Below are positions 1 through 64,000 of a stretch of DNA of 64,000 nt, one piece after another (position 1 is the stretch's first letter; every line of letters starts with the position of its first letter). The translations under genes and the position numbers were made by a program. The notes below the pieces were generated by a model. It saw only the letters and a list, made by a program, of their open reading frames with translations, had not been told where the DNA came from and did not search any database. Origin of the DNA: Rhodobacter aestuarii (GTDB lineage: Bacteria > Pseudomonadota > Alphaproteobacteria > Rhodobacterales > Rhodobacteraceae); NCBI RefSeq assembly GCF_900156655.1, contig NZ_FTOG01000002.1, positions 310,001 to 374,000 on the forward strand, written 5' to 3'.

Positions 1-1
1 G

Positions 2-265
2 CCCTTTGACAGCGAAGAAGAGGCCGTCGCCATCGCGAATGCCACGCCCTATGGGCTGACGAATTACGTGCAATCGCAAGATGGCACACGGCGCAATCGG
101 CTGGCGCGGGCCCTGCGCGCGGGCATGGTAGAGATGAACGGGCAAAGCCGTGGCGCCGGGGCACCCTTTGGCGGAGTGCGCGCCTCGGGCCGTGCGCGCG
201 AAGGCGGACGCTGGGGGATTGAAGAATTTTGTGAGGTGAAGTCGATCTCGGGCTGGGAAGAGTAA
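2..265 (+). CDS. NAD(P)-dependent aldehyde dehydrogenase, C-terminal fragment (5' end outside window)
   Basis: This is the last 87 codons of an aldehyde dehydrogenase; the reading frame is open from the left edge to the TAA at 263-265. The visible part has the family's C-terminal landmarks: an ANATPYGLT segment, a GMVEMNG segment and APFGGVRASG, which is the usual P-F-G-G-x-K/R-x-S-G-x-G-R-E region, followed by the closing EFCEVKSI segment. The family oxidises aldehydes to acids with NAD(P) in the cytoplasm. The catalytic Cys and Glu lie outside the window, so substrate and subfamily cannot be judged. Confidence 0.85.
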   Translation, partial: PFDSEEEAVAIANATPYGLTNYVQSQDGTRRNRLARALRAGMVEMNGQSRGAGAPFGGVRASGRAREGGRWGIEEFCEVKSISGWEE

Positions 266-325
266 GCCCCGCCCTTGCCCTTTTGGCCATGCCGGGCCAT
301 TCTCGCGCGCCCAAAGGAGAGACGC

Positions 326-1114
326 ATGACCTTCACCCTCGCCACTTGGAACATCAACTCGGTCCGCCTGCGCGAGGCGCTGGTGTGCCGCTTGATGACC
401 GAGGAAGCCCCCGACGTTTTATGCCTGCAAGAATGCAAAAGCCCGGTCGAAAAGATCCCCTTCGCGGCCTTTGAAGCCTTGGGCTACCGCTACATGGTGG
501 CACGTGGGCAAAAGGGCTATAACGGCGTTGCGATCTTGTCGAAACTGCCGATGGAAGAGGCCGCGGCAGAAGATTACGCCAACCTCGGCCACGCCCGCCA
601 CATTGCCGGGCAGCTCGAAAACGGGGTGACGATCCACAATTTCTACGTGCCCGCAGGCGGCGATGTGCCCGACCGAGAGCAAAACGTGAAATTTGGCCAA
701 AAGCTCGATTTCCTGACCCATATGCGCGATGATTTCATGGCCGCCAAACCGCAAAAGTCGATCCTCGTGGGGGATTTGAACATCGCCCCGCGCGAAGATG
801 ACGTGTGGAACCACAAGGCGCTTTTGAAGATCGTGTCGCATACGCCGATTGAGGTGGAGCATCTCACGCAGGTGCAAGCAGCGGGCGATTGGGTCGATGT
901 CACCCGCAAAGACATCCCCGAGGGGCGGCTTTATTCGTGGTGGTCTTATCGCTCACCCGATTGGGATGGGGCCGATAAGGGACGCCGTCTCGACCATCTT
1001 TGGGCCACGCCCGATATTGCGAGCGCCGCGCATTCCAGCCGCATTCTGCGCGCGGTGCGGGGTTGGGAACAGCCCTCGGATCACGCGCCCGTCTTCGCCA
1101 CATTCGATCTTTGA
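326..1114 (+). CDS. xth: Exodeoxyribonuclease III
   Basis: The 262-residue protein belongs to the exonuclease III/AP endonuclease family, which cuts abasic sites and degrades 3' ends in base-excision repair. The start is ATTWNINS-like (TFTLATWNINS). LQE carries the metal-binding Glu, GDLNIAP the catalytic Asp-Asn, RRLDHLW is followed by the C-terminal SDHAPV with the catalytic His. A frame extension to 275 exists, but the ATG at 326 is preceded by AAAGGAGAG and begins exactly where the family begins. Length fits the family (about 260-270). Confidence 0.93.
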   Translation: MTFTLATWNINSVRLREALVCRLMTEEAPDVLCLQECKSPVEKIPFAAFEALGYRYMVARGQKGYNGVAILSKLPMEEAAAEDYANLGHARHIAGQLENGVTIHNFYVPAGGDVPDREQNVKFGQKLDFLTHMRDDFMAAKPQKSILVGDLNIAPREDDVWNHKALLKIVSHTPIEVEHLTQVQAAGDWVDVTRKDIPEGRLYSWWSYRSPDWDGADKGRRLDHLWATPDIASAAHSSRILRAVRGWEQPSDHAPVFATFDL

Positions 1115-1182
1115 GATATGGCCCCTTGGCGTGGTGCAAGTGGCACCGCATATAGGGGCAAAGACCGCGAAAGAGGATTTCC

Positions 1183-2094
1183 ATGTTCGGAACCGAAACC
1201 ACCCCAGCGCAAAGCTATGTGAAAGACGTCACCGAGGCGAATTTCATGGCCGAGGTTGTCGATGCCTCGATGGCGACCCCGGTGATTGTTGACTTTTGGG
1301 CGCCTTGGTGCGGCCCGTGCAAACAGCTTGGCCCGATGCTTGAAGAGGCGGTGAATGCCGCCAAGGGCAAAGTGCTGATGGCCAAGATCAACGTTGATGA
1401 CAACCAACGCCTCGCCCAAGCTTTGGCGCAACAGGGCCTGCCTTTGCAATCTATCCCCACCGTTGTGGCGTTCTTTGAAGGCCGCCCGGTGGATATGTTC
1501 CAAGGCGCGGTGCCCGCTTCGCAGGTGAAGGCGTTCGTTGAAAAACTCGCCGCACTTGCGGGAGATGGCGGGCTTGGTGAAGCGATTGCCGCCGCCGAGG
1601 AAATGTTGGCCCAAGGCGCGGCCGTTGATGCTGCCGAGACCTTCGCCGCAATCTTGGGTGAAGAGCCGGAAAACGCGGAAGCCTATGGCGGGCTGGTGCG
1701 GGCGCATCTGGCCACCGGCAATTTGGATCAAGCCGAGCAACTGCTTGCCGCGACGCCTGAAAAAATTGCCACCGCCGCCCCGGTTGAAGCCGCGCGCGCG
1801 CAACTCGCGCTTGCCAAACAAGCCGCTGAAGCTGGCCCGCTTGATGATCTGAAAGCCAAGATTGAGGCCAACCCCGACGATCATCAGGCCCGGTTTGACT
1901 ATGCCACCGCGCTTCATGCGGCGGGTCAGGTAGAAGAAGCGGTCGAGCAATTGTTGGAGCTTTTCCGGCGTGACCGCGAATGGAACGAGGCCGCCGCGAA
2001 AACGCAGCTTTTCACCATTTTTGACGCGCTTAAACCGACCGATCCGATTGTTGCCAAAGGGCGCCGTCGGCTCTCGTCGATGATATTTGCCTGA
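1183..2094 (+). CDS. cnoX: CnoX-type thioredoxin/TPR chaperedoxin (YbbN family)
   Basis: The protein has 303 residues. An N-terminal thioredoxin domain (about 15-125) carries the active site WAPWCGPC, followed by a helical TPR-like half (about 130-303) of Ala/Glu-rich repeats, the YbbN/CnoX architecture. CnoX proteins hold unfolding clients during oxidative stress and protect them from overoxidation, passing them to GroEL or DnaK. E. coli CnoX lacks one active-site Cys, while alphaproteobacterial members such as that of Caulobacter keep a redox-active CGPC, as here. A GAAAGAGGA ribosome site precedes the ATG. The gene is followed closely by a Lon-substrate-domain protein and a Trm112 homologue. 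Confidence 0.9.
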   Translation: MFGTETTPAQSYVKDVTEANFMAEVVDASMATPVIVDFWAPWCGPCKQLGPMLEEAVNAAKGKVLMAKINVDDNQRLAQALAQQGLPLQSIPTVVAFFEGRPVDMFQGAVPASQVKAFVEKLAALAGDGGLGEAIAAAEEMLAQGAAVDAAETFAAILGEEPENAEAYGGLVRAHLATGNLDQAEQLLAATPEKIATAAPVEAARAQLALAKQAAEAGPLDDLKAKIEANPDDHQARFDYATALHAAGQVEEAVEQLLELFRRDREWNEAAAKTQLFTIFDALKPTDPIVAKGRRRLSSMIFA

Positions 2095-2114
2095 GGCGAG
2101 AGGCGGGCTATTTG

Positions 2115-2759
2115 ATGCTTATGATCAAGCCCAGTGACCTGCCAGACCAGATCCCGCTGTTCCCGTTGCCCGGGGCGCTTTTGCTGCCTCGGGGGCGGTT
2201 GCCGCTGCATATCTTTGAGCCGCGCTATTTGCAGATGGTGGAAGATTGCCTGAAAACGCCGCAACGGCTGATTGGCATGATCCAACCTTGCAAGGGGCGC
2301 GACGGCGAAGAGCGGCTTTCCGTAATTGGCTGCGCCGGGCGGCTCACCGGTTTTTCGGAAACTGAAGATGGTCGCTATATGATCACGCTTTCAGGCGTTT
2401 CGCGCTTTCGCCTTGGCAAAGAGATTGAGGGATTCACCCCCTATCGGCGCGCCGAAGTGAGTTGGGCGCATTTTGAGCGCGATCTGGGCATGACAGAACA
2501 TGACCCGGAATTTGACCGCGAAACCTTCTTGGAAACGCTCGCGCGTTATTTCCATGCGCAAGGGTTGGACACCGATTGGGAAGCGCTAAAAGATGCGGAA
2601 GATGAGTTGCTGATCAACTCGCTTTCGATGCTCTTGCCGCTCGAACCCGAAGACAAGCAAGCCTTGCTTGAGGCCCCAAGCCTGACCACGCGGCGCGAAA
2701 CGCTGATCACGCTGTTGGAATTTGTGCTCCACGGTGGCGGCGACGAGCGCAAGCAATGA
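2115..2759 (+). CDS. LON peptidase N-terminal (substrate-binding) domain protein
   Basis: The protein has about 214 residues and resembles the N-terminal domain of Lon protease without the ATPase or peptidase domains. It begins with [19 protein letters not shown] and IFEPRY, the classic stand-alone LON-domain signature, and continues with IGCAGRL and SGVSRFRL segments. Such proteins are thought to bind protein substrates, but their role is not established. ATG codons occur at 2115 and 2121 and TTG at 2112; a GAGAGGCGGG stretch lies just upstream, so I chose 2115. It starts 20 bases after cnoX and overlaps the next gene by 4 bases (ATGA), which suggests one operon. Confidence 0.87.
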
Positions 2760-2980
2760 GCGAGGCAGAGGCCGAAAACCTGCCCGCCGTCGTGCCAGAA
2801 TCGCAGCGCGGTGGGTTTGATCGGCGGATGCTGGAGGCGCTGGTGTGCCCGTTCACGCAAACCACCCTGCGCTATGATGCCGAGCGGCAGGAATTGGTGT
2901 CAAAAGCCGCCGGGCTCGCTTATCCGATCCGCGGCGGCATTCCGATTTTGCTCGCCGATGAGGCGCGGCGGCTGAAGTAA
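2756..2980 (+). CDS. Trm112 family protein (YcaR-like)
   Basis: A 74-residue protein with the Trm112/YcaR core: LEALVCP, then a Leu-Tyr/Tyr-Asp strand, [15 protein letters not shown] and DEARRL at the end. Eukaryotic Trm112 activates methyltransferases; the bacterial role is not settled. The first CPxC-type cysteine is present (VCPF), but the second position is Thr, so a complete zinc site is not visible. That is common in proteobacterial homologues. Its ATG overlaps the preceding TGA (ATGA), so translation is probably coupled. It ends 3 bases before the convergent ubiH-like gene. Confidence 0.88.
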
Positions 2981-2983
2981 CGA

Positions 2984-4210
2984 TTAGACCGGGCGACCCT
3001 GCATCAGTTTGGGCAAGGGACCAGCAATCCCTGCGGCTTGTCGCATGAAGCCGCGCCGCAGCGGGCCAATTGCTTGAACGATCCCCATGCCCAAATCGCG
3101 CCCCGCGCGAAGGACCGGGTTATCATTCGAAAAAAGCTGGTTCACCGCATCCATGCCCAAAGCCATCGCGGTGGAGTCAAACCGCCGCCAAGTTTGATAC
3201 CGGTCGAGCACGAAGGTCGTGCCGTAGTCTTCGCCCCGGCGCAGCGCCTCAATCACCACTTCTGCCAAAGCAGCGACATCGCGCAGGCCAAGGTTGAGCC
3301 CCTGCCCCGCGATCGGGTGCACCCCATGCGCAGCATCGCCGATCAGCGCGACGCGCGGCGCGACATAGGCTTTCGCAAGCGTCAGATTGAGCGGATAGCT
3401 AAAGCGCGGCCCGGCGAGCCGAATTTCGCCCAGAAAATCACCAAAGCGCGGGCGAACAAGCGCCATGAAATCCGCGTCATCAAGCTTTTGCACCACGGCG
3501 GCGTTTTCATCCCGCTCGCTCCAGACAATCGAAGAGCGATTGCCCATCAGCGGCAAGATCGCCAGCGGACCCGAGGTCATGAACATCTGATAGGCAATGC
3601 CTTCATGCGGCTTTTCATGTTCAATCGCAGCCACAAGCGCGGTTTGGCCATAGCCCCAACCCTCGCGGGTGATGCCCGCACGCTCGGCCACGCCAGAACG
3701 CCGCCCATCGGCTCCCACCAAAAGCTTGCCCGTCAGGCTGCGACCATCAGAAAGCGTCGCCTTAATGCCGCCGGGCAGTTCTTCTTGCGCTACAACCGAG
3801 GTTTCGGAGATCAGCGTGATCTGCGGATTGGCTTCCACTGCCGCCATCAAAGCGCGATAGAGAAACCGATCTTCGAGCATGTAGCCGACGGGCTTTTGAT
3901 CCAGTTCGCGGCTGTCGAAATGCAAAAAGAACGGGGCCACCCCCTCGCCGGGGCGACCGTCAAAGGCTTTCACATCATTGATCGGCTGCGCTTTGGCGGC
4001 GACCGCGGGCCAAAGGCCAAGCGCGGTCAGCAGCTTTTGCGAGCCAAGTGCCAGCGCATAGGCGCGGCCATCGAATGCATCCTCGGCGCGGCGCGTTGCG
4101 GGCGCCGCGTCAATCACGGTCACGCTCAGCCCCGCTTGCGCAAGGGCCAAGGCAAGCGCGGGGCCATTTAGGCCGCCACCAGCGATAAGAACGTCGGAAT
4201 CCTGTGTCAT
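2984..4210 (-). CDS. UbiH/UbiF/Coq6 family FAD-dependent hydroxylase
   Basis: A 408-residue flavoprotein monooxygenase. The N-terminal dinucleotide site is LIAGGGLNGPAL, the mid-protein motif is VGADGRRSGV, and the C-terminal FAD motif is GDAAHGVHPIAGQGLN; all three are diagnostic of the UbiH/UbiF/VisC group that hydroxylates the ring of the ubiquinone precursor. An upstream in-frame extension to 4279 lacks family similarity; the ATG at 4208-4210 begins MTQDSDVLIAGGG, so I start there. Which ring position it hydroxylates cannot be read from sequence alone. It is divergent from the amidase gene. Confidence 0.87.
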   Translation of the reverse strand: MTQDSDVLIAGGGLNGPALALALAQAGLSVTVIDAAPATRRAEDAFDGRAYALALGSQKLLTALGLWPAVAAKAQPINDVKAFDGRPGEGVAPFFLHFDSRELDQKPVGYMLEDRFLYRALMAAVEANPQITLISETSVVAQEELPGGIKATLSDGRSLTGKLLVGADGRRSGVAERAGITREGWGYGQTALVAAIEHEKPHEGIAYQMFMTSGPLAILPLMGNRSSIVWSERDENAAVVQKLDDADFMALVRPRFGDFLGEIRLAGPRFSYPLNLTLAKAYVAPRVALIGDAAHGVHPIAGQGLNLGLRDVAALAEVVIEALRRGEDYGTTFVLDRYQTWRRFDSTAMALGMDAVNQLFSNDNPVLRAGRDLGMGIVQAIGPLRRGFMRQAAGIAGPLPKLMQGRPV

Positions 4211-4300
4211 GCGCCCAATATGGCGCGTGCTGCGGGATTGTCCATTGCCCAAGCGAGGGCTAGCTTGCGAAGAATACACCCTGTGGGCGAGGAGGCGGGA

Positions 4301-5617
4301 ATGCTAGAGCGGTTCTGGTCGGCGGCAGCACAAGGACAGGCGATGGCCGAGGGGCGGCTGGACCCGGTCGAATTGGCGGAATCCTATCTGGAGGCAGCCG
4401 AACCCCGCCACGATGTCTACGCAAGGTTGACCGCGGATCGCGCGCGGTTTGAGGCCATGGCCGCGCGCACACGGCTTTTGGACGGCTTGGGGCGCGGCCC
4501 GCTGGATGGCGTGGCGCTCAGCTGGAAAGACCTGTTTGACAGTGCCGGCACGGTGACAGAGGCAGGCTCGCTTTTGCTGGCCGGGCGCGTGCCCGACGAA
4601 GATGCCGAGGTGCTGCGCCAAGCCTCACTGGCGGGCACGGTTTGTTTGGGCAAAACGCATATGACCGAACTGGCCTTTTCCGGCCTTGGGCTAAACCCCA
4701 ACACCGCCACGCCCCCCAATGCGGTGACGCGCGGCTTGGCCCCGGGGGGATCTAGCTCGGGCGCGGCGGTCTCGGTCAAGCTGGGGCTGGCGGCGGCGGC
4801 GGTAGGGTCTGACACCGGCGGCTCGGTGCGCATTCCGGCGGCATGGAACGATATTGTCGGGCTTAAAACCACACACGGGCGGGTCTCCACCCGCGGGGTG
4901 GTGCCGCTGTGCAAGCGGTTTGACACGGTCGGTCCGCTGGCCCGCACGGTGGAAGATTGCGCTTTGGTGCTCGCCGCTTTGGAAGGCAGCAAGGCCCCCG
5001 ATTTGCGCGGGGCAACGCTCGATGGTGCGCGGCTTTTGGTGCTGGATGGCCTACCCTTTGACAGTATCCGGGAGGCCCCAGCACGGGGCTTTGAAAGTGC
5101 CGTGGCCAAACTTGCGCGCGCAGGCGCGACGGTCGAGCATATGGCGCTGCCAATGGTTGGCCCGGCGATGGACCTTTCCGGCCTTCTATTCGCGCCCGAG
5201 GCCTATGGGCTGTGGCACGACACCATCGAAGCCGCGCCCGAGAAAATGTATCCGCTAATTTTGCAACGCTTCCGGGGCGGCGCGCAGGTCAGCGCGGCTG
5301 TGTATGTGAAGGGCTGGGATGATCTGGCCCGCTATCGCGCGGAATTTTATGCCGCCACTGCCGGGTATGATGCGGTGCTGGTGCCCACCGCGCCGATCTT
5401 GCCGCCCGATGCCTTGCGGCTTTTGACCGATGCCGCGTATTTTGAAACCGAAAACCTGCTTGCGCTGCGCAACACCCGCCTTGCCAATATCTTCGGCCTT
5501 TGCGCGTTGACGCTGCCAACGGGTGAGCCGATGTGCGGGCTGTCGCTGATGGGCAAGCCGATGCGGGAAGAGGCATTGCTGCGTCTGGGCATGGCGGTTG
5601 AAGCCGCGCTTGGCTGA
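4301..5617 (+). CDS. Amidase (amidase signature family)
   Basis: The 438-residue protein shows the amidase-signature Ser-cisSer-Lys site: SWKDLFD gives the Lys, the Gly/Ser-rich PGGSSSGAAVS the cis-Ser, and GSDTGGSVRIPA the nucleophilic Ser. A recognisable KTTHGRVSTRGVVPL region follows. Members hydrolyse amides or act as GatA; gatB and gatC are absent here and the flanks do not match GatA, so I call a stand-alone amidase of unknown substrate. The ATG at 4301 follows GAGGAGGCGGGA. A longer frame from 4220 would overlap the divergent promoter region and lacks similarity. Confidence 0.85.
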   Translation: MLERFWSAAAQGQAMAEGRLDPVELAESYLEAAEPRHDVYARLTADRARFEAMAARTRLLDGLGRGPLDGVALSWKDLFDSAGTVTEAGSLLLAGRVPDEDAEVLRQASLAGTVCLGKTHMTELAFSGLGLNPNTATPPNAVTRGLAPGGSSSGAAVSVKLGLAAAAVGSDTGGSVRIPAAWNDIVGLKTTHGRVSTRGVVPLCKRFDTVGPLARTVEDCALVLAALEGSKAPDLRGATLDGARLLVLDGLPFDSIREAPARGFESAVAKLARAGATVEHMALPMVGPAMDLSGLLFAPEAYGLWHDTIEAAPEKMYPLILQRFRGGAQVSAAVYVKGWDDLARYRAEFYAATAGYDAVLVPTAPILPPDALRLLTDAAYFETENLLALRNTRLANIFGLCALTLPTGEPMCGLSLMGKPMREEALLRLGMAVEAALG

Positions 5618-5735
5618 AAAGTCACAGATCAGGCACGGCACTCCCTCTAAGAGTGTGCTTTTGGTGGACGCAGCCGCCGCGCTTGAGTAGTTTTAATCGC
5701 AAACGGGGCGCAACGACCCCGAAAATGAGGCACAG

Positions 5736-6914
5736 ATGGACTATCCCGAGCGGTTTGCGAACCTGCCCGAATACGCATTTCCGCGTTTGCGGCGGCTGTT
5801 GGATGCGCATGCACCCGGCGGCGAACCTATTGCCATGTCAATCGGCGAACCGCGTCACCCGATGCCCCCCTTCGTGGGCGAGGTGCTGGCGGCGAATTTG
5901 GCAGAGTTTGGCAAATATCCCGCAAATGACGGCACCCCTGAACTGCTAAGCACCATTTCCGGCTGGCTCGCACGGCGTTTTAAGGCGCAGGTGTCGGAAG
6001 ACCGGATCATGGCGCTCAATGGCACGCGCGAGGGGCTTTTTAACGCCGCTGTCGCGCTGTGCCCCGAGGTCAAGAACGGCAAGCGCCCGGTGGTGCTGAT
6101 CCCGAACCCGTTTTACCAAGTCTATGCGATTGCCGCCGCGACCGTGGGGGCCGAGGCCGTTTTCGTGCCAGTGACCGAGGAAAACGGCTTCTTGCCCGAT
6201 TTTGAGAGCCTGCCCGCCGAGGTGCTGGACCGCACGGCGATTGCCTACCTTTGCACCCCCGGCAACCCGCAAGGCGCGGTCGCCCCGCGCGATTACCTCG
6301 CCCGGCTTTTGGCCTTGGCCGAAAAGCATGATTTCAAGATCTTCTCGGATGAATGCTATTCGGAAATTTGGCGCATTGCGCCGCCGCCTGGCATGTTGGA
6401 AGTGGTGCAAGACACCGGGGCCGACCCCGAGCGCGTAGTGGTGTTCCATTCGCTTTCAAAACGCTCGAACCTGCCCGGTCTGCGGTCGGGCTTTTGTGCC
6501 TCTGGCCCGAGCAACATCAAAGAAATCCGTCAGTTGCGCGCCTATTCCGGCTCTCCGCTGCCGCAACCGATTCAGCGCGTCTCGGAACGCGTTTGGGCCG
6601 ATGAAACCCATGTGGAAGAAAACCGCGCCCTTTACATGCAGAAATACGCTGATGTGGCGGAGATTTTCTCGGGCGTGAACAGCTTCCGGCTGCCCGATGG
6701 CGGCTTTTTCCTGTGGCTGCCGGTTGATGATGGCGAGGCCGCGGCGCTCAAAATCTGGCGCGAAACCGGGGTGCGCGTGCTGCCCGGTGCCTATCTCGCG
6801 CGGGAAGTGAACGGGCAAAACCCCGGCAAAAATTACATTCGGGTGGCCCTTGTCGCCCCAAGAGAAGAAACGCAGCGCGGGCTGATCAAGCTGCGCGACT
6901 GCTTGCACAAGTAA
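5736..6914 (+). CDS. dapC: Aminotransferase class I/II, DapC-like (N-succinyldiaminopimelate aminotransferase)
   Basis: A 392-residue fold-type I PLP enzyme. The SIGEPRHPMP start, NPFYQVY, CTPGNPQGAV, SDECYSEI and the PLP-Lys segment SLSKRSNLPGLRSGF match DapC of Bordetella and related bacteria, which transfers the amino group to N-succinyl-2-amino-6-ketopimelate in lysine and peptidoglycan precursor synthesis. The Lys of SLSKRSN is the Schiff-base residue. The family assignment is strong; DapC specificity is inferred from the SKRSN and ECYSE signatures. It lies 12 bases upstream of ftsK and may be cotranscribed. The 118-base gap before it has only weak hairpins. Confidence 0.82.
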   Translation: MDYPERFANLPEYAFPRLRRLLDAHAPGGEPIAMSIGEPRHPMPPFVGEVLAANLAEFGKYPANDGTPELLSTISGWLARRFKAQVSEDRIMALNGTREGLFNAAVALCPEVKNGKRPVVLIPNPFYQVYAIAAATVGAEAVFVPVTEENGFLPDFESLPAEVLDRTAIAYLCTPGNPQGAVAPRDYLARLLALAEKHDFKIFSDECYSEIWRIAPPPGMLEVVQDTGADPERVVVFHSLSKRSNLPGLRSGFCASGPSNIKEIRQLRAYSGSPLPQPIQRVSERVWADETHVEENRALYMQKYADVAEIFSGVNSFRLPDGGFFLWLPVDDGEAAALKIWRETGVRVLPGAYLAREVNGQNPGKNYIRVALVAPREETQRGLIKLRDCLHK

Positions 6915-6926
6915 GGACGGTTCGGC

Positions 6927-9900
6927 ATGGCATCTTATCAGGCAAGGCAACGCGACCCGCTTCTGGACCAAGACACGCAAGCGGTGCTGGAACGCCGCGG
7001 GCGCGAATTGTTGGGCGGCGGGTTTGTGCTTTTGGGCGTTCTGGTGGCAATGATGCTCGTGTCTTACGCGCCCGAAGACCCAAGCTGGATGGCGGTTTCA
7101 GATGCCCCGGTGCAAAACTGGCTAGGCCGGTTTGGGGCCGGGATCGCCTCGCCGCTCATCGTGATTGTGGGCCGGGGCGCTTGGCTATTGCCCATTGGTT
7201 TTGTGATCTGGGGGCTGCGCCATTTGCTGCATCGTGGCGCCGAACGCGCGATGGCGCGGATGGTGTTTTTGCCGATCGCGATTGCCGTCGCCGCCGTTTA
7301 CGCCGCGCTTTTGGTGCCGGGCGAGGGCTGGCAGCAGGCTTACGGGCTTGGCGGCAATTTCGGCGATATGATCGCAGGCTCTCTTTTGGGCCTTTCGCCG
7401 ATCTCGGGCTCGATTGGGCTCAAGCTGATGACGGTGGTGATGGCTTGTGCGGCTTTGGCCGCGGGGCTCTTTGCCACCGGGTTTGACCGTGCTGAATTGC
7501 GTGCCGCCGCGCGGTTCTTGATGCTGGGCATGGTGATGCTTTACGACATGGCGCTGCGCGCCGCTGGACGGGGGGCAACCGCCTCTGTGCGTATGGCGCA
7601 AGGGGCCGCCGAAGCGCAACGCGCCCGCAAAGCTGCCGCAGCCGAACGCGCCGCGCAAGAGGCCGCATGGCAGGCCCAGCAAGCTTGGGAGATGGCACAA
7701 GCCGCCCCTGCAAGCGCCGCGCAACCGGCCTTTGCCTCGCGCGTGCGCCGTGCGCCCGAGCCGGAAATGGACTTTGGCTATAGCGATTATACCCCCGAGC
7801 CGGAGCTCGTGGAGCCGATGCAGGCTTGGGATATTCCCGCCGAGGCCCCGCCCGAAGATCGGATCAAGGCCCGCATCCAGCAAGCGGTGAAAACCCGCAG
7901 CGCCGCGCAGGCCCCGGCAGAGCCGATCTTGCGCGCCGAACCCATGCTGCAAGCGCCCGAACCCACCTGGGAAGACCCGGTGATGGAGGAGCCCGCGCCG
8001 CCGCCTGCGCCCACGACCCCGGCCTCGGTTCTGGCCGCCGTCTCCGCGCGCCTTGCGCGCGGCCCGAAGCCCGCACCTGCCCCCCTTCTGCGCGCGGAAC
8101 CGCCTTTGCAAGCGCGCCCCCGCTTTATGCCCGGCGCGGCCCCTGCCCCGGTTGTTCCCGCGCCCGAACCGATGGCCTTTGCCGCCCCCGAGGCGGAGGC
8201 TTATGACGAGACCGACTTCAGCTTTGAACCGACGGTTGAGGTGGATGAAGACAGCTGGGCCGCCGCTGTCGAAGCCTTTGAAACCGCCGATGAAGCGCTC
8301 GACGATCTTGGCCCGGACATGCGCAATGTCTTTGCCGATATGGACGAGGATGACATTCCGCCAATGCCCGAACCTGTGGTGCCCAAGCTGCGCCCGGTGC
8401 TGAACCGCGCGGTGGTCCCCCCTGCCCCCGAACGGCGCGTGGTCGCGCCGCCGCGCAAACCGCCCGCGCCCTCCAAACAAGCTTTGGCAGAGGCACAACC
8501 GACGCTGCGGTTTGAAACGCCCGAGACCCCGGCCTATGAAACGCCGCCGCTCAGCCTGTTGACCAACCCCAACACGATCCAGCGCCACCAGCTTTCGGAT
8601 GAAGCGTTGGAAGAAAACGCCCGCATGCTTGAAAGCGTGCTCGATGATTACGGTGTAAAGGGGGAGATTGTCTCGGTCCGCCCCGGCCCCGTTGTCACCA
8701 TGTATGAACTTGAACCCGCGCCGGGGCTGAAAGCGAGCCGCGTGATTGGCCTTGCCGATGACATCGCCCGGTCGATGTCGGCGCTTTCGGCGCGCGTTTC
8801 GACCGTGCCCGGACGCTCGGTGATCGGCATTGAATTGCCGAACGCGCATCGCGAAAAGGTGGTGCTGCGCGAAATCCTGTCCGCGCGCGATTTTGGCGAT
8901 AGCAACATGCGCCTGCCGCTGGCCCTTGGCAAAGACATCGCCGGGGAAGCCGTGGTGGCGAACCTAGCGAAAATGCCCCACTTGCTTATTGCGGGCACCA
9001 CCGGCTCGGGCAAATCGGTCGCGATCAACACGATGATCCTGAGCCTGCTTTACAAGCTTTCCCCCGAGGAATGCCGGCTCATCATGATCGACCCGAAGAT
9101 GCTGGAACTTTCCGTTTATGACGGCATTCCGCATCTGCTCTCCCCCGTTGTGACCGACCCGAAAAAAGCGGTCGTCGCGCTCAAATGGGTCGTGGGCGAG
9201 ATGGAAGAGCGCTATCGCAAAATGTCCAAAATGGGCGTGCGTAACATTGAGGGCTACAATGGCCGCGTCCGCGAGGCGATGGCGCGTGGCGAGATGTTCA
9301 AGCGCACCGTGCAAACAGGCTTTGACGAGGATAGCGGCGAACCGGTCTTTGAGACCGAAGAATTCCTGCCCCAGCCCTTCCCCTATATCGTGGTCATCGT
9401 TGATGAGATGGCGGACCTGATGATGGTGGCGGGCAAGGAGATTGAGGCCTGCATCCAACGCTTGGCGCAGATGGCACGGGCCTCGGGCATTCACCTGATC
9501 ATGGCAACGCAGCGGCCTTCGGTCGATGTGATCACCGGCACGATCAAGGCAAACTTCCCGACCCGGATCTCGTTCCAAGTGACCTCGAAAATCGACAGCC
9601 GAACGATCTTGGGCGAAATGGGTGCCGAGCAGCTTCTGGGCATGGGCGACATGCTTTATATGGGCGCCGGTTCGCGGATCACCCGTATTCACGGCCCATT
9701 TGTGAGCGATGAAGAGGTGGAAGAGATCGTCAGCCACCTCAAGAGCTTTGGCCCGCCGGAATATATGTCGGGTGTGGTTGAAGGACCCGATGACGAGGTG
9801 GCATCCGATATTGATGCGGTGCTGGGCCTTGGTGGCAACACCGATGGCGAAGATGCGCTTTATGACCAAGCGGTGGCGATTGTGATCAAAGATCGCAAAT

Positions 9901-10040
9901 GCTCCACCTCTTACATCCAGCGTAAATTGGGCATTGGCTACAACAAGGCGGCGCGTCTTGTGGAGCAAATGGAAGATCAAGGCGTTGTGACCCCGGCCAA
10001 CCATGTCGGCAAACGCGAGATTCTGGTGCCCGAGCAATAA
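6927..10040 (+). CDS. ftsK: DNA translocase FtsK
   Basis: A 1037-residue translocase that pumps chromosome termini through the division septum and activates XerCD at dif. Hydrophobic segments between about residues 25 and 185 form the membrane anchor. A long Ala/Pro/Glu-rich linker (about 190-560) follows, then the RecA-like motor with Walker A GTTGSGKS (about 690-697), [12 protein letters not shown] as Walker B, and [12 protein letters not shown]. The C-terminal winged-helix gamma domain that reads KOPS begins near 970 ([16 protein letters not shown]). All parts are present. An intrinsic terminator follows immediately. Confidence 0.97.
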
Positions 10041-10068
10041 AGCGCCTGCCCGCTTGAAAGTGATGAGC

Positions 10069-10100
10069 GCCCCGCATGACGTGATCATGCGGGGCTTTTT
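10069..10100 (+). terminator. Rho-independent terminator after ftsK
   Basis: A perfect 11-bp stem (10069-10079 with 10085-10095) encloses a 5-base loop and is followed by TTTTT at 10096-10100. It lies 28 bases after the ftsK stop and 30 bases before lolA, so lolA probably has its own promoter or relies on read-through. Confidence 0.9.
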
Positions 10101-10129
10101 ATTCCCGCACGTTCCGCTAGATTTGCCTC

Positions 10130-10729
10130 ATGAACCTATTGCGTCTCGCCCTTGCGCCCGTTTTTGTCCTTGCTCTCGCCGCGCCTGCGCTGGCGGAGAA
10201 ACTGCCCTTGTCGGTGATTTCTGGTTATCTCAACGGGATCAAAACCGCTGAGACAGCCTTTACCCAGATCAACGCAGATGGGACGCGCGCGAAGGGCATG
10301 CTTTATATTCAGCGCCCCGGTCGGATGCGGTTCGAATATGCCGAAAATGACCTTCTGGTTCTGGCATCTGGCGGCCAAGTGGCGATTTTTGACCCGAAGT
10401 CGAACCAAGTGGCCGAGCAATATCCGCTCAAGCGCACGCCCCTGAACCTGATCTTGGCCGCGAAAGTGAACCTTGGGCAGGCGCGTATGGTGATTGGCCA
10501 TACCGAGGAAGATGGCGATACCGTCGTGGTCGCCCAAGACCCGGAACACCCTGAATACGGCACGATCCGCATGGTCTTTTCTGCCAATCCGGTCGCGCTC
10601 AAGCGCTGGACCATCACCGACCAAAGCGGTCAGCGCACCGCCGTGCTTTTGGACGGGCTGCAAGAGGGGGTGAAGATCGGCCCCTCCAAATTCTCGATTG
10701 TGTTCGAAACCGAACGGCGCAAGCGCTAA
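10130..10729 (+). CDS. lolA: Outer-membrane lipoprotein carrier protein LolA
   Basis: A 199-residue periplasmic carrier. The signal peptide is about residues 1-22 (Leu/Ala-rich, ending APALA before EKLP). The mature part shows the LolA/LolB fold pattern: the GTRAKGMLYIQRPGRMRFEY segment, DPKSNQVAEQYPL, and a late VALKRWTITDQ strand. LolA takes lipoproteins from LolCDE to the outer membrane; no lolB is seen, as is usual in alphaproteobacteria. Its TAA and that of the convergent lipoprotein gene lie in one 15-base palindrome, CGCTAA-AGC-TTAGCG (10724-10738). Confidence 0.92.
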   Translation: MNLLRLALAPVFVLALAAPALAEKLPLSVISGYLNGIKTAETAFTQINADGTRAKGMLYIQRPGRMRFEYAENDLLVLASGGQVAIFDPKSNQVAEQYPLKRTPLNLILAAKVNLGQARMVIGHTEEDGDTVVVAQDPEHPEYGTIRMVFSANPVALKRWTITDQSGQRTAVLLDGLQEGVKIGPSKFSIVFETERRKR

Positions 10730-10732
10730 AGC

Positions 10733-11308
10733 TTAGCGTCCGCAGCGGCTCAACTGTTCGCGATACATCTCAGCCCGCGCCTGCACTTTATCCGCAACGG
10801 CGAGAAGCCAGCCCTTCGACTGGTAGCTGCCACGCGCATAGCCCGTGCGCCCTTCGTGATAGGCAAGGTATTGAGCCCGCGCATCATATTTGGAAATGCC
10901 GAGCTTTTCTGACGACCCGTCCATATACCACCCCATGAAATCGGTCGCGTCCTGAATACGGGTACGCTTGGCGCCGTAGCGGCGGGTGTCGCGTTGGTAT
11001 TCCTCCCATGTGCCATCCAGCGCTTGGCTAAAGCCCCGTGCCGAGCTTTGCCGCCCGATCGGGATCACACCAAGCGCATAGCGATGCGGGGTTTTCGCAT
11101 TCGCCACGAAGCGCGATTCTTGGTGGATCGTCGCCATCTGCACATGCACAGGCACGCCCCAGCGCGCCTCTGTGCGTTTCATCGCCGAATAATAGGAGGG
11201 TTTTTCGCGCACCAAGAGGCAAGCGTTATCAAGGTTGCGCGGCGCTTGGGACGCCCCCCCGCATGACCCCAGAATCAAGATGGAGGCCAACAACAGGTAT
11301 TTTTTCAT
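10733..11308 (-). CDS. Lysozyme-fold (transglycosylase SLT) lipoprotein
   Basis: A 191-residue putative lipoprotein. The N-terminus is MKKYLLLASILILGSCGG: a hydrophobic signal with lipobox LGSC, Cys16 being the predicted lipid-attachment site. The body has a lysozyme/SLT-like core: ATIHQESRF with the presumed catalytic Glu, ARGFSQALDGTW in place of the usual G-L-M-Q motif, ATDFMGWYM, and YLAYHEGRTGY. It probably cleaves or binds peptidoglycan in the envelope. Its ATG shares the palindrome CATG with an ATG on the other strand (11306-11309). Confidence 0.82.
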   Translation of the reverse strand: MKKYLLLASILILGSCGGASQAPRNLDNACLLVREKPSYYSAMKRTEARWGVPVHVQMATIHQESRFVANAKTPHRYALGVIPIGRQSSARGFSQALDGTWEEYQRDTRRYGAKRTRIQDATDFMGWYMDGSSEKLGISKYDARAQYLAYHEGRTGYARGSYQSKGWLLAVADKVQARAEMYREQLSRCGR

Positions 11309-11529
11309 GGCGAATCTGCCTGTATCTGCTCTGGTTCTTGCCGTTTCGGCATTGTTATGCCCAGTTTACGCAATTCCAGCGCCCGGCGAAAGAGAAACCG
11401 CTTCACGGCAGCGTCAGCGCCCAGAAAACGACTGTTTGGCGGGATTCGACAGTCTGTTTCCCCGGTGCGACCGGGCAAATGATGGACATCACGGATTTCA
11501 GGGTTTAGTTACCGAGGACGAGGGATGCC

Positions 11530-11856
11530 ATGCAGACGACGCTTGCAAAATATCATATCGGCCAGATCGTCCGGCACAAGAAACACCCGTTCCGGGGTGT
11601 GGTCTTTGATGTGGATGCGATCTTTTCCAACACCGAAGCTTGGTATGAGGCGATCCCAGAGGAAAGCCGCCCAGACAAGGACCAACCCTTCTACCATCTG
11701 CTCGCCGAAAACGACGAAAGCTATTACGTCGCTTATGTTTCCGAGCAAAATCTGGTGGCAGATTATTCGGGTGAGCCTGTGACTCACCCGGATCTGGAAG
11801 ACCTTTTTGGGGATTTCGAAGACGGGCGCTACCCGCTTCAATTCCAACTGAACTAA
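11530..11856 (+). CDS. hspQ: Heat shock protein HspQ
   Basis: A 108-residue member of the HspQ/YccV family. It matches along its length: AKYHIGQIVRHKKHPFRGVV, FDVDAIFSNTEAWYEAIP, PFYHLLAEN, and YVAYVSEQNL. HspQ binds hemimethylated DNA in vitro and acts as a specificity factor for Lon in enterobacteria; its role in alphaproteobacteria is not established. A GACGAGGGATGCC ribosome site lies just upstream. A sigma-32-type promoter was looked for in 11309-11529, but no convincing match was found. Convergent with the anti-sigma-type gene that follows. Confidence 0.93.
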   Translation: MQTTLAKYHIGQIVRHKKHPFRGVVFDVDAIFSNTEAWYEAIPEESRPDKDQPFYHLLAENDESYYVAYVSEQNLVADYSGEPVTHPDLEDLFGDFEDGRYPLQFQLN

Positions 11857-11862
11857 GCGCCC

Positions 11863-12360
11863 TTATTTCACCTGAACCGGAGGCAGCGGCAGGCGGAAAG
11901 CCAAAAGGTTGCGCCCGTTCGCGCGGTGGTAGCCCAGATCTTCGACCAGGTCATGGATCAGGAACCAACCAAAACCGCCCTCGGGAAGGTTTTCCGGTTC
12001 GGGACGATGCGTGTCATCGACCGAACGCGCCAAGCAGCTTGGCGGCAGTTCCACCCCGTCATCGCTGATTGAACAGCTTAAACCGCGATGGTCACGCACC
12101 AAAGACAGCGAAATCGTGCCATGCCCGGTTTCGCCATAGCCATGCTCGACGATGTTGTTGAGAACCTCTGCCAAAACCAGTTCCAGCGTCCCCGCCTCAT
12201 CCGGCGAAAGCTGGCGCAGGAATCGCGCCAAAGCGGTGCGCAACGCCGTCCGCACCGCGATTGGCGTGGCCGCAAAGGAATGATGAAAAATCTTCGCTTC
12301 AGGGCGGACGGGAGCTTGTTCGTTCCCGTTGGAGCCCGGTTGCGATCCGTCAGCCAACAT
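11863..12360 (-). CDS. ATP-binding anti-sigma regulatory factor (RsbW/SpoIIAB-like serine kinase)
   Basis: A 165-residue GHKL-fold protein. It has the N-box region LVLAEVLNNIVEHGYG and the G1/G2 regions DDGVELPP and GGFGWFLIHDLVEDLGY, typical of RsbW/SpoIIAB. Such proteins bind a sigma factor or other partner and phosphorylate an anti-anti-sigma factor. It overlaps the upstream STAS gene by 11 bases, so the two form a partner-switching pair. An in-frame extension to 12450 would run deep inside the STAS gene and lacks domain similarity. No sigma factor or PP2C phosphatase is nearby, so the output is unknown. Confidence 0.85.
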   Translation of the reverse strand: MLADGSQPGSNGNEQAPVRPEAKIFHHSFAATPIAVRTALRTALARFLRQLSPDEAGTLELVLAEVLNNIVEHGYGETGHGTISLSLVRDHRGLSCSISDDGVELPPSCLARSVDDTHRPEPENLPEGGFGWFLIHDLVEDLGYHRANGRNLLAFRLPLPPVQVK

Positions 12361-12697
12361 GGCGCAACCCCTTGCGCAGCGCCGCATCCACATCTTCATG
12401 CAGCGAAAAAACCGAATCCATCCGTGTGAGACGGAACACCTTTTCAACATTGGGGCGCAGGCCCGCGAGCTCGAGTTGCCGCTCTGGTGCCAGCGCTTTC
12501 ATCACGGCCACCACGGCGCCAAGGCCCGAACTGTCCAGAAACTCAACCTCAGAGAGGTCAAGCACCACTCGTTGAGCCGGCTGCATCGTCACCTCGCGCA
12601 TCCGGTCTTTGAACCGGATCGCAATGGCAGCGTCGAGCCGCTCTTCCTTGACCGAAACCACGAGGGCACCGCTCCTCGCTTCAGCGTAAAGATTCAT
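12350..12697 (-). CDS. STAS-domain anti-anti-sigma factor (RsbV/SpoIIAA-like)
   Basis: A 115-residue single STAS domain. VVLDLSEVEFLDSSGLGAVVA contains the DSSGLG motif, whose Ser is normally the site phosphorylated by the cognate RsbW-like kinase. In the unphosphorylated state such proteins sequester the kinase and free its partner. The gene is immediately upstream of, and overlaps, the kinase gene, so coupled translation and stoichiometric production are likely. Confidence 0.88.
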   Translation of the reverse strand: MNLYAEARSGALVVSVKEERLDAAIAIRFKDRMREVTMQPAQRVVLDLSEVEFLDSSGLGAVVAVMKALAPERQLELAGLRPNVEKVFRLTRMDSVFSLHEDVDAALRKGLRHVG

Positions 12698-12862
12698 CTT
12701 GCCTCTCCGGCGTCGAAACGTTTGGCTCAGCCTAAGAGCGAAAACTTACCAATCGGTATCCACCGGAAAGAATAGCGCCGCCGCGGCCGGATATTTCGCG
12801 ACGACAAACCCTTCACACGCTCAAGCCTTGACGGCACCGCCCCGCCGCGCCATGCGAGGGGC

Positions 12863-13516
12863 ATGAGCGAACATGCCTATGCCCCGCCCGATGAGCCGCC
12901 GCGCATTTTGCACGCCGATCACGAGATTCTCGTGGTTGATAAGCAATCGGGCCTTTTGTCCGTGCCGGGCAAAGGCGCGCACAAAGCCGATTGTCTGATC
13001 GAGCGGCTTAAGGGCGCCTTTCCGCAGGTGCTTTTGGTGCATCGGCTCGATGCCGACACCTCTGGCGTGATGGTCTTTGCGCTGACGCCCCATGCGCAAC
13101 GGCATTTGGGGCTGCAATTTGAACATCGGCAAACCAAGAAGCACTATCTTGCGCGGCTTTGGGGGCATTTGGAGCCGAAGACGGGCCGTGTTGATCTGCC
13201 GCTTTGTGTCGATTGGCCGAACCGCCCCCGCCAGCATGTAAACTACGAGATGGGCAAGCCCGCACAGACCGATTGGCGGGTGCTGCGCCATGACGAGGAT
13301 GGCACGACCCGCGTGCGGTTGACGCCGCTCACCGGGCGCAGCCATCAGTTGCGGGTGCATATGCTTTCGCTGGGGCATCCGATCTTGGGCGACCCGCTAT
13401 ATGCAGAGGGCGCGGCGCGGGACTTTCCGCGCCTTATGCTGCATGCAGAAAGTCTGCGCCTGCGCCACCCCGATGGTGGGCATCACATGACCTTCACCGC
13501 CCCCTGCCCGTTCTAA
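12863..13516 (+). CDS. RluA-family pseudouridine synthase
   Basis: A 217-residue enzyme of the RluA/RluC/RluD group. The catalytic Asp is in VHRLDADTSGV. ILVVDKQSGLLSVPGK precedes it, and LTGRSHQLRVHML and HPILGDPLY follow. There is no S4 domain. Length and motif spacing resemble RluA, which modifies 23S rRNA U746 and tRNA U32, but other members of the group cannot be excluded. The RNA target is inferred. It converges with the symporter gene 3 bases downstream. Confidence 0.85.
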   Translation: MSEHAYAPPDEPPRILHADHEILVVDKQSGLLSVPGKGAHKADCLIERLKGAFPQVLLVHRLDADTSGVMVFALTPHAQRHLGLQFEHRQTKKHYLARLWGHLEPKTGRVDLPLCVDWPNRPRQHVNYEMGKPAQTDWRVLRHDEDGTTRVRLTPLTGRSHQLRVHMLSLGHPILGDPLYAEGAARDFPRLMLHAESLRLRHPDGGHHMTFTAPCPF

Positions 13517-13519
13517 ACC

Positions 13520-14488
13520 TCACATCGACGCATTGCGTTGGGCGCGCTGCGAAACGAAGGCACAGATCAAAAGCTGGGTGATGTGATACATCATCGCGGG
13601 CAGCACGATGGCCCCCACCTCCGCCGCCGGAAAGAGCGCCGAGGCGATCGGAATGCCGGTGGCGATGCTTTTCGTCGAGCCGCAATAGAACAGCGCGGCG
13701 CGATCGGGGTAATCCATCCGGAAGCCACGGCCCGCCGCAATCATCAGCCCCATGCTGATCGCCAAAAAGATCAAGATCACAACCCAAAGCGTGAACAGTT
13801 TCGGCAGCGGCACGGTATCCCAAAGGCCGGTGCGGGTACCCGCGCTGAAGGCGGAATAGACGATCAGCAGAATTGAGCCGCGGTCAACGTAGAGCGTCAC
13901 CTTTTTGTGGCGCGCGATGAAGGCGCCAAGCCACGGGCGCAGCACTTGCCCAAGGATGAAGGGCAACAAAATCTGCGTGCCGATGCGCAGCACCGCATCC
14001 AGCCGCACCTCGCCGCCGCCCGTTTGCAGCATCACCGCAACCAATGCGGGCGTCAGTGCCACGCCAAGCAGGTTCGATGCAGAAGCCGCGCAGATCGCAC
14101 CGGGCACGTTGCCGCCTGCGATGCTGGTAAAAGCGATGGAGCTTTGCACGGTGGAGGGCAGCACGGCGAGGAACAGCACCCCAAGCGTGACCTGTGCGCC
14201 CAAAAGCGGCCCAAAGACCTGTGCAAAACCGAGCCCCAAGATCGGAAACATCGCGTAGGTGGCAATCAGCGTCAGCCCTTGCAAGCGCCAGTTCAAAAAG
14301 CCTGCGCGCACCGAGGACGGGTCCAGCTTGAGCCCGTAGAGCAAAAACAACAGCGACACCGCCCAATAGGTGACCTGCTTCAGCGTCGCGGCGGCAAAGC
14401 CCTGCGCCGGAATAATCACCCCCAAAATGACCATGCCGATCAACAAAAGCATGTAGGTGTCGATGCCCAGACGTCTAAGGAAGTGCAT
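13520..14488 (-). CDS. Bile acid:sodium symporter (BASS) family transporter
   Basis: A 322-residue inner-membrane protein with about ten hydrophobic helices. The family landmarks include the FLLYGLKLDPSSVR segment, PSTVQSSIAFTSIAGGN, and FYCGSTKSIATGIPIA near the C-terminus. It belongs to the group of YfeH/PSE-like BASS proteins that carry organic anions with sodium. The substrate cannot be inferred from neighbours. The ATG at 14488 is preceded on the minus strand by ACAGGAGAGACC; a longer frame to 14641 lacks similarity. Confidence 0.85.
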   Translation of the reverse strand: MHFLRRLGIDTYMLLLIGMVILGVIIPAQGFAAATLKQVTYWAVSLLFLLYGLKLDPSSVRAGFLNWRLQGLTLIATYAMFPILGLGFAQVFGPLLGAQVTLGVLFLAVLPSTVQSSIAFTSIAGGNVPGAICAASASNLLGVALTPALVAVMLQTGGGEVRLDAVLRIGTQILLPFILGQVLRPWLGAFIARHKKVTLYVDRGSILLIVYSAFSAGTRTGLWDTVPLPKLFTLWVVILIFLAISMGLMIAAGRGFRMDYPDRAALFYCGSTKSIATGIPIASALFPAAEVGAIVLPAMMYHITQLLICAFVSQRAQRNASM

Positions 14489-14516
14489 GGTCTCTCCTGT
14501 GGCTTTCAGGCCTTGC

Positions 14517-14553
14517 AGATATGACAAGACGGGCCCCCGATGGAAGGCCCGTC
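14517..14553 (-). terminator. Putative terminator downstream of bioY
   Basis: An 8-bp perfect stem (14528-14535 with 14546-14553) with a 10-base loop lies 27 bases after bioY. On the minus strand it is followed by TTGTCATATCT, a weak T tract. It may end the bio (or mad-bio) transcript. Confidence 0.5.
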
Positions 14554-14579
14554 CGAGACAGTCTCTTGCGCGTTTCGCG

Positions 14580-15152
14580 TTAGGCAGGCTGGCTCTGGCG
14601 GACCTCGATGATCGGATGGGCGCGCTTGACCGCCATCGCAATCACCCCGGTCAAGGCGGCCTTAATCAGATCGCCGGGAATAAAGGCGGCGGAACCGAAA
14701 AGCGCCGTCTTGAGCGGCAGGCTCGCATGCACCGCCAGCACCGGCACGCCAATCGCATAAAGCACGATGATCCCGCCGATCATCGCATGGGTGAAGGAGC
14801 CGATCACAGTCAGCTTACGCCAGCCCAGTTCATGCAGCAGCCCCACCACCCAAGCGGCGGGAATCCAGCCAAGCAAGAAGCCCACCGTCGGCCCAGCAAA
14901 GACCCCAAGCCCACCTCGGCCACCGGCCAAAATCGGCAGACCAATCGCCACCAGCGCCAACAGCAGCACCATCGACAGCGCGCCGCGCTTGGCCCCCAAG
15001 ATCGCGCCTGCCAGCATCGGCCCCATCGACTGCGCGGTAATCGGCACGCCCACCAACGGAATGGTGATTGGCGGAAACAGCGCAAGCGCAGCCGTGAGCG
15101 CCGCGAAAAGTGCGATATAGACAATATCGCGGGTCGAGAGGCTGGTGGACAT
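14580..15152 (-). CDS. bioY: Biotin transporter S component BioY
   Basis: A 190-residue membrane protein, the biotin-binding S component of an ECF transporter. It has about six hydrophobic helices, and the family segments TIPLVGVPITAQSMGPMLAGAILG, GPTVGFLLGWIPAAW and FIPGDLIKAALTG. The ATG at 15152 has GAAGGA nine bases upstream; an alternative ATG at 15161 forms an ATGA overlap with bioN but sits too close to that site. BioY can take up biotin alone at low rate and with high affinity with BioM and BioN. Confidence 0.93.
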   Translation of the reverse strand: MSTSLSTRDIVYIALFAALTAALALFPPITIPLVGVPITAQSMGPMLAGAILGAKRGALSMVLLLALVAIGLPILAGGRGGLGVFAGPTVGFLLGWIPAAWVVGLLHELGWRKLTVIGSFTHAMIGGIIVLYAIGVPVLAVHASLPLKTALFGSAAFIPGDLIKAALTGVIAMAVKRAHPIIEVRQSQPA

Positions 15153-15157
15153 AGCGA

Positions 15158-15814
15158 TCATTCCTTCACTGTTTTGAGCGCGGCCAGCGGGTTGAACCGG
15201 GCCCGGCGCTGGGGCTTTTCTTGAGGGCAATCGGGGTCGTCGTGCCCCGAGCGCGCCTCGATGGCATCAGCGATATCTTCGGCAGATTTGAGCACCCGCA
15301 CGATCAGCGGCAGCGCGAGCGCAAGGGGCGAGTTGCCAAGACCGCGTGCAGATTGTGCCTCGTGCACGCGCTCGGCTTCTTCGGCGATCACCGGCAAGAA
15401 GCGCAGCGCCAAAGAAAAGGCGAGGCTCACTTTGCCCGGATTCACGCCCAAAGGCGCAAGCGGTGTGAGCAGGCGTTCAACGGTGGCGATCAGATCTTCG
15501 GTGCGGGTGGTCAGCGTAACCAGCCCCGCCATCAGCACCAGCGTCGCGATCCGCGCGATCACCAGCGCGGCTTCGGTCCATGAAGCCATCAGCCCTTGGG
15601 CGAGAAACAGCACCACCAGCATCGGCAATAACGGGCGGAGTTGCTGCACCAAAGCGCCACGCCCTAACCGTGCCACCGGGAAAGCGAGCGCGACGAGGAG
15701 CAACAGATCAACCATCACCCGCCAGTCAGAGACCCAGATCACGGCGCTGCCCGCAGCGGCCAGCGCGGTGAGTTTGAGCCCCGCAGGCAAGCGATGCAGG
15801 ATCGAGCGGCTCAT
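15158..15814 (-). CDS. bioN: Energy-coupling factor transmembrane protein BioN (EcfT)
   Basis: A 218-residue T component with several N-terminal helices and a cytoplasmic helical hairpin carrying the two Ala-Arg signatures of EcfT proteins: SARGLGN (about residues 150-156) and EARSGH (about 188-193). These couple the ATPase to the S component. The start overlaps the end of bioM by 4 bases. Together with bioM and bioY this is the BioMNY system characterised in Rhodobacter capsulatus. Confidence 0.92.
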   Translation of the reverse strand: MSRSILHRLPAGLKLTALAAAGSAVIWVSDWRVMVDLLLLVALAFPVARLGRGALVQQLRPLLPMLVVLFLAQGLMASWTEAALVIARIATLVLMAGLVTLTTRTEDLIATVERLLTPLAPLGVNPGKVSLAFSLALRFLPVIAEEAERVHEAQSARGLGNSPLALALPLIVRVLKSAEDIADAIEARSGHDDPDCPQEKPQRRARFNPLAALKTVKE

Positions 15815-16572
15815 TGCATCCGCCTGACGTATTCAGACAGCGCTTTCGAGGGCACGTCATCGGCAATGATCCGGCCTTGATCAAAGACCAAAACGCGATC
15901 AAACGCCTCGATCAGCGGCAGGTCATGGGTGACCACAATCGCGGTTTGCGCCAGCGTATTAATGACTTGGCCCACCATGCGCGCATTGCGCAGATCCAAA
16001 AGCGTCGTTGGTTCGTCAAAAACCACATAGTCAGGCCGGGTGATCAACACACCAGCCAAGGCAAGCAGTTGCTTCTGCCCGCCGGAAAGCTTGTGGGCGG
16101 GGCGGTCGCGCAGGTGCTCGAGCCCATATCGGGCGAGAATTTCTTCCACGCGTTCGGCCCGCTCGTCGGCAGAAAGTTTCTGCCCTTTGAGCCCGAAGGC
16201 CACATCTTCCGCCACGGTGGGGAAGACGATCTGGTTGTCGGGGTTTTGGAACACAAAGCCGACTTTGCGGCGCACCGCCTTGGCAGCATTGGCCGTATCA
16301 TGGCCATCCACCGTTACGCGGCCGCGTTCGGGAACCAACAACCCATTGAGAAGTCTTGAAAAGGTACTTTTGCCGGAGCCATTCGCGCCAACAATCGCAA
16401 TGCGTCTTTCGGTGAGCGTTACGCTGACGTTGCGCAGCACCTCGGTGTCGCCAAACCGATGCGAGACCTCAGCGATCTCGATACCGGGGGCCGCAGGCAG
16501 CGAAGGGACGCTGACGCTGCCTGCGGCACCATGCAACCGGGGAAACATATGTCCAACACTTGAACGGATCAT
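15811..16572 (-). CDS. bioM: Biotin ECF transporter ATPase BioM
   Basis: An ABC ATPase of up to 253 residues. Walker A is GANGSGKST (62-70), the Q-loop is VFQNPDNQIV, which is characteristic of ECF/cobalt-type ATPases, the signature is LSGGQKQ, Walker B is YVVFDEPT, and VTHD supplies the switch His. It powers BioNY. The start is uncertain: ATG codons exist at 16572 and 16548 with no strong ribosome site for either, and the domain begins near residue 30. It starts 68 bases after madM with no convincing terminator between, so bioMNY may be read through from the mad operon. Confidence 0.9.
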   Translation of the reverse strand: MIRSSVGHMFPRLHGAAGSVSVPSLPAAPGIEIAEVSHRFGDTEVLRNVSVTLTERRIAIVGANGSGKSTFSRLLNGLLVPERGRVTVDGHDTANAAKAVRRKVGFVFQNPDNQIVFPTVAEDVAFGLKGQKLSADERAERVEEILARYGLEHLRDRPAHKLSGGQKQLLALAGVLITRPDYVVFDEPTTLLDLRNARMVGQVINTLAQTAIVVTHDLPLIEAFDRVLVFDQGRIIADDVPSKALSEYVRRMQ

Positions 16573-16640
16573 CTTGTCGGCCTAGTTCACATAAGGTTGC
16601 ATGATTTCAGATGTGTCTGTTTGTGAGCTCTTGCCGGAGA

Positions 16641-17405
16641 TCAGTTGCCAAACAGAGCAAGCAGGGCCATGTAGCCGACCGACGGCACCACGAGGCAGCC
16701 AAAGCCCGTGTAGAACGTCGCGGTCAGGGCACCATAAGGGACCAGTTTCGGGTCGGTCGCGGCCAGACCCGCGCTGACGCCGCTTGTGGTGCCCATCAGA
16801 CCACCGTACACAGCCGCCGCCGCCGGGTTATCAAGACCAGCAACTTTGGCGAGGAACGGGGTGAGGATCATCACGGCGATGGATTTCACCACACCAGCAG
16901 CCACCGAAAGCGCGATCACTTCCGAGGACGCACCGAGCGCAGCACCAGTCACCGGGCCGACGATGAAGGTCACGGTACCGCCACCGATGGTGGCCATGTC
17001 AACTGCACTGGTATAGCCGAAGGCATAGGCGGTCGCCGCACCAAGAACGGTCGCGATCACAACCGACACGACAAGGGCAACAGCCCCAGCGAGACCGGCT
17101 TTTTTCAGTTCTTCGAGCTTAACGCCGAAGGCCGTCGACACGATGGCGAAGTCGCGCAGCATGCCGCCACCCATCAGGGCAAAGCCCGAGAACAGCGTGA
17201 TGTCAGAGATACCTTTTTTCTCGCCGGTGATGGTGCCGCCGATGTAGGCGAGGATCAGACCGATGAGAATGGCGATCGCCGAACCGTGAATCCGGTTGTT
17301 GGTCATTTTGCCGAGCGCATAGGCCGCCCACATGATGATACCAACCGTGACGAACGCAGTGATAAGCGGAACCTTGTTCAGCGTGGTGTAAAGGATGTCG
17401 AGCAT
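16641..17405 (-). CDS. madM: Malonate transporter subunit MadM
   Basis: A 254-residue inner-membrane protein with many hydrophobic helices and small-residue-rich segments (GFALMGGGMLRDFAIV, TIGGGTVTFIVGPVTGA, YGGLMGTTSGVSAGLAA). With MadL it forms the two-component malonate carrier known from Malonomonas rubra, a sodium symporter there. It starts 6 bases after madL. It closes the mad gene set; bioM follows on the same strand. Confidence 0.92.
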   Translation of the reverse strand: MLDILYTTLNKVPLITAFVTVGIIMWAAYALGKMTNNRIHGSAIAILIGLILAYIGGTITGEKKGISDITLFSGFALMGGGMLRDFAIVSTAFGVKLEELKKAGLAGAVALVVSVVIATVLGAATAYAFGYTSAVDMATIGGGTVTFIVGPVTGAALGASSEVIALSVAAGVVKSIAVMILTPFLAKVAGLDNPAAAAVYGGLMGTTSGVSAGLAATDPKLVPYGALTATFYTGFGCLVVPSVGYMALLALFGN

Positions 17406-17411
17406 ATCTTG

Positions 17412-17792
17412 TTACTCCGCGAGCGAGGGTTCAGCCGATTTCGGGCTCAGAGCCGCAATCGGACGGATCAGCAAGAAGCCAGCAGCCACCGAGCCGAGAC
17501 CGGCGATGAAGGCCAGCGCGCCCGCGTTGAACGCCGCGACGACGTTTTGGCTGGCGGCCATGGCCACCACGATCGGGATATACATCGCCGCCCAGAACTT
17601 GATCCCGTCCTGCGCAAGTTTCGAGAATTTCTCGCGATCCATCAGGTAACGCGAGACAACAACCAAAAGCAGCATGGCGATACCCACGCCACCCACGTCG
17701 GAATTCAGGCCGACGAGCCAACCGATCGTGCGACCGATGAAAGTCCCTACGAGCATGCAGCCACCCATCAGGGCGACACCATAAATAAGCAT
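17412..17792 (-). CDS. madL: Malonate transporter subunit MadL
   Basis: A 126-residue membrane protein with about four hydrophobic helices, including GVALMGGCMLVGTFIGRTIGWLVG and GGVGIAMLLLVV segments typical of MadL. It partners with MadM for malonate uptake. A strong GGAGGA ribosome site precedes the ATG. The 62-base gap upstream holds a perfect 9-bp stem-loop. Confidence 0.92.
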   Translation of the reverse strand: MLIYGVALMGGCMLVGTFIGRTIGWLVGLNSDVGGVGIAMLLLVVVSRYLMDREKFSKLAQDGIKFWAAMYIPIVVAMAASQNVVAAFNAGALAFIAGLGSVAAGFLLIRPIAALSPKSAEPSLAE

Positions 17793-17819
17793 TTTCAGTC
17801 CTCCTTGATCTTGGAACCA

Positions 17820-17843
17820 TGGGGCGGCGACCCTGCCGCCCCA
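17820..17843 (-). promoter_or_regulatory. Intercistronic stem-loop between madF and madL
   Basis: Nine perfect base pairs (17820-17828 with 17835-17843, nearly all G-C) close a 6-base loop. No T tract follows on the minus strand, so it is not a normal terminator. It separates soluble-subunit genes from transporter genes and may act in mRNA processing or stability (inference). Confidence 0.6.
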
Positions 17844-17854
17844 CGGCAGATCGA

Positions 17855-18064
17855 TTATTCGATGGTCATGACAACCGCGCCCGGTTTCACCCGGTCGCCA
17901 ACTTGCACGGCAATCGATTTCACCACGCCGTCGCAGGGCGCCGGGGTGTTGTTTTTCATTTTCATCGCTTCGATCACGGCGACGTTTTGGCCTTTCGTCA
18001 CGGTCGCGCCTTCAGCGACTTCCAACGACACGATGACCGACGGCATCTTAACTTTCACATCCAT
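17855..18064 (-). CDS. madF: Malonate decarboxylase biotin carrier protein MadF
   Basis: A 69-residue single biotinyl domain. The EAMKM motif places the biotinylated lysine at Lys35, and the flanking strands (MDVKVKMPSV, DGVVKSIAVQVGDRV) make the usual half-barrel. It carries the carboxyl group from the MadC/MadD carboxyltransferase to the membrane decarboxylase MadB. There is no N-terminal extension, unlike acetyl-CoA carboxylase BCCP. Its presence shows that this is the biotin-dependent (Mad) and not the biotin-independent (Mdc) enzyme. A biotin ligase gene lies in the same operon. Confidence 0.93.
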   Translation of the reverse strand: MDVKVKMPSVIVSLEVAEGATVTKGQNVAVIEAMKMKNNTPAPCDGVVKSIAVQVGDRVKPGAVVMTIE

Positions 18065-18088
18065 AGCCTTCTCCTTTGCGGCATGATT

Positions 18089-18817
18089 CTAGGGGTTCTC
18101 GTATTCTCGCTCGGTTTTAGCGCTACCGTGCGAAGGCGACATGATCTCGCTCAATCGATTGCGCGAAATCAATTCCACGCCCGAAATTGTTTTGCCCAAC
18201 ACCTGATCGGCACTGGAAACAAGCTCGGACAATTTCACACCGATGGACCCAGAGAGTTCCACTTCGGCGTCGATTTTCAGCCCCGTACGCGCACTCAAAG
18301 CGCCCAGTTCAGCGTGAAAATCCATAAGACTATCAAGGGCTTTCCCCCGAACGACGATATCGACATCGGAGCCGGGGCGCAGATAGCGCAGCCCCGTCAC
18401 AACCTGCATCGCAAGCGAGCCGATCAGCCCGATTTTGCACCCGGTTTCGTCGCAAATCGCGGACAGCGCGGGAATCACCGGATGCGCGGTGTCACCCAGC
18501 ATCTCAGCCAAGCCCATCACCTCCCAAGGCGTGACGCCAGCGGTGACTTGATCGACCGAAACAGCCACCGCGGCACGCACCCGCTGCTCTTCCAAGCGAA
18601 TCGGGAACGAGAAGCCAAGCTGGCCGCCACCTTTGGGAACCGGGCCCGTCGGACGACAGGCAATGCCCGGAATCCGGTCTTTCAGGAAGATACCGCCCAC
18701 CTGCGCCTCAAGCGCAGGGTAGCGCATCGGGGCTGGCAGCGAGTCGAGCAGCGCGGGCAAAAGCACTTTGCGCGCCGCATCGTCCACATAAACCAGCGTA
18801 TGGCGGGTGCTCAGCAT
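18089..18817 (-). CDS. mdcG: Malonate decarboxylase holo-ACP synthase (phosphoribosyl-dephospho-CoA transferase, MdcG-like)
   Basis: A 242-residue nucleotidyltransferase-like protein that attaches phosphoribosyl-dephospho-CoA to the acyl carrier protein. The core GSLAMQVVTGL...PGSDVDIVV (about 132-158) has the G-S and D-x-D pattern of the MdcG family, and the N-terminus starts RHTLVYVDD as in that family. It starts 1 base after madH ends. In gene order it occupies the place of madK in the Malonomonas rubra cluster; that correspondence is from memory and the symbol used here follows the functional family. Confidence 0.85.
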   Translation of the reverse strand: MLSTRHTLVYVDDAARKVLLPALLDSLPAPMRYPALEAQVGGIFLKDRIPGIACRPTGPVPKGGGQLGFSFPIRLEEQRVRAAVAVSVDQVTAGVTPWEVMGLAEMLGDTAHPVIPALSAICDETGCKIGLIGSLAMQVVTGLRYLRPGSDVDIVVRGKALDSLMDFHAELGALSARTGLKIDAEVELSGSIGVKLSELVSSADQVLGKTISGVELISRNRLSEIMSPSHGSAKTEREYENP

Positions 18818-18818
18818 C

Positions 18819-19919
18819 TTAGCGACCTTTCACCCAAGCCGGATCGGTCTTCGCGTGGCTGCTCATATCGCGCTGCGCTTGCACCATGGCTTCAAAGAGT
18901 TTGGTCGCCTGCGGCCCTTCGATCACGATTTTCTCAGCCGCATCGGCAGTTCCGCCAACCACGCCGGGCACCAGTTCGAGCCGCGTCGTTTCGGCGCCCG
19001 TCACCAGATCGGGCGAGATTTTCACCACGCGGCTTTTGATCCGCAGGATCGTCCGGGCGGCCTTTTCAATCGTATCGGCAGCGGTGGCGGTGGTGTGGGT
19101 CACCACCACTTCATATTCTGGGTAAGTCCGCGCCCGGCGATAGGTGATGATCTCACCTTCACGGTCACAGACATGGCCAACTTTCGAGACAACAAAGCTA
19201 TCGCCCATCGGCAGGCCGCCGACCACGAGCTCACGCCAAGCGTCGCCGCGCGGCGAAGGCACAAGCGAGATGTCGTCGCGCAGCGGGCGACCATCAAGCG
19301 CCAGCCAGCCAAATTCTTGGCAGCCGTAAAGGTCATGCACGGTGTAGCCAAAGCTGGCGGCGCGCGCGATCAGCTCTTCGTCAAGGGGGGTGCCGGCGCA
19401 CAGAAGCACGCAGCCCTCGGGCATCTGTGCGCGCAGCCCCAACGCATCCGCCTGTTCAAGGCTGGCGCGCAGGAAAGAGGATTCACCAAGGATCACCTGC
19501 GGTTGCTCTTTACAAGCGGCCAGCAACAGCGCGTCGCGGCTCGACCGTTTCAGGTGGCTCCAGGTCACAGCGCTGTCTTCCAGCGCCTGTTTGGAAAAGA
19601 CGTTGACGAGGGGGGGGTAGGTGACGAGCATCTTAGCCCCCCCCTCCAGGTTCAGCCGTCCAAAGATTTCGCGAGCAACGGCGCTGCGGTCGGGGAGTTC
19701 CGCGTGTGTAACACCCACGATATTTTGGAAGGCTGAAGAGCCCGTGGTGAAGGTCAGATAGGCCAGGTTGAACGGCGTATGCACCTCTTCGATGACATGG
19801 GCCGCGGTCGGGCCAGCGATACCCTTATCCGCAAGGTTGCGGCGCGGCATCTCATCGAGAGTCGGCACAGTACCGAAGATTTCCAGGGCATCTTCGATCG
19901 CTTTAAGTTCATCCGACAT
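18819..19919 (-). CDS. madH: ACP-SH:acetate ligase MadH
   Basis: A 366-residue protein with features of the adenylate-forming (ANL) superfamily: the phosphate-binding-like TFTTGSSAFQN (about 56-66), and HDLYGCQEFGWLALDG, which resembles the Y-G-x-T-E motif with Glu retained. It is shorter than most ANL enzymes and the C-terminal lid domain is not obvious. In Malonomonas rubra MadH acetylates the thiol of the carrier protein with acetate and ATP, giving the active acetyl enzyme. The assignment rests on gene order between madD and mdcG plus the ANL motifs. Confidence 0.8.
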   Translation of the reverse strand: MSDELKAIEDALEIFGTVPTLDEMPRRNLADKGIAGPTAAHVIEEVHTPFNLAYLTFTTGSSAFQNIVGVTHAELPDRSAVAREIFGRLNLEGGAKMLVTYPPLVNVFSKQALEDSAVTWSHLKRSSRDALLLAACKEQPQVILGESSFLRASLEQADALGLRAQMPEGCVLLCAGTPLDEELIARAASFGYTVHDLYGCQEFGWLALDGRPLRDDISLVPSPRGDAWRELVVGGLPMGDSFVVSKVGHVCDREGEIITYRRARTYPEYEVVVTHTTATAADTIEKAARTILRIKSRVVKISPDLVTGAETTRLELVPGVVGGTADAAEKIVIEGPQATKLFEAMVQAQRDMSSHAKTDPAWVKGR

Positions 19920-19951
19920 ATCTGACTTCCTTTCAGGGCTCTGTTCGAGGC

Positions 19952-20845
19952 TTAGCGAGCGGGCGCGTATTGCTCCGCCACAGCCGCGAATTCACGGTTC
20001 ATCAGCTCGATGATTTTCGGGCGTGCGACCCGGCCACCGCGCTCAGCACCCAGCGCACCACGACCCCACGGGCCGAGCGTGTCCTGTTTGCCTTCCGCTT
20101 TCGCTTTTTGAACTTCCGCGATCCGCTCGATGAGCGCGGGGCGCATACCGTCGACGTTGTCGATCAGAGCGCCGACGCCACCCAGCGAGTAGAAGAAGCG
20201 CGGACCCGCCGCGAAGACCGGGCTTTTCGTCGACAGATCTTCGAGAACTTCGAGCGGCTTTTTGATGATCCGCGAGACCGAGGTCAGCGGCATCACGTGG
20301 ATCATCGTGCCGTAGTTCGCGTCGAGCGACAGGATGCTGTCGGCTTGCAGACCGTGGCACAGGAAGGCACCCGAGATCGCGCGGCCAATCACCATAGCGA
20401 TGATCGCGTGACCTTTCAGACGGGCTTCCGCCAGCGCCAGCTGGTAGGCCGCGGTCGACTTGTTCATGCCGAAGATCTCTTCGACTTTGCCCGGACCGTT
20501 ACCGGGGGTGTCGACGATCAGCACCAGCGCGCGCTTTTCTTCCAGCGGCTTGTCGGCATCGGCTGCGATCGAGGCATAGACGGCTTGCGCCATCTTGTAG
20601 CCTTCTTCCATGCCGATGATGCCCGCATAGACGACCGGGAACTTCTCGTTGAACGCATTGCCATCCGACGCGATGATCGTGGTGGTTTTGCCGTCCAGCG
20701 TGGCGGTCCCCACAACGGCGCCGGGGCCGAATTCGGGATCGTCGAAGCTTTGCGCGCCAACGGTGTTTTCTTGGAAGGACTCCGGGTCCACGATCATATC
20801 GATCGCGTCACGCCCCCGGCCCATCATGCTTTCTTGCATCTCCAT
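19952..20845 (-). CDS. madD: Malonate decarboxylase carboxyltransferase subunit MadD
   Basis: A 297-residue crotonase-fold carboxyltransferase half, equivalent to the gamma (MdcE-type) subunit. Seen: VLIVDTPGNGPGKVEEI, GRAISGAFLCHGLQADSI and ANYGTMIHVMPL, matching the oxyanion-hole and active-site strands of the family. With MadC it moves the carboxyl group of malonyl-ACP to biotin on MadF, leaving acetyl-ACP. It starts 23 bases after madC. Confidence 0.92.
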   Translation of the reverse strand: MEMQESMMGRGRDAIDMIVDPESFQENTVGAQSFDDPEFGPGAVVGTATLDGKTTTIIASDGNAFNEKFPVVYAGIIGMEEGYKMAQAVYASIAADADKPLEEKRALVLIVDTPGNGPGKVEEIFGMNKSTAAYQLALAEARLKGHAIIAMVIGRAISGAFLCHGLQADSILSLDANYGTMIHVMPLTSVSRIIKKPLEVLEDLSTKSPVFAAGPRFFYSLGGVGALIDNVDGMRPALIERIAEVQKAKAEGKQDTLGPWGRGALGAERGGRVARPKIIELMNREFAAVAEQYAPAR

Positions 20846-20868
20846 GATTTTCTCCTGTGTTTCGGGGG

Positions 20869-21825
20869 TCAGACGGAGAGCCGTTTGACGGTGCTCATGA
20901 ATTCCGCAAACGGCACGTCCAGAAGACCGGCGGCGTTTTCGTTGCCCGCTTTGGCCCAGACATCGACGGCGTCTTTGGGCTGCATTTCAGCGGCCAGAGC
21001 CACCAAGCGCAGTTGGTTTTCGACCTTCTCGGGCGAGCCGATGCGGCGCATCGCTTCGAAGTCAGCCACCGGCAGCGGCGCCAGTTCGGCGACTTGCTTG
21101 CGGAAGGCTTCGACCGTGTCTTGCACGAGGAAGTTGGCGTCACCCATGATGTATTTGTGACGGCCACCGGTGGTGCGGTAGACAAGGGCGCGGTCCGATG
21201 CGTCGAACTCTTCTTTGCCCATTTCTTGCTCGATCACTTCCGGGCCCGTCAGGCCAAGACGGCCGAACTCGCTCATGATGATCGCGTCAGTCGCTGCCGC
21301 CACGAAGCCCATGCCGCCGAAGCCGCCGACTTTGGAGCCGATGACAGCAATCACCGGAACCTTGCCGCGGGCTTTTTGCAGCTGGTCCATCACTTCAGCG
21401 TGGGCCAGAAGACCGGCGTTCGCTTCGTGCAGACGCACACCGCCCGTTTCGAACGAAATCACCACAACGGGTTTTTCTTCGTCGGTCAGGTCGGGGTATT
21501 TGGCGACCAGATCGTCGTGGAAATCGATCGCGGTTTTGATGGTGTTGACCATCTTCGCGCCGCCGATTTCGCCAACGGACCCACCGATGAATTTGCCCTC
21601 TTGCGAGATGACAAACACGGGGGTCTTACCGATCCGCCCGATGCCCGTGACGATCCCGTCGTCAAAGGCGACGGCATCCCCCAGAAGCTCAAGATGCGGG
21701 CTCGTCACCCGATCGAACGGACCGGCAAGCTCGGTGAAGCTGCCCTCGTCGACCAGGCCGATGGCCCGGTCACGCGCGCTGGCTTCAAGGAAGCTGCGGG
21801 GTTGAAGATTTTGCCAGTTGGTCAT
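20869..21825 (-). CDS. madC: Malonate decarboxylase carboxyltransferase subunit MadC
   Basis: A 318-residue protein of the acetyl-CoA carboxylase beta / MdcD group. It has SFLEASARDRAIGLVDEGSF at the start, GSVGEIGGAKMVNTI, VISFETGGVRLHEANAG and VIGSKVGGFGGMGF, as expected for the N-terminal carboxyltransferase half. It pairs with MadD. Spacing to madE (15 bases) and madD (23 bases) indicates one operon. A 1013-codon frame antisense to this gene and its neighbours is a composition shadow. Confidence 0.92.
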   Translation of the reverse strand: MTNWQNLQPRSFLEASARDRAIGLVDEGSFTELAGPFDRVTSPHLELLGDAVAFDDGIVTGIGRIGKTPVFVISQEGKFIGGSVGEIGGAKMVNTIKTAIDFHDDLVAKYPDLTDEEKPVVVISFETGGVRLHEANAGLLAHAEVMDQLQKARGKVPVIAVIGSKVGGFGGMGFVAAATDAIIMSEFGRLGLTGPEVIEQEMGKEEFDASDRALVYRTTGGRHKYIMGDANFLVQDTVEAFRKQVAELAPLPVADFEAMRRIGSPEKVENQLRLVALAAEMQPKDAVDVWAKAGNENAAGLLDVPFAEFMSTVKRLSV

Positions 21826-21840
21826 GGTTTACCCTCCGCC

Positions 21841-22158
21841 TCAGGCCGCGTTCGCTGCCGTGTAGGCCTGATGCAGGCGCAGCAGCACGACGGCCGGAGT
21901 GGCGTTGTTGTCGTTGATCTCGATCCGGGTGTCGGACAGCGAGGTTTCGTCGATGAACTTGCGCAGGACGCGCTCCCACAGGGCGTCGAAACCGGTCACC
22001 GGGGTGACAAGTTTCACCGACACCTTGCCCGAGAGGTCTTCGGGTTGGATCAGCACTTCCAGATCGCTCGAACCGGTGACGCCGATATGGGTCGGCGCTT
22101 TCACCGGGCCAGCGGCCGTTGCGGGTTCGAGGGTGAGCTCGAGAGTATGCAAAGCCAT
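21841..22158 (-). CDS. madE: Malonate decarboxylase acyl carrier protein MadE
   Basis: A 105-residue carrier. The prosthetic-group site aligns as VTGSSDLEVLIQP, with Ser30 in the position of the Ser of the G-S-G-D-x-E-V-L motif in MdcC. This serine receives 2'-(5''-phosphoribosyl)-3'-dephospho-CoA, whose thiol is acetylated in the resting enzyme. It lies 15 bases after madA and before madC, the standard order. Confidence 0.9.
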   Translation of the reverse strand: MALHTLELTLEPATAAGPVKAPTHIGVTGSSDLEVLIQPEDLSGKVSVKLVTPVTGFDALWERVLRKFIDETSLSDTRIEINDNNATPAVVLLRLHQAYTAANAA

Positions 22159-22173
22159 TTGTTCAAGCCTTCC

Positions 22174-23847
22174 TTACCAGTTGCGGAAACGCGCGGGCGG
22201 GTTGTAGAGGCCGCCGGACCAGGTCACGAGATCGCGCATGTTTTTCGCCGCGAGCAGGTCGCGGGTCGCACGCGAAGGATCGATGCCCAGATCGGACGGG
22301 GTCTTGACGATGCCGGCCTCGCGCAGGGCTTTCGTCTCTTCGGGTTTGGCGGTCAGACCGATTTCGGTGAAACCAGCCACAGCACGGATCGCCGCCATGC
22401 GGGTTTCCATGTCTTTGCAGCGGTTGAGGTACGCAATGCCCTCTTCCGTCACGATGTGGGTGAGGTCGTCGCCATAGATCATGACCGGCGGGATATCGAG
22501 GTTGGCACTCTTGGCGAGTTTCCACGCGTCGAGTTCATCCACGAACACCGGTTTGCGGCCTTCACCGAAGGTTTCGACACCTTGCACCACCAGACGCTTG
22601 CCGCGCGGCACCGAGCCGGTGAGCGAGTCAAGCGAGGGCAGTTCCTCACCGCATTTGAGCCAGGCACCCGACGGGTGACGACGGCCTTTGGGGTCGCAAC
22701 CCATGTTCGGCGCACCGCCGAAGCCCGCCACACGACCAGCGGTCGCGGTCGAGGAGTTGCCGTATTTGTCGATCTGCAGCGTGCCACCGATGAACATGTC
22801 GGCCGCATAGTGACCGGCCGTTTGCGCGAAAGCGCGGTTCGACCGCAGCGTCCCATCGGGGCCGATGAAGAACACGTCGGGGCGCGATGCCACGTAGTCT
22901 TCCATGCCCAACTCACCACCGAAGCAGTGGATCGCTTCAACCCAGCCTTCTTCGATCGCGGGGATCATCGTCGGGTGCGGGTTGATGATCATATGGGTGC
23001 AGATTTTGCCTTTCAGGCCAAGTTCTGCGCCATAGGTCGGCAAGATGAGCTCGATCGCCGAGGTCAGGAAGCCGATGCCGTGGTTCATCGAGGTGACGCC
23101 GTATTCACCGTAGATGCCTTTGAGGCACATCATCGCCAGAAGGATCTGGTTGTCGGTGATGTTGGCCGGGTCACGGGTGAACAGCGGTTCGATGAAGAAG
23201 GGTTTGGGCGATTCGATGACCGCATCCACCCAGTCGCCCGGGATGTCGACGCGCGGCAGTTCGTCAACGATTTCGTTGACTTGCGCGATCACGATGCCGT
23301 CTTTGAACTTCGTGGCTTCCACGATCACCGGGGTGTCTTCAGTGTTGAAGCCGGTGTAGAGGTTGCCTTTGCGGTCCGCTTTATAAGCGCAAACGAGCGA
23401 GACGCGCGGCGTCAGGTCGAGGAAGTAGCGGCCAAAGAGTTCCAGATAGGTGTGGATCGCACCGAGTTGGATTTTGCCGTTGTCGATGAATTCGGCAACG
23501 CGCGCGGCTTGCGGGCCGCCGAAAGCGAAGTCGAGTTTTTTCGCGATACCATTGTCGAACAGATCGAGGTGCGATTTCAGCGGCACCGCCGATTGCACCA
23601 TGTGCAGATCGTGGATCTTCGATTTGTCGACTTGGTTGAGGCAATCGGCCAAGAAGTCAGCTTGCTTCTGGTTGTTGCCTTCAATGTTGATGACGTCACC
23701 TGCCCGGATCACTGCTTCAAGCAGCGCCACGGTATCTTTGGCGAGAACTTCTTTGCCCTTGGCGAAGAGCGGCGCTGCCGCTTCTTTCCGCGCGGCGGTA
23801 TCGGCCGCTCGCGTGCGCCAATCTTTGCGCGTGTCGTGTTGGGTCAT
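22174..23847 (-). CDS. madA: Malonate decarboxylase subunit alpha MadA (acetyl-ACP:malonate ACP transferase)
   Basis: A 557-residue acyl-exchange subunit with the family start NDTRKDWRTRAADTA-like, the LDFAFGGPQAARVAEF, VSLVCAYKADRKGNLYTGFN and AGFGGAPNMGCDPKGRRHPSG segments conserved in MadA/MdcA. It swaps acetate for malonate on the MadE thiol, forming malonyl-ACP. Length matches MdcA (about 550). Its ATG overlaps the stop codon of the biotin ligase gene by 4 bases. Confidence 0.94.
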   Translation of the reverse strand: MTQHDTRKDWRTRAADTAARKEAAAPLFAKGKEVLAKDTVALLEAVIRAGDVINIEGNNQKQADFLADCLNQVDKSKIHDLHMVQSAVPLKSHLDLFDNGIAKKLDFAFGGPQAARVAEFIDNGKIQLGAIHTYLELFGRYFLDLTPRVSLVCAYKADRKGNLYTGFNTEDTPVIVEATKFKDGIVIAQVNEIVDELPRVDIPGDWVDAVIESPKPFFIEPLFTRDPANITDNQILLAMMCLKGIYGEYGVTSMNHGIGFLTSAIELILPTYGAELGLKGKICTHMIINPHPTMIPAIEEGWVEAIHCFGGELGMEDYVASRPDVFFIGPDGTLRSNRAFAQTAGHYAADMFIGGTLQIDKYGNSSTATAGRVAGFGGAPNMGCDPKGRRHPSGAWLKCGEELPSLDSLTGSVPRGKRLVVQGVETFGEGRKPVFVDELDAWKLAKSANLDIPPVMIYGDDLTHIVTEEGIAYLNRCKDMETRMAAIRAVAGFTEIGLTAKPEETKALREAGIVKTPSDLGIDPSRATRDLLAAKNMRDLVTWSGGLYNPPARFRNW

Positions 23848-24740
23848 TTGCTTTCGTTTTCCTCCTTTGCAGGTGCATTCCTCGGAAGGTCGCCGTGAGT
23901 GATGATTTCCGGGGGGGAACCGATTTCGCCGCAGATGGCGTTGTGAAGTTGGCCGTCCGCGTCGCGCAGCGTGAGGCTGCCGTCGGTTTCAAGCCGGATG
24001 GCGATGCCCCGCAGGGGCAGGCCGTTGGTATTCAAGGTGATCTGGCTGCCGAGCGTGCACGAGCGTGCGCTCCAAGCTTGCCGGATCGGTTCAAAGCCTG
24101 CGCGCTCCCAATGCGTGAGCCACACTTCGAGTTGCTCCAGCACTTCATTGAGCATCTCGAGCCGGTCGATCTTGCGCCCGGTTTCAAGCGCGATCGAAGT
24201 GGCAAAGCCTTGCAGGGCAGACGGAAAATCGCTGACGCGGTGATGAAGGTTCAGGCCGACACCCGCGATGATATGGGCGGGATCACCGTCGTCGTTCAGC
24301 ACCAACTCACACAGGATGCCGCCCAGTTTGCGCCCGCCGACCATCAGGTCATTGGGCCATTTGATCGAAGTTTCGAGACCGGCCAATTGCGAGATCGCTT
24401 CAGCAATCGCAACGGCGATCACGAGCGTGGTCTGGGCCAGGTCTTCGACAGGACGCGCGGGACGCAGCAAAACCGAGAATGTAAGGCTACTTTCGGGGAG
24501 GGACGCCCATTCACGGTCGTATTTGCCACGCCCCGCGGTCTGTGCGTCGGCGACAATCACCGTGCCGGTGCGCGTTAGCGCGGGGGAGGAGCCGGCAGCG
24601 AGATCGGAGAGGTACCGATTGGTTGAGTCGACGACGGGAAGATGATGGATCACACACCCGACCCCGGCTTGCGGCCGCTGAGGCCGCGCAGTGCACGGAA
24701 GCTCGGAGGCTTGGGCTTGAGGGGTCGGATGCGCGTTCAT
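23844..24740 (-). CDS. birA: Biotin--protein ligase (BirA catalytic type) embedded in the mad operon
   Basis: A 298-residue ligase. VVDSTNRYL, then AGRGKYDREW (the biotinyl-AMP-binding G-R-G-[RK]-x-x-R-x-W), SIKWPNDLMV and GGILCEL are diagnostic of the catalytic domain; a C-terminal SH3-like part follows. There is no N-terminal helix-turn-helix, so it does not look like the repressor type. It overlaps madA (ATGA) and follows madB by 22 bases, so it is probably produced to biotinylate MadF at Lys35. Whether the genome has a second housekeeping birA cannot be seen. Confidence 0.88.
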   Translation of the reverse strand: MNAHPTPQAQASELPCTARPQRPQAGVGCVIHHLPVVDSTNRYLSDLAAGSSPALTRTGTVIVADAQTAGRGKYDREWASLPESSLTFSVLLRPARPVEDLAQTTLVIAVAIAEAISQLAGLETSIKWPNDLMVGGRKLGGILCELVLNDDGDPAHIIAGVGLNLHHRVSDFPSALQGFATSIALETGRKIDRLEMLNEVLEQLEVWLTHWERAGFEPIRQAWSARSCTLGSQITLNTNGLPLRGIAIRLETDGSLTLRDADGQLHNAICGEIGSPPEIITHGDLPRNAPAKEENESK

Positions 24741-24762
24741 TGTTTTGCTCCGGTTCGAAGGC

Positions 24763-25971
24763 TTAGTTCACAAGACCGATGGTCGAGGCGAACACACCCA
24801 CAGCGATGGCCGAGACGATGACACCGCAGATCGAGGCACCCATAGCGAGCGGCATGATCATGGCGTGGGGGCTGGCAGCGAAGGCTTCACGTTGAGCGAT
24901 CTTCGCGGTCGAGGGCATGCAGGACACACCAGCGATACCGATCACGGGGTTGTAGTTGCCGTTCGAGAGCTTCCACACGAGGTAGCCGCCGCCGATACCG
25001 CCCACCGCCGAGATAGCCAGCGCGGTGATGCCGAGGACCACGAGGATGGCCACTTGCGGATCAAGCAGGGTGCCAGCGTCGCACAGCACACCAAGAACCA
25101 GACCAAGGAGCAGCGTCGCCGAATAGGTCACGGTGTTTTCGAGCAGTTTTTGATAGGGCTCGATTTCCGCTTCTTTGATCGCCACGCCGAGGAAGAACGA
25201 CAGGATCAGCGGGGTAGCAACCGGGAGCAGCAAGCAAAGCAGGCCAGCAGCAGCAACGGTGAAGACGAATTTCGCTTGCGGCGTCACGTCCGGGAAATCG
25301 TATTCCACTTCGATACCGCGGTGCTCTTCTTTGATCAGCCAGCGCACAAGGTAGGGGTAACCGGCATAGGTCAGCGACAAGTAGAGGTAAGCGATGATCG
25401 AGATCGGAACGAACAGTTCTTTGGCCATGATCAGCGAGCCGAACAGAACCATCGGGCCATCTGCACCACCAATGGTGCCCACAGCGGCGGCTTGGTTCGG
25501 GGTGAGGCCCATGTAGTAGCCGATCACCAGCGTCACGAAGGTGCCAAGCTCAGCGCAAACGGCAACCGTGATCGAGGCCCAGGGACGCGCCAAGATGAAC
25601 GAAATATCCGCCATCGTGCCGATGCCCATGAACAGCATGCAGGCCACAAGCGAGTTCACGAAGGTGAAGTTGTAGATCGGCTGCAGGAAGTCGATCTGCA
25701 TGATGTTCATCAGCGCGTCAGTGTCAGACACCAGCGGCGAAATGATCAAGGTGCCGATTTGGCCGCCTTCGAGGATCATGACACCGGCGTTGACGGCCAT
25801 CATGCCCAGCCCCATCGGGACCATGATCAGCGGTTCAAGCGTGCGCTTGAAACCAAGGTAGGCGAGCAGGAAGCCAAGCCCGATAAAGGCAAGCCGCGCA
25901 AAAGCGATCAGCGGCTCCTGTACAAAGAGCGTCCCGATCCCCGGGAACACGTTGAAGAGGGTTTCTAGCAT
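24763..25971 (-). CDS. madB: Sodium-pumping carboxybiotin decarboxylase MadB
   Basis: A 402-residue integral membrane protein of the OadB/MmdB/GcdB family with about ten hydrophobic helices. The conserved GTIGGADGPMVLFGS holds Asp171, equivalent to the Na+-coupling Asp of OadB, and NPVIGIAGVSCMP corresponds to the second conserved Na+-site region. It decarboxylates carboxybiotin on MadF and exports Na+. It is followed by birA and preceded, 10 bases away, by a 37-residue membrane protein gene. Confidence 0.94.
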   Translation of the reverse strand: MLETLFNVFPGIGTLFVQEPLIAFARLAFIGLGFLLAYLGFKRTLEPLIMVPMGLGMMAVNAGVMILEGGQIGTLIISPLVSDTDALMNIMQIDFLQPIYNFTFVNSLVACMLFMGIGTMADISFILARPWASITVAVCAELGTFVTLVIGYYMGLTPNQAAAVGTIGGADGPMVLFGSLIMAKELFVPISIIAYLYLSLTYAGYPYLVRWLIKEEHRGIEVEYDFPDVTPQAKFVFTVAAAGLLCLLLPVATPLILSFFLGVAIKEAEIEPYQKLLENTVTYSATLLLGLVLGVLCDAGTLLDPQVAILVVLGITALAISAVGGIGGGYLVWKLSNGNYNPVIGIAGVSCMPSTAKIAQREAFAASPHAMIMPLAMGASICGVIVSAIAVGVFASTIGLVN

Positions 25972-25981
25972 TGGGAGATCC

Positions 25982-26095
25982 TCAGGCGTTGGAGTCGGAC
26001 AAGAGCTTGGAAATGCCCACGATGACGCCGATCACGGCGAAAGAGATGACCGCGGTGATCAGGTAGCTGGTCGCGGCATAGACGATGATGTTCAT
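25982..26095 (-). CDS. Small single-pass membrane protein (37 aa) between mdcB and madB
   Basis: ATG at 26095 to TGA at 25982 encodes 37 residues: a start MNIIVYAATSYL, one hydrophobic helix covering about residues 3-27, and a polar tail KLLSDSNA. The ATG is preceded by GAGGATCAAG, a good ribosome site placed at the end of mdcB, and the stop is 10 bases before madB. Position and topology recall the small single-span gamma or epsilon subunits of other sodium-pumping decarboxylases (OadG, MmdE), although it lacks their Pro/Ala linker or C-terminal domain. A structural or assembly role for MadB is inference. Confidence 0.72.
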   Translation of the reverse strand: MNIIVYAATSYLITAVISFAVIGVIVGISKLLSDSNA

Positions 26096-26103
26096 CTTGA
26101 TCC

Positions 26104-27075
26104 TCAGAGTTGGGGAGCCGCGGCGGGGGAGGCGCCGTGCTCAGAAGTTGCAGGGGGAAGCTGGCCACCAAGCAGCGCATCGACGCCAATGGTCACGGCC
26201 AGCAAATCGGCGGAACCGCCGGGCGAAAGATGGCGGGCAATACAGGCGGCGTCGAAGGCATGGATGGCCTCCATCCCCGCCTCGGTCAGCGCCCCGCCAA
26301 GGGCACGGATCCGCCGCGCTTCGGCCTGTACGAAAGCCAGAGCCTCCGGGCCACCGCGCCACAAAAGCGTGGTGTCTTCGGTCTCTGTCATTAGCGCGAG
26401 CAGCGTATCGAGCAGCACCGCCGAAAGCGGCGCACCGATATCACGGGCCGCCCGCAGCGCCGGCAGGCCGGTGCTGCGGACGGTCGGGAAACCGGCCTCG
26501 GCCTCGCCGCGAATGCCCAACACACCGTATTCTTTGTAGAGTTTTTCTCCGGCAGTGCGGGGCGCCCGGTTTCCTAGGCTGCGCAATTCCCGGTCGCAGA
26601 TCCCACGCACCATATCGGTCGCGGTTGCGAACAGGTCTTGCTCGGTGCAGGTCGGCTGAAGGCGCATCACACTGCCGGCGGCAGCGCTCAAAATCCCAGC
26701 CGAGAACAGCAGGCCACGTTGCGTGTTGACTCCCTGCGTCGCGGCGAGCAGTCGCGACTCGTAACGGGCACCGATTTCGCGCACAGGCGCAAGCAGTGTC
26801 CAGGCAGGGCCGTTATGGCCCAAACCGAGCTCGGCACATTGGTAAAGGCAGGGTGCAATTACCGCCGAGGAGACCATAAAGGTCTGGATGTTCATGTCTT
26901 CATGCGACCCGTTGGAACGGGGCGTCACAAGACCGGGTTTCGGATGTGTGGAGATTTCCAGAAGCGCGCCAGTCAGAAAGGCCGAACCAATCGACCAGGC
27001 GTTTGACTGCGGCCACAGCGACATGTCGCTGTACCAGTCAAGTGTCCGCCGCAGGGCGTATTTCATGGGTTTCAT
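26104..27075 (-). CDS. mdcB: Triphosphoribosyl-dephospho-CoA synthase MdcB (CitG family)
   Basis: A 323-residue CitG/MdcB family enzyme that makes 2'-(5''-triphosphoribosyl)-3'-dephospho-CoA from ATP and dephospho-CoA, the precursor of the MadE prosthetic group. The signature HPKPGLVTPRSNGSHEDMN (about 44-62) is diagnostic; GVNTQRGLLFSAG and YGVLGIRGEAEAGFP are also typical. ATG codons lie at 27075 and 27066. It is the first structural gene of the mad operon and corresponds by position to madG of Malonomonas rubra (inference). A 507-base leader region lies upstream. Confidence 0.9.
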   Translation of the reverse strand: MKPMKYALRRTLDWYSDMSLWPQSNAWSIGSAFLTGALLEISTHPKPGLVTPRSNGSHEDMNIQTFMVSSAVIAPCLYQCAELGLGHNGPAWTLLAPVREIGARYESRLLAATQGVNTQRGLLFSAGILSAAAGSVMRLQPTCTEQDLFATATDMVRGICDRELRSLGNRAPRTAGEKLYKEYGVLGIRGEAEAGFPTVRSTGLPALRAARDIGAPLSAVLLDTLLALMTETEDTTLLWRGGPEALAFVQAEARRIRALGGALTEAGMEAIHAFDAACIARHLSPGGSADLLAVTIGVDALLGGQLPPATSEHGASPAAAPQL

Positions 27076-27391
27076 CCCGCATAACCGACGGGGAGCGGCG
27101 CGCCCACGGGCGTCACAGCTTGCTATCCATGGCCAGATGAAGGGATTACATCCGGTCCGGAGAACCGTCGGGAATGCACCACACGAATGTCACTTGCGCA
27201 CGCGGTGCTTTGGGCTTGTCAGCTCTACCGCACAGCTGGCGGCAAGGCTCATCACAGTCGTCACGGCCCGGCCTTCAGAGGGCTCGGGCGGCCTCGGTCA
27301 ACTTTGCGTGAAAGCGTGTCGCCCCGGGGTTGACGTGATCGATACGCCTAGTTTTTCAGCTTGTCCAGTCTTCGTTTTGACCGCCCGATAA

Positions 27392-27524
27392 ATGCGACAT
27401 CATGTGCATATTGACAGGATAATACCCAAATTATTCATGCGGATAGGAAATTATGCAGGTAAGATTCACTGCAAGAAAAAGCCCAGCCCCAAATTGGGGC
27501 CGGGCACTCGACAGGATGTCGCAT
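27392..27524 (-). repeat. 10-bp inverted repeat flanking the second terminator
   Basis: ATGCGACATC at 27392-27401 is repeated in inverse complement at 27515-27524 (GATGTCGCAT). In the minus-strand RNA the two copies can pair across terminator 2, possibly enclosing it or competing with it; as DNA they could be two operator half-sites 113 bases apart. The copy at 27515-27524 also overlaps a small dyad, CGACA-GGA-TGTCG (27509-27521). Confidence 0.55.
27476..27505 (-). terminator. Intrinsic terminator 2 upstream of the mad operon
   Basis: An 11-bp stem (27481-27491 with 27495-27505, one G-T wobble on the RNA) with a 3-base loop is followed on the minus strand by TTTTT (27480-27476). It lies between the hutP-like gene and mdcB, facing the operon, and is a strong candidate for regulated read-through. 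Confidence 0.85.
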
Positions 27525-27542
27525 ATGGGTGTTTTTAAGGGG

Positions 27543-27566
27543 AAAACAAGGCCCCGAAGCGGGGCC
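27543..27566 (-). terminator. Intrinsic terminator 1 just after the hutP-like gene
   Basis: A 7-bp G/C stem (27550-27556 with 27560-27566) with a 3-base loop is followed on the minus strand by TTGTTTT (27549-27543). It starts 16 bases after the stop of the hutP-like gene. Confidence 0.75.
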
Positions 27567-27582
27567 ATGCAAATTTTGCCAC

Positions 27583-27999
27583 TCAGATATGCATTACGCC
27601 GAATCCGATGCGTTCATGGTTGGTAATCGGGTGAAAAGCCGATTCGCCATGCGCCGCAACGGCAACCCAATGCCCATCCGAGACCAGCGCCACCTTCAGT
27701 TTCAGGTTCGACTCGGCCACGACCGAAGAACTCACCCCATGCAAGCACTCTAGCCCGGCATGGATCACGCCGTGAATCTCGTCTGGCCGATGCCGCACCA
27801 CCTGCGCGTTAAGTGCACAAGCGACGATCGATTTGACAAAGCCACGCTCAATTTCGGTGCGCTTACCAGTCACGAAAGTGATCCCTACACGCCAATTCGG
27901 ATGCGCAGCGATTTGCTCCTTGATCCGTTCTTCTTCCTCGCGGCTGCTGATGGCGGCCATGATGGCGGCCTTACCGATCCTGTCAGCGGTGATTTCCAT
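27583..27999 (-). CDS. HutP-family RNA-binding antiterminator homologue
   Basis: A protein of 138 residues from the ATG at 27999 (in-frame ATG at 28035 and TTG at 28059 would add 12 or 20 residues). It matches Bacillus HutP along its length: DRIGKAAIMAAIS at the start, EIHGVIHAGLECLHGV (HutP: ESHALYHATMEALHGV), WVAVAAHGE, and ERIGFGVMHI at the end (HutP: ETFGVGINHI). The three metal-binding histidines of HutP (His73, His77, His138) correspond to His76, His80 and His137 here. HutP, with L-histidine and Mg2+, binds RNA and prevents termination upstream of the hut genes. Here the next genes downstream are mad genes, behind two terminators. The ligand is unknown. Length (HutP about 148) and a GGAATGG ribosome site favour 27999. 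Confidence 0.85.
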   Translation of the reverse strand: MEITADRIGKAAIMAAISSREEEERIKEQIAAHPNWRVGITFVTGKRTEIERGFVKSIVACALNAQVVRHRPDEIHGVIHAGLECLHGVSSSVVAESNLKLKVALVSDGHWVAVAAHGESAFHPITNHERIGFGVMHI

Positions 28000-28083
28000 A
28001 ACGCGATTCCATTCCGACCCGATTTGCGCTTCCATATCGTCGCAGGGCGGCGCGCTCAACGCATTTGATGCCTCAAACGCATA

Positions 28084-28635
28084 TCAAGCGTGCCCCGCCG
28101 CTGCAGAAAGGGTTCGCGGGTCGATCCCCATCGTGCCAAGCGCGCGCGACCATTTGGTGGCATAGGCCGCATCCAAGGCAAGCTCTGGATTTGGTTCGGC
28201 AATCAGCCAGCCGTTGTTCAAGATTTCCTGCTCAAGCTGGCCCGGCCCCCAACCGGCATAGCCCAGCATCAGCATGGCCCGCGCCGGCCCACGCCCCGCG
28301 CCCCACTCTTCCAAAATATCGCGCGTTGCCGTCATTGCCAGCCCTTCGCCAACGGGCATCGTTGCGGCAAACCAATCCGCCGAATGCAGCACAAAACCGC
28401 GCCCGGTTTCGACAGGCCCCCCAAACAAAATCGCGTCTTCACGACGGCCACCTGCGGTCAGCGGAATGCCGATTTGCTCAAAAAGCCCGCCCACATCGGG
28501 TTCCGGCACGGGTTTATTGACGATCAACCCCATCGCGCCTTCGGGCGAATGGGCGCACATCACCACCACCGAATGCTCGAATCGCGGGTCTTCCATGCCC
28601 GGCATGGCAATCAGCAGTTTTCCGGTGAGATCCAT
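28084..28635 (-). CDS. YqgE/AlgH family protein
   Basis: A 183-residue protein of the YqgE/AlgH family (UPF0301). It begins LTGKLLIAMPGMEDPRFEHSVV and contains GAMGLIVNKPV, FGGPVETGRGFVLHS and LGYAGWGPGQLEQE, all family hallmarks. The function is not established. It lies 84 bases upstream of the hutP-like gene on the same strand, so the two could share a transcript. It is divergent from the DsbD-alpha-like gene. Confidence 0.92.
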   Translation of the reverse strand: MDLTGKLLIAMPGMEDPRFEHSVVVMCAHSPEGAMGLIVNKPVPEPDVGGLFEQIGIPLTAGGRREDAILFGGPVETGRGFVLHSADWFAATMPVGEGLAMTATRDILEEWGAGRGPARAMLMLGYAGWGPGQLEQEILNNGWLIAEPNPELALDAAYATKWSRALGTMGIDPRTLSAAAGHA

Positions 28636-28785
28636 CGCGGCCCCCTTTCGCGCAACAAGCGCCCCCCTTCAAGGTGGCGCGACGCGGCCCTGCAATCAAC
28701 CCCCGCGCAGCGAAATCCGCCCCGCATCCAACGGTTGGCGCTTTTGTGACTTGGAACGCCCCCCTTGCTACGGCTATCGGAAAGT

Positions 28786-29577
28786 ATGCGGATGATCTTT
28801 GCCACCCTGCCCTGTATTCTTGCCCTGGCGGTGCCCGTGGGCGCACAGCCCCCCCTGCCCGAGGGGCTTTTGGGGGCAGAAATTCGCTCTGGCTGGGAGG
28901 CCCAAAACGGCACCCGCATCGCGGCACTACATTTGCAATTGGCACCGGGCTGGAAAACCTATTGGCGGGTCCCTGGCGAAGCCGGTGTGCCGCCCGTGCT
29001 GCATTTTGCCCGCTCCCGCAATCTCGCGCATATGCAGGTGATTTGGCCGACCCCGAGCGTTTTTGAACAAAATGGAATGCGCACCGTGGGCTACCACGAC
29101 GAACTGATTTTGCCGCTGGAACTAACACCGCGCGAAGCAGGCGTTCCGATTGATCTGGAAGCTCGGCTCGATTTTGGCATCTGCCACGAGATTTGTGTGC
29201 CAGTGCAGCTTGACCTGACCGCTTGGCTCGCTGGCCCCGGCGCCCCCGACCCGGCCATTGCCGCCGCGCTTGAGGCGCAACCGGTGCCCCGGCCCGGTCT
29301 TGCGCGGTGCGCGGTGGAACCGATCCGCGACGGGATGCGGGTCGAAGCGCGGATTGATACCCCGCCTGCGCCGGGCGAGGTTGCACTTTTTGAACTGCGC
29401 GCGCGCCCGATGTGGGTCTCTGATCCGATGATCGCACGCGAGGGAGGCACACTTCTTGCCAGCGCAGAGTTCGTGCCCGAAACCGGCGCACCCTTCGATC
29501 TTGATCAAGATGATCTGCGCATCACGGTGGTGAGTGCGGCAGGCGCCATCGAGATTGATGGCTGCCCACCGAACTAA
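28786..29577 (+). CDS. Secreted DsbD-alpha-domain-like protein
   Basis: A 263-residue exported protein. Residues 1-20 form a signal peptide (MRMIFATLPCILALAVPVGAQ). The following region has LAPGWKTYWRVPGEAGVPP and LDFGICHEICVPVQ with Cys133 and Cys137, the cysteine pair of the DsbD N-terminal domain as found in ScsB-like proteins. It probably takes part in periplasmic thiol exchange, but the transmembrane and C-terminal thioredoxin domains of full DsbD are absent, so it needs a separate electron donor. ATG codons at 28786 and 28792 are both possible; CGGAAAG precedes the first. Confidence 0.82.
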   Translation: MRMIFATLPCILALAVPVGAQPPLPEGLLGAEIRSGWEAQNGTRIAALHLQLAPGWKTYWRVPGEAGVPPVLHFARSRNLAHMQVIWPTPSVFEQNGMRTVGYHDELILPLELTPREAGVPIDLEARLDFGICHEICVPVQLDLTAWLAGPGAPDPAIAAALEAQPVPRPGLARCAVEPIRDGMRVEARIDTPPAPGEVALFELRARPMWVSDPMIAREGGTLLASAEFVPETGAPFDLDQDDLRITVVSAAGAIEIDGCPPN

Positions 29578-29579
29578 GC

Positions 29580-32500
29580 CTATTCCGCGGGCGGCAAGGC
29601 GCGCGCGCGGGCAAGCCGCGGCGCGACAAAAGCGGTGGCCACCGTCACAAGGAAGGCGAGCGCGATAAACACCCCCAACGCGCCACCCACCCCTTGGCCA
29701 GCCCAAAGTGCGCGCCCCAAGGTGGCAGCAAAGCCAACCACCAGCGCAGCCGTCGCGGCGCCCAAGGCGATCTGCAACCCACGCCCAGCGCCATGCCCAC
29801 CCCGCAATCCACGCTTAAACGCCCGGATCGCGCGGCCAAAATCTTGCCCCACGGCCAAGGCTGCAGGCACCACAACCAGAACAATCACCATCCCAAAGCC
29901 AAGCCCATAGACCAGCGTGATGATCGTGGGCTTGAGGAACAGCGCCGAGGAGGAACGCTCGTAAAGCAGCGGGCCAAGCCCCAGCACGGTGGTGAGTGTC
30001 GTCAGCAACACCGGACGCAGACGGTCTGCCACCGCATCCACAATCGCCGGACGCATACCCCGTTTGGCGGCATATTCATCAACAGTTGAAATCAGCACGA
30101 TGGCGTCGTTGATAATGATCCCCGTCATCCCAATCAGCCCCACGACCGAGAACATGGAAAGCGGCACGCCCCAATGCCAATGGCCCCAAAAGGCACCAAT
30201 CAGCCCAAAGGGAATGACCGACATCACCACCGCCGGGCGGCTCCAAGACGAGAAAATCCACGCGAGACACAGGTAAATCCCGGTCAGCACCAGAACGAGT
30301 CCAAGGATCGCGTCGCCCATAAATTCGCGCTCGCGTTCTGCCGCGCCGCCAAGGCTCCATGTCACGCCCCGTTCCTCGGAAATACGGGGCAAGATCACCT
30401 CTGTCATCTGCCGCTCAATCTCATTGGCGCGCTCGGCATTGTCTTCGGAGATATTGCCCGTCACCTCGATAGACCGGATGCCATCTTCGCGCCGGATCGT
30501 CGAAAACCCCACCTGCGTGCGCGCCGAGACAATATCGGACAGCGGCACCCAATTGCCCGCAGGCGTGCGCATCTGCATCCGATCCAAGAAATCGGCGGTC
30601 AGTTCGCTTTCCGGCATTTCCACCTGAATAGAAGCTTCGCGCGTACCATCGGGGAAGGTCGCGGCCTCAATCCCATTGAGTCGGGCACGCAATTCACGGC
30701 TGAGCATATCAATATCAAACCCGAGCGCCGCCCCCTGTGGGGTCAGGTTCAAAATCAGTTCTTGCTTGTCATAAGCAAGGTTATCCTCAAGCGCCGAGAC
30801 CTCCGGGAAGGTCGCCAAAGCGGTTTTCAGATCTTCTGCAGCTTCTTTCAAAACGCGGCTTTCGGCACCCGCGAATTTGACCGAAATGCCATCAGAGGAC
30901 GGACCCGCAAAGAAGGACCGGAAGCTGAGTTCCTCAATCAACGGGTGACGCGCGGCAGCCGCCTGAAACCGCTCAAGGAAATCGGCCGAAGAATAGGACC
31001 GGTAGTCTTGGTCGATCAGCTCGATGGTGATGGCGCCCAACAGATCAGCGTCTTTGCTATCCGCCGAAGCCAGCGAGCGGCCCACCGCCCCGCCAATTTG
31101 CGCCACCACATAGGTCACCGGATTGGTGCCAAATTCCTTTTCATATTGCGCGCCGACCTCATTCGCAGCCTCTTGCAACGCCTTCATCTGCGCCATCGTA
31201 TCTTCGCGCCGCGCGCCTGCCAGCATCGAATAAGCGGCAGAGACCATTGCGTTTTCGGGCGGGCTAAAGAAGCGCCATTGCACTGCGCCGCCCACCACCA
31301 AAGCAACGGAGGCCAGCATCAGCGAGAAAGCCCCCGCAAGCACCGCGTAGCGCGCCGTGAGCACGATCCGCATGAAGGGCCGCATGATGTTCAGCCGGAA
31401 CCAATCAAGCCCCTCATTCACTTTGCGCGAGGGCCAATCATACCAACGCTCCTTCGCGGTATGGGCAAGCGCATGCGCCATGTGGTTGGGCAGGATCAGG
31501 AAGCACTCGAGAAGCGAAGCCGCCAGAACCGCAATCACCGTCCAAGGGATATCAGAGATCATCCGCCCCATCGGCCCGCCCATCATCGTGAGGCCGCCAA
31601 AGGCAATGATCGAGGTCATCGAGGAGGCCATCACGGGCGACAGCATCCGCCGCGCGCCCTGCTCCGCCGCCAAAACCGGGTGCTCACCCAAATCGCGCGA
31701 TCGAAAATCGGCGTGTTCGCCCACCACAATCGCATCATCAACGACGATCCCCAACGTCAAGATGAGCGCAAAGATCGAGATCATGTTGAGCGTCATGCCC
31801 GCCATATACATGGCGAACAAAGCCGCCGCGATGGCGGTGGGAATGCCCATCGCGACCCAAAAGGCCGTGCGCGCGTTCAAAAACAGGAACAGCAGCACCA
31901 CAACCAGCACAAGCCCCTGAATCCCGTTATCTTTCAAAAGATCGAGCCGCGCTTGAATGGCTTCCGAGCGGGAGCGGATCAGGTCAATCGAGGTGCCTTC
32001 GGGCACGGTGGGCTGCATTTGCGCCACCACCTCTTGCACCTTGCGCTGCAAAGCGATGGCATCGCCCTCGGCAGAGCGGGACACGTTGATCGAAATGGCC
32101 GGGTTGTCGCCCACGTAATAGGCGCGCTCGCGGTTACCACCTTCTACACGAATGGCGGCCACATCCCCCACCCGCAGCAGCGACCCGTCGCTTTCTTCGC
32201 GAATGACGATATCAGCGATAGACAGCGCATCACGCCGTTCTTCGCCGGTGCGCACCCGCTGCGCGCCACCCGATACATCGCCAGCGGGCGAGGTCGCGGC
32301 CTCTGCCGAGATCACGGTGGCGATTTCAGAAAGCGTCACATTGTGGCGCATCATCTGCACGGTGGGCAGTTCTACCACCGTTTCGGGCGCCAAGAAGCCT
32401 TGGATCGTGGTGCGCGTTACGCCCTCGGCATAAAGGCGGGTGACCAATTCATCTGCCAAACGACCGATCTGTTCGGCGGACAGCGGACCGGTAATCACCA

Positions 32501-33017
32501 CATCGGTCACCGTATCCCGCCAAGCGCCGCGCTTGATTTCGGGATCATCGGCCCCTTCGGGCAAAGTGCCCGCCGTCGTCACCGCCTGCTCCACCTCAGA
32601 GACCGCGCGGCTCATATCCCAACCATCTTCGAAGGTGAGCGAAATGCGCGCCGCCCCCTCGGTCGAGCGGCTTTCAGACTCGCTCACCCCTTCCACAGCG
32701 ATCAGCGAAGGTTCCAACACCTGCACGATGGCCCGGTCGACCTCCTCTGCGCCGGCACCATCCCATGTGACGGAAACGGTGACCGATTCCTCGATTGAAT
32801 CGGGGAAGAATTGCGCGCGCATTTTCGGCAGCGTCACCGCACCTGCGAGCAGCAAAATTACCAAAAGCAGGTTTGCCAGCGTTTTGTGGCGGGTAAAAAG
32901 CGCAATAATCCCATGCGCTTTCGGAAGCTCTTCACCCGGGCGGGCAAATTCCCCCTCGGCCATCACAACAGCCGCGGCCGCGGCATTGAGCTGGTCGCGT
33001 TCGCTTGGCGTGGTCAT
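29580..33017 (-). CDS. RND-family efflux transporter permease
   Basis: A 1145-residue inner-membrane pump of the AcrB/MdtB group, slightly longer than usual because of N- and C-terminal extensions. The start of the transporter fold is RHKTLANLLLVILLLAGAVTLPKMRAQFFPD; the helix IISIFALILTLGIVVDDAIVVGEH contains the Asp-Asp proton-relay pair, and a second half repeats the layout (SVVGLIGMTGIIINDAIVLI). It exports unknown compounds by proton antiport together with the periplasmic adaptor encoded 3 bases upstream. No TolC-like outer-membrane gene is in the window. Confidence 0.93.
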   Translation of the reverse strand: MTTPSERDQLNAAAAAVVMAEGEFARPGEELPKAHGIIALFTRHKTLANLLLVILLLAGAVTLPKMRAQFFPDSIEESVTVSVTWDGAGAEEVDRAIVQVLEPSLIAVEGVSESESRSTEGAARISLTFEDGWDMSRAVSEVEQAVTTAGTLPEGADDPEIKRGAWRDTVTDVVITGPLSAEQIGRLADELVTRLYAEGVTRTTIQGFLAPETVVELPTVQMMRHNVTLSEIATVISAEAATSPAGDVSGGAQRVRTGEERRDALSIADIVIREESDGSLLRVGDVAAIRVEGGNRERAYYVGDNPAISINVSRSAEGDAIALQRKVQEVVAQMQPTVPEGTSIDLIRSRSEAIQARLDLLKDNGIQGLVLVVVLLFLFLNARTAFWVAMGIPTAIAAALFAMYMAGMTLNMISIFALILTLGIVVDDAIVVGEHADFRSRDLGEHPVLAAEQGARRMLSPVMASSMTSIIAFGGLTMMGGPMGRMISDIPWTVIAVLAASLLECFLILPNHMAHALAHTAKERWYDWPSRKVNEGLDWFRLNIMRPFMRIVLTARYAVLAGAFSLMLASVALVVGGAVQWRFFSPPENAMVSAAYSMLAGARREDTMAQMKALQEAANEVGAQYEKEFGTNPVTYVVAQIGGAVGRSLASADSKDADLLGAITIELIDQDYRSYSSADFLERFQAAAARHPLIEELSFRSFFAGPSSDGISVKFAGAESRVLKEAAEDLKTALATFPEVSALEDNLAYDKQELILNLTPQGAALGFDIDMLSRELRARLNGIEAATFPDGTREASIQVEMPESELTADFLDRMQMRTPAGNWVPLSDIVSARTQVGFSTIRREDGIRSIEVTGNISEDNAERANEIERQMTEVILPRISEERGVTWSLGGAAEREREFMGDAILGLVLVLTGIYLCLAWIFSSWSRPAVVMSVIPFGLIGAFWGHWHWGVPLSMFSVVGLIGMTGIIINDAIVLISTVDEYAAKRGMRPAIVDAVADRLRPVLLTTLTTVLGLGPLLYERSSSALFLKPTIITLVYGLGFGMVIVLVVVPAALAVGQDFGRAIRAFKRGLRGGHGAGRGLQIALGAATAALVVGFAATLGRALWAGQGVGGALGVFIALAFLVTVATAFVAPRLARARALPPAE

Positions 33018-33020
33018 GGC

Positions 33021-34490
33021 TTAGCCCCCCATCCGCGATTCGATCCGCTCCACCAGATCGGCGGGCACTTGGTCTTGCTGCAAAGTGGCGAGCATCCGCG
33101 CCTTGGCTTCGGCTGGCATCCGGGTATTGCCCTCGACCGCTGCAATCAGCCGGGCGCGGTGACCGGCATCAAGCGTCACCTGCGCAGGTTTTTGCGGCAC
33201 GAGGCCCGCACCATCGGCCCCCGGCCGCAATGGGCGCAGTTTTAGCCCCTCGCCCAAAAGCGGCGAACGCTCGGCCACCACCTCGACCCCGCTTTGCAAC
33301 GCGGCAGCGCGGATCAGCACATCATCGCCTTGGCGGTGCACCACCTCGACCCGCTCCGCGCGCAGACGTTCATCGGCATCAAGCCGCAGCACCGTGCCAT
33401 CCGGCCCAACAGCGGCGGCAGGCAAAAGCGCGACATTTTCCAATTCGGGCATCGACAGCGTCACCGTTACGAAATCGCCCGCCTTCAGCCCGCGCACAGC
33501 TTCAAGACGCGCAAAGAGCAACCGCCCCGCTTGCCCCTCTTCCACCGCCGCCCCGGCACGCTCCAGCGTGGCAGGCACGGCAATATGGTCGGCGCCGAGG
33601 TCCAGCGTCACCTTCGCTTGCAGCGGCAAAAGCTGGCCTTTTTCGTCGGTCAGCCGCGCGAATTGCGCTGTAGGCACCCGAAACGAGACTTCCAGCGTCG
33701 CCGGGTCAATCAGCGTGCCCAGAATTTCATTGTTGGAAACAAGCCGCCCGGCAACCGTATCAATCCCCGAAAGCTGGCCCGCAAAATCCGCCCGGATCTC
33801 GGTTTCCGCCAACTTGCGTTCCGCCTCAGACAGCGCAATCTCGGCGCGGCGCAGCGCATTGCGCGCCTGATCAAGCCCCGCCTCTGCCGACGAAAGCGCC
33901 GAGCGTTTCGTCAACACCGCTTGCTCCGCCGATGAAACCGCCAATTCGGCGGTTTCAATATCGACGGTCGCCCCAAAGCCCCGCTCGCCAATCGACCGCG
34001 CCCGTTCAAGCGCCTTTTGCCGCAAGGCAACCTGCCGTTCCGCAGCCACCAAATCATCGCGCGCAATCACCAGCGTGCGTTCCGCCAAGGCCAATTGCGT
34101 CGCGGCCTCTGCCGTTGAAGCGGCAGCGGAATCCCGTGCCGCCTGCGTTTCTGCCGGATCCAGCCGCGCCAAAAGCTCGCCCGCCACAACCTGCCCACCT
34201 TCCACGAAATTCGGAGATAGTTCCAAAAGCGTGCCCGCCGCAGGCGCGCGCAATTCCAATTCCCGCAGGGTGCGCACCTCGCCATAGGCGGTCAGTTCCG
34301 GTTGCCGCGCGCCAAATTCCAGGGCGATCACATTGGCCGCAAAGACACGTTCCTGCTGTGCGCGCATCCGCCCCGGCGCTTCTTTACGCGCATCAATCGC
34401 CGATTTCATCGTGAAGCCACCAGCAGCCAAAAGCGCGATGGTCAAAGCGGCGAGGAAAAGCCCCGTCAGGGAACGAAAAAGAAAGCGCAT
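33021..34490 (-). CDS. RND efflux periplasmic adaptor (membrane fusion protein)
   Basis: A 489-residue HlyD/AcrA-type adaptor. It has one N-terminal hydrophobic segment (about residues 5-28) and a lipoyl-like strand pair, LELRAPAAGTLLEL. A long coiled-coil hairpin rich in Ala/Glu/Arg (about 115-230) and beta-barrel segments follow. It bridges the permease and an outer-membrane channel. The Ala-rich C-terminal tail is longer than in AcrA. It is upstream of the permease gene with a 3-base gap, so one operon. The 160 bases upstream contain no other gene. Confidence 0.9.
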   Translation of the reverse strand: MRFLFRSLTGLFLAALTIALLAAGGFTMKSAIDARKEAPGRMRAQQERVFAANVIALEFGARQPELTAYGEVRTLRELELRAPAAGTLLELSPNFVEGGQVVAGELLARLDPAETQAARDSAAASTAEAATQLALAERTLVIARDDLVAAERQVALRQKALERARSIGERGFGATVDIETAELAVSSAEQAVLTKRSALSSAEAGLDQARNALRRAEIALSEAERKLAETEIRADFAGQLSGIDTVAGRLVSNNEILGTLIDPATLEVSFRVPTAQFARLTDEKGQLLPLQAKVTLDLGADHIAVPATLERAGAAVEEGQAGRLLFARLEAVRGLKAGDFVTVTLSMPELENVALLPAAAVGPDGTVLRLDADERLRAERVEVVHRQGDDVLIRAAALQSGVEVVAERSPLLGEGLKLRPLRPGADGAGLVPQKPAQVTLDAGHRARLIAAVEGNTRMPAEAKARMLATLQQDQVPADLVERIESRMGG

Positions 34491-34650
34491 ATCAGGGTCC
34501 TACAGTCGAGGGCCAAGGCCGGTCGTGGATCATCCGAAAGTATGAAGGCGGGCGGGTTTCACAAGGGTTTGCAGCAAGGATACGTGCTTGCCACGTGATC
34601 CCGTCGCATATCACGAAGATTTCATGGAACTGTTATCAATCAAATGCGCC

Positions 34651-35472
34651 TTACGGGGCATTCAGTCGCGCCCGAAGCTCTAACAGGTCTTCCCAGACAA
34701 GGCGTTTGTTGGCAGGCGCCCGGAAGAGATTCGCGGGATGCAGCATCGGTAATGCGGGGCGGCCAAAGGCTTCCGTCCAATTGCCCCGCAACCGGGTGAT
34801 GCCACGCTTGCCCAAGGCGGCAGAACAGGCGGTATTGCCCATCAGCACGATCAGATCGGGGTCGATCAACTCGACATGCCGCGCCAAAAACGGAAGCATC
34901 TGCGCAATTTCTGCAGGCTCCGGTTCCCGGTTTGCGGGCGGGCGCCACGGCACCACGTTTGTGATGTAAACGGAGGCCAACGGGTCAGGCGACGCTCGGT
35001 CAAGCCCAATGGCGGCCAACATCTTATCCAGCAACTGCCCAGCGCGCCCCACAAAGGGCTTGCCTTGCTGATCTTCATCGCGGCCCGGCGCTTCACCAAT
35101 CAACATGACCCGTGCCTTGGGGTTGCCATCGGCAAAGACCGTGTTGCGCGCGCCCTGTTTAAGCGCGCAATGCCCGTAGCCCATGATCGCCTCGCGCAGG
35201 TCTTCCAGCGTTTTCGCTTTGGTGGCTGCCGCGCGCGCCACGGCCACCACATCCACACTGTCTTCGACCCGCGCCACCGGCACGGGCCGAGCCGGGCGCT
35301 CGGGCGCCGCTTCTGGTGCAGGTGCACGCTCTGGCATCGCCAAACGGTCGGGCAATTCATAGGCGTTGATCGGCGCATCGCCCACCGGCGCGGTCACCCC
35401 AAGCTCGAACATCCATTCAAGCGCGGCAAGCGCGGCATCATAGCTCAGATCGGCGGGCGGGTGAGTCTGCAT
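34651..35472 (-). CDS. Uracil-DNA glycosylase family 4-like protein
   Basis: A 273-residue protein with the family 4/SPO1 polymerase-like glycosylase domain in its C-terminal two thirds: MLIGEAPGRDEDQQGKPFVG (GEAPG motif), ITNVVPWRPPANREP, and PMLHPANLF corresponding to the H-P-S/A motif. It would excise uracil from DNA. Only two cysteines are present (GHCALK, TACSAA), so the four-Cys 4Fe-4S site of thermophilic family 4 enzymes cannot form. The N-terminal 90 residues are Ala/Pro-rich. The ATG at 35472 starts MQTHPPADLSYD; the longer frame to 35607 would overlap pyrB. Confidence 0.85.
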   Translation of the reverse strand: MQTHPPADLSYDAALAALEWMFELGVTAPVGDAPINAYELPDRLAMPERAPAPEAAPERPARPVPVARVEDSVDVVAVARAAATKAKTLEDLREAIMGYGHCALKQGARNTVFADGNPKARVMLIGEAPGRDEDQQGKPFVGRAGQLLDKMLAAIGLDRASPDPLASVYITNVVPWRPPANREPEPAEIAQMLPFLARHVELIDPDLIVLMGNTACSAALGKRGITRLRGNWTEAFGRPALPMLHPANLFRAPANKRLVWEDLLELRARLNAP

Positions 35473-35568
35473 GATTTCTCTATGACATGCGCCCCGGGGC
35501 GGGTCAAAGCCGCTAGACGCACGCCCCCCCTTTTGCCATAAGCAGGCCCGACAACATCGGAGGAAGTC

Positions 35569-36537
35569 ATGGCTTTCCGCGCCCGCCATCTTCTGGGGAT
35601 CGAGCACCTCTCCCCCGAGGATATTCGCACCGTCCTCGACCTTGCCGACCGCTATGTCGATTTGAACCGCCGCACGGTCAAACGCACCGATGCCTTGGCG
35701 GGGCTTACGCAGATCAACATGTTCTTTGAAAACTCCACCCGCACCCAGTCCAGTTTTGAACTGGCGGGCAAGCGGCTTGGGGCCGATGTGATGAACATGT
35801 CGATGCAGACCTCAAGCGTGAAAAAGGGCGAAACGCTGATTGACACGGCGATGACGCTCAACGCGATGCACCCCGACCTGCTGGTGGTGCGGCATGGTTC
35901 CTCGGGCGCGGTTGATCTGCTGGCGCAAAAGGTCAATTGCGCGGTGGTGAACGCGGGCGACGGCAAGCACGAACACCCGACGCAGGCGCTATTGGATGCG
36001 CTGACGATCCGCCGCGCCAAGGGCCGCATTCAGCGGCTCACCGTGGCGATTTGCGGCGATGTCGCGCATAGCCGGGTGGCCCGCTCCAACCTGCTGCTTC
36101 TCGGCAAAATGGAAAACCGCGTGCGCCTGATTGGCCCGCCAACGCTGATGCCCTCTGGCTTCGACAATATCGGGGCAGAGGTCTACCAAGACATGCGCGA
36201 AGGGCTGCGCGACGCCGATGTGGTGATGATGCTGCGACTGCAACGCGAGCGGATGGATGGCGGGTTCATTCCGTCTGAGCGCGAATATTTCCACCGCTAT
36301 GGGCTGGACGCGGAAAAGCTCGCCTATGCGAAAGATGACGCCATCGTCATGCACCCCGGCCCGATGAACCGCGGCGTGGAGATTGATGGCACGATTGCCG
36401 ATGACATCAACCGCTCTGTGATCCAGGAACAGGTGGAAATGGGCGTCGCCGTGCGGATGGCGGTGATGGACCTTCTGGCGCAAAATCTGCGCGCCGAACG
36501 GGGCCGCGCCGCGCTGGAGGCGGGCACCGATGTCTAA
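35569..36537 (+). CDS. pyrB: Aspartate carbamoyltransferase catalytic subunit
   Basis: A 322-residue ATCase that condenses carbamoyl phosphate and aspartate in pyrimidine synthesis. The carbamoyl-phosphate loop is [13 protein letters not shown], followed by [33 protein letters not shown] and [10 protein letters not shown]. All catalytic landmarks are present. No pyrI is seen. It begins an apparent operon with two membrane-protein genes and pyrC, with overlapping ends. A GGAGGAAGTC ribosome site precedes the ATG. Confidence 0.96.
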
Positions 36538-37015
36538 AATGCAGCGCGACGAGGTTTTAAACTATCGCCCCGGCAAAGACAGCGAATTGCCGCTGGAGCC
36601 GGGCGAGCGTGTCGCGCAGATCTTCTTGGCGGATCAGCGGCGGTATTATTACGACCACCTTGTTCTGGGCGGTATTGGCGCGGTGCTGGTCTCGGCGGTG
36701 CTGATATGGCTCGAAAAATACGATCAGGTGCTGGTTGCGGTGATTGCGATCATCGTCGGCATGGCGCTGCGCGCGATCTACTTTCGGTCCGAAGCGTTTG
36801 CGCGGCGCTGGCAACTCACCGACCGGCGGTTGATTGGCCCGCAAGGGCGGCAGGTGATGCTTTTGGAAATTGAGACGGTGCGCTCGCTGATGGGCGATGT
36901 GCAGATCGTCACCAAAACCGGGGCCAAGCATCTGATCCGCCATTTGGCAGATGCCGCCCCCGTGGTCACCGCGATCGAAGCGGCCAAGACCCGCCGCGCG
37001 AAGGTGGTGAAATGA
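36530..37015 (+). CDS. Two-helix membrane protein with PH-like C-terminal half, in pyr operon
   Basis: A 161-residue protein that I do not assign to a named family. Two hydrophobic helices lie at about 43-61 and 65-84. The C-terminal part ([29 protein letters not shown]) has the strand pattern of bacterial PH-like domains that follow paired helices. It overlaps pyrB by 8 bases and the next gene by 4, so it is translated as part of the pyr operon. A similar two-helix plus PH-like layout is seen in the next gene, suggesting a pair that works together. Function unknown. Confidence 0.75.
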
Positions 37016-37641
37016 GACCGCCGCGCCCGCTCCCACGCGCTGAGCGCGACAAAGAGCCCGTGGTTTTACACGAGCCCCCGCCGCCGCTTCCGCAAGTGGA
37101 GCCTGAAACGCCCTCGAATGCCGTGCCCGAAGGCTGGGAAGGGATCATGCAGCCGGGGGAGCGCATCTTGTGGCGCGGCAAGCCGGTGCGCCGGATCAAA
37201 TGGATCAAGCTGATCTTCACCTCGCTTTTCGGCACCTTCTTTGCGGGCTTTGCGCTTTTTTGGATGATCATGGCCGCGCAAGATGGCGGCTTTGCTTGGA
37301 TGTTCGGGCTGATCCATTTCTCGGTGGGCGCGGGTTTCGTCACGGTGGCCATTCTGGATGAGCGGATGCGGCTGCGCGACACGTGGTTCACGCTCTCCGA
37401 CCGCGCGGCCTATATCGCGCGGCGGCATTGGTGGAAGGGCAAGATCCTCGACACCTATCCGATCACGGCGGATATGCCGATCCGGCTTGGCGGCGGTGAC
37501 AAGGCGGGCGATGTGATTTTTGCCACGAAACGGGTAAAAACGAAAAACGGCTACTCCACCAAGAATATCGGCTTTCTTGATATCGCACAGGCCCCCGAGG
37601 TCTTTGCGCTGATGAAACACGCCCGGGAGGCGCTTCAATGA
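37012..37641 (+). CDS. Membrane protein with paired helices and PH-like region, in pyr operon
   Basis: A 209-residue protein of unknown function. It has a Pro-rich N-terminus, then LMQPGERILWRGKP-type sequence typical of bacterial PH-domain proteins, two hydrophobic helices (about 65-85 and 95-115), and a beta-rich C-terminal half with WFTLSDRAAYIARRH. It overlaps its neighbours on both sides by 4 bases (ATGA), so it is tightly coupled to the upstream membrane protein and to pyrC. The link to pyrimidine synthesis is unexplained. Confidence 0.75.
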   Translation: MRPPRPLPRAERDKEPVVLHEPPPPLPQVEPETPSNAVPEGWEGIMQPGERILWRGKPVRRIKWIKLIFTSLFGTFFAGFALFWMIMAAQDGGFAWMFGLIHFSVGAGFVTVAILDERMRLRDTWFTLSDRAAYIARRHWWKGKILDTYPITADMPIRLGGGDKAGDVIFATKRVKTKNGYSTKNIGFLDIAQAPEVFALMKHAREALQ

Positions 37642-38915
37642 CCCTGTTTTTGCAAAACGCCCGTGTGATCGACCCTGAGGCGCAAACGGAAACCGAGGCC
37701 AACCTTGTTATTGATGGTGGGATCATCGCGGCCATCGGCCAGATGCAGGCCCCTGCGGGCGCTGAGGTGATTGACTGCGGTGGCAAATGTCTTGCCCCCG
37801 GCATTGTCGATATTGGTGTGAAGATCGGCGAACCGGGCGAACGGCACCGCGAAAGCTTTCGTACCGCAGGCCAAGCAGCGGCGCGAGGCGGTGTGACCAC
37901 GGTGATCGCCCGGCCCGACACCTCCCCCGCGATTGACACGCCCGAGGTGCTGGAATTCGTCACGCGCCGCGCTGCAGAGGCCCCGGTGCGTATCCGCCAT
38001 ATGGCGGCGCTCACCAAAGGCCGCGAAGGCCGCGAAATGACAGAGATCGGCTTTTTGATGGATGTCGGTGCGGTGGCTTTCACCGATTTTGACCATGTCA
38101 CCACCGATACAAAGGTGCTGTCGCGCGCCTTTACCTACGCAAAAAGCCTTGGTGCGCTGGTGATTTGCCATCCGCAAGAGCCGGGGCTTTCCAAAGGCGC
38201 TGCCGCGACCTCGGGCAAATTCGCCAGCCTGCGCGGCCTACCGGGCGTTTCGGCCATGGCCGAGCGGATGGGCTTTGACCGCGATATGGCCTTGGTCGAG
38301 ATGACGGGCGTGCGCTACCACGCCGATCAAATCACCACCGCCCGCGCCCTGCCCGCGCTGGCCCGCGCCAAGGCCAATGGGCTGAAGGTGACCGCCGGGG
38401 TTTCCGTCCATCACCTGACGCTGAATGAATTCGACGTGGGCGATTACCGCACCTTCTTCAAAATGACCCCGCCTTTGCGGTCTGAAGATGACCGGCTTGC
38501 CGTGGTGCAGGCGGTAGCGGAAGGGGTGATTGATATCATCTGCTCCATGCACACGCCCGCCGATGAAGAAAGCAAGCGGCTCCCGTTTGAAGAGGCTGCT
38601 GCGGGTGCAGTCGGGCTTGAAACGCTCCTGCCCGCCGCGCTGCGGCTTTATCACGCGGGCAGCCTCAGCCTGCCGCAACTTTTCCGCGCGCTCTCGCTGA
38701 ACCCGGCCAAGCTGATGGGTCTGCCGCAAGGCCGTATTTGCGAGGGTGCACCGGCCGATTTGGTACTTTTTGATGCGGATGCACCCTTTGTGCTGGACCG
38801 CTTCGCCCTTGCCTCGAAATCCAAGAACACCCCGTTTGACGGGGCGCGCCTCAGCGGGAAGGTGCTTGCCACTTTCGTCGGTGGGGTGCAGGTTTTCGGG
38901 CAGGTGGAGCAATAA
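37638..38915 (+). CDS. pyrC: Dihydroorotase-family protein (PyrC), probably non-catalytic
   Basis: A 425-residue protein aligned with type I dihydroorotase: LAPGIVDIGVKIGEPGERHRESF, GGVTTVIARPDTSP, GVSVHHLTLNEFD, PPLRSEDD, and a C-terminal GLETLLPAALRLYH. In active enzymes the first segment is D-x-H-x-H; here it is D58-I-G60-V-K62, so both zinc-binding histidines are missing. The later D-H-A-P is S303-M-H-T-P, so the catalytic Asp is also missing. It resembles the inactive PyrC homologues that form a structural complex with ATCase in Pseudomonas. A separate active dihydroorotase is expected elsewhere (inference). Confidence 0.88.
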   Translation: MTLFLQNARVIDPEAQTETEANLVIDGGIIAAIGQMQAPAGAEVIDCGGKCLAPGIVDIGVKIGEPGERHRESFRTAGQAAARGGVTTVIARPDTSPAIDTPEVLEFVTRRAAEAPVRIRHMAALTKGREGREMTEIGFLMDVGAVAFTDFDHVTTDTKVLSRAFTYAKSLGALVICHPQEPGLSKGAAATSGKFASLRGLPGVSAMAERMGFDRDMALVEMTGVRYHADQITTARALPALARAKANGLKVTAGVSVHHLTLNEFDVGDYRTFFKMTPPLRSEDDRLAVVQAVAEGVIDIICSMHTPADEESKRLPFEEAAAGAVGLETLLPAALRLYHAGSLSLPQLFRALSLNPAKLMGLPQGRICEGAPADLVLFDADAPFVLDRFALASKSKNTPFDGARLSGKVLATFVGGVQVFGQVEQ

Positions 38916-38942
38916 AGACTCATAAGAGACGAGCGAGGGGTG

Positions 38943-39554
38943 ATGGCAGATCTTCATGCGGGGGCGGCGCTGCTGCTGGCAGTGGCAGGCTTGGGCTACC
39001 TGCTGGGCTCCGTGCCCTTTGGGGTGGTGATCACCAAGCTGATGGGGCTCGGTGATCTTCGCCAGATCGGCTCGGGCAATATTGGTGCCACCAATGTGCT
39101 GCGCACCGGCAACAAAGCTGCCGCGGCCGCAACGCTGGTGCTGGATGGCGCCAAAGGGGCTGTGGCCGTGCTGCTGGCGCGGCTCATCTTGGGCAATGAA
39201 ACCGCGGCCATCGTGGCGGGCGGCGCGGCCTTTTTGGGCCACCTTTACCCGGTTTGGCTCAAGTTTCGTGGTGGCAAAGGGGTCGCCACCTTCCTTGGCA
39301 CCTTGATCGCGCTGCATTGGGTTCTCGGCCTTGCGGCTTGCGGCGTTTGGCTGATCACCGCCGCCGTGGGGCGGATTTCGTCGCTATCGGCTTTGGTCGC
39401 TGCGGCGGCTTCGGTCCCGCTTGCTTGGGCGATGTCCGATCAGATGTTGATGCCGATTTGCGCGCTGATGGCGGTGCTGATCTTCTGGCGTCACCGCGCC
39501 AATATCGCCCGCATCTTCGCAGGCACGGAGCCAAAAATCGGCAAGAAGGGTTGA
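38943..39554 (+). CDS. plsY: Glycerol-3-phosphate acyltransferase PlsY
   Basis: A 203-residue integral membrane enzyme that transfers the acyl group from acyl phosphate to glycerol-3-phosphate. The three family motifs are visible: GSVPFGVVITKLMGLGDLRQIGSGNIGATNVLRTG (start), KFRGGKGVATFLG (middle) and an IAFWRHRANIARI-like tail (LIFWRHRANIARIFAGTE). The frame begins with GTG at 38940 immediately followed by ATG at 38943; I use the ATG. It lies 27 bases after pyrC. Confidence 0.94.
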   Translation: MADLHAGAALLLAVAGLGYLLGSVPFGVVITKLMGLGDLRQIGSGNIGATNVLRTGNKAAAAATLVLDGAKGAVAVLLARLILGNETAAIVAGGAAFLGHLYPVWLKFRGGKGVATFLGTLIALHWVLGLAACGVWLITAAVGRISSLSALVAAAASVPLAWAMSDQMLMPICALMAVLIFWRHRANIARIFAGTEPKIGKKG

Positions 39555-39605
39555 TTTCTACAGCCTACCGGCGCCTGATAAGGGTGTTTTTGCTGGGAGG
39601 CCGAA

Positions 39606-40025
39606 ATGAATTTGATCAGTGCCGTCAAAACCTGTCTTCGAAATTACGCCACTTTCAGAGGCCGCGCGCCGCGCTCGGAATTTTGGTGGTTTATCCTGTT
39701 CTTCTTCCTTGTTTCTGTGGTGCTGGCCACCATTGAAACCGCTGTTTTTGGGATTGGTGAAGTCAGCCATGTGGATGGCGGATATGAGTGGCAGTCGAAC
39801 GGCGGCCCGCTAACGGTGCTTTTTAGCTTGGCAATGGTCCTGCCGATGCTCGCCGTCACCGTGCGCCGTTTGCACGATGTCGGCAAATCGGGCTGGTTCA
39901 TCTTGATTGGGCTGATCCCGCTGATTGGCGGGTTGGTGCTTTTGTTCTTCTACGTTCAGCCCTCGCAACAAGGGCCGAACCAATTTGGCGCCTCGCCCAA
40001 TGGTGGCCCGCCGCCGCTGCCGTAA
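39606..40025 (+). CDS. DUF805 membrane protein
   Basis: A 139-residue membrane protein of the DUF805 (YhaH-like) family. It starts with CLRNYATFRGRAPRSEFWWF and has three to four hydrophobic segments, with VRRLHDVGKSGWFILIGLIPLIGGLVLL near the end; the R-L-H-D-x-G-K/R-S-G-W motif is diagnostic. Function unknown. It ends 11 bases before a bidirectional terminator shared with gshA. Confidence 0.9.
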   Translation: MNLISAVKTCLRNYATFRGRAPRSEFWWFILFFFLVSVVLATIETAVFGIGEVSHVDGGYEWQSNGGPLTVLFSLAMVLPMLAVTVRRLHDVGKSGWFILIGLIPLIGGLVLLFFYVQPSQQGPNQFGASPNGGPPPLP

Positions 40026-40035
40026 TCAGAAAAAC

Positions 40036-40061
40036 AAAGGGGGCCCAGCGGCCCCCTTTTT
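40036..40061. terminator. Bidirectional terminator between DUF805 gene and gshA
   Basis: A 7-bp G/C stem (40039-40045 with 40050-40056), 4-base loop, with TTTTT on the plus side (40057-40061) and an A-rich stretch on the other side that gives a T tract for the convergent gshA transcript. Confidence 0.88.
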
Positions 40062-40062
40062 C

Positions 40063-41433
40063 TTAGTAGCTGTATTCGCCGTAAATCCGGCTCAGATCAC
40101 CCTGCCAATGGCCGTGGTATTTCTCCAACAGCTTGTCGGCAGGGACCATGCCGGTGTCTATGCTCTCTTCCAGCGCGTTGAGGAAATAGGTCTCATCCGG
40201 GATCAGACCACCCGCCCCTGCAATACCGCGCGCGGCCAAGCCCGATTTGGAGATCGCCACCACTTCGCGGGCAAGGTCATGCATCTTGATGCCATTCACC
40301 TCACCTTGCAGCGCATCTTTCGCGGCCACACGGCGCAGCCCCTCGCGGGTCTCTTCATCCCAGCCTTTGACCAGATCCCAAGCCGCATCGAGCGCGCTTT
40401 GATCATACATCAGCCCCACCCAAAGCGCGGGCAGCGCACAAAGCCGCCGCCACGGGCCGCCATCGGCCCCACGCATTTCGATGTATTTCTTCACCCGCGC
40501 TTCGGGGAAAACGGTGGTCAGATGGTCCGCCCAATCCGACAGCGTGGGCTTTTCGCCCGGCAGCGCGGGCAACTCGCCCTTCAAGAAGTCGCGGAAGCTT
40601 TGGCCCAGCGCATTGATGTATTTGCCGTCGCGGTAGACGAAATACATCGGCACATCGAGCACGTAATCCACATAGCGTTCATAGCTCATGCCATCTTCAA
40701 AGAAGAACGGCAGCATCCCCGTGCGCGCGGCATCCAAGTTTTGCCAGATGTGGCTGCGCCACGATTTCATCCCATTGGGCTTGCCATCAAGGAAGGGCGA
40801 GTTCGCAAACAGCGCCGTCGCAACCGGTTGCAGCGCCAAAGCCACGCGCATTTTTTGCACCATGTCAGCCTCGGACGCGAAGTCGAGGTTCACCTGAACC
40901 GTGCAGGTCCGATACATCATGGTTTTGCCCATGGTGCCGACGCTGTCCATGTAGCTCGTCATCAACCGATAGCGGCCCTTGGGCATCATCGGCATTTCTT
41001 CATGGGACCATTCGGGCGCCGCCCCAAGGCCAATGAACCGCGCGCCAATCCGGTCGGCGATGCGGTGCACCTCGGTCAGGTGTTCATTCACCTCTTGGCA
41101 GGTCTGGTGCAGGTTTTCGAGCGGCGCGCCCGAAAGCTCCAACTGCCCGCCCGGCTCAAGGCTGACATTGGCGCCATTGCGCACAAGCCCGATGATATGG
41201 CCGTCTTCAAGCACCGGCTCCCAGTCAAAGACCTGCGCCAGCCCTTCAAGCATCGCTCGGATCGAGCGCGGGCCTTCATAGGGCAAGGGCTTCAGCGCAT
41301 CTTTGCAATAGCCGAATTTCTCGTGCTCGGTGCCGATGCGCCAGTCTTTTTTGGGTTTCTCGCCCGAAGCCAAGTATTCCGCCAGTTGCGCGAAATCCTC
41401 GATCGGGCCGCCGCCCTGCTGGGGAATAGACAT
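40063..41433 (-). CDS. gshA: Glutamate--cysteine ligase
   Basis: A 456-residue ligase of the plant/alphaproteobacterial type (GCS2-like family) that makes gamma-glutamylcysteine, the first step of glutathione synthesis. Seen: RIGTEHEKFGY, EPGGQLELSGAPL, MMYRTCTVQVNLDF, FANSPFLDGKPNG and EMRGADGGPW. Length agrees with the family. The following gene toward lower coordinates is convergent; upstream is a gap of 65 bases to the 166-residue membrane protein. No gshB is in the window. Confidence 0.94.
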   Translation of the reverse strand: MSIPQQGGGPIEDFAQLAEYLASGEKPKKDWRIGTEHEKFGYCKDALKPLPYEGPRSIRAMLEGLAQVFDWEPVLEDGHIIGLVRNGANVSLEPGGQLELSGAPLENLHQTCQEVNEHLTEVHRIADRIGARFIGLGAAPEWSHEEMPMMPKGRYRLMTSYMDSVGTMGKTMMYRTCTVQVNLDFASEADMVQKMRVALALQPVATALFANSPFLDGKPNGMKSWRSHIWQNLDAARTGMLPFFFEDGMSYERYVDYVLDVPMYFVYRDGKYINALGQSFRDFLKGELPALPGEKPTLSDWADHLTTVFPEARVKKYIEMRGADGGPWRRLCALPALWVGLMYDQSALDAAWDLVKGWDEETREGLRRVAAKDALQGEVNGIKMHDLAREVVAISKSGLAARGIAGAGGLIPDETYFLNALEESIDTGMVPADKLLEKYHGHWQGDLSRIYGEYSY

Positions 41434-41498
41434 GGGGAGGCACCTCTTGTTGTGTCGGTGTCACAGGTGGCCTTTGACCTGACCTAAGTCAAGGCAGA

Positions 41499-41999
41499 TC
41501 AGACGCGCCGCCGCCACAGGCTTTGTGCGGTGGCGCTCGAAGAAAGCGCCGCAGTGAGCGCGCCCATCTCGATGCCCGGCAGCGTTGCGAAAGCATCATA
41601 GAGCTTTTCCGAGCCAGATGCAGCCACCGGCACCAAAAGCGCCTGCCCATCTGCGGCCTTGAGCCGCCAGAATTTTTGCCCGCGCAACGAAAGGAGCCGA
41701 ATCTCTGCCAAATCCTCAAGCGCGATATAGCCCCCCAGCACCGCACCTCCGGCCCCATAATAGCCAATACGCCCCTCATCGAGATCGACCAGACCGGGTT
41801 CAGAGACCGGGCGGGCAAAACGGGTGCGCCGCCACGCGAGCAACATCCAGACCGCGCAGACCACACCAAGGGCGAGGCCGATTGCCGCAAGGAACCAACC
41901 GCCGCGCGTTCCCACCCATGCTGACCCCGCCACGCATAGCCCTGCGATATAGGTCTCACGATGATGGGTTAGGTGATCGCGCAGCTCTGGGCGGATCAC
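41499..41999 (-). CDS. Hypothetical membrane protein downstream of rsmE
   Basis: A 166-residue protein of unknown function. Two hydrophobic segments lie at about 18-34 and 40-58 (GTRGGWFLAAIGLALGVVCAVWMLLAW). The C-terminal part has strand-like DEGRIGYYGAGGAVLGG and AEIRLLSLRGQKFWRL and may be a small PH- or SHOCT-like fold; this is not supported further. A GTG start at 41999 overlaps the rsmE stop (ATGTGA) and is preceded by GGGGATT, so coupled translation with rsmE is likely. Confidence 0.72.
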   Translation of the reverse strand: MIRPELRDHLTHHRETYIAGLCVAGSAWVGTRGGWFLAAIGLALGVVCAVWMLLAWRRTRFARPVSEPGLVDLDEGRIGYYGAGGAVLGGYIALEDLAEIRLLSLRGQKFWRLKAADGQALLVPVAASGSEKLYDAFATLPGIEMGALTAALSSSATAQSLWRRRV

Positions 42000-42721
42000 A
42001 TCCAATCCCCCAAGGCCGATTGCCACAAGGTGATCGCGGCGCAAGCGGCGGTATCGGCCCGCAAAATACGCGGCCCCAAAGAGACCGGGGTAACATAATC
42101 AAGCCCGCGCAATTGCGCCCGCTCTGCCTCAGAAAATCCGCCTTCCGGCCCCACCAAAATCGCCCAAGGGCCGGGGGTCAGCCCCGCCAAAGTTTGCGCC
42201 GGGCCAACCAAAGATTCATCGCCCCATAGGATGCGGCGCGCCGGATCCCAACCTTTCAGAAGGGCCTGCAATGCCTGCAAGTCACTGACTTCGGGCACAT
42301 AAGTCCCCAAGCATTGCTCCGCCGCTTCCAAAGCATGGGCCTGCAAACGGTCTTGCCGGATGCGTGATGCATTGGTGAATTCTGTCTGCACGGGCAAGAT
42401 TTTCGCACAGCCCAACTCGGCGGCTTTCTCGACAATGAAATCGGTCCGCTCTTTCTTGATCGGCGCAAAGATCAGCCACAGATCAGGTGGGTTCAACTGC
42501 GGCGCGGCTTGTCCAAGGCAGCGCAAAGAACCCGCCTTTTTTGCCGCCTCAACCACCTCAGCCGTCCATTCGCCATCGCGGCCATTAAAGAGCGCCACCC
42601 GCGCGCCAACAGCAAGCCGCATCACCGAAAACAGGTAATGCGCCTGATCGGCGTTCAGGGGCACGGCTTGCCCCTCCCCCAGCGGGTGCTCTACACAGAG
42701 TCGTATCTTGGCACGTTCCAT
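41996..42721 (-). CDS. rsmE: 16S rRNA (uracil(1498)-N(3))-methyltransferase RsmE
   Basis: A 241-residue SPOUT-family methyltransferase. HYLFSVMRLAVGARVALFNG gives the N-terminal PUA-like part, FAPIKKERTDFIVEKAAELG is the family signature, VGPEGGFSEAE is the SAM-binding knot and LGPRILRADTA the C-terminal motif. It methylates U1498 of 16S rRNA. Its ATG lies only 11 bases from the divergent ubiA ATG. Confidence 0.94.
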   Translation of the reverse strand: MERAKIRLCVEHPLGEGQAVPLNADQAHYLFSVMRLAVGARVALFNGRDGEWTAEVVEAAKKAGSLRCLGQAAPQLNPPDLWLIFAPIKKERTDFIVEKAAELGCAKILPVQTEFTNASRIRQDRLQAHALEAAEQCLGTYVPEVSDLQALQALLKGWDPARRILWGDESLVGPAQTLAGLTPGPWAILVGPEGGFSEAERAQLRGLDYVTPVSLGPRILRADTAACAAITLWQSALGDWM

Positions 42722-42732
42722 GGGGCGAATTT

Positions 42733-43704
42733 ATGACCGGCAACAGCGAAACGCCAGAGGCGCAGATCACGGGCCAAGTGGCCGATGCCTATCGTGGCAA
42801 TTGGGTGGACCACACGGCCCCCGCCTTTTCTCGGCCCTATCTGCGGCTGTCGCGCGCCGACCGCCCCATTGGCACATGGCTTCTGCTTCTGCCCTGCTGG
42901 TGGAGCATTTCGCTTGCTGCGGCGACCGATGGGCTGCGGCTCTTTGATCTGTGGCTGGCGATTGGTTGCGCGATTGGCGCATTCCTGATGCGTGGCGCAG
43001 GCTGCACCTGGAACGATATCACCGACCGCGATTTTGACGGCCAAGTGGCCCGCACTCGTTCTCGCCCGATTCCCTCGGGCCAAGTGACGGTGAAGCAAGC
43101 GCTCGGCTGGATGGTGCTGCAAACCGGCGTTGCCGCGCTCATCCTCTTCACCTTCAACTGGGCCGCCATTGGCATGGGCGTGCTCGCCCTCGCCCCGGTG
43201 GCGATTTACCCCTTCGCCAAGCGCTTCACATGGTGGCCACAGGTCTTTTTGGGCATTGCCTTCAACTGGGGCGCGCTTTTGGGTTGGGTGGCGCATACCG
43301 GCAGCCTGTCTTGGGCGGCGGTGCTGCTTTACCTATCGGGCCTTGTCTGGACGCTCTTTTACGACACGATCTATGCCCACCAAGACAAGGAAGACGATGC
43401 ACTGATTGGCGTCAAATCCACCGCGCGGCTCTTTGGCACCAATACCCCGCGCTGGCTGGGCCTGTTCCTTGTGCTCACGGTGATTTTGATGACCGGTTCG
43501 GTGCTGCTGGCGCTCTTGCCGCTCGGCAACCCGCTGGTGCTGGTGATCGGCCTTGCCGCCCCTTGGGCGATGGGCTGGCACATGCTGGGTCAGTTGCGGC
43601 AGCTGGATATCGACAATGCCGATATCTGCCTCGATCTCTTCCGCAAAAGCCGCAACACGGGCCTTTTGGCTGCGCTGTTTCTTGCCGGTTCGGCAATCGT
43701 TTGA
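42733..43704 (+). CDS. ubiA: 4-Hydroxybenzoate octaprenyltransferase UbiA
   Basis: A 323-residue integral membrane prenyltransferase for ubiquinone synthesis. The first Asp-rich motif is NDITDRDFDGQVARTRSRP, the second is DTIYAHQDKEDDALIGVKST, and RPIGTWLLLLPCWW lies before the first. About eight or nine hydrophobic helices. It couples 4-hydroxybenzoate with the polyprenyl chain. The start is 11 bases from rsmE on the other strand, so its promoter must reach into rsmE or be very compact. Confidence 0.94.
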   Translation: MTGNSETPEAQITGQVADAYRGNWVDHTAPAFSRPYLRLSRADRPIGTWLLLLPCWWSISLAAATDGLRLFDLWLAIGCAIGAFLMRGAGCTWNDITDRDFDGQVARTRSRPIPSGQVTVKQALGWMVLQTGVAALILFTFNWAAIGMGVLALAPVAIYPFAKRFTWWPQVFLGIAFNWGALLGWVAHTGSLSWAAVLLYLSGLVWTLFYDTIYAHQDKEDDALIGVKSTARLFGTNTPRWLGLFLVLTVILMTGSVLLALLPLGNPLVLVIGLAAPWAMGWHMLGQLRQLDIDNADICLDLFRKSRNTGLLAALFLAGSAIV

Positions 43705-43766
43705 TTGATCCTGCAATCTCATACCCTTAAGACGGTTCCACCCCAAGGGGAGGAGACCAAGGATCC

Positions 43767-46079
43767 ATGCGCGCCCGCACCACAGCCTTGACCGCCACCG
43801 CTTTCGTGTCTGCACTGGTGCTTTGCGCATTCATTGCGGGTGGCTCGGCGACGATCATTGAGCAACGCTCGCGTAAAGCGGTGCGCCTTGTGCTGGAGGC
43901 CAATGGCCATTCTTGGGCGCAGGTGCATACCGACGGGTTGCAAGTGATCTTGCTCGGCACCGCCCCCTCTGAAGCGGAGCGGTTTCGCACGGTGACGCTC
44001 GTCTCGACCGTGGTCGACAGCTCACGCATCGTCGACAACACAGATGCCGTGGTGGCCAAGGCGATCGCGCCGCCCGATTTTTCGTTGCAATTGCTGCGCA
44101 ATGACGAGGGCATTTCGCTGATCGGCCTCGTGCCCAAAGGGACCGACCGCGAAGCTCTGATGAAGCGGCTCACCGCCTTGGCGGGTGAGGGCAATGTCAC
44201 CGACATGCTCGAAAGCGCTGAATATCCCGTGCCAAAGGGCTGGAGCCCGGCTTTTGAATTCGGCATTGCCACGCTGGAAAAGCTGCCCCGCGCCAAAGTG
44301 TCGATCGACCCCGGCGCTGTGGGCGTAGAGGCCATCACGGACAGCGCCGAGGAAAAGGCCGCGGTTGAGGCGCAATTGAACCGCAGCCGCCCTTCTGGCG
44401 TGCGGCTGGATGCGAAGATTTCTGCCCCCCGCCCGGTGATTACCCCGTTCACCCTGCGCTTCTTGATTGATGACGAGGGCGCGCGGTTTGATGCCTGCTC
44501 GGCCGATACTGTCCGCAGCCGGGCCACGATCTTGACCGCCGCGCGCAAAGCGGGCGCGATGGGGGATCTCGATTGCACCGTGGGCATGGGCGCGCCTTCG
44601 CCGCAATGGGGCGAGGCTGTGGGCATGGCTTTGGGCGCGCTTGGCGAACTTGGCGCCGGAACGGTGACGATTTCCGATGCCGATATCTCGCTCGTTGCCG
44701 CCGATACTGTCGCCCAAGCCAGCTACGACAAGATCGTGGGCGAATTGGAATCGAACCTGCCCCCGGTTTTCTCGCTCAAGGCGGAACTGACGAAAAAGGC
44801 GGAGGCTGCCGGGTCTGTGCCGGAATTTACCGCGCTTTTGGGCGAAGATGGGCGGGTCGAACTGCGCGGTCGGGTCAGTTCAGAACGCTCGCGCGAGGCG
44901 CTTGAGAGTTTCGCCCGCGCCCAGTTCGGGGCCGATGCGATTTATGCAGCAACCTTGGTCGATGCCGATCTGCCGCAAGGCTGGCCGCTGCGCACCATGA
45001 CCGCGCTGGAAGCGCTTGATATGCTCAACAGCGGCTCGGTCACCGTCACCCCGCAACTGATCCGCCTGAGCGGTCTGACGGGCGACAAGCAAGCCACCGA
45101 CAAGGCCGCGCGCATCCTTTCCCAACGCTTAGGGGAGGACGCGCGGATTGAGCTGTCGGTAAAATATGACCAACGGCTGGATGAAACGCTCGCGCTGCCC
45201 GATGGGCCCGAATGTGTGGCCAAGCTCAACGCGATCCTGACCGCCAGCAAAGTGACCTTTGAGCCCGCCTCCGCAAAGATCCCGGAAGATAACGCACCGC
45301 AACTGGATGCGCTGGCCCGGATCATGAAGCAATGCCAAGACTTCCGCATGGAAGTGGCGGGCCATACCGACAGCCAAGGCGGCGAAGAGGGCAATCTGCG
45401 GCTGAGCCAAAACCGCGCCGAGGCGGTGCTGGACGCCTTGCGCGCGCGCCGTGTGTTGGTGGGTAATCTGACCGCCAAAGGCTATGGCGAAACCCGGCCC
45501 ATTGCCGACAATGAGACCGAAGAGGGGCGTGAAGCGAACCGCCGAATCGAATTTGTGCTCCTAGATGCGGAACCTGTGAATGTCCCTGAGCCGGTCATCC
45601 TGCCTTTGTCGGAAGGCGCGCTTGATGCCGAAGAACCCACCGAAGACCCGCCCCAAGAGATGCTTGATGAGAGCGCGATTGAGGACGCAGCGCCGATGGA
45701 AGACGCGCATGGCGAGCCGATGCCAGAGGCGGACGAAGAGGGTCTTGCCCCTGAAGCTGAGACCTCTATTGCCGATGACAGCGCCCCCGTGACCGAGCAA
45801 GCCGCCGAGGCAACCGAAGAGGCCGCACCTGCAGAAGATGCGCAGGTTGTGGAAGAGGTCGCGCCCGCCGAAAGCCCGGAAGACACCGCCCCCGAAGACG
45901 TTGTGACCGAGGTGGAAGAGACGACAGAGGCCGCCGAACCGGCCACCGAGACCGCCCCCGCAGAAGCGGCCCCTGAAGAAACCGCCGAACCGGAAATTGA
46001 AATTCCCGTCCGTCCCGCGGCCGAGTCGCCCGGGCGCCCGAAACCGCGCCCCGCAGGCCTTGGCCCGGCTGGAAACTGA
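43767..46079 (+). CDS. BON/OmpA envelope protein with acidic C-terminal tail
   Basis: A 770-residue envelope protein. A hydrophobic helix at about 9-30 anchors or exports it. Repeated alpha/beta modules (about 35-480) resemble BON-type repeats, for example VQVILLGTAPSEAERF and LLGEDGRVELRGRVSS. An OmpA C-terminal peptidoglycan-binding domain lies at about 490-598 (FRMEVAGHTDSQGGEE, RAEAVLDALRAR, GYGETRPIADN, NRRIEFVL). The last 170 residues are an Asp/Glu/Pro/Ala-rich, low-complexity tail. It probably tethers the inner membrane or periplasm to peptidoglycan. A GGGGAGGAG ribosome site precedes the ATG. The next small gene follows by 12 bases. Confidence 0.85.
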   Translation: MRARTTALTATAFVSALVLCAFIAGGSATIIEQRSRKAVRLVLEANGHSWAQVHTDGLQVILLGTAPSEAERFRTVTLVSTVVDSSRIVDNTDAVVAKAIAPPDFSLQLLRNDEGISLIGLVPKGTDREALMKRLTALAGEGNVTDMLESAEYPVPKGWSPAFEFGIATLEKLPRAKVSIDPGAVGVEAITDSAEEKAAVEAQLNRSRPSGVRLDAKISAPRPVITPFTLRFLIDDEGARFDACSADTVRSRATILTAARKAGAMGDLDCTVGMGAPSPQWGEAVGMALGALGELGAGTVTISDADISLVAADTVAQASYDKIVGELESNLPPVFSLKAELTKKAEAAGSVPEFTALLGEDGRVELRGRVSSERSREALESFARAQFGADAIYAATLVDADLPQGWPLRTMTALEALDMLNSGSVTVTPQLIRLSGLTGDKQATDKAARILSQRLGEDARIELSVKYDQRLDETLALPDGPECVAKLNAILTASKVTFEPASAKIPEDNAPQLDALARIMKQCQDFRMEVAGHTDSQGGEEGNLRLSQNRAEAVLDALRARRVLVGNLTAKGYGETRPIADNETEEGREANRRIEFVLLDAEPVNVPEPVILPLSEGALDAEEPTEDPPQEMLDESAIEDAAPMEDAHGEPMPEADEEGLAPEAETSIADDSAPVTEQAAEATEEAAPAEDAQVVEEVAPAESPEDTAPEDVVTEVEETTEAAEPATETAPAEAAPEETAEPEIEIPVRPAAESPGRPKPRPAGLGPAGN

Positions 46080-46091
46080 GGAGAGCCGCGC

Positions 46092-46418
46092 ATGAACAGA
46101 ACCGAATTCGTCATCGCCACGGCGATCATCCTTTTCCTCTCTTTCTGCCTTGGCTGGTTTGCCTCTTGGCTGATCCATCGCCTGACCCGCGTCACCGCGG
46201 CGGACATGGGCGAATTGGAGCAAATGGCCCAAGCGCTGCATGAGGCAGAGGATGTGCGCGATCAGGCAATTGCCTATGTCGAGGCGCGCGAATCTGAGTT
46301 GGTGAACCAGATCAACCAGACCGAGGCAGAATTGCGCGCGGCAATGGACGGGCTGCGCGATGCCCGCCATGAGGCCGAAGAACTGCGCGCCTATATCGAG
46401 CGGATACAGGGGCGCTAA
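46092..46418 (+). CDS. Small membrane-anchored coiled-coil protein
   Basis: A 108-residue protein: one N-terminal hydrophobic helix (about 6-27), then a continuous charged helix rich in Glu/Ala/Arg (about 40-105) that is predicted to be a coiled coil. No named family recognised. It follows the OmpA-type gene by 12 bases with GAGGAGAGCC as ribosome site, so the two probably act in the same envelope structure. It converges with fdsD. Confidence 0.78.
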   Translation: MNRTEFVIATAIILFLSFCLGWFASWLIHRLTRVTAADMGELEQMAQALHEAEDVRDQAIAYVEARESELVNQINQTEAELRAAMDGLRDARHEAEELRAYIERIQGR

Positions 46419-46426
46419 GGGAACTG

Positions 46427-46639
46427 TCAGCCCGCCGGGCGAATGTGCGGCGCGGCATCAACAACCAGCGCATCGAGCCCAGCACCGCCCGCCGCAATAT
46501 GCGCCAGCAGCGCCGCCCGCATCGGCGCGGCCCAATTGTCCGAAATATGCGCGGCCACGCCCTCGGCCCGGTCGGCGGGTTGCACCGCGAAAAAGGCGGC
46601 GATCTGGTTGGCCATGCGGATCAGTTTTTCATCGCTCAT
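46427..46639 (-). CDS. fdsD: Formate dehydrogenase subunit delta FdsD
   Basis: A 70-residue protein. It starts MSDEKLIRMANQIAAFFAV and has VAAHISDNWAAPMRAALLAHIAAGG, the FdsD pattern. It is the last gene of the fds operon and overlaps fdhD by 4 bases. In R. capsulatus FdsD is needed for stable, active enzyme although it carries no cofactor. Confidence 0.9.
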   Translation of the reverse strand: MSDEKLIRMANQIAAFFAVQPADRAEGVAAHISDNWAAPMRAALLAHIAAGGAGLDALVVDAAPHIRPAG

Positions 46640-47427
46640 GCCGGTTCCTCAAAACGTGTAAACAGGGTCGGGCCATCGGGGCCGCGGGCAATAAGGGCAA
46701 GCCCCGCCGCTTGCGCCTCGGCCACCGCCAAAGCGGTTGGGGCAGAAGGCGCAATCAGCGCGCCTGCGCCAATCATCGCGGCCTTTTGCACCAAATCAAC
46801 AGAGAGGCGCGAGGTCATCACGATAGCGCCCTGTGCGGGGTCCATCGCGCCAAACGCCAAAGCGCCCGCAAGCTTATCAAGCGCATTGTGTCGCCCCACA
46901 TCTTCGCGCGCGCAAATCAACTGACCCTCGGCCCAAAAGCCCGCCGCATGGCTGGCGCGCACCGCATCTTGCAAGGGCTGGGCCGCACGCAAAGCAGCAA
47001 GCGCGGCCTCTGCCACTGCAGCAGGGGCTTGCAGCGATAAGCCTGACCGCCCAGCTGGCGCAACCTTCGGCAACGGACGCAGCGCTTCTTCAAGGCTTTC
47101 AATCCCGCAAAGCCCGCAGCCCACCGGCCCCGCCATCGCGCGCCGCCGCGCCCGAAAACGCTCTGCCGCCGGGGCCGAAAGCCAGCCCCGCACCTCAAGC
47201 CCCCGTGGATGCTCCACAACCTCATGGCGCTGAAGGTCCGCAGCGGCTGTGATCAGCCCCTCAGTCAGCGCAAAGCCCAGCAGAAAATCGTCCAAATCGG
47301 CGGGCGTTGCCATCATCACCGCCTGCGTCACGCCCTCGAACACAAGCGCAACCGGCACCTCTTCGGCCAACACAGCCGCCCCGCCCGAGGGCAGAGCAAT
47401 TTCAACCGCGCCGGGCGGCAGGCTCAT
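46636..47427 (-). CDS. fdhD: Formate dehydrogenase accessory sulfurtransferase FdhD (FdsC)
   Basis: A 263-residue FdhD family protein (called FdsC in R. capsulatus). It binds bis-MGD and passes sulfur to the molybdenum cofactor before insertion into FdsA. Seen: EVPVALVFEGVTQAVMMATPADLDDF, GFALTEGLI, GLCGIESLEEALR with the C-x-x-C/C-G-x-C-like pair (GCGLCGIE), CAREDVGRHNALDKLAGAL and MTSRLSVDLVQKA. It overlaps fdsA and fdsD by 4 bases each. Confidence 0.93.
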   Translation of the reverse strand: MSLPPGAVEIALPSGGAAVLAEEVPVALVFEGVTQAVMMATPADLDDFLLGFALTEGLITAAADLQRHEVVEHPRGLEVRGWLSAPAAERFRARRRAMAGPVGCGLCGIESLEEALRPLPKVAPAGRSGLSLQAPAAVAEAALAALRAAQPLQDAVRASHAAGFWAEGQLICAREDVGRHNALDKLAGALAFGAMDPAQGAIVMTSRLSVDLVQKAAMIGAGALIAPSAPTALAVAEAQAAGLALIARGPDGPTLFTRFEEPA

Positions 47428-50300
47428 TCCGCCGCCTCAATCCGCCGCGCAGCCGTGGCTTGGGCAGTGTAGTCTTCCTGCCATGCCGAGGGCCCGTTGG
47501 AGGGCGCCACCTGCACCGCCGTCACCTTATATTCGGGGCAGTTCGTCGCCCAATCCGAATTGTCGGTGGTGACCACATTGGCTTGCGTATCGGGGTGGTG
47601 GAAGGTGGTATAAACAACACCGGGGCTCACCCGATCCGTCACCGTCGCGCGCAGGGTCGTTTCCCCGGCGCGGGACGCCACCCGCACCCAATCGCCTTCG
47701 CGAATGCCACGGTTTTCGGCATCTGTCGGGTGAATCTCCAACCGATCCTCCGCATGCCACGCCACGTTTTCGGTGCGCCGGGTTTGCGCGCCCACGTTAT
47801 ACTGGCTGAGAATCCGCCCGGTGGTGAGCAAAAGCGGGAAGCGCGGGCCGGTGCGCTCATCCGTGGGCAAATAGGCCGTGCGAATGAACCGCCCCTTACC
47901 GCGCACAAAACCATCGACATGCATGATGGGCGAGCCTTCGGGCGCTGCCTCATTGCAGGGCCATTGCACCGAACCGCGCGCATCCAGCATCTCATAGGTG
48001 ACATTGGCAAAGCCAGGCGTCGTCGCGGCAATCTCGGCCATGATCTCGCGCGGATGGGTGTAAGCCCAGCCCGCCCCCAGCGCATTGGCCAAAAGCTGCG
48101 TCACCTCCCAATCGGCATAGCCATTCTTAGGCCGCATCACACGCCGCACCCGGTTGATGCGCCGCTCGGCATTGGTGAAAGTGCCGTCTTTTTCCAAGAA
48201 ACTAGAGCCGGGCAAAAAGACATGGGCGTAATTGGCGGTCTCGTTCAGGAACAGGTCATGCACGATCACCAGATCCATCGCCGCCAGCCCTGCCGCCACA
48301 TGGCGGGTATCGGGGTCTGATTGCAGGATGTCTTCGCCCTGCACGTAAAGCGCCTTGAACTGCCCCGCCACGGCGGCATCGAGCATGTTCGGGATGCGCA
48401 GACCGGGCTCAGAAGAAAGCGCCACCCCCCAAGCCTTTTCAAAAAGGCTGCGCGCGGCGTCATCGGCCACGTGGCGATAACCCGGCAATTCATGCGGGAA
48501 AGAGCCCATATCGCACGAGCCCTGCACGTTGTTTTGCCCGCGCAGCGGGTTCACCCCCACGCCGGGGCGGCCAATATTGCCCGTCATCATCGCAAGGTTG
48601 GCAATCGCAATAACGGTGGTCGAACCTTGGGAATGTTCGGTCACGCCAAGGCCATAGTAGATCGCCGCATTGGGGGCCGCCGCATAGGCCCGGGCGGCTT
48701 CTCGCAACGTATCCGCCGGAACGCCAGTCAGGCTTTCGACCGCTTCGGGTGCATATTCGGGGTTGGAGACAAACTCAGCATAATCGGCCCATTCATCACC
48801 GTCGCAGCGCTCCGAGATAAAAGCGGCGTCATAAAGCTTTTCGGTGACGATCACATGCGCAAGCGCGACCAGAACGGCCACATTGGTGCCGGGGCGCAGT
48901 GGCAGGTGCCAGCTATCGCCAATATGCGGCGTTTCCAAAAGGTCGATCCGGCGCGGGTCAACGACAATCAGCTTCGCGCCAGCCCGCAACCGCTTGCGCA
49001 GCCGCGAGGCAAAGACCGGGTGGCCATCGGTCGGGTTCGCGCCAATCACCAGTGCCAGATCGGTATCTTCGACGCTGTCAAAATCTTGCGTGCCCGCCGA
49101 GGTGCCAAAGGTCTGCTTCAGCCCGTAGCCGGTGGGCGAATGGCACACCCGCGCGCAGGTATCGGTGTTGTTGGTGCCAAAAACAGCGCGCGCCAGCTTT
49201 TGCACCAGATAGGTTTCTTCGTTGGTGCAGCGCGACGAGGTGATCACGCCCAGCGCATCGGCCCCATGCGTTGCGCGCGCTGCGTTGAGCCGCGCAGCAG
49301 TAAAGCCAAGCGCCTCTTCCCAGCTGACTTCCCGCCAAGGATCGGAGACCTTTTCGCGGATCATCGGTTTCAAAATCCGGTCGCGGTGCGTGGCATAGCC
49401 ATAGGCGAAGCGGCCCTTCACGCAGCTATGGCCCCGGTTTGCCGCGCCGCCCTTCCACGGCACCATGCGCACCAATTCCTCGCCGCGCATATGGGCCTCA
49501 AAGCTACAGCCCACGCCGCAATAGGCGCAGGTGGTGACCACTTTGCGCTCCGGCGTGCCGATTTCCTCAACCGATTTTTCGACCAAGGTCGCGGTGGGGC
49601 AAGCCTGAACACAGGCACCACACGAAACACAATCAGACGCCAAGAAGTTATCGGCTGCGGGCGAGATGCGGGCCTCAAACCCCCGGCCATCCACCGTCAG
49701 CGCGAAAGTCCCCTGAACCTCTTCACAAGCCCGCACACAGCGCATGCAGACAATGCATTTCGCGGGATCGTAGCTGAAATAGGGGTTTGAGGTGTCTTTC
49801 GGGATGTAGCAGGGGTTTGCCTCGCCGCCTTGGCGCACCTCAAAGTGGTTCTCGCCCTTGGTGTAGCGCACCTCGCGCAGGCCCACCGCCCCCGCCATAT
49901 CTTGCAATTCGCAATCGCCGTTCGCCGCGCAGGTCAAACAATCGAGCGGGTGATCTGAGATATAAAGCTCCATCACACCACGCCGCAGCTTTTGCAACTG
50001 CGGGGTTTGCGTATGCACCTGCATCCCCGCCGCCACCGGCGTGGTGCAAGACGAGGGCATCCCGCGCATCCCCTCAATTTCCACCATACACAGGCGGCAC
50101 GAGCCGACTGGCTCCACACTATCTGTGGCGCAAAGCTTCGGGATCGAAATCCCGGCTTGAGCCGCCGCGCGCAGGACCGAGGTGCCCGCCGGAACGGTGA
50201 CCTCAACACCATCGACCGTCAGCGTCACCGGCGCGCCGTGGCGGGCGGGCGTGCCCATGTCTTGGGTCCAATCAAGCGGGGGAATGATCAGGTCTTTCAT
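47424..50300 (-). CDS. fdsA: NAD-dependent formate dehydrogenase alpha subunit FdsA
   Basis: A 958-residue molybdoenzyme that oxidises formate to CO2. Residues 25-110 form a 2Fe-2S domain (C57, C68, C71, C85), followed by the H-x-x-D-C-x-x-C-x-x-x-x-x-C cluster (117-130), a 2x4Fe-4S ferredoxin domain (182-234) and the 4Fe-4S site CAYCGVGC (258-265). The catalytic residue is C386 in TCARVCHSPTG, the same number as in R. capsulatus FdsA. It is cytoplasmic and passes electrons through FdsB to NAD. The ATG at 50300 starts MKDLIIPP; a longer frame to 50390 would overlap fdsB. Confidence 0.95.
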   Translation of the reverse strand: MKDLIIPPLDWTQDMGTPARHGAPVTLTVDGVEVTVPAGTSVLRAAAQAGISIPKLCATDSVEPVGSCRLCMVEIEGMRGMPSSCTTPVAAGMQVHTQTPQLQKLRRGVMELYISDHPLDCLTCAANGDCELQDMAGAVGLREVRYTKGENHFEVRQGGEANPCYIPKDTSNPYFSYDPAKCIVCMRCVRACEEVQGTFALTVDGRGFEARISPAADNFLASDCVSCGACVQACPTATLVEKSVEEIGTPERKVVTTCAYCGVGCSFEAHMRGEELVRMVPWKGGAANRGHSCVKGRFAYGYATHRDRILKPMIREKVSDPWREVSWEEALGFTAARLNAARATHGADALGVITSSRCTNEETYLVQKLARAVFGTNNTDTCARVCHSPTGYGLKQTFGTSAGTQDFDSVEDTDLALVIGANPTDGHPVFASRLRKRLRAGAKLIVVDPRRIDLLETPHIGDSWHLPLRPGTNVAVLVALAHVIVTEKLYDAAFISERCDGDEWADYAEFVSNPEYAPEAVESLTGVPADTLREAARAYAAAPNAAIYYGLGVTEHSQGSTTVIAIANLAMMTGNIGRPGVGVNPLRGQNNVQGSCDMGSFPHELPGYRHVADDAARSLFEKAWGVALSSEPGLRIPNMLDAAVAGQFKALYVQGEDILQSDPDTRHVAAGLAAMDLVIVHDLFLNETANYAHVFLPGSSFLEKDGTFTNAERRINRVRRVMRPKNGYADWEVTQLLANALGAGWAYTHPREIMAEIAATTPGFANVTYEMLDARGSVQWPCNEAAPEGSPIMHVDGFVRGKGRFIRTAYLPTDERTGPRFPLLLTTGRILSQYNVGAQTRRTENVAWHAEDRLEIHPTDAENRGIREGDWVRVASRAGETTLRATVTDRVSPGVVYTTFHHPDTQANVVTTDNSDWATNCPEYKVTAVQVAPSNGPSAWQEDYTAQATAARRIEAAE

Positions 50301-51805
50301 TCGGCGGCCTCCCTCAGCACGGGGAAATCTTGCGGGAAATGGCGGATCGCGCTTTGCACCGGATAGGGGGTGAAGCCGCCCAAAGCGCAAAGCGATCCGT
50401 ATTTCATCGTATCACAAAGGTCATCGAGCAGGGGCAGCGCGGCGGCATCGCCTGCCGCGATCCGGTCAAGCGTTTCCACGCCACGCACCGCGCCAATGCG
50501 GCACGGCGTGCAGGTGCCGCAGCTTTCCACCGCGCAAAACTCCATCGCAAACCGCGCGAGTTTAAGCATATCGGCGCGATCATCATGCACCACGAGCCCC
50601 GCATGCCCCACAAGCCCGCCTTGCCCGGCGAAAAGTTCATAGCAGAACGGCAGGTCGAAATCGGCTTGCGGGTGATAGGCGCCCAAAGGCCCGCCCACCT
50701 GCACCGCTTTGACCGGACGGCCCGAGGCGGTACCGCCGCAGACATCCATCACCAACTCGCCCAAGGTGATGCCAAAGCCGGTTTCGAAAAGTCCGCCATA
50801 TTTGACATTGCCGCCCACTTGCAGCGGGATCGTGCCGCGCGACCGATCAATGCCGTAGCTTTGATATGCCGCGCCGCCATGCGCCAAAATCCATGGCACA
50901 GCGGCGAGCGAAAGGAGGTTGTTCACCACCGTCGGCTTGCCAAAAAGCCCTTCGAGCGCGGGCAGCGGCGGTTTCGGGCGCACCGTGCCGCGTTTGCCCT
51001 CGATCGAGTTCAGCATCGCGGTTTCTTCGCCGCAGACATAGGCCCCCGCACCGACGCGCACCTCCAGCGAAAAGCCCGCCTCCGCCAGAATGCCTGATTG
51101 CTCGGCCAAAATGATCGCCGCGCGCATCACAGAAATGCAATCGGGGTATTCGGAGCGAATGTAGACATAGCCGCGCGTTGCGCCGACCGCGTGCCCGGCA
51201 ACCGCCATCCCCTCGATCAGGCAGAAGGGGTCGCCTTCAATCAACATCCGGTCGGCGAAAGAGCCGCTATCGCCCTCGTCCACGTTGCAGACGATGTATT
51301 TCTGATCCGCCGCGGCGCCCAAAACCGTGCGCCATTTGATCCCGGTGGGAAAACCCGCACCACCGCGCCCGCGCAGCCCAGAGGAGATGATCTCTTCCAC
51401 CACCTCGGCGGGCGTCATGGCGAGCGCTTTGCGCAGCCCATCCCAGCCGCCGGTCGTCTCATATTGATCAAGGCACAACGGCTCATTGCGGCCACAACGC
51501 GCGAAGGTAAGCCGCGTCTGGCGCTTGAAGAAGGGAATCTCTTCGACCAGCCCCAGCGCTTTGGGATGAGCCGCCAGATCCTCAAAGAGGGCAGGCACAT
51601 CGGCTGGCGTCATCGGGCCAAAGCCCACCCGCCCGGCCTCGGTTTCGACCTCAACCAGCGGCTCAAGCCACACCATGCCGCGCGTGCCGTTGCGGCGAAT
51701 GTCGACCGACACGCCGCGCGCGGCCGCTTGCGCGGTGATTTCAGCCACCACACGTTCGGCGCCGCAGGCTTTGGCTGCGGCATCGCAAGGCACCCAGATT
51801 TTCAT
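50297..51805 (-). CDS. fdsB: Formate dehydrogenase beta subunit FdsB (NADH/FMN-binding)
   Basis: A 502-residue fusion of an N-terminal thioredoxin-like half (about 1-85) and a NuoF-like domain. The FMN/NADH site shows GLRGRGGAGFPTGIKW and VCNVDEGDSGSFADR; the ligands of the 4Fe-4S cluster are in ESCGTCTPCRIG with a later Cys in GSLCALGG. It passes electrons from FdsA to NAD+. It overlaps fdsG and fdsA by 4 bases. Confidence 0.95.
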   Translation of the reverse strand: MKIWVPCDAAAKACGAERVVAEITAQAAARGVSVDIRRNGTRGMVWLEPLVEVETEAGRVGFGPMTPADVPALFEDLAAHPKALGLVEEIPFFKRQTRLTFARCGRNEPLCLDQYETTGGWDGLRKALAMTPAEVVEEIISSGLRGRGGAGFPTGIKWRTVLGAAADQKYIVCNVDEGDSGSFADRMLIEGDPFCLIEGMAVAGHAVGATRGYVYIRSEYPDCISVMRAAIILAEQSGILAEAGFSLEVRVGAGAYVCGEETAMLNSIEGKRGTVRPKPPLPALEGLFGKPTVVNNLLSLAAVPWILAHGGAAYQSYGIDRSRGTIPLQVGGNVKYGGLFETGFGITLGELVMDVCGGTASGRPVKAVQVGGPLGAYHPQADFDLPFCYELFAGQGGLVGHAGLVVHDDRADMLKLARFAMEFCAVESCGTCTPCRIGAVRGVETLDRIAAGDAAALPLLDDLCDTMKYGSLCALGGFTPYPVQSAIRHFPQDFPVLREAAE

Positions 51806-52254
51806 GCCCGAACCTCCGCCGCTATCGTATCCACCGCTGCATCATCGAGCCGCCCGACGAGCGCGTCATTCACCATCGCCGCGGGCGCGCAGGCGCACAG
51901 GCCTAGGCAATAAGCCGCTTCCAAAGTGATGTCGTGCTTGGTTTCCCCAAGCTTGAGCCCCAGCGCTGCTTCAAGCCGCGCTTGCACGCCGTCCCCGCCC
52001 ATCGCCTGACAGGCCTCGGCGCGGCAAAGTTTGATCACATGCTTGCCCGCCGGGCTGCGCCGAAAATCGTGATAAAAGCCCACAACCCCCGCCACTTCTG
52101 CCCGGCTCAACCGCAGTGCTTTCGCAATCGGCTCCAGCGCGGCATCGGGGATATGTCCGTAGTCTGCCTGCACGTCATGCAGGATCGGCAAAAGCGCCCC
52201 CTCGCGGCCTTCGTGGGCCGTCAGGATGGCGCGCAGGCGCGCTAAATCGGTCAT
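51802..52254 (-). CDS. fdsG: Formate dehydrogenase gamma subunit FdsG
   Basis: A 150-residue NuoE-like protein. The thioredoxin-like 2Fe-2S site is CRAEACQAMGG and YCLGLCACAPAAMVN, the pattern C-x4-C and C-x3-C. The N-terminal helices contain LLPILHDVQADYGHIPDAAL. It is the first gene of the fds operon (fdsG, fdsB, fdsA, fdhD, fdsD). Confidence 0.94.
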   Translation of the reverse strand: MTDLARLRAILTAHEGREGALLPILHDVQADYGHIPDAALEPIAKALRLSRAEVAGVVGFYHDFRRSPAGKHVIKLCRAEACQAMGGDGVQARLEAALGLKLGETKHDITLEAAYCLGLCACAPAAMVNDALVGRLDDAAVDTIAAEVRA

Positions 52255-52413
52255 GTGGTCCTCCCGGCGCCAAGACTGAGACGAAGCGTCGCATCTGGCA
52301 AGACGATTTCCGACACCCCATCGCCGGGAAACGAAATCCGATACACAGAAACGCCGCGCCTAATTCGCCCTTGCCCGCTTGCCCCTGTGCCGACCAGCGC
52401 CTACATCGAGCGC

Positions 52414-53241
52414 ATGGATATGCCTCGCCTTCCCAAGCTTCCCTTCCTGTCGCGCCCGCCGAAAGTGGCGGTGATCCGGCTGCATGGTGCCATTGGCGCG
52501 GTGCGCCCCGGTGCCTCAGGCCTGTCCGACGCCGGGCTTGCGCCGCTGATTGAGCGCGCCTTCACCAAAGGCAAGCCTGCGGCGGTGGCGCTGATCATCA
52601 ATTCGCCGGGTGGCTCGCCCGTGCAATCTTCGCTGATTGGGCGGCGCATTCGCCATTTTGCCGAAGAAACGGGCCTGCCTGTTCACGCCTTTGTGGAAGA
52701 TGTGGCGGCTTCGGGCGGCTACTGGCTCGCCTGCGCAGCAGATGACATTTGGGCCGATGAAGCCTCGATCATCGGTTCCATCGGCGTGATCTCGGCCGGG
52801 TTTGGCTTTGCCGATCTGATCGCGCGCTATGGGATTGAGCGGCGCGTGCATACTGCAGGCACGTCAAAAAGCACACTCGACCCGTTCAAACCCGAAAAGC
52901 CCGAAGATGTTGCGCGGCTCGAAGGGCTTCTTGAAGACATTCACCGCGGCTTCAAAGCATGGGTGACCGAGCGGCGCGGCGACAAGCTCGCGCAAGACCA
53001 AGACCTGTTCACAGGCGAGTTTTGGACCGGCACGCGCGCGCTTCAAAGCGGGCTGATCGACGGGGTCGCCCATCCGCTGCAAAAACTGCGCGAGCTTTAC
53101 GGGGAAGACGTCAAGCTCGTGCCCTATGGCCAGCGCCGCTCGCTTTTGCGGCGCTTTCGCGCCAGCCTCTCGGCAGAAGCCGCGCAAGCGCTTGTAAGTG
53201 CTGCTGAGGAACGTGCCTTGTGGGCACGGTTTGGGCTTTAG
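52414..53241 (+). CDS. S49 family peptidase (SppA/SohB-like)
   Basis: A 275-residue serine peptidase of the signal-peptide-peptidase family. VALIINSPGGSPVQSS and the catalytic-Ser region EDVAASGGYWLAC are visible, followed by IGSIGVISAGFG and the Lys-bearing TAGTSKSTLDPF. There is no obvious transmembrane anchor, so it may work in the cytoplasm or associate peripherally. The ATG at 52414 is the most likely start; the frame back to 52255 lacks similarity. Confidence 0.88.
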   Translation: MDMPRLPKLPFLSRPPKVAVIRLHGAIGAVRPGASGLSDAGLAPLIERAFTKGKPAAVALIINSPGGSPVQSSLIGRRIRHFAEETGLPVHAFVEDVAASGGYWLACAADDIWADEASIIGSIGVISAGFGFADLIARYGIERRVHTAGTSKSTLDPFKPEKPEDVARLEGLLEDIHRGFKAWVTERRGDKLAQDQDLFTGEFWTGTRALQSGLIDGVAHPLQKLRELYGEDVKLVPYGQRRSLLRRFRASLSAEAAQALVSAAEERALWARFGL

Positions 53242-53245
53242 GCGC

Positions 53246-53419
53246 ATGCTGATCAAAATCATGTCGCTCTTTTTGGTTGCCATGGTGGCGCTGGCGCTGT
53301 TTGGCCGCCTCCGCCTGCCGGGGCCAAAGCGCCCGCGCCTGAACCAAAGCTGCCCTCGCTGCGGGCGCCCCAAAATTGGACCGGGCCCCTGCCCCTGCAC
53401 CCGAAACGGAGATGCCTGA
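53246..53419 (+). CDS. Small membrane protein with C-terminal zinc ribbon
   Basis: A 57-residue protein: a hydrophobic helix at about 2-19 followed by RLPGPKRPRLNQ and a four-Cys ribbon CPRCGRPK...GPCPC. The Cys pairs suggest a bound zinc ion. It sits between the S49 peptidase (4 bases upstream) and the antiporter, whose GTG directly follows its TGA. Function unknown; I cannot name a family. Confidence 0.72.
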   Translation: MLIKIMSLFLVAMVALALFGRLRLPGPKRPRLNQSCPRCGRPKIGPGPCPCTRNGDA

Positions 53420-54382
53420 GTGCTGATCGACATCGTGAAGATTCTGGCGGGCCTTTTGTTGCTGCTCGGCGCGGGGGAGTTTTTGGTCAAAGGCTCTGTC
53501 GCCTTGGCTTTGCGGCTCGGCATCCCATCGCTGATTGTCGGGCTGACGGTCGTTGCCTTTGGCACCTCCGCGCCAGAACTTCTGGTCTCGGTCAATGCCG
53601 CGCTTGGCGGCCAGCCGGGCCTTGCGCTTGGCAATGTGGTCGGCTCCAACGTCGTCAACATGCTGGTGATTTTGGGCCTGCCCGCGCTGATTGCAGTCAT
53701 CCACTCCAGCCAAATCGACACGCGGCGCAGCTATGCGATGATGCTGGCCGCATCGGTTTTGGTGATTGGGCTCGCCTTCATGGGCACGATTGGGCGCTGG
53801 CAGGGGCTCGTGCTTTTGGGCGGGTTGATCTTGATCTTGTGGGACAATGTTCGCTCTGCCCGCGCGCATCGCAACGCCCGACCGCCTGAAGATGATCTGG
53901 GCGATCCACATATGGCGTGGTGGAAGATCATCGGCTTCATCTGCGTGGGCTTTATTGGCTTGGCGATTGGCGCGGACCTTTTGGTGGATGGCGCCGTGGC
54001 TGTGGCCCGCATCGCCGGGCTTAGCGAAACGGTGATCGGGCTGACGCTCGTCGCCATTGGCACCTCGCTCCCGGAACTGGTGACCTCGGTCGTCGCCGCC
54101 ATGCGCAAACAGGCCGATGTGGCTTTGGGCAATGTGATCGGCTCGAACATTTTCAACCTGATGGCCATTTTGGGCACCACGGCAGTCATTGCCCCGATGC
54201 CGGTGCCCGATGAAATGCTGCGCTTCGATCTATGGGTGATGCTGGCAGCCACGCTGGCGCTTGCGCCCTTTGTCTTTTGGCGGCGCGATATTGGGCGCGG
54301 CTCCGGCATCGTGCTGCTTTTGGGCTATGTGCTCTACACGGTCGTTTTGCTGTGGTTCGGTCTGTCTGGGGGCGTGGCATGA
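53420..54382 (+). CDS. Calcium/sodium antiporter (YrbG/CaxA family)
   Basis: A 320-residue cation/calcium exchanger with ten to eleven hydrophobic helices in two inverted repeats. The alpha repeats show GLTVVAFGTSAPELLVS with GNVVGSNVVNML, and GLTLVAIGTSLPELVTS with GNVIGSNIFNLM, both with the conserved acidic residue in the P-E motif. Substrate is inferred from the family: Ca2+ exported for Na+ or H+. The start codon is GTG at 53420, directly after the previous stop. Confidence 0.92.
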   Translation: MLIDIVKILAGLLLLLGAGEFLVKGSVALALRLGIPSLIVGLTVVAFGTSAPELLVSVNAALGGQPGLALGNVVGSNVVNMLVILGLPALIAVIHSSQIDTRRSYAMMLAASVLVIGLAFMGTIGRWQGLVLLGGLILILWDNVRSARAHRNARPPEDDLGDPHMAWWKIIGFICVGFIGLAIGADLLVDGAVAVARIAGLSETVIGLTLVAIGTSLPELVTSVVAAMRKQADVALGNVIGSNIFNLMAILGTTAVIAPMPVPDEMLRFDLWVMLAATLALAPFVFWRRDIGRGSGIVLLLGYVLYTVVLLWFGLSGGVA

Positions 54383-54864
54383 AAGCCGTTCTTGCCAATC
54401 TTCCCGACGAGCTTTCTGGCACCGTGACCGAAGCGCTTGCGCAAATCGGGGTCGAGGGGGTGTCGGCAGAGACCGCGCCTGCCGCGCCGCTCTGGATTTT
54501 TTACGCCCCCGATGCAGAAACCGCCAAAGCAGAACTCGCCCGGATCGCCCCGCCCCCCGCAGCCAAAGTTGGGCAAGATCTGCGCGCGCAGGTGCTGGCG
54601 ATTTGGCTGATGCCCGCGGGCAGCGCCACAACCCTAGCGGGTGTTCTTCAGGCTGAAGCCCTCGCCCATGCGCCAGATCTGCGGCTCAATGCGCTGCATA
54701 TGGGCTCCCGCCGCCCCGAACCCGCGCCATGGCAATCTGCATGGGAACCATCACAGCCCCATCCTGCACAATTGGAGCGCGCAGAATCGCTCGCGCAGGC
54801 GCTGTCTTTCCTCTCAGTGGCGACTAGCGTCATGGGGCAGATCCTTCACCTGAACTCGCCTTAA
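54379..54864 (+). CDS. Hypothetical protein downstream of antiporter
   Basis: A 161-residue protein of unknown function that overlaps the antiporter stop by 4 bases (ATGA). It is Ala-rich, with MKAVLANLPDELSGT and ARAQVLAIWLMPAG-like strands, and no transmembrane helix or clear motif. A distant link to Rossmann-type oxidoreductases is possible but not supported by a nucleotide-binding motif. The overlap makes it a real, coupled gene. Confidence 0.6.
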   Translation: MKAVLANLPDELSGTVTEALAQIGVEGVSAETAPAAPLWIFYAPDAETAKAELARIAPPPAAKVGQDLRAQVLAIWLMPAGSATTLAGVLQAEALAHAPDLRLNALHMGSRRPEPAPWQSAWEPSQPHPAQLERAESLAQALSFLSVATSVMGQILHLNSP

Positions 54865-55176
54865 AGATGAGTTGCGCATGGGGCATTTTTTGCGACGGGG
54901 CCGGAGTTGTCCACCTGAGCGCAAAGCGTCAGGAAAAAGTTACAAAAGTCCTAATTTTTTCAGTCACTTGCCTTAGCCGAAATTTTTTATCTTTATTTTT
55001 CAATGCCCTGCAAAATCGCTCAAAAAACAGGCAGGACGTGAAAATGGGCCGGATTCAACGGAAAATCGCGCATCCCCAAAGTTTTCCAACAAGGTTATCC
55101 ACAGATTCCGTGGACAGCTTTTCTCTTGAACTCCCCCCTGTAAGATTGCAGCCGCAGGCAGAATCACACTCTCGAC
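54865..55176 (+). other. AT-rich intergenic region upstream of uvrC
   Basis: These 312 bases hold no gene I can support. They contain an A/T-rich block (about 54940-55010) with TTTTTT and ATTTTTTATCTTTATTTTT runs, and a perfect DnaA-box-like 9-mer (55095-55103). No LexA-type GAAC-N7-GAAC or GTTC-N7-GTTC pair was found. Confidence 0.6.
55095..55103 (+). promoter_or_regulatory. DnaA-box-like site TTATCCACA
   Basis: The 9-mer TTATCCACA matches the consensus TTATNCACA exactly. A weaker related site (CTGTCCACGG in reverse) occurs a few bases further on at about 55108-55117. It lies 74 bases upstream of uvrC. Confidence 0.5.
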
Positions 55177-57072
55177 ATGAGCAACGCTGATCTCCCCCCG
55201 AATGACGCTGCATCGCCGCAAGAACCGCGGCTCAAAGGGCATGCGCTGATCGCCGATTATGTGACCCGGCTGGATGGCTCGCCGGGGGTCTATCGGATGC
55301 TGAACGCCGCCCAAGAGGTTCTTTACGTCGGCAAGGCGCGCAATCTGAAAGCGCGGGTTTCAAATTATGCGCGCACCACCGGGCATTCGGCCCGGATCGC
55401 GCGGATGATCTCTGAAACCACCTATATGATGTTCCTGACCACGCGCACCGAAACGGAAGCGCTGCTGTTGGAACAGAACCTGATCAAGCAGCTCAAGCCG
55501 CGCTACAACGTGCTTTTGCGCGACGACAAAAGCTTCCCCTATATCCTGATCGCGCAAGATCACCCGTTCCCGATGATCCGCAAGCATCGCGGCGCCCGTA
55601 GCGTAAAGGGCGCCTATTTTGGCCCCTTTGCGAGCGCGGCCGCGGTAAACCGAACGCTGAGTCATTTGGAACGCGCCTTTTTGCTGCGCAATTGCTCGGA
55701 TTCGATGTTTGCCTCCCGCACCCGGCCCTGCTTGCAGTTTCAAATCAAGCGCTGTTCCGGCCCCTGCGTCGGCAAAATCTCGGAAGAAGATTACGGGCGC
55801 ACCGTCGCCGATGCGCAAAGGTTCTTGGAGGGGAAGACCTCCAGCATCCAAAAAGAACTCGCCGCCGAAATGATGGCGGCGTCAGAAGCGCTGGAATTTG
55901 AACGCGCGGCAGCGTTGCGCGACCGGATTGGCGCGCTGACCACAGTGCAGCAAAGCCAAGGCATCAACCCGCGCGGTGTGGCCGAGGCGGATGTGATCGC
56001 CGTGCATATGGAAGGCGGCCAAGCCTGCGTGCAGGTGTTCTTCATTCGGGCGCATCAAAGCTGGGGCAACCACGATTTCTACCCCCGCGCGGGGGTAGAT
56101 GTGGAAGAGGCTGAGGTTTTGGAAGCCTTCTTGGCGCAGTTCTATGATGCCAAAGAACCGCCCAAAACGATCTTGCTGAGCCATGCCATCGAAGACGACG
56201 ATCTGATGATCGATCTTCTCTCCACCCGCGCGGGCCGCAAAGTGGAGATGATCGTTCCGAAGCGTGGCGAAAAGGCGGAACTGGTCGAAAACGCCTTGCG
56301 CAATGCGCGCGAAAGCCTTGGGCGGAAAATGTCCGAATCCGCCGCACAGGCGAAGCTTCTGGCCGGGGTCGCCAAGGCGTTTGATCTGCCAAGCCCGCCC
56401 AAGCGAATCGAGATTTATGACAACTCCCACATCCAAGGCGCCCATGCGGTGGGCGGCATGGTGGTAGCGGGGCCTGATGGGTTGATGAAATCGGCCTATC
56501 GCAAGTTCAACATCAAGAACTCCGAACTCACCCCGGGCGACGATTTCGGGATGATGAAAGAGGTGCTGACGCGTCGGTTTGAACGGCTCTTGCGCGAAGA
56601 CCCGGAGCGCAAAAGCGATGCATGGCCCGATCTTCTGCTGATTGACGGCGGCGCGGGGCAAGTTTCTGCGGTGCATGAAATTATGCTCGAATTGGGCGTC
56701 GAAGACGTGCCGATGGTGGGGGTGGCCAAAGGCATCGACCGCGATCTGGGCAAGGAAGAATTCCACCGCATTGGCAAGCGGCCAATGGCGCTGCCGCGCC
56801 AAGACCCGGTGCTTTACTACATCCAACGCCTGCGCGACGAGGCGCACCGCTGGGCAATTGGCGCGCACCGGGCAAAACGCGCCAAAGCAACGCTTGCCAA
56901 CCCGCTGGATGAAATCCCCGGCATCGGCGCCACGCGCAAGCGCGCGCTTCTGGCGCATTTTGGTTCGGCCAAAGCGGTGAGCCGCGCGGGGCAGAATGAC
57001 CTGATGGAAGTGCCCGGCATTTCCGCCGCAATGGCCGAGACGATCTGGAACTTCTTCAATGATCGGGGTTGA
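55177..57072 (+). CDS. uvrC: Excinuclease ABC subunit C
   Basis: A 631-residue nuclease for nucleotide-excision repair. The GIY-YIG domain (about 30-120) shows [26 protein letters not shown]; an UvrB-binding UVR region is near 205-240; the RNase H-like domain contains [20 protein letters not shown] with [10 protein letters not shown]; helix-hairpin-helix repeats end the protein ([27 protein letters not shown]). All catalytic parts are present. Confidence 0.95.
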
Positions 57073-57103
57073 CCGAAAGCGCGCGCCCAAGTAGCGCCGC
57101 GCC

Positions 57104-58159
57104 ATGACCGCCCTGCCGCCCAAACCTGCGCTCACGCACCCCGATGCGCTTTTGCACGAAGGCCTTGTGCAAAAGGCCGAACTGTCCGCGCTTGCCCGCG
57201 TGGAGGAAAGCTTCCGCATCCGCATCACCCCGGCGATGCGCGCCGCGATCGCGCGCCCGGGCGATGCGGTGGCCGCGCAATTCGTCCCCACGGCGGCAGA
57301 GCTGCACACACGGCCCGAGGAACTGGTCGACCCGATCGGCGATAGCACCCACGCCCCGGTGCCGGGGCTCACGCATCGCTACCCCGACCGGGCGATTTTG
57401 CACATCACCAAAACCTGCGATGTCTATTGCCGCTTTTGCTTTCGGCGCGAAACAGTGGGCGAAACGGGCCCCCTGCCCGAGGCAGATCTGGCGCAAGCGC
57501 TGGACTACATCGCCACCACGCCTGCGCTGCGTGAAATTATCCTCACAGGCGGCGACCCGTTGACGCTGTCGCCCCGGCGACTTGAAGCGGTGCTGGTGCG
57601 GCTTTCCGCCATTCCACACATCACCACGATACGCCTTCACACCCGTGTGCCCGCGGTCGCACCGGAGCGGATCACCACAGAGCTTGCCCAACTTCTGCGC
57701 ACCCAGCGCCCGGCGGTGTGGATTGTGGTGCATACCAACCACGCGCAAGAACTTACCGCGCCTGCCCGCGCGGCGCTTGCGCGGCTCGTCGATGCGGGCG
57801 TGCCGCTGCTGTCACAATCCGTACTGCTGCGGGGCGTGAATGACACGCGCGAGGCGCTGATTGACCTCTTCCGCGCCCTGCAAGATCTGCGGGTAAAGCC
57901 CTATTACCTGCACCATTGCGATTTGGCCCCCGGCACCAGCCATTTCCGCACCACGATTGCCGAGGGGCGCGCGCTGATCGCAAGCCTGCGCGGGCATCTG
58001 AGTGGGGCAGCGCTGCCCAGCTATGTGCTCGACATCCCCGGCGGCTTTGGCAAGGTGCCGATCACCGCCGATCACTTTACCCCCGGCGCAGAGCCCGGCC
58101 TGTGGCATGTGACCGATTGGCAAGGCCGCACACACGATTACGTGGACCCAACACACTGA
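57104..58159 (+). CDS. Lysine 2,3-aminomutase-like radical SAM protein (KamA/EpmB family)
   Basis: A 351-residue radical SAM enzyme. The 4Fe-4S motif is CDVYCRFCFRR (Cys105, Cys109, Cys112), and the SAM-binding segment is ILTGGDPLTLSPRRL. PLP-binding Lys is expected in the C-terminal YYLHHCDLAPGTSHFR-following region. Length is that of EpmB (about 340) and not of clostridial KamA (416), so it may modify EF-P lysine; the efp and epmA genes are not nearby. The exact substrate is undecided. Confidence 0.82.
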   Translation: MTALPPKPALTHPDALLHEGLVQKAELSALARVEESFRIRITPAMRAAIARPGDAVAAQFVPTAAELHTRPEELVDPIGDSTHAPVPGLTHRYPDRAILHITKTCDVYCRFCFRRETVGETGPLPEADLAQALDYIATTPALREIILTGGDPLTLSPRRLEAVLVRLSAIPHITTIRLHTRVPAVAPERITTELAQLLRTQRPAVWIVVHTNHAQELTAPARAALARLVDAGVPLLSQSVLLRGVNDTREALIDLFRALQDLRVKPYYLHHCDLAPGTSHFRTTIAEGRALIASLRGHLSGAALPSYVLDIPGGFGKVPITADHFTPGAEPGLWHVTDWQGRTHDYVDPTH

Positions 58160-58208
58160 GGCGATTCCCCCTCTTTTCCTTCTGCGCGGCGGCGGATACT
58201 GTGCGCGC

Positions 58209-58838
58209 ATGCAATGGAACCTACCGAATATTCTTACGGTGCTTCGTCTTCTCGCCGCGCCCGGCGTGGCGGTGATGTTTTTGTATTTCCACCGTCCTTG
58301 GGCGGATTGGCTTGCGCTGACTTTGTTCATTGGCGCTGCTGTCACCGATTGGTTTGATGGCTATCTGGCCCGCGCTTGGGGGCAAGAAAGCAAATTCGGT
58401 GCGATGCTCGACCCAATCGCTGACAAGGCGATGGTGGTGATCGCTTTGGTCGTGCTGACGGGCTATTCCGGCATGAACCCGTGGCTCATTTTGCCCGCCA
58501 CCGTAATCTTGTTCCGCGAGGTCTTTGTGTCGGGCCTGCGCGAATTTATGGGCGCCGATGCGGGCAAGCTGAAGGTCACCAAACTTGCGAAATGGAAGAC
58601 CACGGCACAGATGGTCGCGATTGCCACGCTGTTCCTTGGCACCGGGCTTGATTACCTTGCCAAAGGCCGTGCGCCACGTGCGGGCGAAGGCGATCTGCCC
58701 ACCGGGCTTGGCTTGGCCGATCTGGCGAACCATTTGGGCATTGCCCTGATCTGGATTGCTGCAATTCTGACGGCCATTACCGGATGGGATTATTTCAGCA
58801 AATCGCTCCCCTTCTTGCGCGAGAACAAAGATGGTTGA
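58209..58838 (+). CDS. pgsA: CDP-diacylglycerol--glycerol-3-phosphate 3-phosphatidyltransferase
   Basis: A 209-residue CDP-alcohol phosphatidyltransferase. The signature D-G-x2-A-R-x8-G-x3-D-x3-D is present as DGYLARAWGQESKFGAMLDPIAD. It has about four to five hydrophobic helices. It makes phosphatidylglycerophosphate, precursor of phosphatidylglycerol. It overlaps moaD by 8 bases. Confidence 0.94.
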   Translation: MQWNLPNILTVLRLLAAPGVAVMFLYFHRPWADWLALTLFIGAAVTDWFDGYLARAWGQESKFGAMLDPIADKAMVVIALVVLTGYSGMNPWLILPATVILFREVFVSGLREFMGADAGKLKVTKLAKWKTTAQMVAIATLFLGTGLDYLAKGRAPRAGEGDLPTGLGLADLANHLGIALIWIAAILTAITGWDYFSKSLPFLRENKDG

Positions 58839-59079
58839 GGTGCTTTATTTCGCTTGGCTGCGCGAACGCATTGGCGTGCCGCGCGAACAGGTGGAAACCA
58901 CAGCCGCGACCGTTTCAGACCTAATCGCAGAACTCAAAACCCGCGAACCGCGCTATGAGGCCGCTTTTGCCGACCTCTCCGCCGTGCGGGTGGCGCTGGA
59001 TCAAGAGCTTTCCGACTTTTCCGTCCCCCTCGCTGGCGTGCGCGAAGTTGCCTTTTTCCCGCCAATGACGGGCGGCTGA
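58831..59079 (+). CDS. moaD: Molybdopterin synthase sulfur carrier subunit MoaD
   Basis: An 82-residue ubiquitin-like protein that ends in Thr-Gly-Gly; the C-terminal Gly81-Gly82 is thiocarboxylated and supplies sulfur for molybdopterin. The start VEVLYFAWLRERIG is typical. It overlaps pgsA by 8 bases and moaE by 1 base, so production with MoaE is coupled. The product supports molybdoenzymes such as the FdsA encoded here. Confidence 0.94.
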   Translation: MVEVLYFAWLRERIGVPREQVETTAATVSDLIAELKTREPRYEAAFADLSAVRVALDQELSDFSVPLAGVREVAFFPPMTGG

Positions 59080-59519
59080 TGCGGATTGCTGTTCAAGACG
59101 CCGCCTTTGACCCCAGCGCCGAACTGGCGGGCTTTGGACAAGGGCGTGCCGATGTGGGCGCGGTGGTCAGCTTTACCGGGCTTGTGCGCGACGACACCGG
59201 GCAGATGCAAGCTCTTGAGATTGAGCATTACCCCGGCATGACCGAACGCGCGATTGGCGCGATTGTCGAGGAAGCTTGCACCCGCTGGACCTTGGCCGAT
59301 GCTTTGGTGATCCACCGTTATGGGCGGCTAGAGATCGGCGCGCCGATCATGATGGTTGCCACCGCCGCGCGGCATCGCCAAGCGGCCTTTGAAGCCGCGG
59401 AATTCTTGATGGATTACCTCAAATCCCGCGCGCCGTTTTGGAAGAAAGAAATCACCGCCACCGGCGCAGCTTGGGTCGAAGCGAAAGAAAGCGACGAGAC
59501 CGCGCTGACCCGTTGGTAA
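59079..59519 (+). CDS. moaE: Molybdopterin synthase catalytic subunit MoaE
   Basis: A 146-residue catalytic subunit. It has GAVVSFTGLVRDD, EIEHYPGMTERAI, IHRYGRLEIGAPIMMVATAARHRQAAF and APFWKKEITATGAAWVEA, where the Lys residues take part in catalysis. It converts precursor Z to molybdopterin with MoaD. Its ATG shares one base with the moaD stop. Confidence 0.95.
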   Translation: MRIAVQDAAFDPSAELAGFGQGRADVGAVVSFTGLVRDDTGQMQALEIEHYPGMTERAIGAIVEEACTRWTLADALVIHRYGRLEIGAPIMMVATAARHRQAAFEAAEFLMDYLKSRAPFWKKEITATGAAWVEAKESDETALTRW

Positions 59520-59537
59520 GCGCGGCTCGCCGACGTT

Positions 59538-60584
59538 TTAAAGGTTGTCTTCGACCCGGAACCCTTCGGGGATCGTATCCACACCCTCAAGCACCAGATC
59601 GGCCATCACCACGGCGATCTTGGGGGCCATACCAAAGCCGATTTTAAAGCCGCCATTGACGATGAAGTGCCCCTCGCGGCCCGGCCACGCGCCCAGCATC
59701 GGCGCGCGGGTCACTGAACGCGGGCGCACATTGGCCCAGCGCTCCACCACTTCAGCCCCCTCCAGCGCGGGCACCAAAGCGCGGGCACGGGTCAGAACGT
59801 CTTCGAGCTGATCATCGGTGCTTTCCGGGTCGTCGTAATAGCGCTCCGCCGTGGAGCCCACACCCACCGTGCCATCAGCATGGGGCACCACCAGCACCCC
59901 ATCGGCAAAGATTTGCGGCACCGGACCGGCATCATGAGCAAGGATCGCGGATTGCCCCTTCACCCCATTGCCGACGCTTTTGCCAAAGGCGGCGGTCAGT
60001 TCCTCAAGCCCGGCAAGCCCCGTGGCGTGCAGCACCGGGCCGCGTTCTTCCGCCTCACCGATGATTACCTCTCCGCCCAAAGCCTCGATCGCTGCGGCAA
60101 GCGCAGCGCCCGCGCGGCGGGGCGAAGCACGGCCTGAGAGCGTGTCATGGATCACCAGCCCCGTCGGCGTCACCGGAACAAAATCCCCAAAGTCTTCCAC
60201 CGGGGCGACGCGCCAAATGAAATCGCCCCCCCAATGTTCGGCGGCACCAGCGGCACGGGCTTGCGCCAGTTCTACGCCCGCTTCATTCGCGATGGGTTGC
60301 AGCCGCCCCACACGGCCAAAGCCGGCATCCTGCCCGCCCACGGCTTTGACATCGTCCCAATACGCCTGCGCCATCACGAGGCTTTCAAATTGGAACTGTT
60401 TTTTCGCGTTCCACTGCTCGGGCACATGCGGCGAAAGCATCCCCACCGTGCCGCCAGACGATCCTGCCCCGATCCGCGCGCGCTCGATCAACCGCACCTT
60501 CACGCCGCGCTTGGCGATTTCATAGGCGCAGGCCAAACCGAACACCCCGCCACCGCGCACCGTTACCCAGTCTGTGCTTGCCAT
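59538..60584 (-). CDS. FAD-dependent oxidoreductase (DAO family), possible MnmC oxidase half
   Basis: A 348-residue flavoprotein of the D-amino-acid/glycine oxidase (DAO) family. The FAD site is VRGGGVFGLACAYEIAKRG; the C-terminal end contains APMLGAWPGREGHFIVNGGFKIGFGMAPKIAVVMADL. It resembles the C-terminal FAD domain of MnmC, which removes the carboxymethyl group from cmnm5(s2)U34 of tRNA. It lies 51 bases from, and divergent to, mnmD, which supports a role in the same modification; another amine oxidase activity cannot be excluded. Confidence 0.78.
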   Translation of the reverse strand: MASTDWVTVRGGGVFGLACAYEIAKRGVKVRLIERARIGAGSSGGTVGMLSPHVPEQWNAKKQFQFESLVMAQAYWDDVKAVGGQDAGFGRVGRLQPIANEAGVELAQARAAGAAEHWGGDFIWRVAPVEDFGDFVPVTPTGLVIHDTLSGRASPRRAGAALAAAIEALGGEVIIGEAEERGPVLHATGLAGLEELTAAFGKSVGNGVKGQSAILAHDAGPVPQIFADGVLVVPHADGTVGVGSTAERYYDDPESTDDQLEDVLTRARALVPALEGAEVVERWANVRPRSVTRAPMLGAWPGREGHFIVNGGFKIGFGMAPKIAVVMADLVLEGVDTIPEGFRVEDNL

Positions 60585-60635
60585 CGCGCGCCCCTTTCGT
60601 CAGTGTTACCGCGAACTTACTTGGCACTACCCCCT

Positions 60636-61301
60636 ATGACATCTTCAGACCAGAGCCCAGCCGCGCTGATTTGGCGCGACGGATCGACGCCCGTTTCCAC
60701 GCGCTTCGATGACCCCTATTTCAGCCTTGCAGGCGGCTTGGCCGAAACGCGCCATGTGTTTTTGGCGGGCAATGACCTGCCCGCGCGGTTTTGCCCGGGC
60801 TTTCATGTGGCAGAACTGGGCTTTGGCACCGGGCTGAACCTGATCGCCACCGCCCTTGCGACCGAGCTGCCCATTCGCTTCACCACTTTTGAGGCTTTTC
60901 CGATGTCTGGGGATGAAATGGCGCGCGCGCTTCAAGCCTTCCCGGAAGCCGCTCCGCTCGCTGCGCCGTTGGTCGATGCGATGACACGCGGCGAGACCCG
61001 CTTCACCTTGGGCAGTGTTTCGGTCGAACTCATCTTGGGCGATGTGCGCGAAACCCTGCCACAATGGGGTGAAGAGGCCAATGCGTGGTTTCTGGATGGG
61101 TTTTCGCCCGCCAAAAACCCCGAAATGTGGGGCGAGGATTTGATGGCCGCGGTGGGGCGCCACACAGCCCCCGGCGGCAGCTTTGCCACCTACACGGCCG
61201 CGGGCTTTGTGCGCCGGGGCCTCTCGGCAGCGGGCTTTACGGTTGAGCGCGTGCCGGGCCATGCGGGCAAACGCCATATGAGCCGAGGCCAGAAGCCATG
61301 A
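60636..61301 (+). CDS. mnmD: tRNA (5-methylaminomethyl-2-thiouridine) methyltransferase MnmD
   Basis: A 221-residue SAM methyltransferase (DUF752/MnmC N-terminal domain). DDPYFSLAGGLAETRHVFLAGNDLP precedes the SAM site AELGFGTGLNL, and the characteristic AWFLDGFSPAKNPEMWGEDLM follows, with GSFATYTAAGFVRRGLSAAGF near the end. It methylates nm5(s2)U34 of tRNA. In E. coli it is fused to the FAD domain; here they are separate genes. A longer frame from 60147 is a shadow of the FAD gene. Confidence 0.9.
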   Translation: MTSSDQSPAALIWRDGSTPVSTRFDDPYFSLAGGLAETRHVFLAGNDLPARFCPGFHVAELGFGTGLNLIATALATELPIRFTTFEAFPMSGDEMARALQAFPEAAPLAAPLVDAMTRGETRFTLGSVSVELILGDVRETLPQWGEEANAWFLDGFSPAKNPEMWGEDLMAAVGRHTAPGGSFATYTAAGFVRRGLSAAGFTVERVPGHAGKRHMSRGQKP

Positions 61302-62194
61302 GTGTGGAGCAAAACATCGGCAAGGGCATTTGGCTGATGGTGGTCACCACCTTCATCTTTGCCATGCAAGACGGGATCTCGCGCCACCTCGCGGGGACGT
61401 ACAACGTCTATATGGTGATCACGATCCGCTATTGGTTCTTTGCGCTTTTCACGCTTAGCGTCGCGGCGCGGTCCGAAGGGGGCTTGGTGCGCGCGCTTTA
61501 TAGCCGCCAGCCCTTGATGCAAATTTTCCGCTCGCTGGTGTTGGTGGCAGAGATCGTCATCATGATCCAAGCCTTCGTGATCTTGGGGCTGGTCGAAAGC
61601 CATGCGGTCTTTGCCTCATACCCGCTTTTGGTCGCCGCGCTTTCCGGCCCGGTTTTGGGTGAAAAGGTTGGCTGGCGCCGCTGGATGGCCATTGGCATTG
61701 GTTTCACCGGGATTGTGATCATTTTGGAACCCGGCTTTGGGGTCTTTAAGCCCGAGGCGGTGATCCCCCTCGTCTGTGCACTGCTCTTTGCGCTTTATTC
61801 GCTGCTCACCCGCTTTGCCGCGCGCAAAGATGCCGCCGCAGTCTCGTTTTACTGGACCGGGCTTGTGGGTGCGGTGGTGATGACCCCGTTCGGGATTTGG
61901 TTTTGGGAACCGATGATCTTTGCCGATTGGCTTTGGATGGCGGCGCTGTGCATTACCGCAGTCACTGCGCATTTCCTGCTGATCCGCGCCTATGAGGTGG
62001 CAGAGGCTTCGGCGATCCAGCCCTTCGCCTATTTGCAACTGGTCTGGGCCTCGGCGCTGGGGATTTTGGTCTTTAATGACACGTTGCGCCCCAATGTGGC
62101 GCTTGGGGCGGGCGTGGTGGTTTGCGCCGGGCTCTTCACGCTTTGGCGCACACGGGCCCACGCCAAGGCAAAATTGGAAGCGCGCGCGGGTTAG
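61298..62194 (+). CDS. DMT superfamily (EamA) transporter
   Basis: A 298-residue membrane protein with about ten hydrophobic helices in two EamA repeats. Family features include MQDGISRHLAG at the start, VFASYPLLVAALSGPVLGEKVGWRRW, and EASAIQPFAYLQLVWASALGILVF near the C-terminus. Substrate unknown. It overlaps mnmD by 4 bases (ATGA) and its end overlaps the convergent lytic transglycosylase stop by 4 bases. Confidence 0.88.
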   Translation: MSVEQNIGKGIWLMVVTTFIFAMQDGISRHLAGTYNVYMVITIRYWFFALFTLSVAARSEGGLVRALYSRQPLMQIFRSLVLVAEIVIMIQAFVILGLVESHAVFASYPLLVAALSGPVLGEKVGWRRWMAIGIGFTGIVIILEPGFGVFKPEAVIPLVCALLFALYSLLTRFAARKDAAAVSFYWTGLVGAVVMTPFGIWFWEPMIFADWLWMAALCITAVTAHFLLIRAYEVAEASAIQPFAYLQLVWASALGILVFNDTLRPNVALGAGVVVCAGLFTLWRTRAHAKAKLEARAG

Positions 62195-64000
62195 CGCCCG
62201 CGCAACTCATCCGTGAACCGCAGCACCCCGGCATCGGGGCGGCCCAACCGCGCGCGATAAATGGGCAGGCTTTCCGCCACCCGCATCACATAGGTCCGCG
62301 TTTCGTCAAAAGGGATCATCTCGACCCAATCGACCACATCGACCGAAGGGTTGCGCGGATCGCCGCGTTCTTCGATCCAGCGGCGCGGGCGGCCCGGCCC
62401 GGCATTATAGCCAGAGGCCACCAACACAGGTGAGGCGCCAAATTCCTCCTCCAGCACCGCCAGATAGGCCGCACCGAGTTGCACATTATAGCTTGGGTCC
62501 GAGGTCAGGCGAGAAAGCTCATAGGGCACGCCCTCGCGCTCGGCCATCATCTTCGCGGTGCCCGGCATCAACTGCATCATCCCGCGCGCGCCGACATAGC
62601 TGACCACCACCGGGTCAAATTCGCTTTCGCGCCGCGCGATCGACAGCGCCAATTCCTCGCGCACCTCCAGCTTCTCGGGATGCAATTCCGGCACCGGATG
62701 ATAGGCGCGCACCAAAACCTGCCCCGCATAGGCCGCGCGCTTACCAAGGCTCAGCATCAAATGCGGGTTGCCCCATTCCTCAGCCAGCTTGGCCAAGGGC
62801 GCGATCTGCGCCGTGGGCAGGCTTTCTTCCAGATGCAGAATGAACCGCTCGGCCAGCGCGGTATCTCCTGCCTGATGCAGCAAGAGCGCAGCCTGAAACA
62901 CTGGTGACCCGGTAAAACTTTCGCCGCGCCAATCCGGCAAAGGGGGCGCTGCAGCAAAGCGGGCATCAAGCGGCACGCCCGCGCGTTCGGCACACAAAAG
63001 CCCGTAATAGGCGGTTTGATGGCGCGCGCCCTCAGCATAGGCGCGCTGCGCATCGCCCGTGCGCCCCAAAGCCTCGAGCGCACGACCACGCCAGTAATCG
63101 GCCCGCGATTGCGAGATCGGGCTCGAAACCCCAGCTTCGACCGTTTCAAAATGCGTAAGCGCAGTCGGCGCGTCGCCCAATTTCAGCGCGGCATAGCCCG
63201 CAAGCCATTCCAACTCGGCCCAATCGCCGCCGCCTTGCGGCAAACGATGTCGCGCAGCGAGTTTGTAAGCCAACCGTGCATCGCCTGCCCGCAGGAAAAA
63301 CCGCGTAAGCCGCGACCGCAGATCGGCCCAAAGCGCCGGGTCACCCAGTTTGTCAGCATCGGTAGAAAACTCCAGCATCAGATCGGCGGCGGGCACCTCC
63401 AGATCATTGCGCCAGCGCCACCACGCCCGGTCGAGCGCGAGACCATAAGACCCGCTCATCCGCTCGGGTACCGCCGCAACCAGATCATCCACCCCCGCCT
63501 CGCGCGCTTGCAGCGCAATCCGAGCCGCCGCCACGGCGCGCGTGCCGGGGCTTACAAGGTCCAGCATTGCGCGGGCCTGATCGAGCTTACCAGCCTCCAA
63601 AAGCATCTGCATCCGCCCGCCATGATGCGGGGCGACGAGCTCCGGGTAACGCGCCAGAAAATCGGCCTGCTCTTGCGGGTTGAGATCAAGGCTGCGCCAT
63701 GCGGCTTCCGCCACGCTGGCCGCTTTTGCAGAATTGCCCTGCGCCAGATGCGCCGCCACCAGCGCCAGCGCGCCCGTTCCCGTTTGCGGTGCCATCGTCG
63801 CGAAATAGGAAATCACCTGTGCAGGCGGCACACCCTCCAGCGTCGCCTCGCCCTTTTCGTGCAACAGCGGCATCCCCGGCCAAGCAGCGCGGCGGGTGGT
63901 GAAATCCGCGTAATCGGCAAAGCGCCCCGCGCCCGCGCGCAGCCGCTGCCATTCAATGATATCAAAAGCGAGCGGCCCAGATGCCCGCGCCTCTGCCGCC
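62191..64000 (-). CDS. Soluble lytic murein transglycosylase (N-terminus beyond window)
   Basis: The frame runs from the stop at 62191 through the right edge of the window, so the N-terminus is missing (at least 602 codons are seen). A long helical superhelix region of TPR-like repeats is followed by the C-terminal SLT domain: SIARRESEFDP with the catalytic Glu, ARGMMQLMPGTAK, NVQLGAAYLAVL and SGYNAGPGRPRRW. It cleaves glycan strands of peptidoglycan in the periplasm. The domain order matches Slt70-type enzymes. Confidence 0.92.
   Translation of the reverse strand, partial: AAEARASGPLAFDIIEWQRLRAGAGRFADYADFTTRRAAWPGMPLLHEKGEATLEGVPPAQVISYFATMAPQTGTGALALVAAHLAQGNSAKAASVAEAAWRSLDLNPQEQADFLARYPELVAPHHGGRMQMLLEAGKLDQARAMLDLVSPGTRAVAAARIALQAREAGVDDLVAAVPERMSGSYGLALDRAWWRWRNDLEVPAADLMLEFSTDADKLGDPALWADLRSRLTRFFLRAGDARLAYKLAARHRLPQGGGDWAELEWLAGYAALKLGDAPTALTHFETVEAGVSSPISQSRADYWRGRALEALGRTGDAQRAYAEGARHQTAYYGLLCAERAGVPLDARFAAAPPLPDWRGESFTGSPVFQAALLLHQAGDTALAERFILHLEESLPTAQIAPLAKLAEEWGNPHLMLSLGKRAAYAGQVLVRAYHPVPELHPEKLEVREELALSIARRESEFDPVVVSYVGARGMMQLMPGTAKMMAEREGVPYELSRLTSDPSYNVQLGAAYLAVLEEEFGASPVLVASGYNAGPGRPRRWIEERGDPRNPSVDVVDWVEMIPFDETRTYVMRVAESLPIYRARLGRPDAGVLRFTDELRGR

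Follow-up and report, generated by a model that had tools for sequence, protein, structure and literature searches.

The gene upstream of the malonate decarboxylase (mad) operon of Rhodobacter aestuarii encodes a member of the HutP family, and the stretch between this gene and the operon carries a regular series of GUG triplets. HutP-type leader-RNA regulation that has been retargeted to malonate genes is the best explanation of the results as a whole, and we give it a probability of about 0.77. In the window (the whole 64,000-nt stretch of DNA analysed here), the gene and the operon are laid out as follows.

27583..27999, minus strand: HutP-family gene, 138 aa, ATG at 27999 (PF09021, fold match, residue alignment)
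26104..27075, minus strand: mdcB, triphosphoribosyl-dephospho-CoA synthase, first mad gene (TIGR03132 over cut-off)
25982..26095, minus strand: small hydrophobic ORF of 37 aa ahead of madB (from the sequence)
24763..25971, minus strand: madB, Na+-transporting carboxybiotin decarboxylase (TIGR03136, 778 bits)
23844..24740, minus strand: biotin--protein ligase (TIGR00121)
22174..23847, minus strand: mdcA, malonate decarboxylase alpha (TIGR01110, 950 bits)
16644..22158, minus strand: mdcC, mdcD, mdcE, madH-like gene, mdcG, biotin carrier, madL, madM (mdcD, mdcE and mdcG over cut-off)

The operon downstream of the HutP gene is a Na+-dependent malonate decarboxylase operon, with TIGR03136, TIGR01110, TIGR03132, TIGR03133, TIGR03134 and TIGR03135 all matched over cut-off and the gene order mdcB, madB, biotin ligase, mdcA, mdcC, mdcD, mdcE, madH-like, mdcG, biotin carrier, madL, madM. 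The names of mdcC, the madH-like gene, the biotin carrier, madL and madM were transferred from the R. capsulatus annotation, and the madH-like protein had no Pfam or NCBIfam match. ORFs resembling the 37-aa ORF precede madB in several Bacillota and Eggerthellaceae loci (examples judged by eye).

An earlier note on this DNA had called the 27583-27999 (minus strand) protein a HutP homologue, and both the profile search and the structure prediction that it proposed confirm that the protein is a HutP family member. PF09021 matched residues 8-136, the full length, with 120.3 bits against a cut-off of 25 (E 8e-35), while the hut-specific NCBIfam equivalog NF002838 scored 33.4 bits, below its cut-off of 155. 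A sequence search of the PDB returned only three sequences at E < 0.001, all HutP, and a profile built from 39 relatives found the same three. The AlphaFold2 monomer model (39-sequence input) was confident, with a pLDDT of 92.8, and in a Foldseek search of the PDB its top 11 matches were all HutP (TMq 0.73-0.80). The metal-binding histidines had been given as H76, H80 and H137; the first two stand, and the third aligned histidine is H128 rather than H137. In solved HutPs the equivalent positions are the HxxxH and LEHE histidines, which bind metal in B. subtilis HutP. Counted in 44 of 50 sequences (six near-copies excluded), H76 and H80 are kept in 40/40 sequences outside the Klebsiella group and H128 in 39/40, whereas H76 and H80 are gone from the four mad HutPs of the Klebsiella group. 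The neighbours of the window gene are yqgE and mad genes, not hut genes.

A survey for HutP beside mad genes, also proposed earlier, revealed a recurrent association rather than a single adjacency. In a species-wide scan (98 relatives found, 80 MadB loci kept) HutP was present in 31/34 loci with both mdcA and madB versus 1/46 other MadB loci, and the contig of that single locus ends before mdcA. The association held in 14 new loci (16 further loci minus two repeated genomes, L208=L026 and L221=L042), with HutP in 10/10 mad operons and 0/4 others. No HutP was found elsewhere in the three mad genomes that lack it at the locus. Within the genus of the window, HutP occurs in 7/18 genomes, the same seven that have MadB over cut-off. 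In draws from the family (295 genomes), class (385) and phylum (398), HutP scored over cut-off only in the own genome, with sub-cut-off matches in three other genomes of the class and phylum draws. This distribution tracks that of mad, as the genus shows, and a lone horizontally acquired oddity was rejected on these grounds. The position of HutP relative to mad varies: it may be first, divergent (Deferribacteraceae), inside or last (Klebsiella group), which fits a trans-acting regulator. The order of hutP, terminators and operon noted earlier therefore exists in the window but is not the conserved feature.

The region between hutP and mdcB contains the following elements, of which the leader is predicted from the promoter-like element.

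27550..27566, minus strand: terminator-like hairpin 1, 3' of hutP, not conserved (terminator scan)
27481..27505, minus strand: terminator-like hairpin 2, 3' of hutP, not conserved (terminator scan)
27339..27367, minus strand: promoter-like element TGGACA - 17 nt - TATCGA (recurring CTGGAC[A/T])
27076..27332, minus strand: putative mad leader RNA, about 257 nt, bearing the GUG array
27266..27289, minus strand: hairpin P2 (GCCCG/CGGGC), directly 5' of the first GUG pair
27252..27264, minus strand: GUG site A, GUG at 27264 and 27255, step 9
27176..27208, minus strand: GUG site B, hairpin GCACC/GGUGC with three loop GUGs (27201, 27193, 27184)

The earlier note placed control at the two hairpins, with HutP governing read-through into a mad operon transcribed from upstream of hutP. 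Both hairpins exist (27566-27550 and 27505-27481, minus strand), and the order of hutP gene, terminator and operon is like that of B. subtilis. The terminator pattern alone is not strong, since shuffles of the region are expected to give 1.2 such sites. Moreover, no terminator was found in the equivalent gap of 6/6 other Rhodobacter loci, and among six further alphaproteobacterial loci two have one. The promoter-like element lies downstream of both hairpins, its CTGGAC[A/T] motif recurs in 12/13 hutP-first alphaproteobacterial loci, and the arrays lie further down than this element. Judged from the predicted promoter, mad transcription would start at about 27332, and a start below both terminators, the outcome that the note itself had set against its reading, is thus probable. 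Given their position and lack of conservation, both terminators probably end the hutP transcript, and they were ruled out as the control point. Divergent or last HutP genes in other groups also indicate that gene order is not what is conserved, and we regard read-through control behind hutP as very improbable.

The GUG array sits between the promoter-like element and mdcB. The note had reported no regularly spaced NAG array in the leader; there is indeed no GAG array in the window leader, but GUG triplets that recur regularly every 8-9 nt had been overlooked. Its expectation of a differing RNA target is supported: the protein is most likely an RNA regulator that reads GUG instead of NAG. Pairs of GTG at distance 8 are found in 14/14 GUG-type leaders (M. 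rubra and 13 from alphaproteobacteria, including one on a truncated contig whose sequence contains no HutP gene), with 28 pairs versus a shuffle mean of 2.8 and a z-score of 16 that overstates the evidence, since leaders of the same genus are not independent. Random segments from the same 14 loci gave a mean of 0.8 pairs and a maximum of 5 in 500 draws. Only one GTG pair occurs at distance 7, distances 9, 11 and 14 are likewise elevated, and GAG pairs at distance 8 number 0 in these 14 leaders. The step of site A is 9 in the window and 8 in six other aligned Rhodobacter sequences. R. capsulatus and Breoghania have G-C in place of A-U at one pair of the site-B stem, so that covariation is seen in one of four stem pairs.

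A triple-GTG pattern just 5' of mdcB is present in 14/14 HutP-bearing alphaproteobacterial loci and in both truncated alphaproteobacterial mad contigs, versus 0 antisense matches in 0.76 Mb and two in 1.40 Mb of control sequence. One locus (L018) has two extra sense-strand matches outside the mdcB leader, and the pattern is missing from M. rubra and every non-alphaproteobacterial HutP-mad locus. A search with the site-B model R2 gave matches in exactly 7/7 HutP genomes of the genus and 0/11 others, where six of the seven had been in the training set and one (L058/G309) was outside it. A second R2 match in the own genome (G000 C18, 23.9 bits), apparently in coding DNA by eye, was taken as chance. 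A second model, R1, found Rhodobacter sites weakly (E 0.2-8) and missed L027 and L058; across 190 class genomes it gave one weak match, which says little since the own genome was also missed. The strict motif GTGA-N4-GTGA did not pick out an array in the window, whose first step is 9, or in the Bacillota, Eggerthellaceae, Klebsiella-group and Deferribacteraceae leaders. Deferribacteraceae leaders have a looser GUG/GUA series, which was excluded from the counts. Some but not all loci also have an array in the bccp-madL gap, part of which coincides with the start of madL. We considered that the site-A spacer might pair with the ribosome-binding site of mdcB and dropped the idea, as such pairing appears in L015 and the leaders of R. 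capsulatus type but is missing from the window and from L013.

Folding of the window leader is slightly better than that of shuffles (z -1.3). We found no intrinsic terminator in the window leader below the promoter-like element, one weak match in 16 alphaproteobacterial leaders and none in M. rubra or two Deferribacteraceae. An Rfam search of 26900-28700 (E up to 5) gave six sub-threshold matches, taken as chance.

The mad leaders of Bacillota and Eggerthellaceae carry GAG at the same period. GAG pairs at distance 8 were found in 17/18 leaders, with 34 pairs versus a shuffle mean of 2.2 and a z-score of 22, overstated for the same reason (36 pairs in 18/19 leaders with the repeat L221 included). 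One GAG pair occurs at distance 7, and distances 6 and 10 are likewise elevated. Terminators in these leaders sit ahead of madB, and a G[A/U]G pair at period 8 overlaps the terminator 5' arm in 17/31 hairpins and 14/18 leaders (L221 left out), compared with 15% of random intervals. Period-8 triples of NAG cover the arm in 6/9 leaders from three independent groups, where 0.88 are expected, and those nine leaders have none at periods 6, 7, 9 and 10. Among the remaining leaders, L207 and L039 have no period-8 pair over any terminator arm, L033 has no terminator by the same scan, and L217, which has HutP, shows no period-8 pair, although the tested stretch opens close ahead of an upstream terminator-like T run, so that the array may lie outside it. 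Antitermination in the Bacillota and Eggerthellaceae mad leaders is thus supported by the leader sequences: with the array over the 5' arm, HutP binding should block the terminator and admit transcription into mad. Residue 100 of HutP correlates with the triplet, being K with GUG (alphaproteobacteria, Malonomonas) and A, S or N with GAG (Bacillota, Eggerthellaceae). A move from GAG to GUG would need a change in the RNA code itself, and the one correlated residue, K100, is the only lead to such a change in the protein.

No arrays turned up in loci that lack HutP or whose HutP has lost its metal-site histidines: three mad operons without HutP and six stretches of the Klebsiella group had no period-8 pairs. 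As a control, 43 leaders of other MadB loci (19 kb) gave 2 GAG and 11 GTG pairs at distance 8, the GTG pairs compared with 5 at 7 and 9 and 12 at 6. This pattern bears on whether the repeats could instead be operator half-sites of a classical transcription factor, with HutP doing another job such as enzyme assembly or sensing. Such a role would fit the fact that direct repeats may serve as DNA sites, the DNA-binding regulators of malonate genes in other bacteria and the LysR gene next to the Klebsiella operon. Against DNA sites, the promoter-like element precedes the arrays, the triple is on one strand only and the 8-nt step mismatches the DNA helical repeat; one array sits in a hairpin loop whose stem has a compensatory change, and in Bacillota and Eggerthellaceae the arrays cover terminator arms. 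Together with the missing arrays where HutP is absent or degenerate, this makes an operator function highly unlikely. We also doubt strongly that HutP binds the leader but mainly affects translation or mRNA stability everywhere, the Bacillota and Eggerthellaceae terminators not being targets. The lack of a terminator in alphaproteobacterial leaders would fit such a role, as would hairpin B and a long-range helix D located 5' of the mdcB start, whereas the Bacillota and Eggerthellaceae terminators precede madB and their 5' arms often bear the array.

Under HutP-type leader-RNA regulation, the protein would bind RNA and serve as the dedicated regulator of the Na+-malonate decarboxylase operon, probably as a ring-like oligomer with the three-histidine site filled by a divalent metal and a pathway metabolite. 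Malonate is a bidentate metal chelator, and our first guess is that it replaces L-histidine as the ligand. The filled oligomer would then recognise the series of G-A/U-G triplets, 8-9 nt apart, in the leader RNA of mad. Where the triplet is GAG, in Bacillota and Eggerthellaceae, the array overlaps the 5' arm of a pre-madB terminator in most leaders, and binding would block that terminator. In alphaproteobacteria the GUG triplets lie, partly in a hairpin loop, between the putative mad promoter and mdcB; these leaders show no intrinsic terminator, so the step affected by binding is probably Rho-dependent termination, mdcB translation or leader stability. More tentatively, HutP may be an ancient type of metabolite-gated RNA reader that can be reprogrammed and is no speciality of histidine operons. 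In this view the mad branch senses malonate chelating the metal of the three-histidine site, the period-8 code is switched between GAG (A/S/N100) and GUG (K100), and alphaproteobacteria act on a structured leader without an intrinsic terminator. We know of no terminator-independent mechanism of this alphaproteobacterial kind described for HutP.

To our knowledge HutP has been a single case of one protein, one operon and histidine. Among the open-licence PubMed Central articles listed on HutP and malonate, on malonate decarboxylase and antitermination and on Malonomonas mad genes, no title suggested a link between HutP and mad. The results show the HutP fold almost always accompanying an unrelated operon across several phyla, and propose a regulator for Na+-malonate decarboxylase operons. 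The RNA target can be read from sequence and its code differs by lineage, providing a natural series for triplet specificity and ligand change.

B. subtilis HutP switches on histidine-degradation genes via their mRNA, is activated by L-histidine and Mg2+, and has an RNA target with a triplet period of 7. The window protein shares its Pfam family, fold, conserved three-histidine site and triplet-repeat target, and is 21-24% identical to the HutP chains in the fold search (30% to 4ok9). Terminator overlap is also shared by most Bacillota and Eggerthellaceae mad leaders. In contrast, the window protein lies beside mad rather than hut, the mad period is 8, alphaproteobacteria use GUG instead of NAG, and no terminator was found in the window leader. 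HutP-family proteins in the phylum of Propionispira also match Pfam HutP over cut-off, but seven examples have aroH (chorismate mutase), trpE, cmk and other genes as neighbours in place of mad, and HxxxH is missing in 6/6 with a reading frame examined, whereas mad-HutPs keep it. The Klebsiella-group HutP (CP125156.1 and relatives) is likewise encoded inside a mad operon, but at its end, and in CP125156.1 the gene converges with a LysR gene; with H76/H80 lost and no period-8 array found it looks like a replaced or degenerate branch. TRAP is alike in principle, as a ring protein that reads regularly spaced leader triplets, but differs in its unrelated fold, about eleven repeats, shorter step and tryptophan ligand.

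To place the protein within its family, we combined profile and structure searches. The earlier note had called the gene upstream of the mad (Na+-malonate decarboxylase) operon a HutP homologue, and this is borne out by a full-length match to PF09021 at 120.3 bits, while the hut-specific equivalog of NCBIfam is not reached (33.4 bits versus a cut-off of 155). A sequence search of the PDB gave E < 0.001 for HutP chains only. An AlphaFold2 model built from 39 mad-linked HutP sequences (pLDDT 92.8) matched HutP structures best, the top 11 Foldseek matches in the PDB all being HutP (TMq 0.73-0.80). The elements considered are the following.

27583-27999, minus strand: HutP-family gene
27367-27339, minus strand: promoter-like TGGACA-17-TATCGA element, from sequence only
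about 27332-27076, minus strand: mad leader between that element and mdcB, with ten GUGs in all

The survey of HutP beside mad genes that the earlier note had proposed shows an association that is general and extends beyond the window. Scanning one genome per species for MadB yielded 98 relatives, and 80 of these were kept as loci. HutP is present in 31 of the 34 loci that combine mdcA and madB, as against 1 of the remaining 46, where the contig stops before mdcA. Among 16 further loci from the classes of Propionispira and Adlercreutzia, 14 were new (two repeat earlier genomes), with HutP in 10/10 mad operons and in 0/4 MadB loci lacking mdcA, one of these on a short contig. Whole-genome searches of 20 of the scanned genomes found HutP as a single copy in 14 of 15 mad genomes with a locus HutP, and none elsewhere in three mad genomes without one. 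Within the window's genus, 7 of 18 genomes carry HutP and the same seven have MadB over the cut-off; in R. capsulatus SB1003 the module lies on plasmid pRCB133. Among the taxa with the pair are Rhodobacter, Afifella, Roseospira, Breoghania, Rhodobium, Pseudovibrio, Malonomonas rubra, Deferribacteraceae, Klebsiella, Phytobacter, Bacillota such as Propionispira, and Adlercreutzia with its relatives. The place of hutP varies: it may stand first, run divergently, lie between madB and mdcA or come last, and four operons (L209, L210, L211, L215) have two copies, the second directly upstream of madB.

Several other features of these and further loci were recorded. Between mdcB and madB stands a hydrophobic ORF of 37 aa (25982-26095, minus strand), which may encode a small sodium-pump subunit in the membrane; comparable small ORFs precede madB at several loci of Bacillota and Eggerthellaceae. 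The gap before madL holds GTGA-N4-GTGA in several alphaproteobacteria (L017-L019, L022 and L023, near 18170-18350), three times consecutively in Roseospira L018, and may mark a second point at which the transporter is controlled. In the Klebsiella-group loci L012, L030 and L034 this gap is long, and the arms GCTAAAAG and CTTTTAGT could pair. In the phylum of Propionispira, 194 of 299 genomes have a HutP over the cut-off; seven high-scoring examples (L115, L116, L120, L126, L129, L134, L138) lie beside aroH, trpE, cmk and others and constitute a second non-hut subfamily, the HxxxH motif being missing in the six with an available HutP frame. Another Propionispira HutP (L099, G1050 C15; 142 bits) ends a gene resembling a sodium:solute symporter, a possible further non-hut context.

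The earlier note had proposed that HutP controls two terminators behind its own gene. Both terminator-like hairpins do exist, but they lie between hutP and the promoter-like element, upstream of the latter, and are not conserved: none was found in the corresponding gap of 6/6 other Rhodobacter loci, and L017 and L027 have one each. A CTGGAC box is present in 12 of 13 hutP-first alphaproteobacterial loci and was not found in L027. This arrangement argues that the two terminators are not the switch; most simply, they end the hutP transcript.

Repeated triplets are found in the leader itself. Window GUGs include those at 27264, 27255, 27201, 27193 and 27184, the last three in the loop of the site B hairpin, where one stem pair is G-C in place of A-U in R. 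capsulatus and Breoghania. A triple-GTG pattern finds site B in 14/14 alphaproteobacterial loci with HutP as well as in two mad contigs of alphaproteobacteria that are truncated and show no HutP on the available sequence; L018 has two extra matches. Background was 2 matches in a 1.40-Mb control and 0 in 0.76 Mb of opposite strand from all mad loci, and the pattern is absent from mad loci of M. rubra, Deferribacteraceae, the Klebsiella group, Bacillota and Eggerthellaceae. Across 14 leaders (13 of the 16 alphaproteobacterial ones, near-copies dropped, and that of M. rubra), the spectrum of distances between GTGs has its peak at 8 nt (28 pairs, 14/14 leaders, z 16), with 14 at 9, 1 at 7 and raised counts at 11 and 14. 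In M. rubra, two GUG pairs precede hutP and two more lie between hutP and mdcB.

In Bacillota and Eggerthellaceae the triplet is GAG. Eighteen leaders (leaving out near-copies L038, L040, L042, L046 and L221 and truncated L052) gave 34 pairs at 8 nt in 17/18 leaders (z 22) and one at 7; the additional peaks at 6 and 10 are probably due to GAGAG overlaps. In B. subtilis hut RNA the period is 7. Leaders of 43 other MadB loci (19 kb) held 2 GAG pairs at 8 nt, and GTG pairs numbered 11 at 8, 12 at 6, 5 at 7 and 5 at 9. No period-8 pairs were found in three mad operons without HutP or in six Klebsiella-group leader stretches. Covariance model R2 of site B (E up to 1) matched exactly the seven HutP-bearing genomes of the genus, six of them in its training set and R. 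viridis (L058/G309) outside it, and 0/11 others, with one additional weak match in the window's own genome. Model R1, built from alphaproteobacteria other than Rhodobacter, detects the Rhodobacter sites weakly at the correct place; its single weak match in 190 alphaproteobacterial genomes (E up to 0.1) is a weak control, as the window's own genome was missed too.

On the protein side, H76 and H80, which together with H128 align with the metal-site histidines of solved HutPs, are kept in 40/40 HutPs outside the Klebsiella group, and H128 is kept in 39/40; Klebsiella-group HutPs are without H76 and H80 (4/4). The three kept histidines suggest a metal and a chelating metabolite as ligand; malonate, being bidentate, would be an obvious candidate. 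Open-licence PubMed Central listings gave nothing apparently relevant on HutP and malonate, malonate decarboxylase and antitermination, or Malonomonas mad genes. The proteins fall into two groups by one residue, number 100, which is K in 16/16 HutPs of alphaproteobacteria, M. rubra and Deferribacteraceae versus A, S or N in 24/24 of Bacillota and Eggerthellaceae; because the residue tracks phylogeny, it is only a lead.

Since no leader terminator was found in 16 alphaproteobacterial leaders save one weak candidate, HutP probably acts there on Rho, translation or stability. In the first Bacillota and Eggerthellaceae set, a terminator lies upstream of the first mad gene in 10 of 12 leaders, versus 10 of 180 resampled sequences. 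A period-8 pair lies over the 5' arm in 17 of 31 T-run hairpins (14/18 leaders; upstream and unrelated hairpins taken in, repeat L221 excluded), versus 15% of random intervals. NAG triples cover the 5' arm at period 8 in 6 of 9 leaders, the six representing three independent groups, and at none of the other periods tested in these nine. In L218 (15337-15476, minus strand) and L219 (15352-15492, minus strand) an Rfam cobalamin riboswitch sits between the HutP-site terminator and madB, which suggests a two-input leader. Overall, HutP-type antitermination would most likely be the mechanism in the Bacillota and Eggerthellaceae mad leaders, given the overlap of the arrays with terminator arms and the resemblance of this array-terminator arrangement to B. 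subtilis hut as described in a review.
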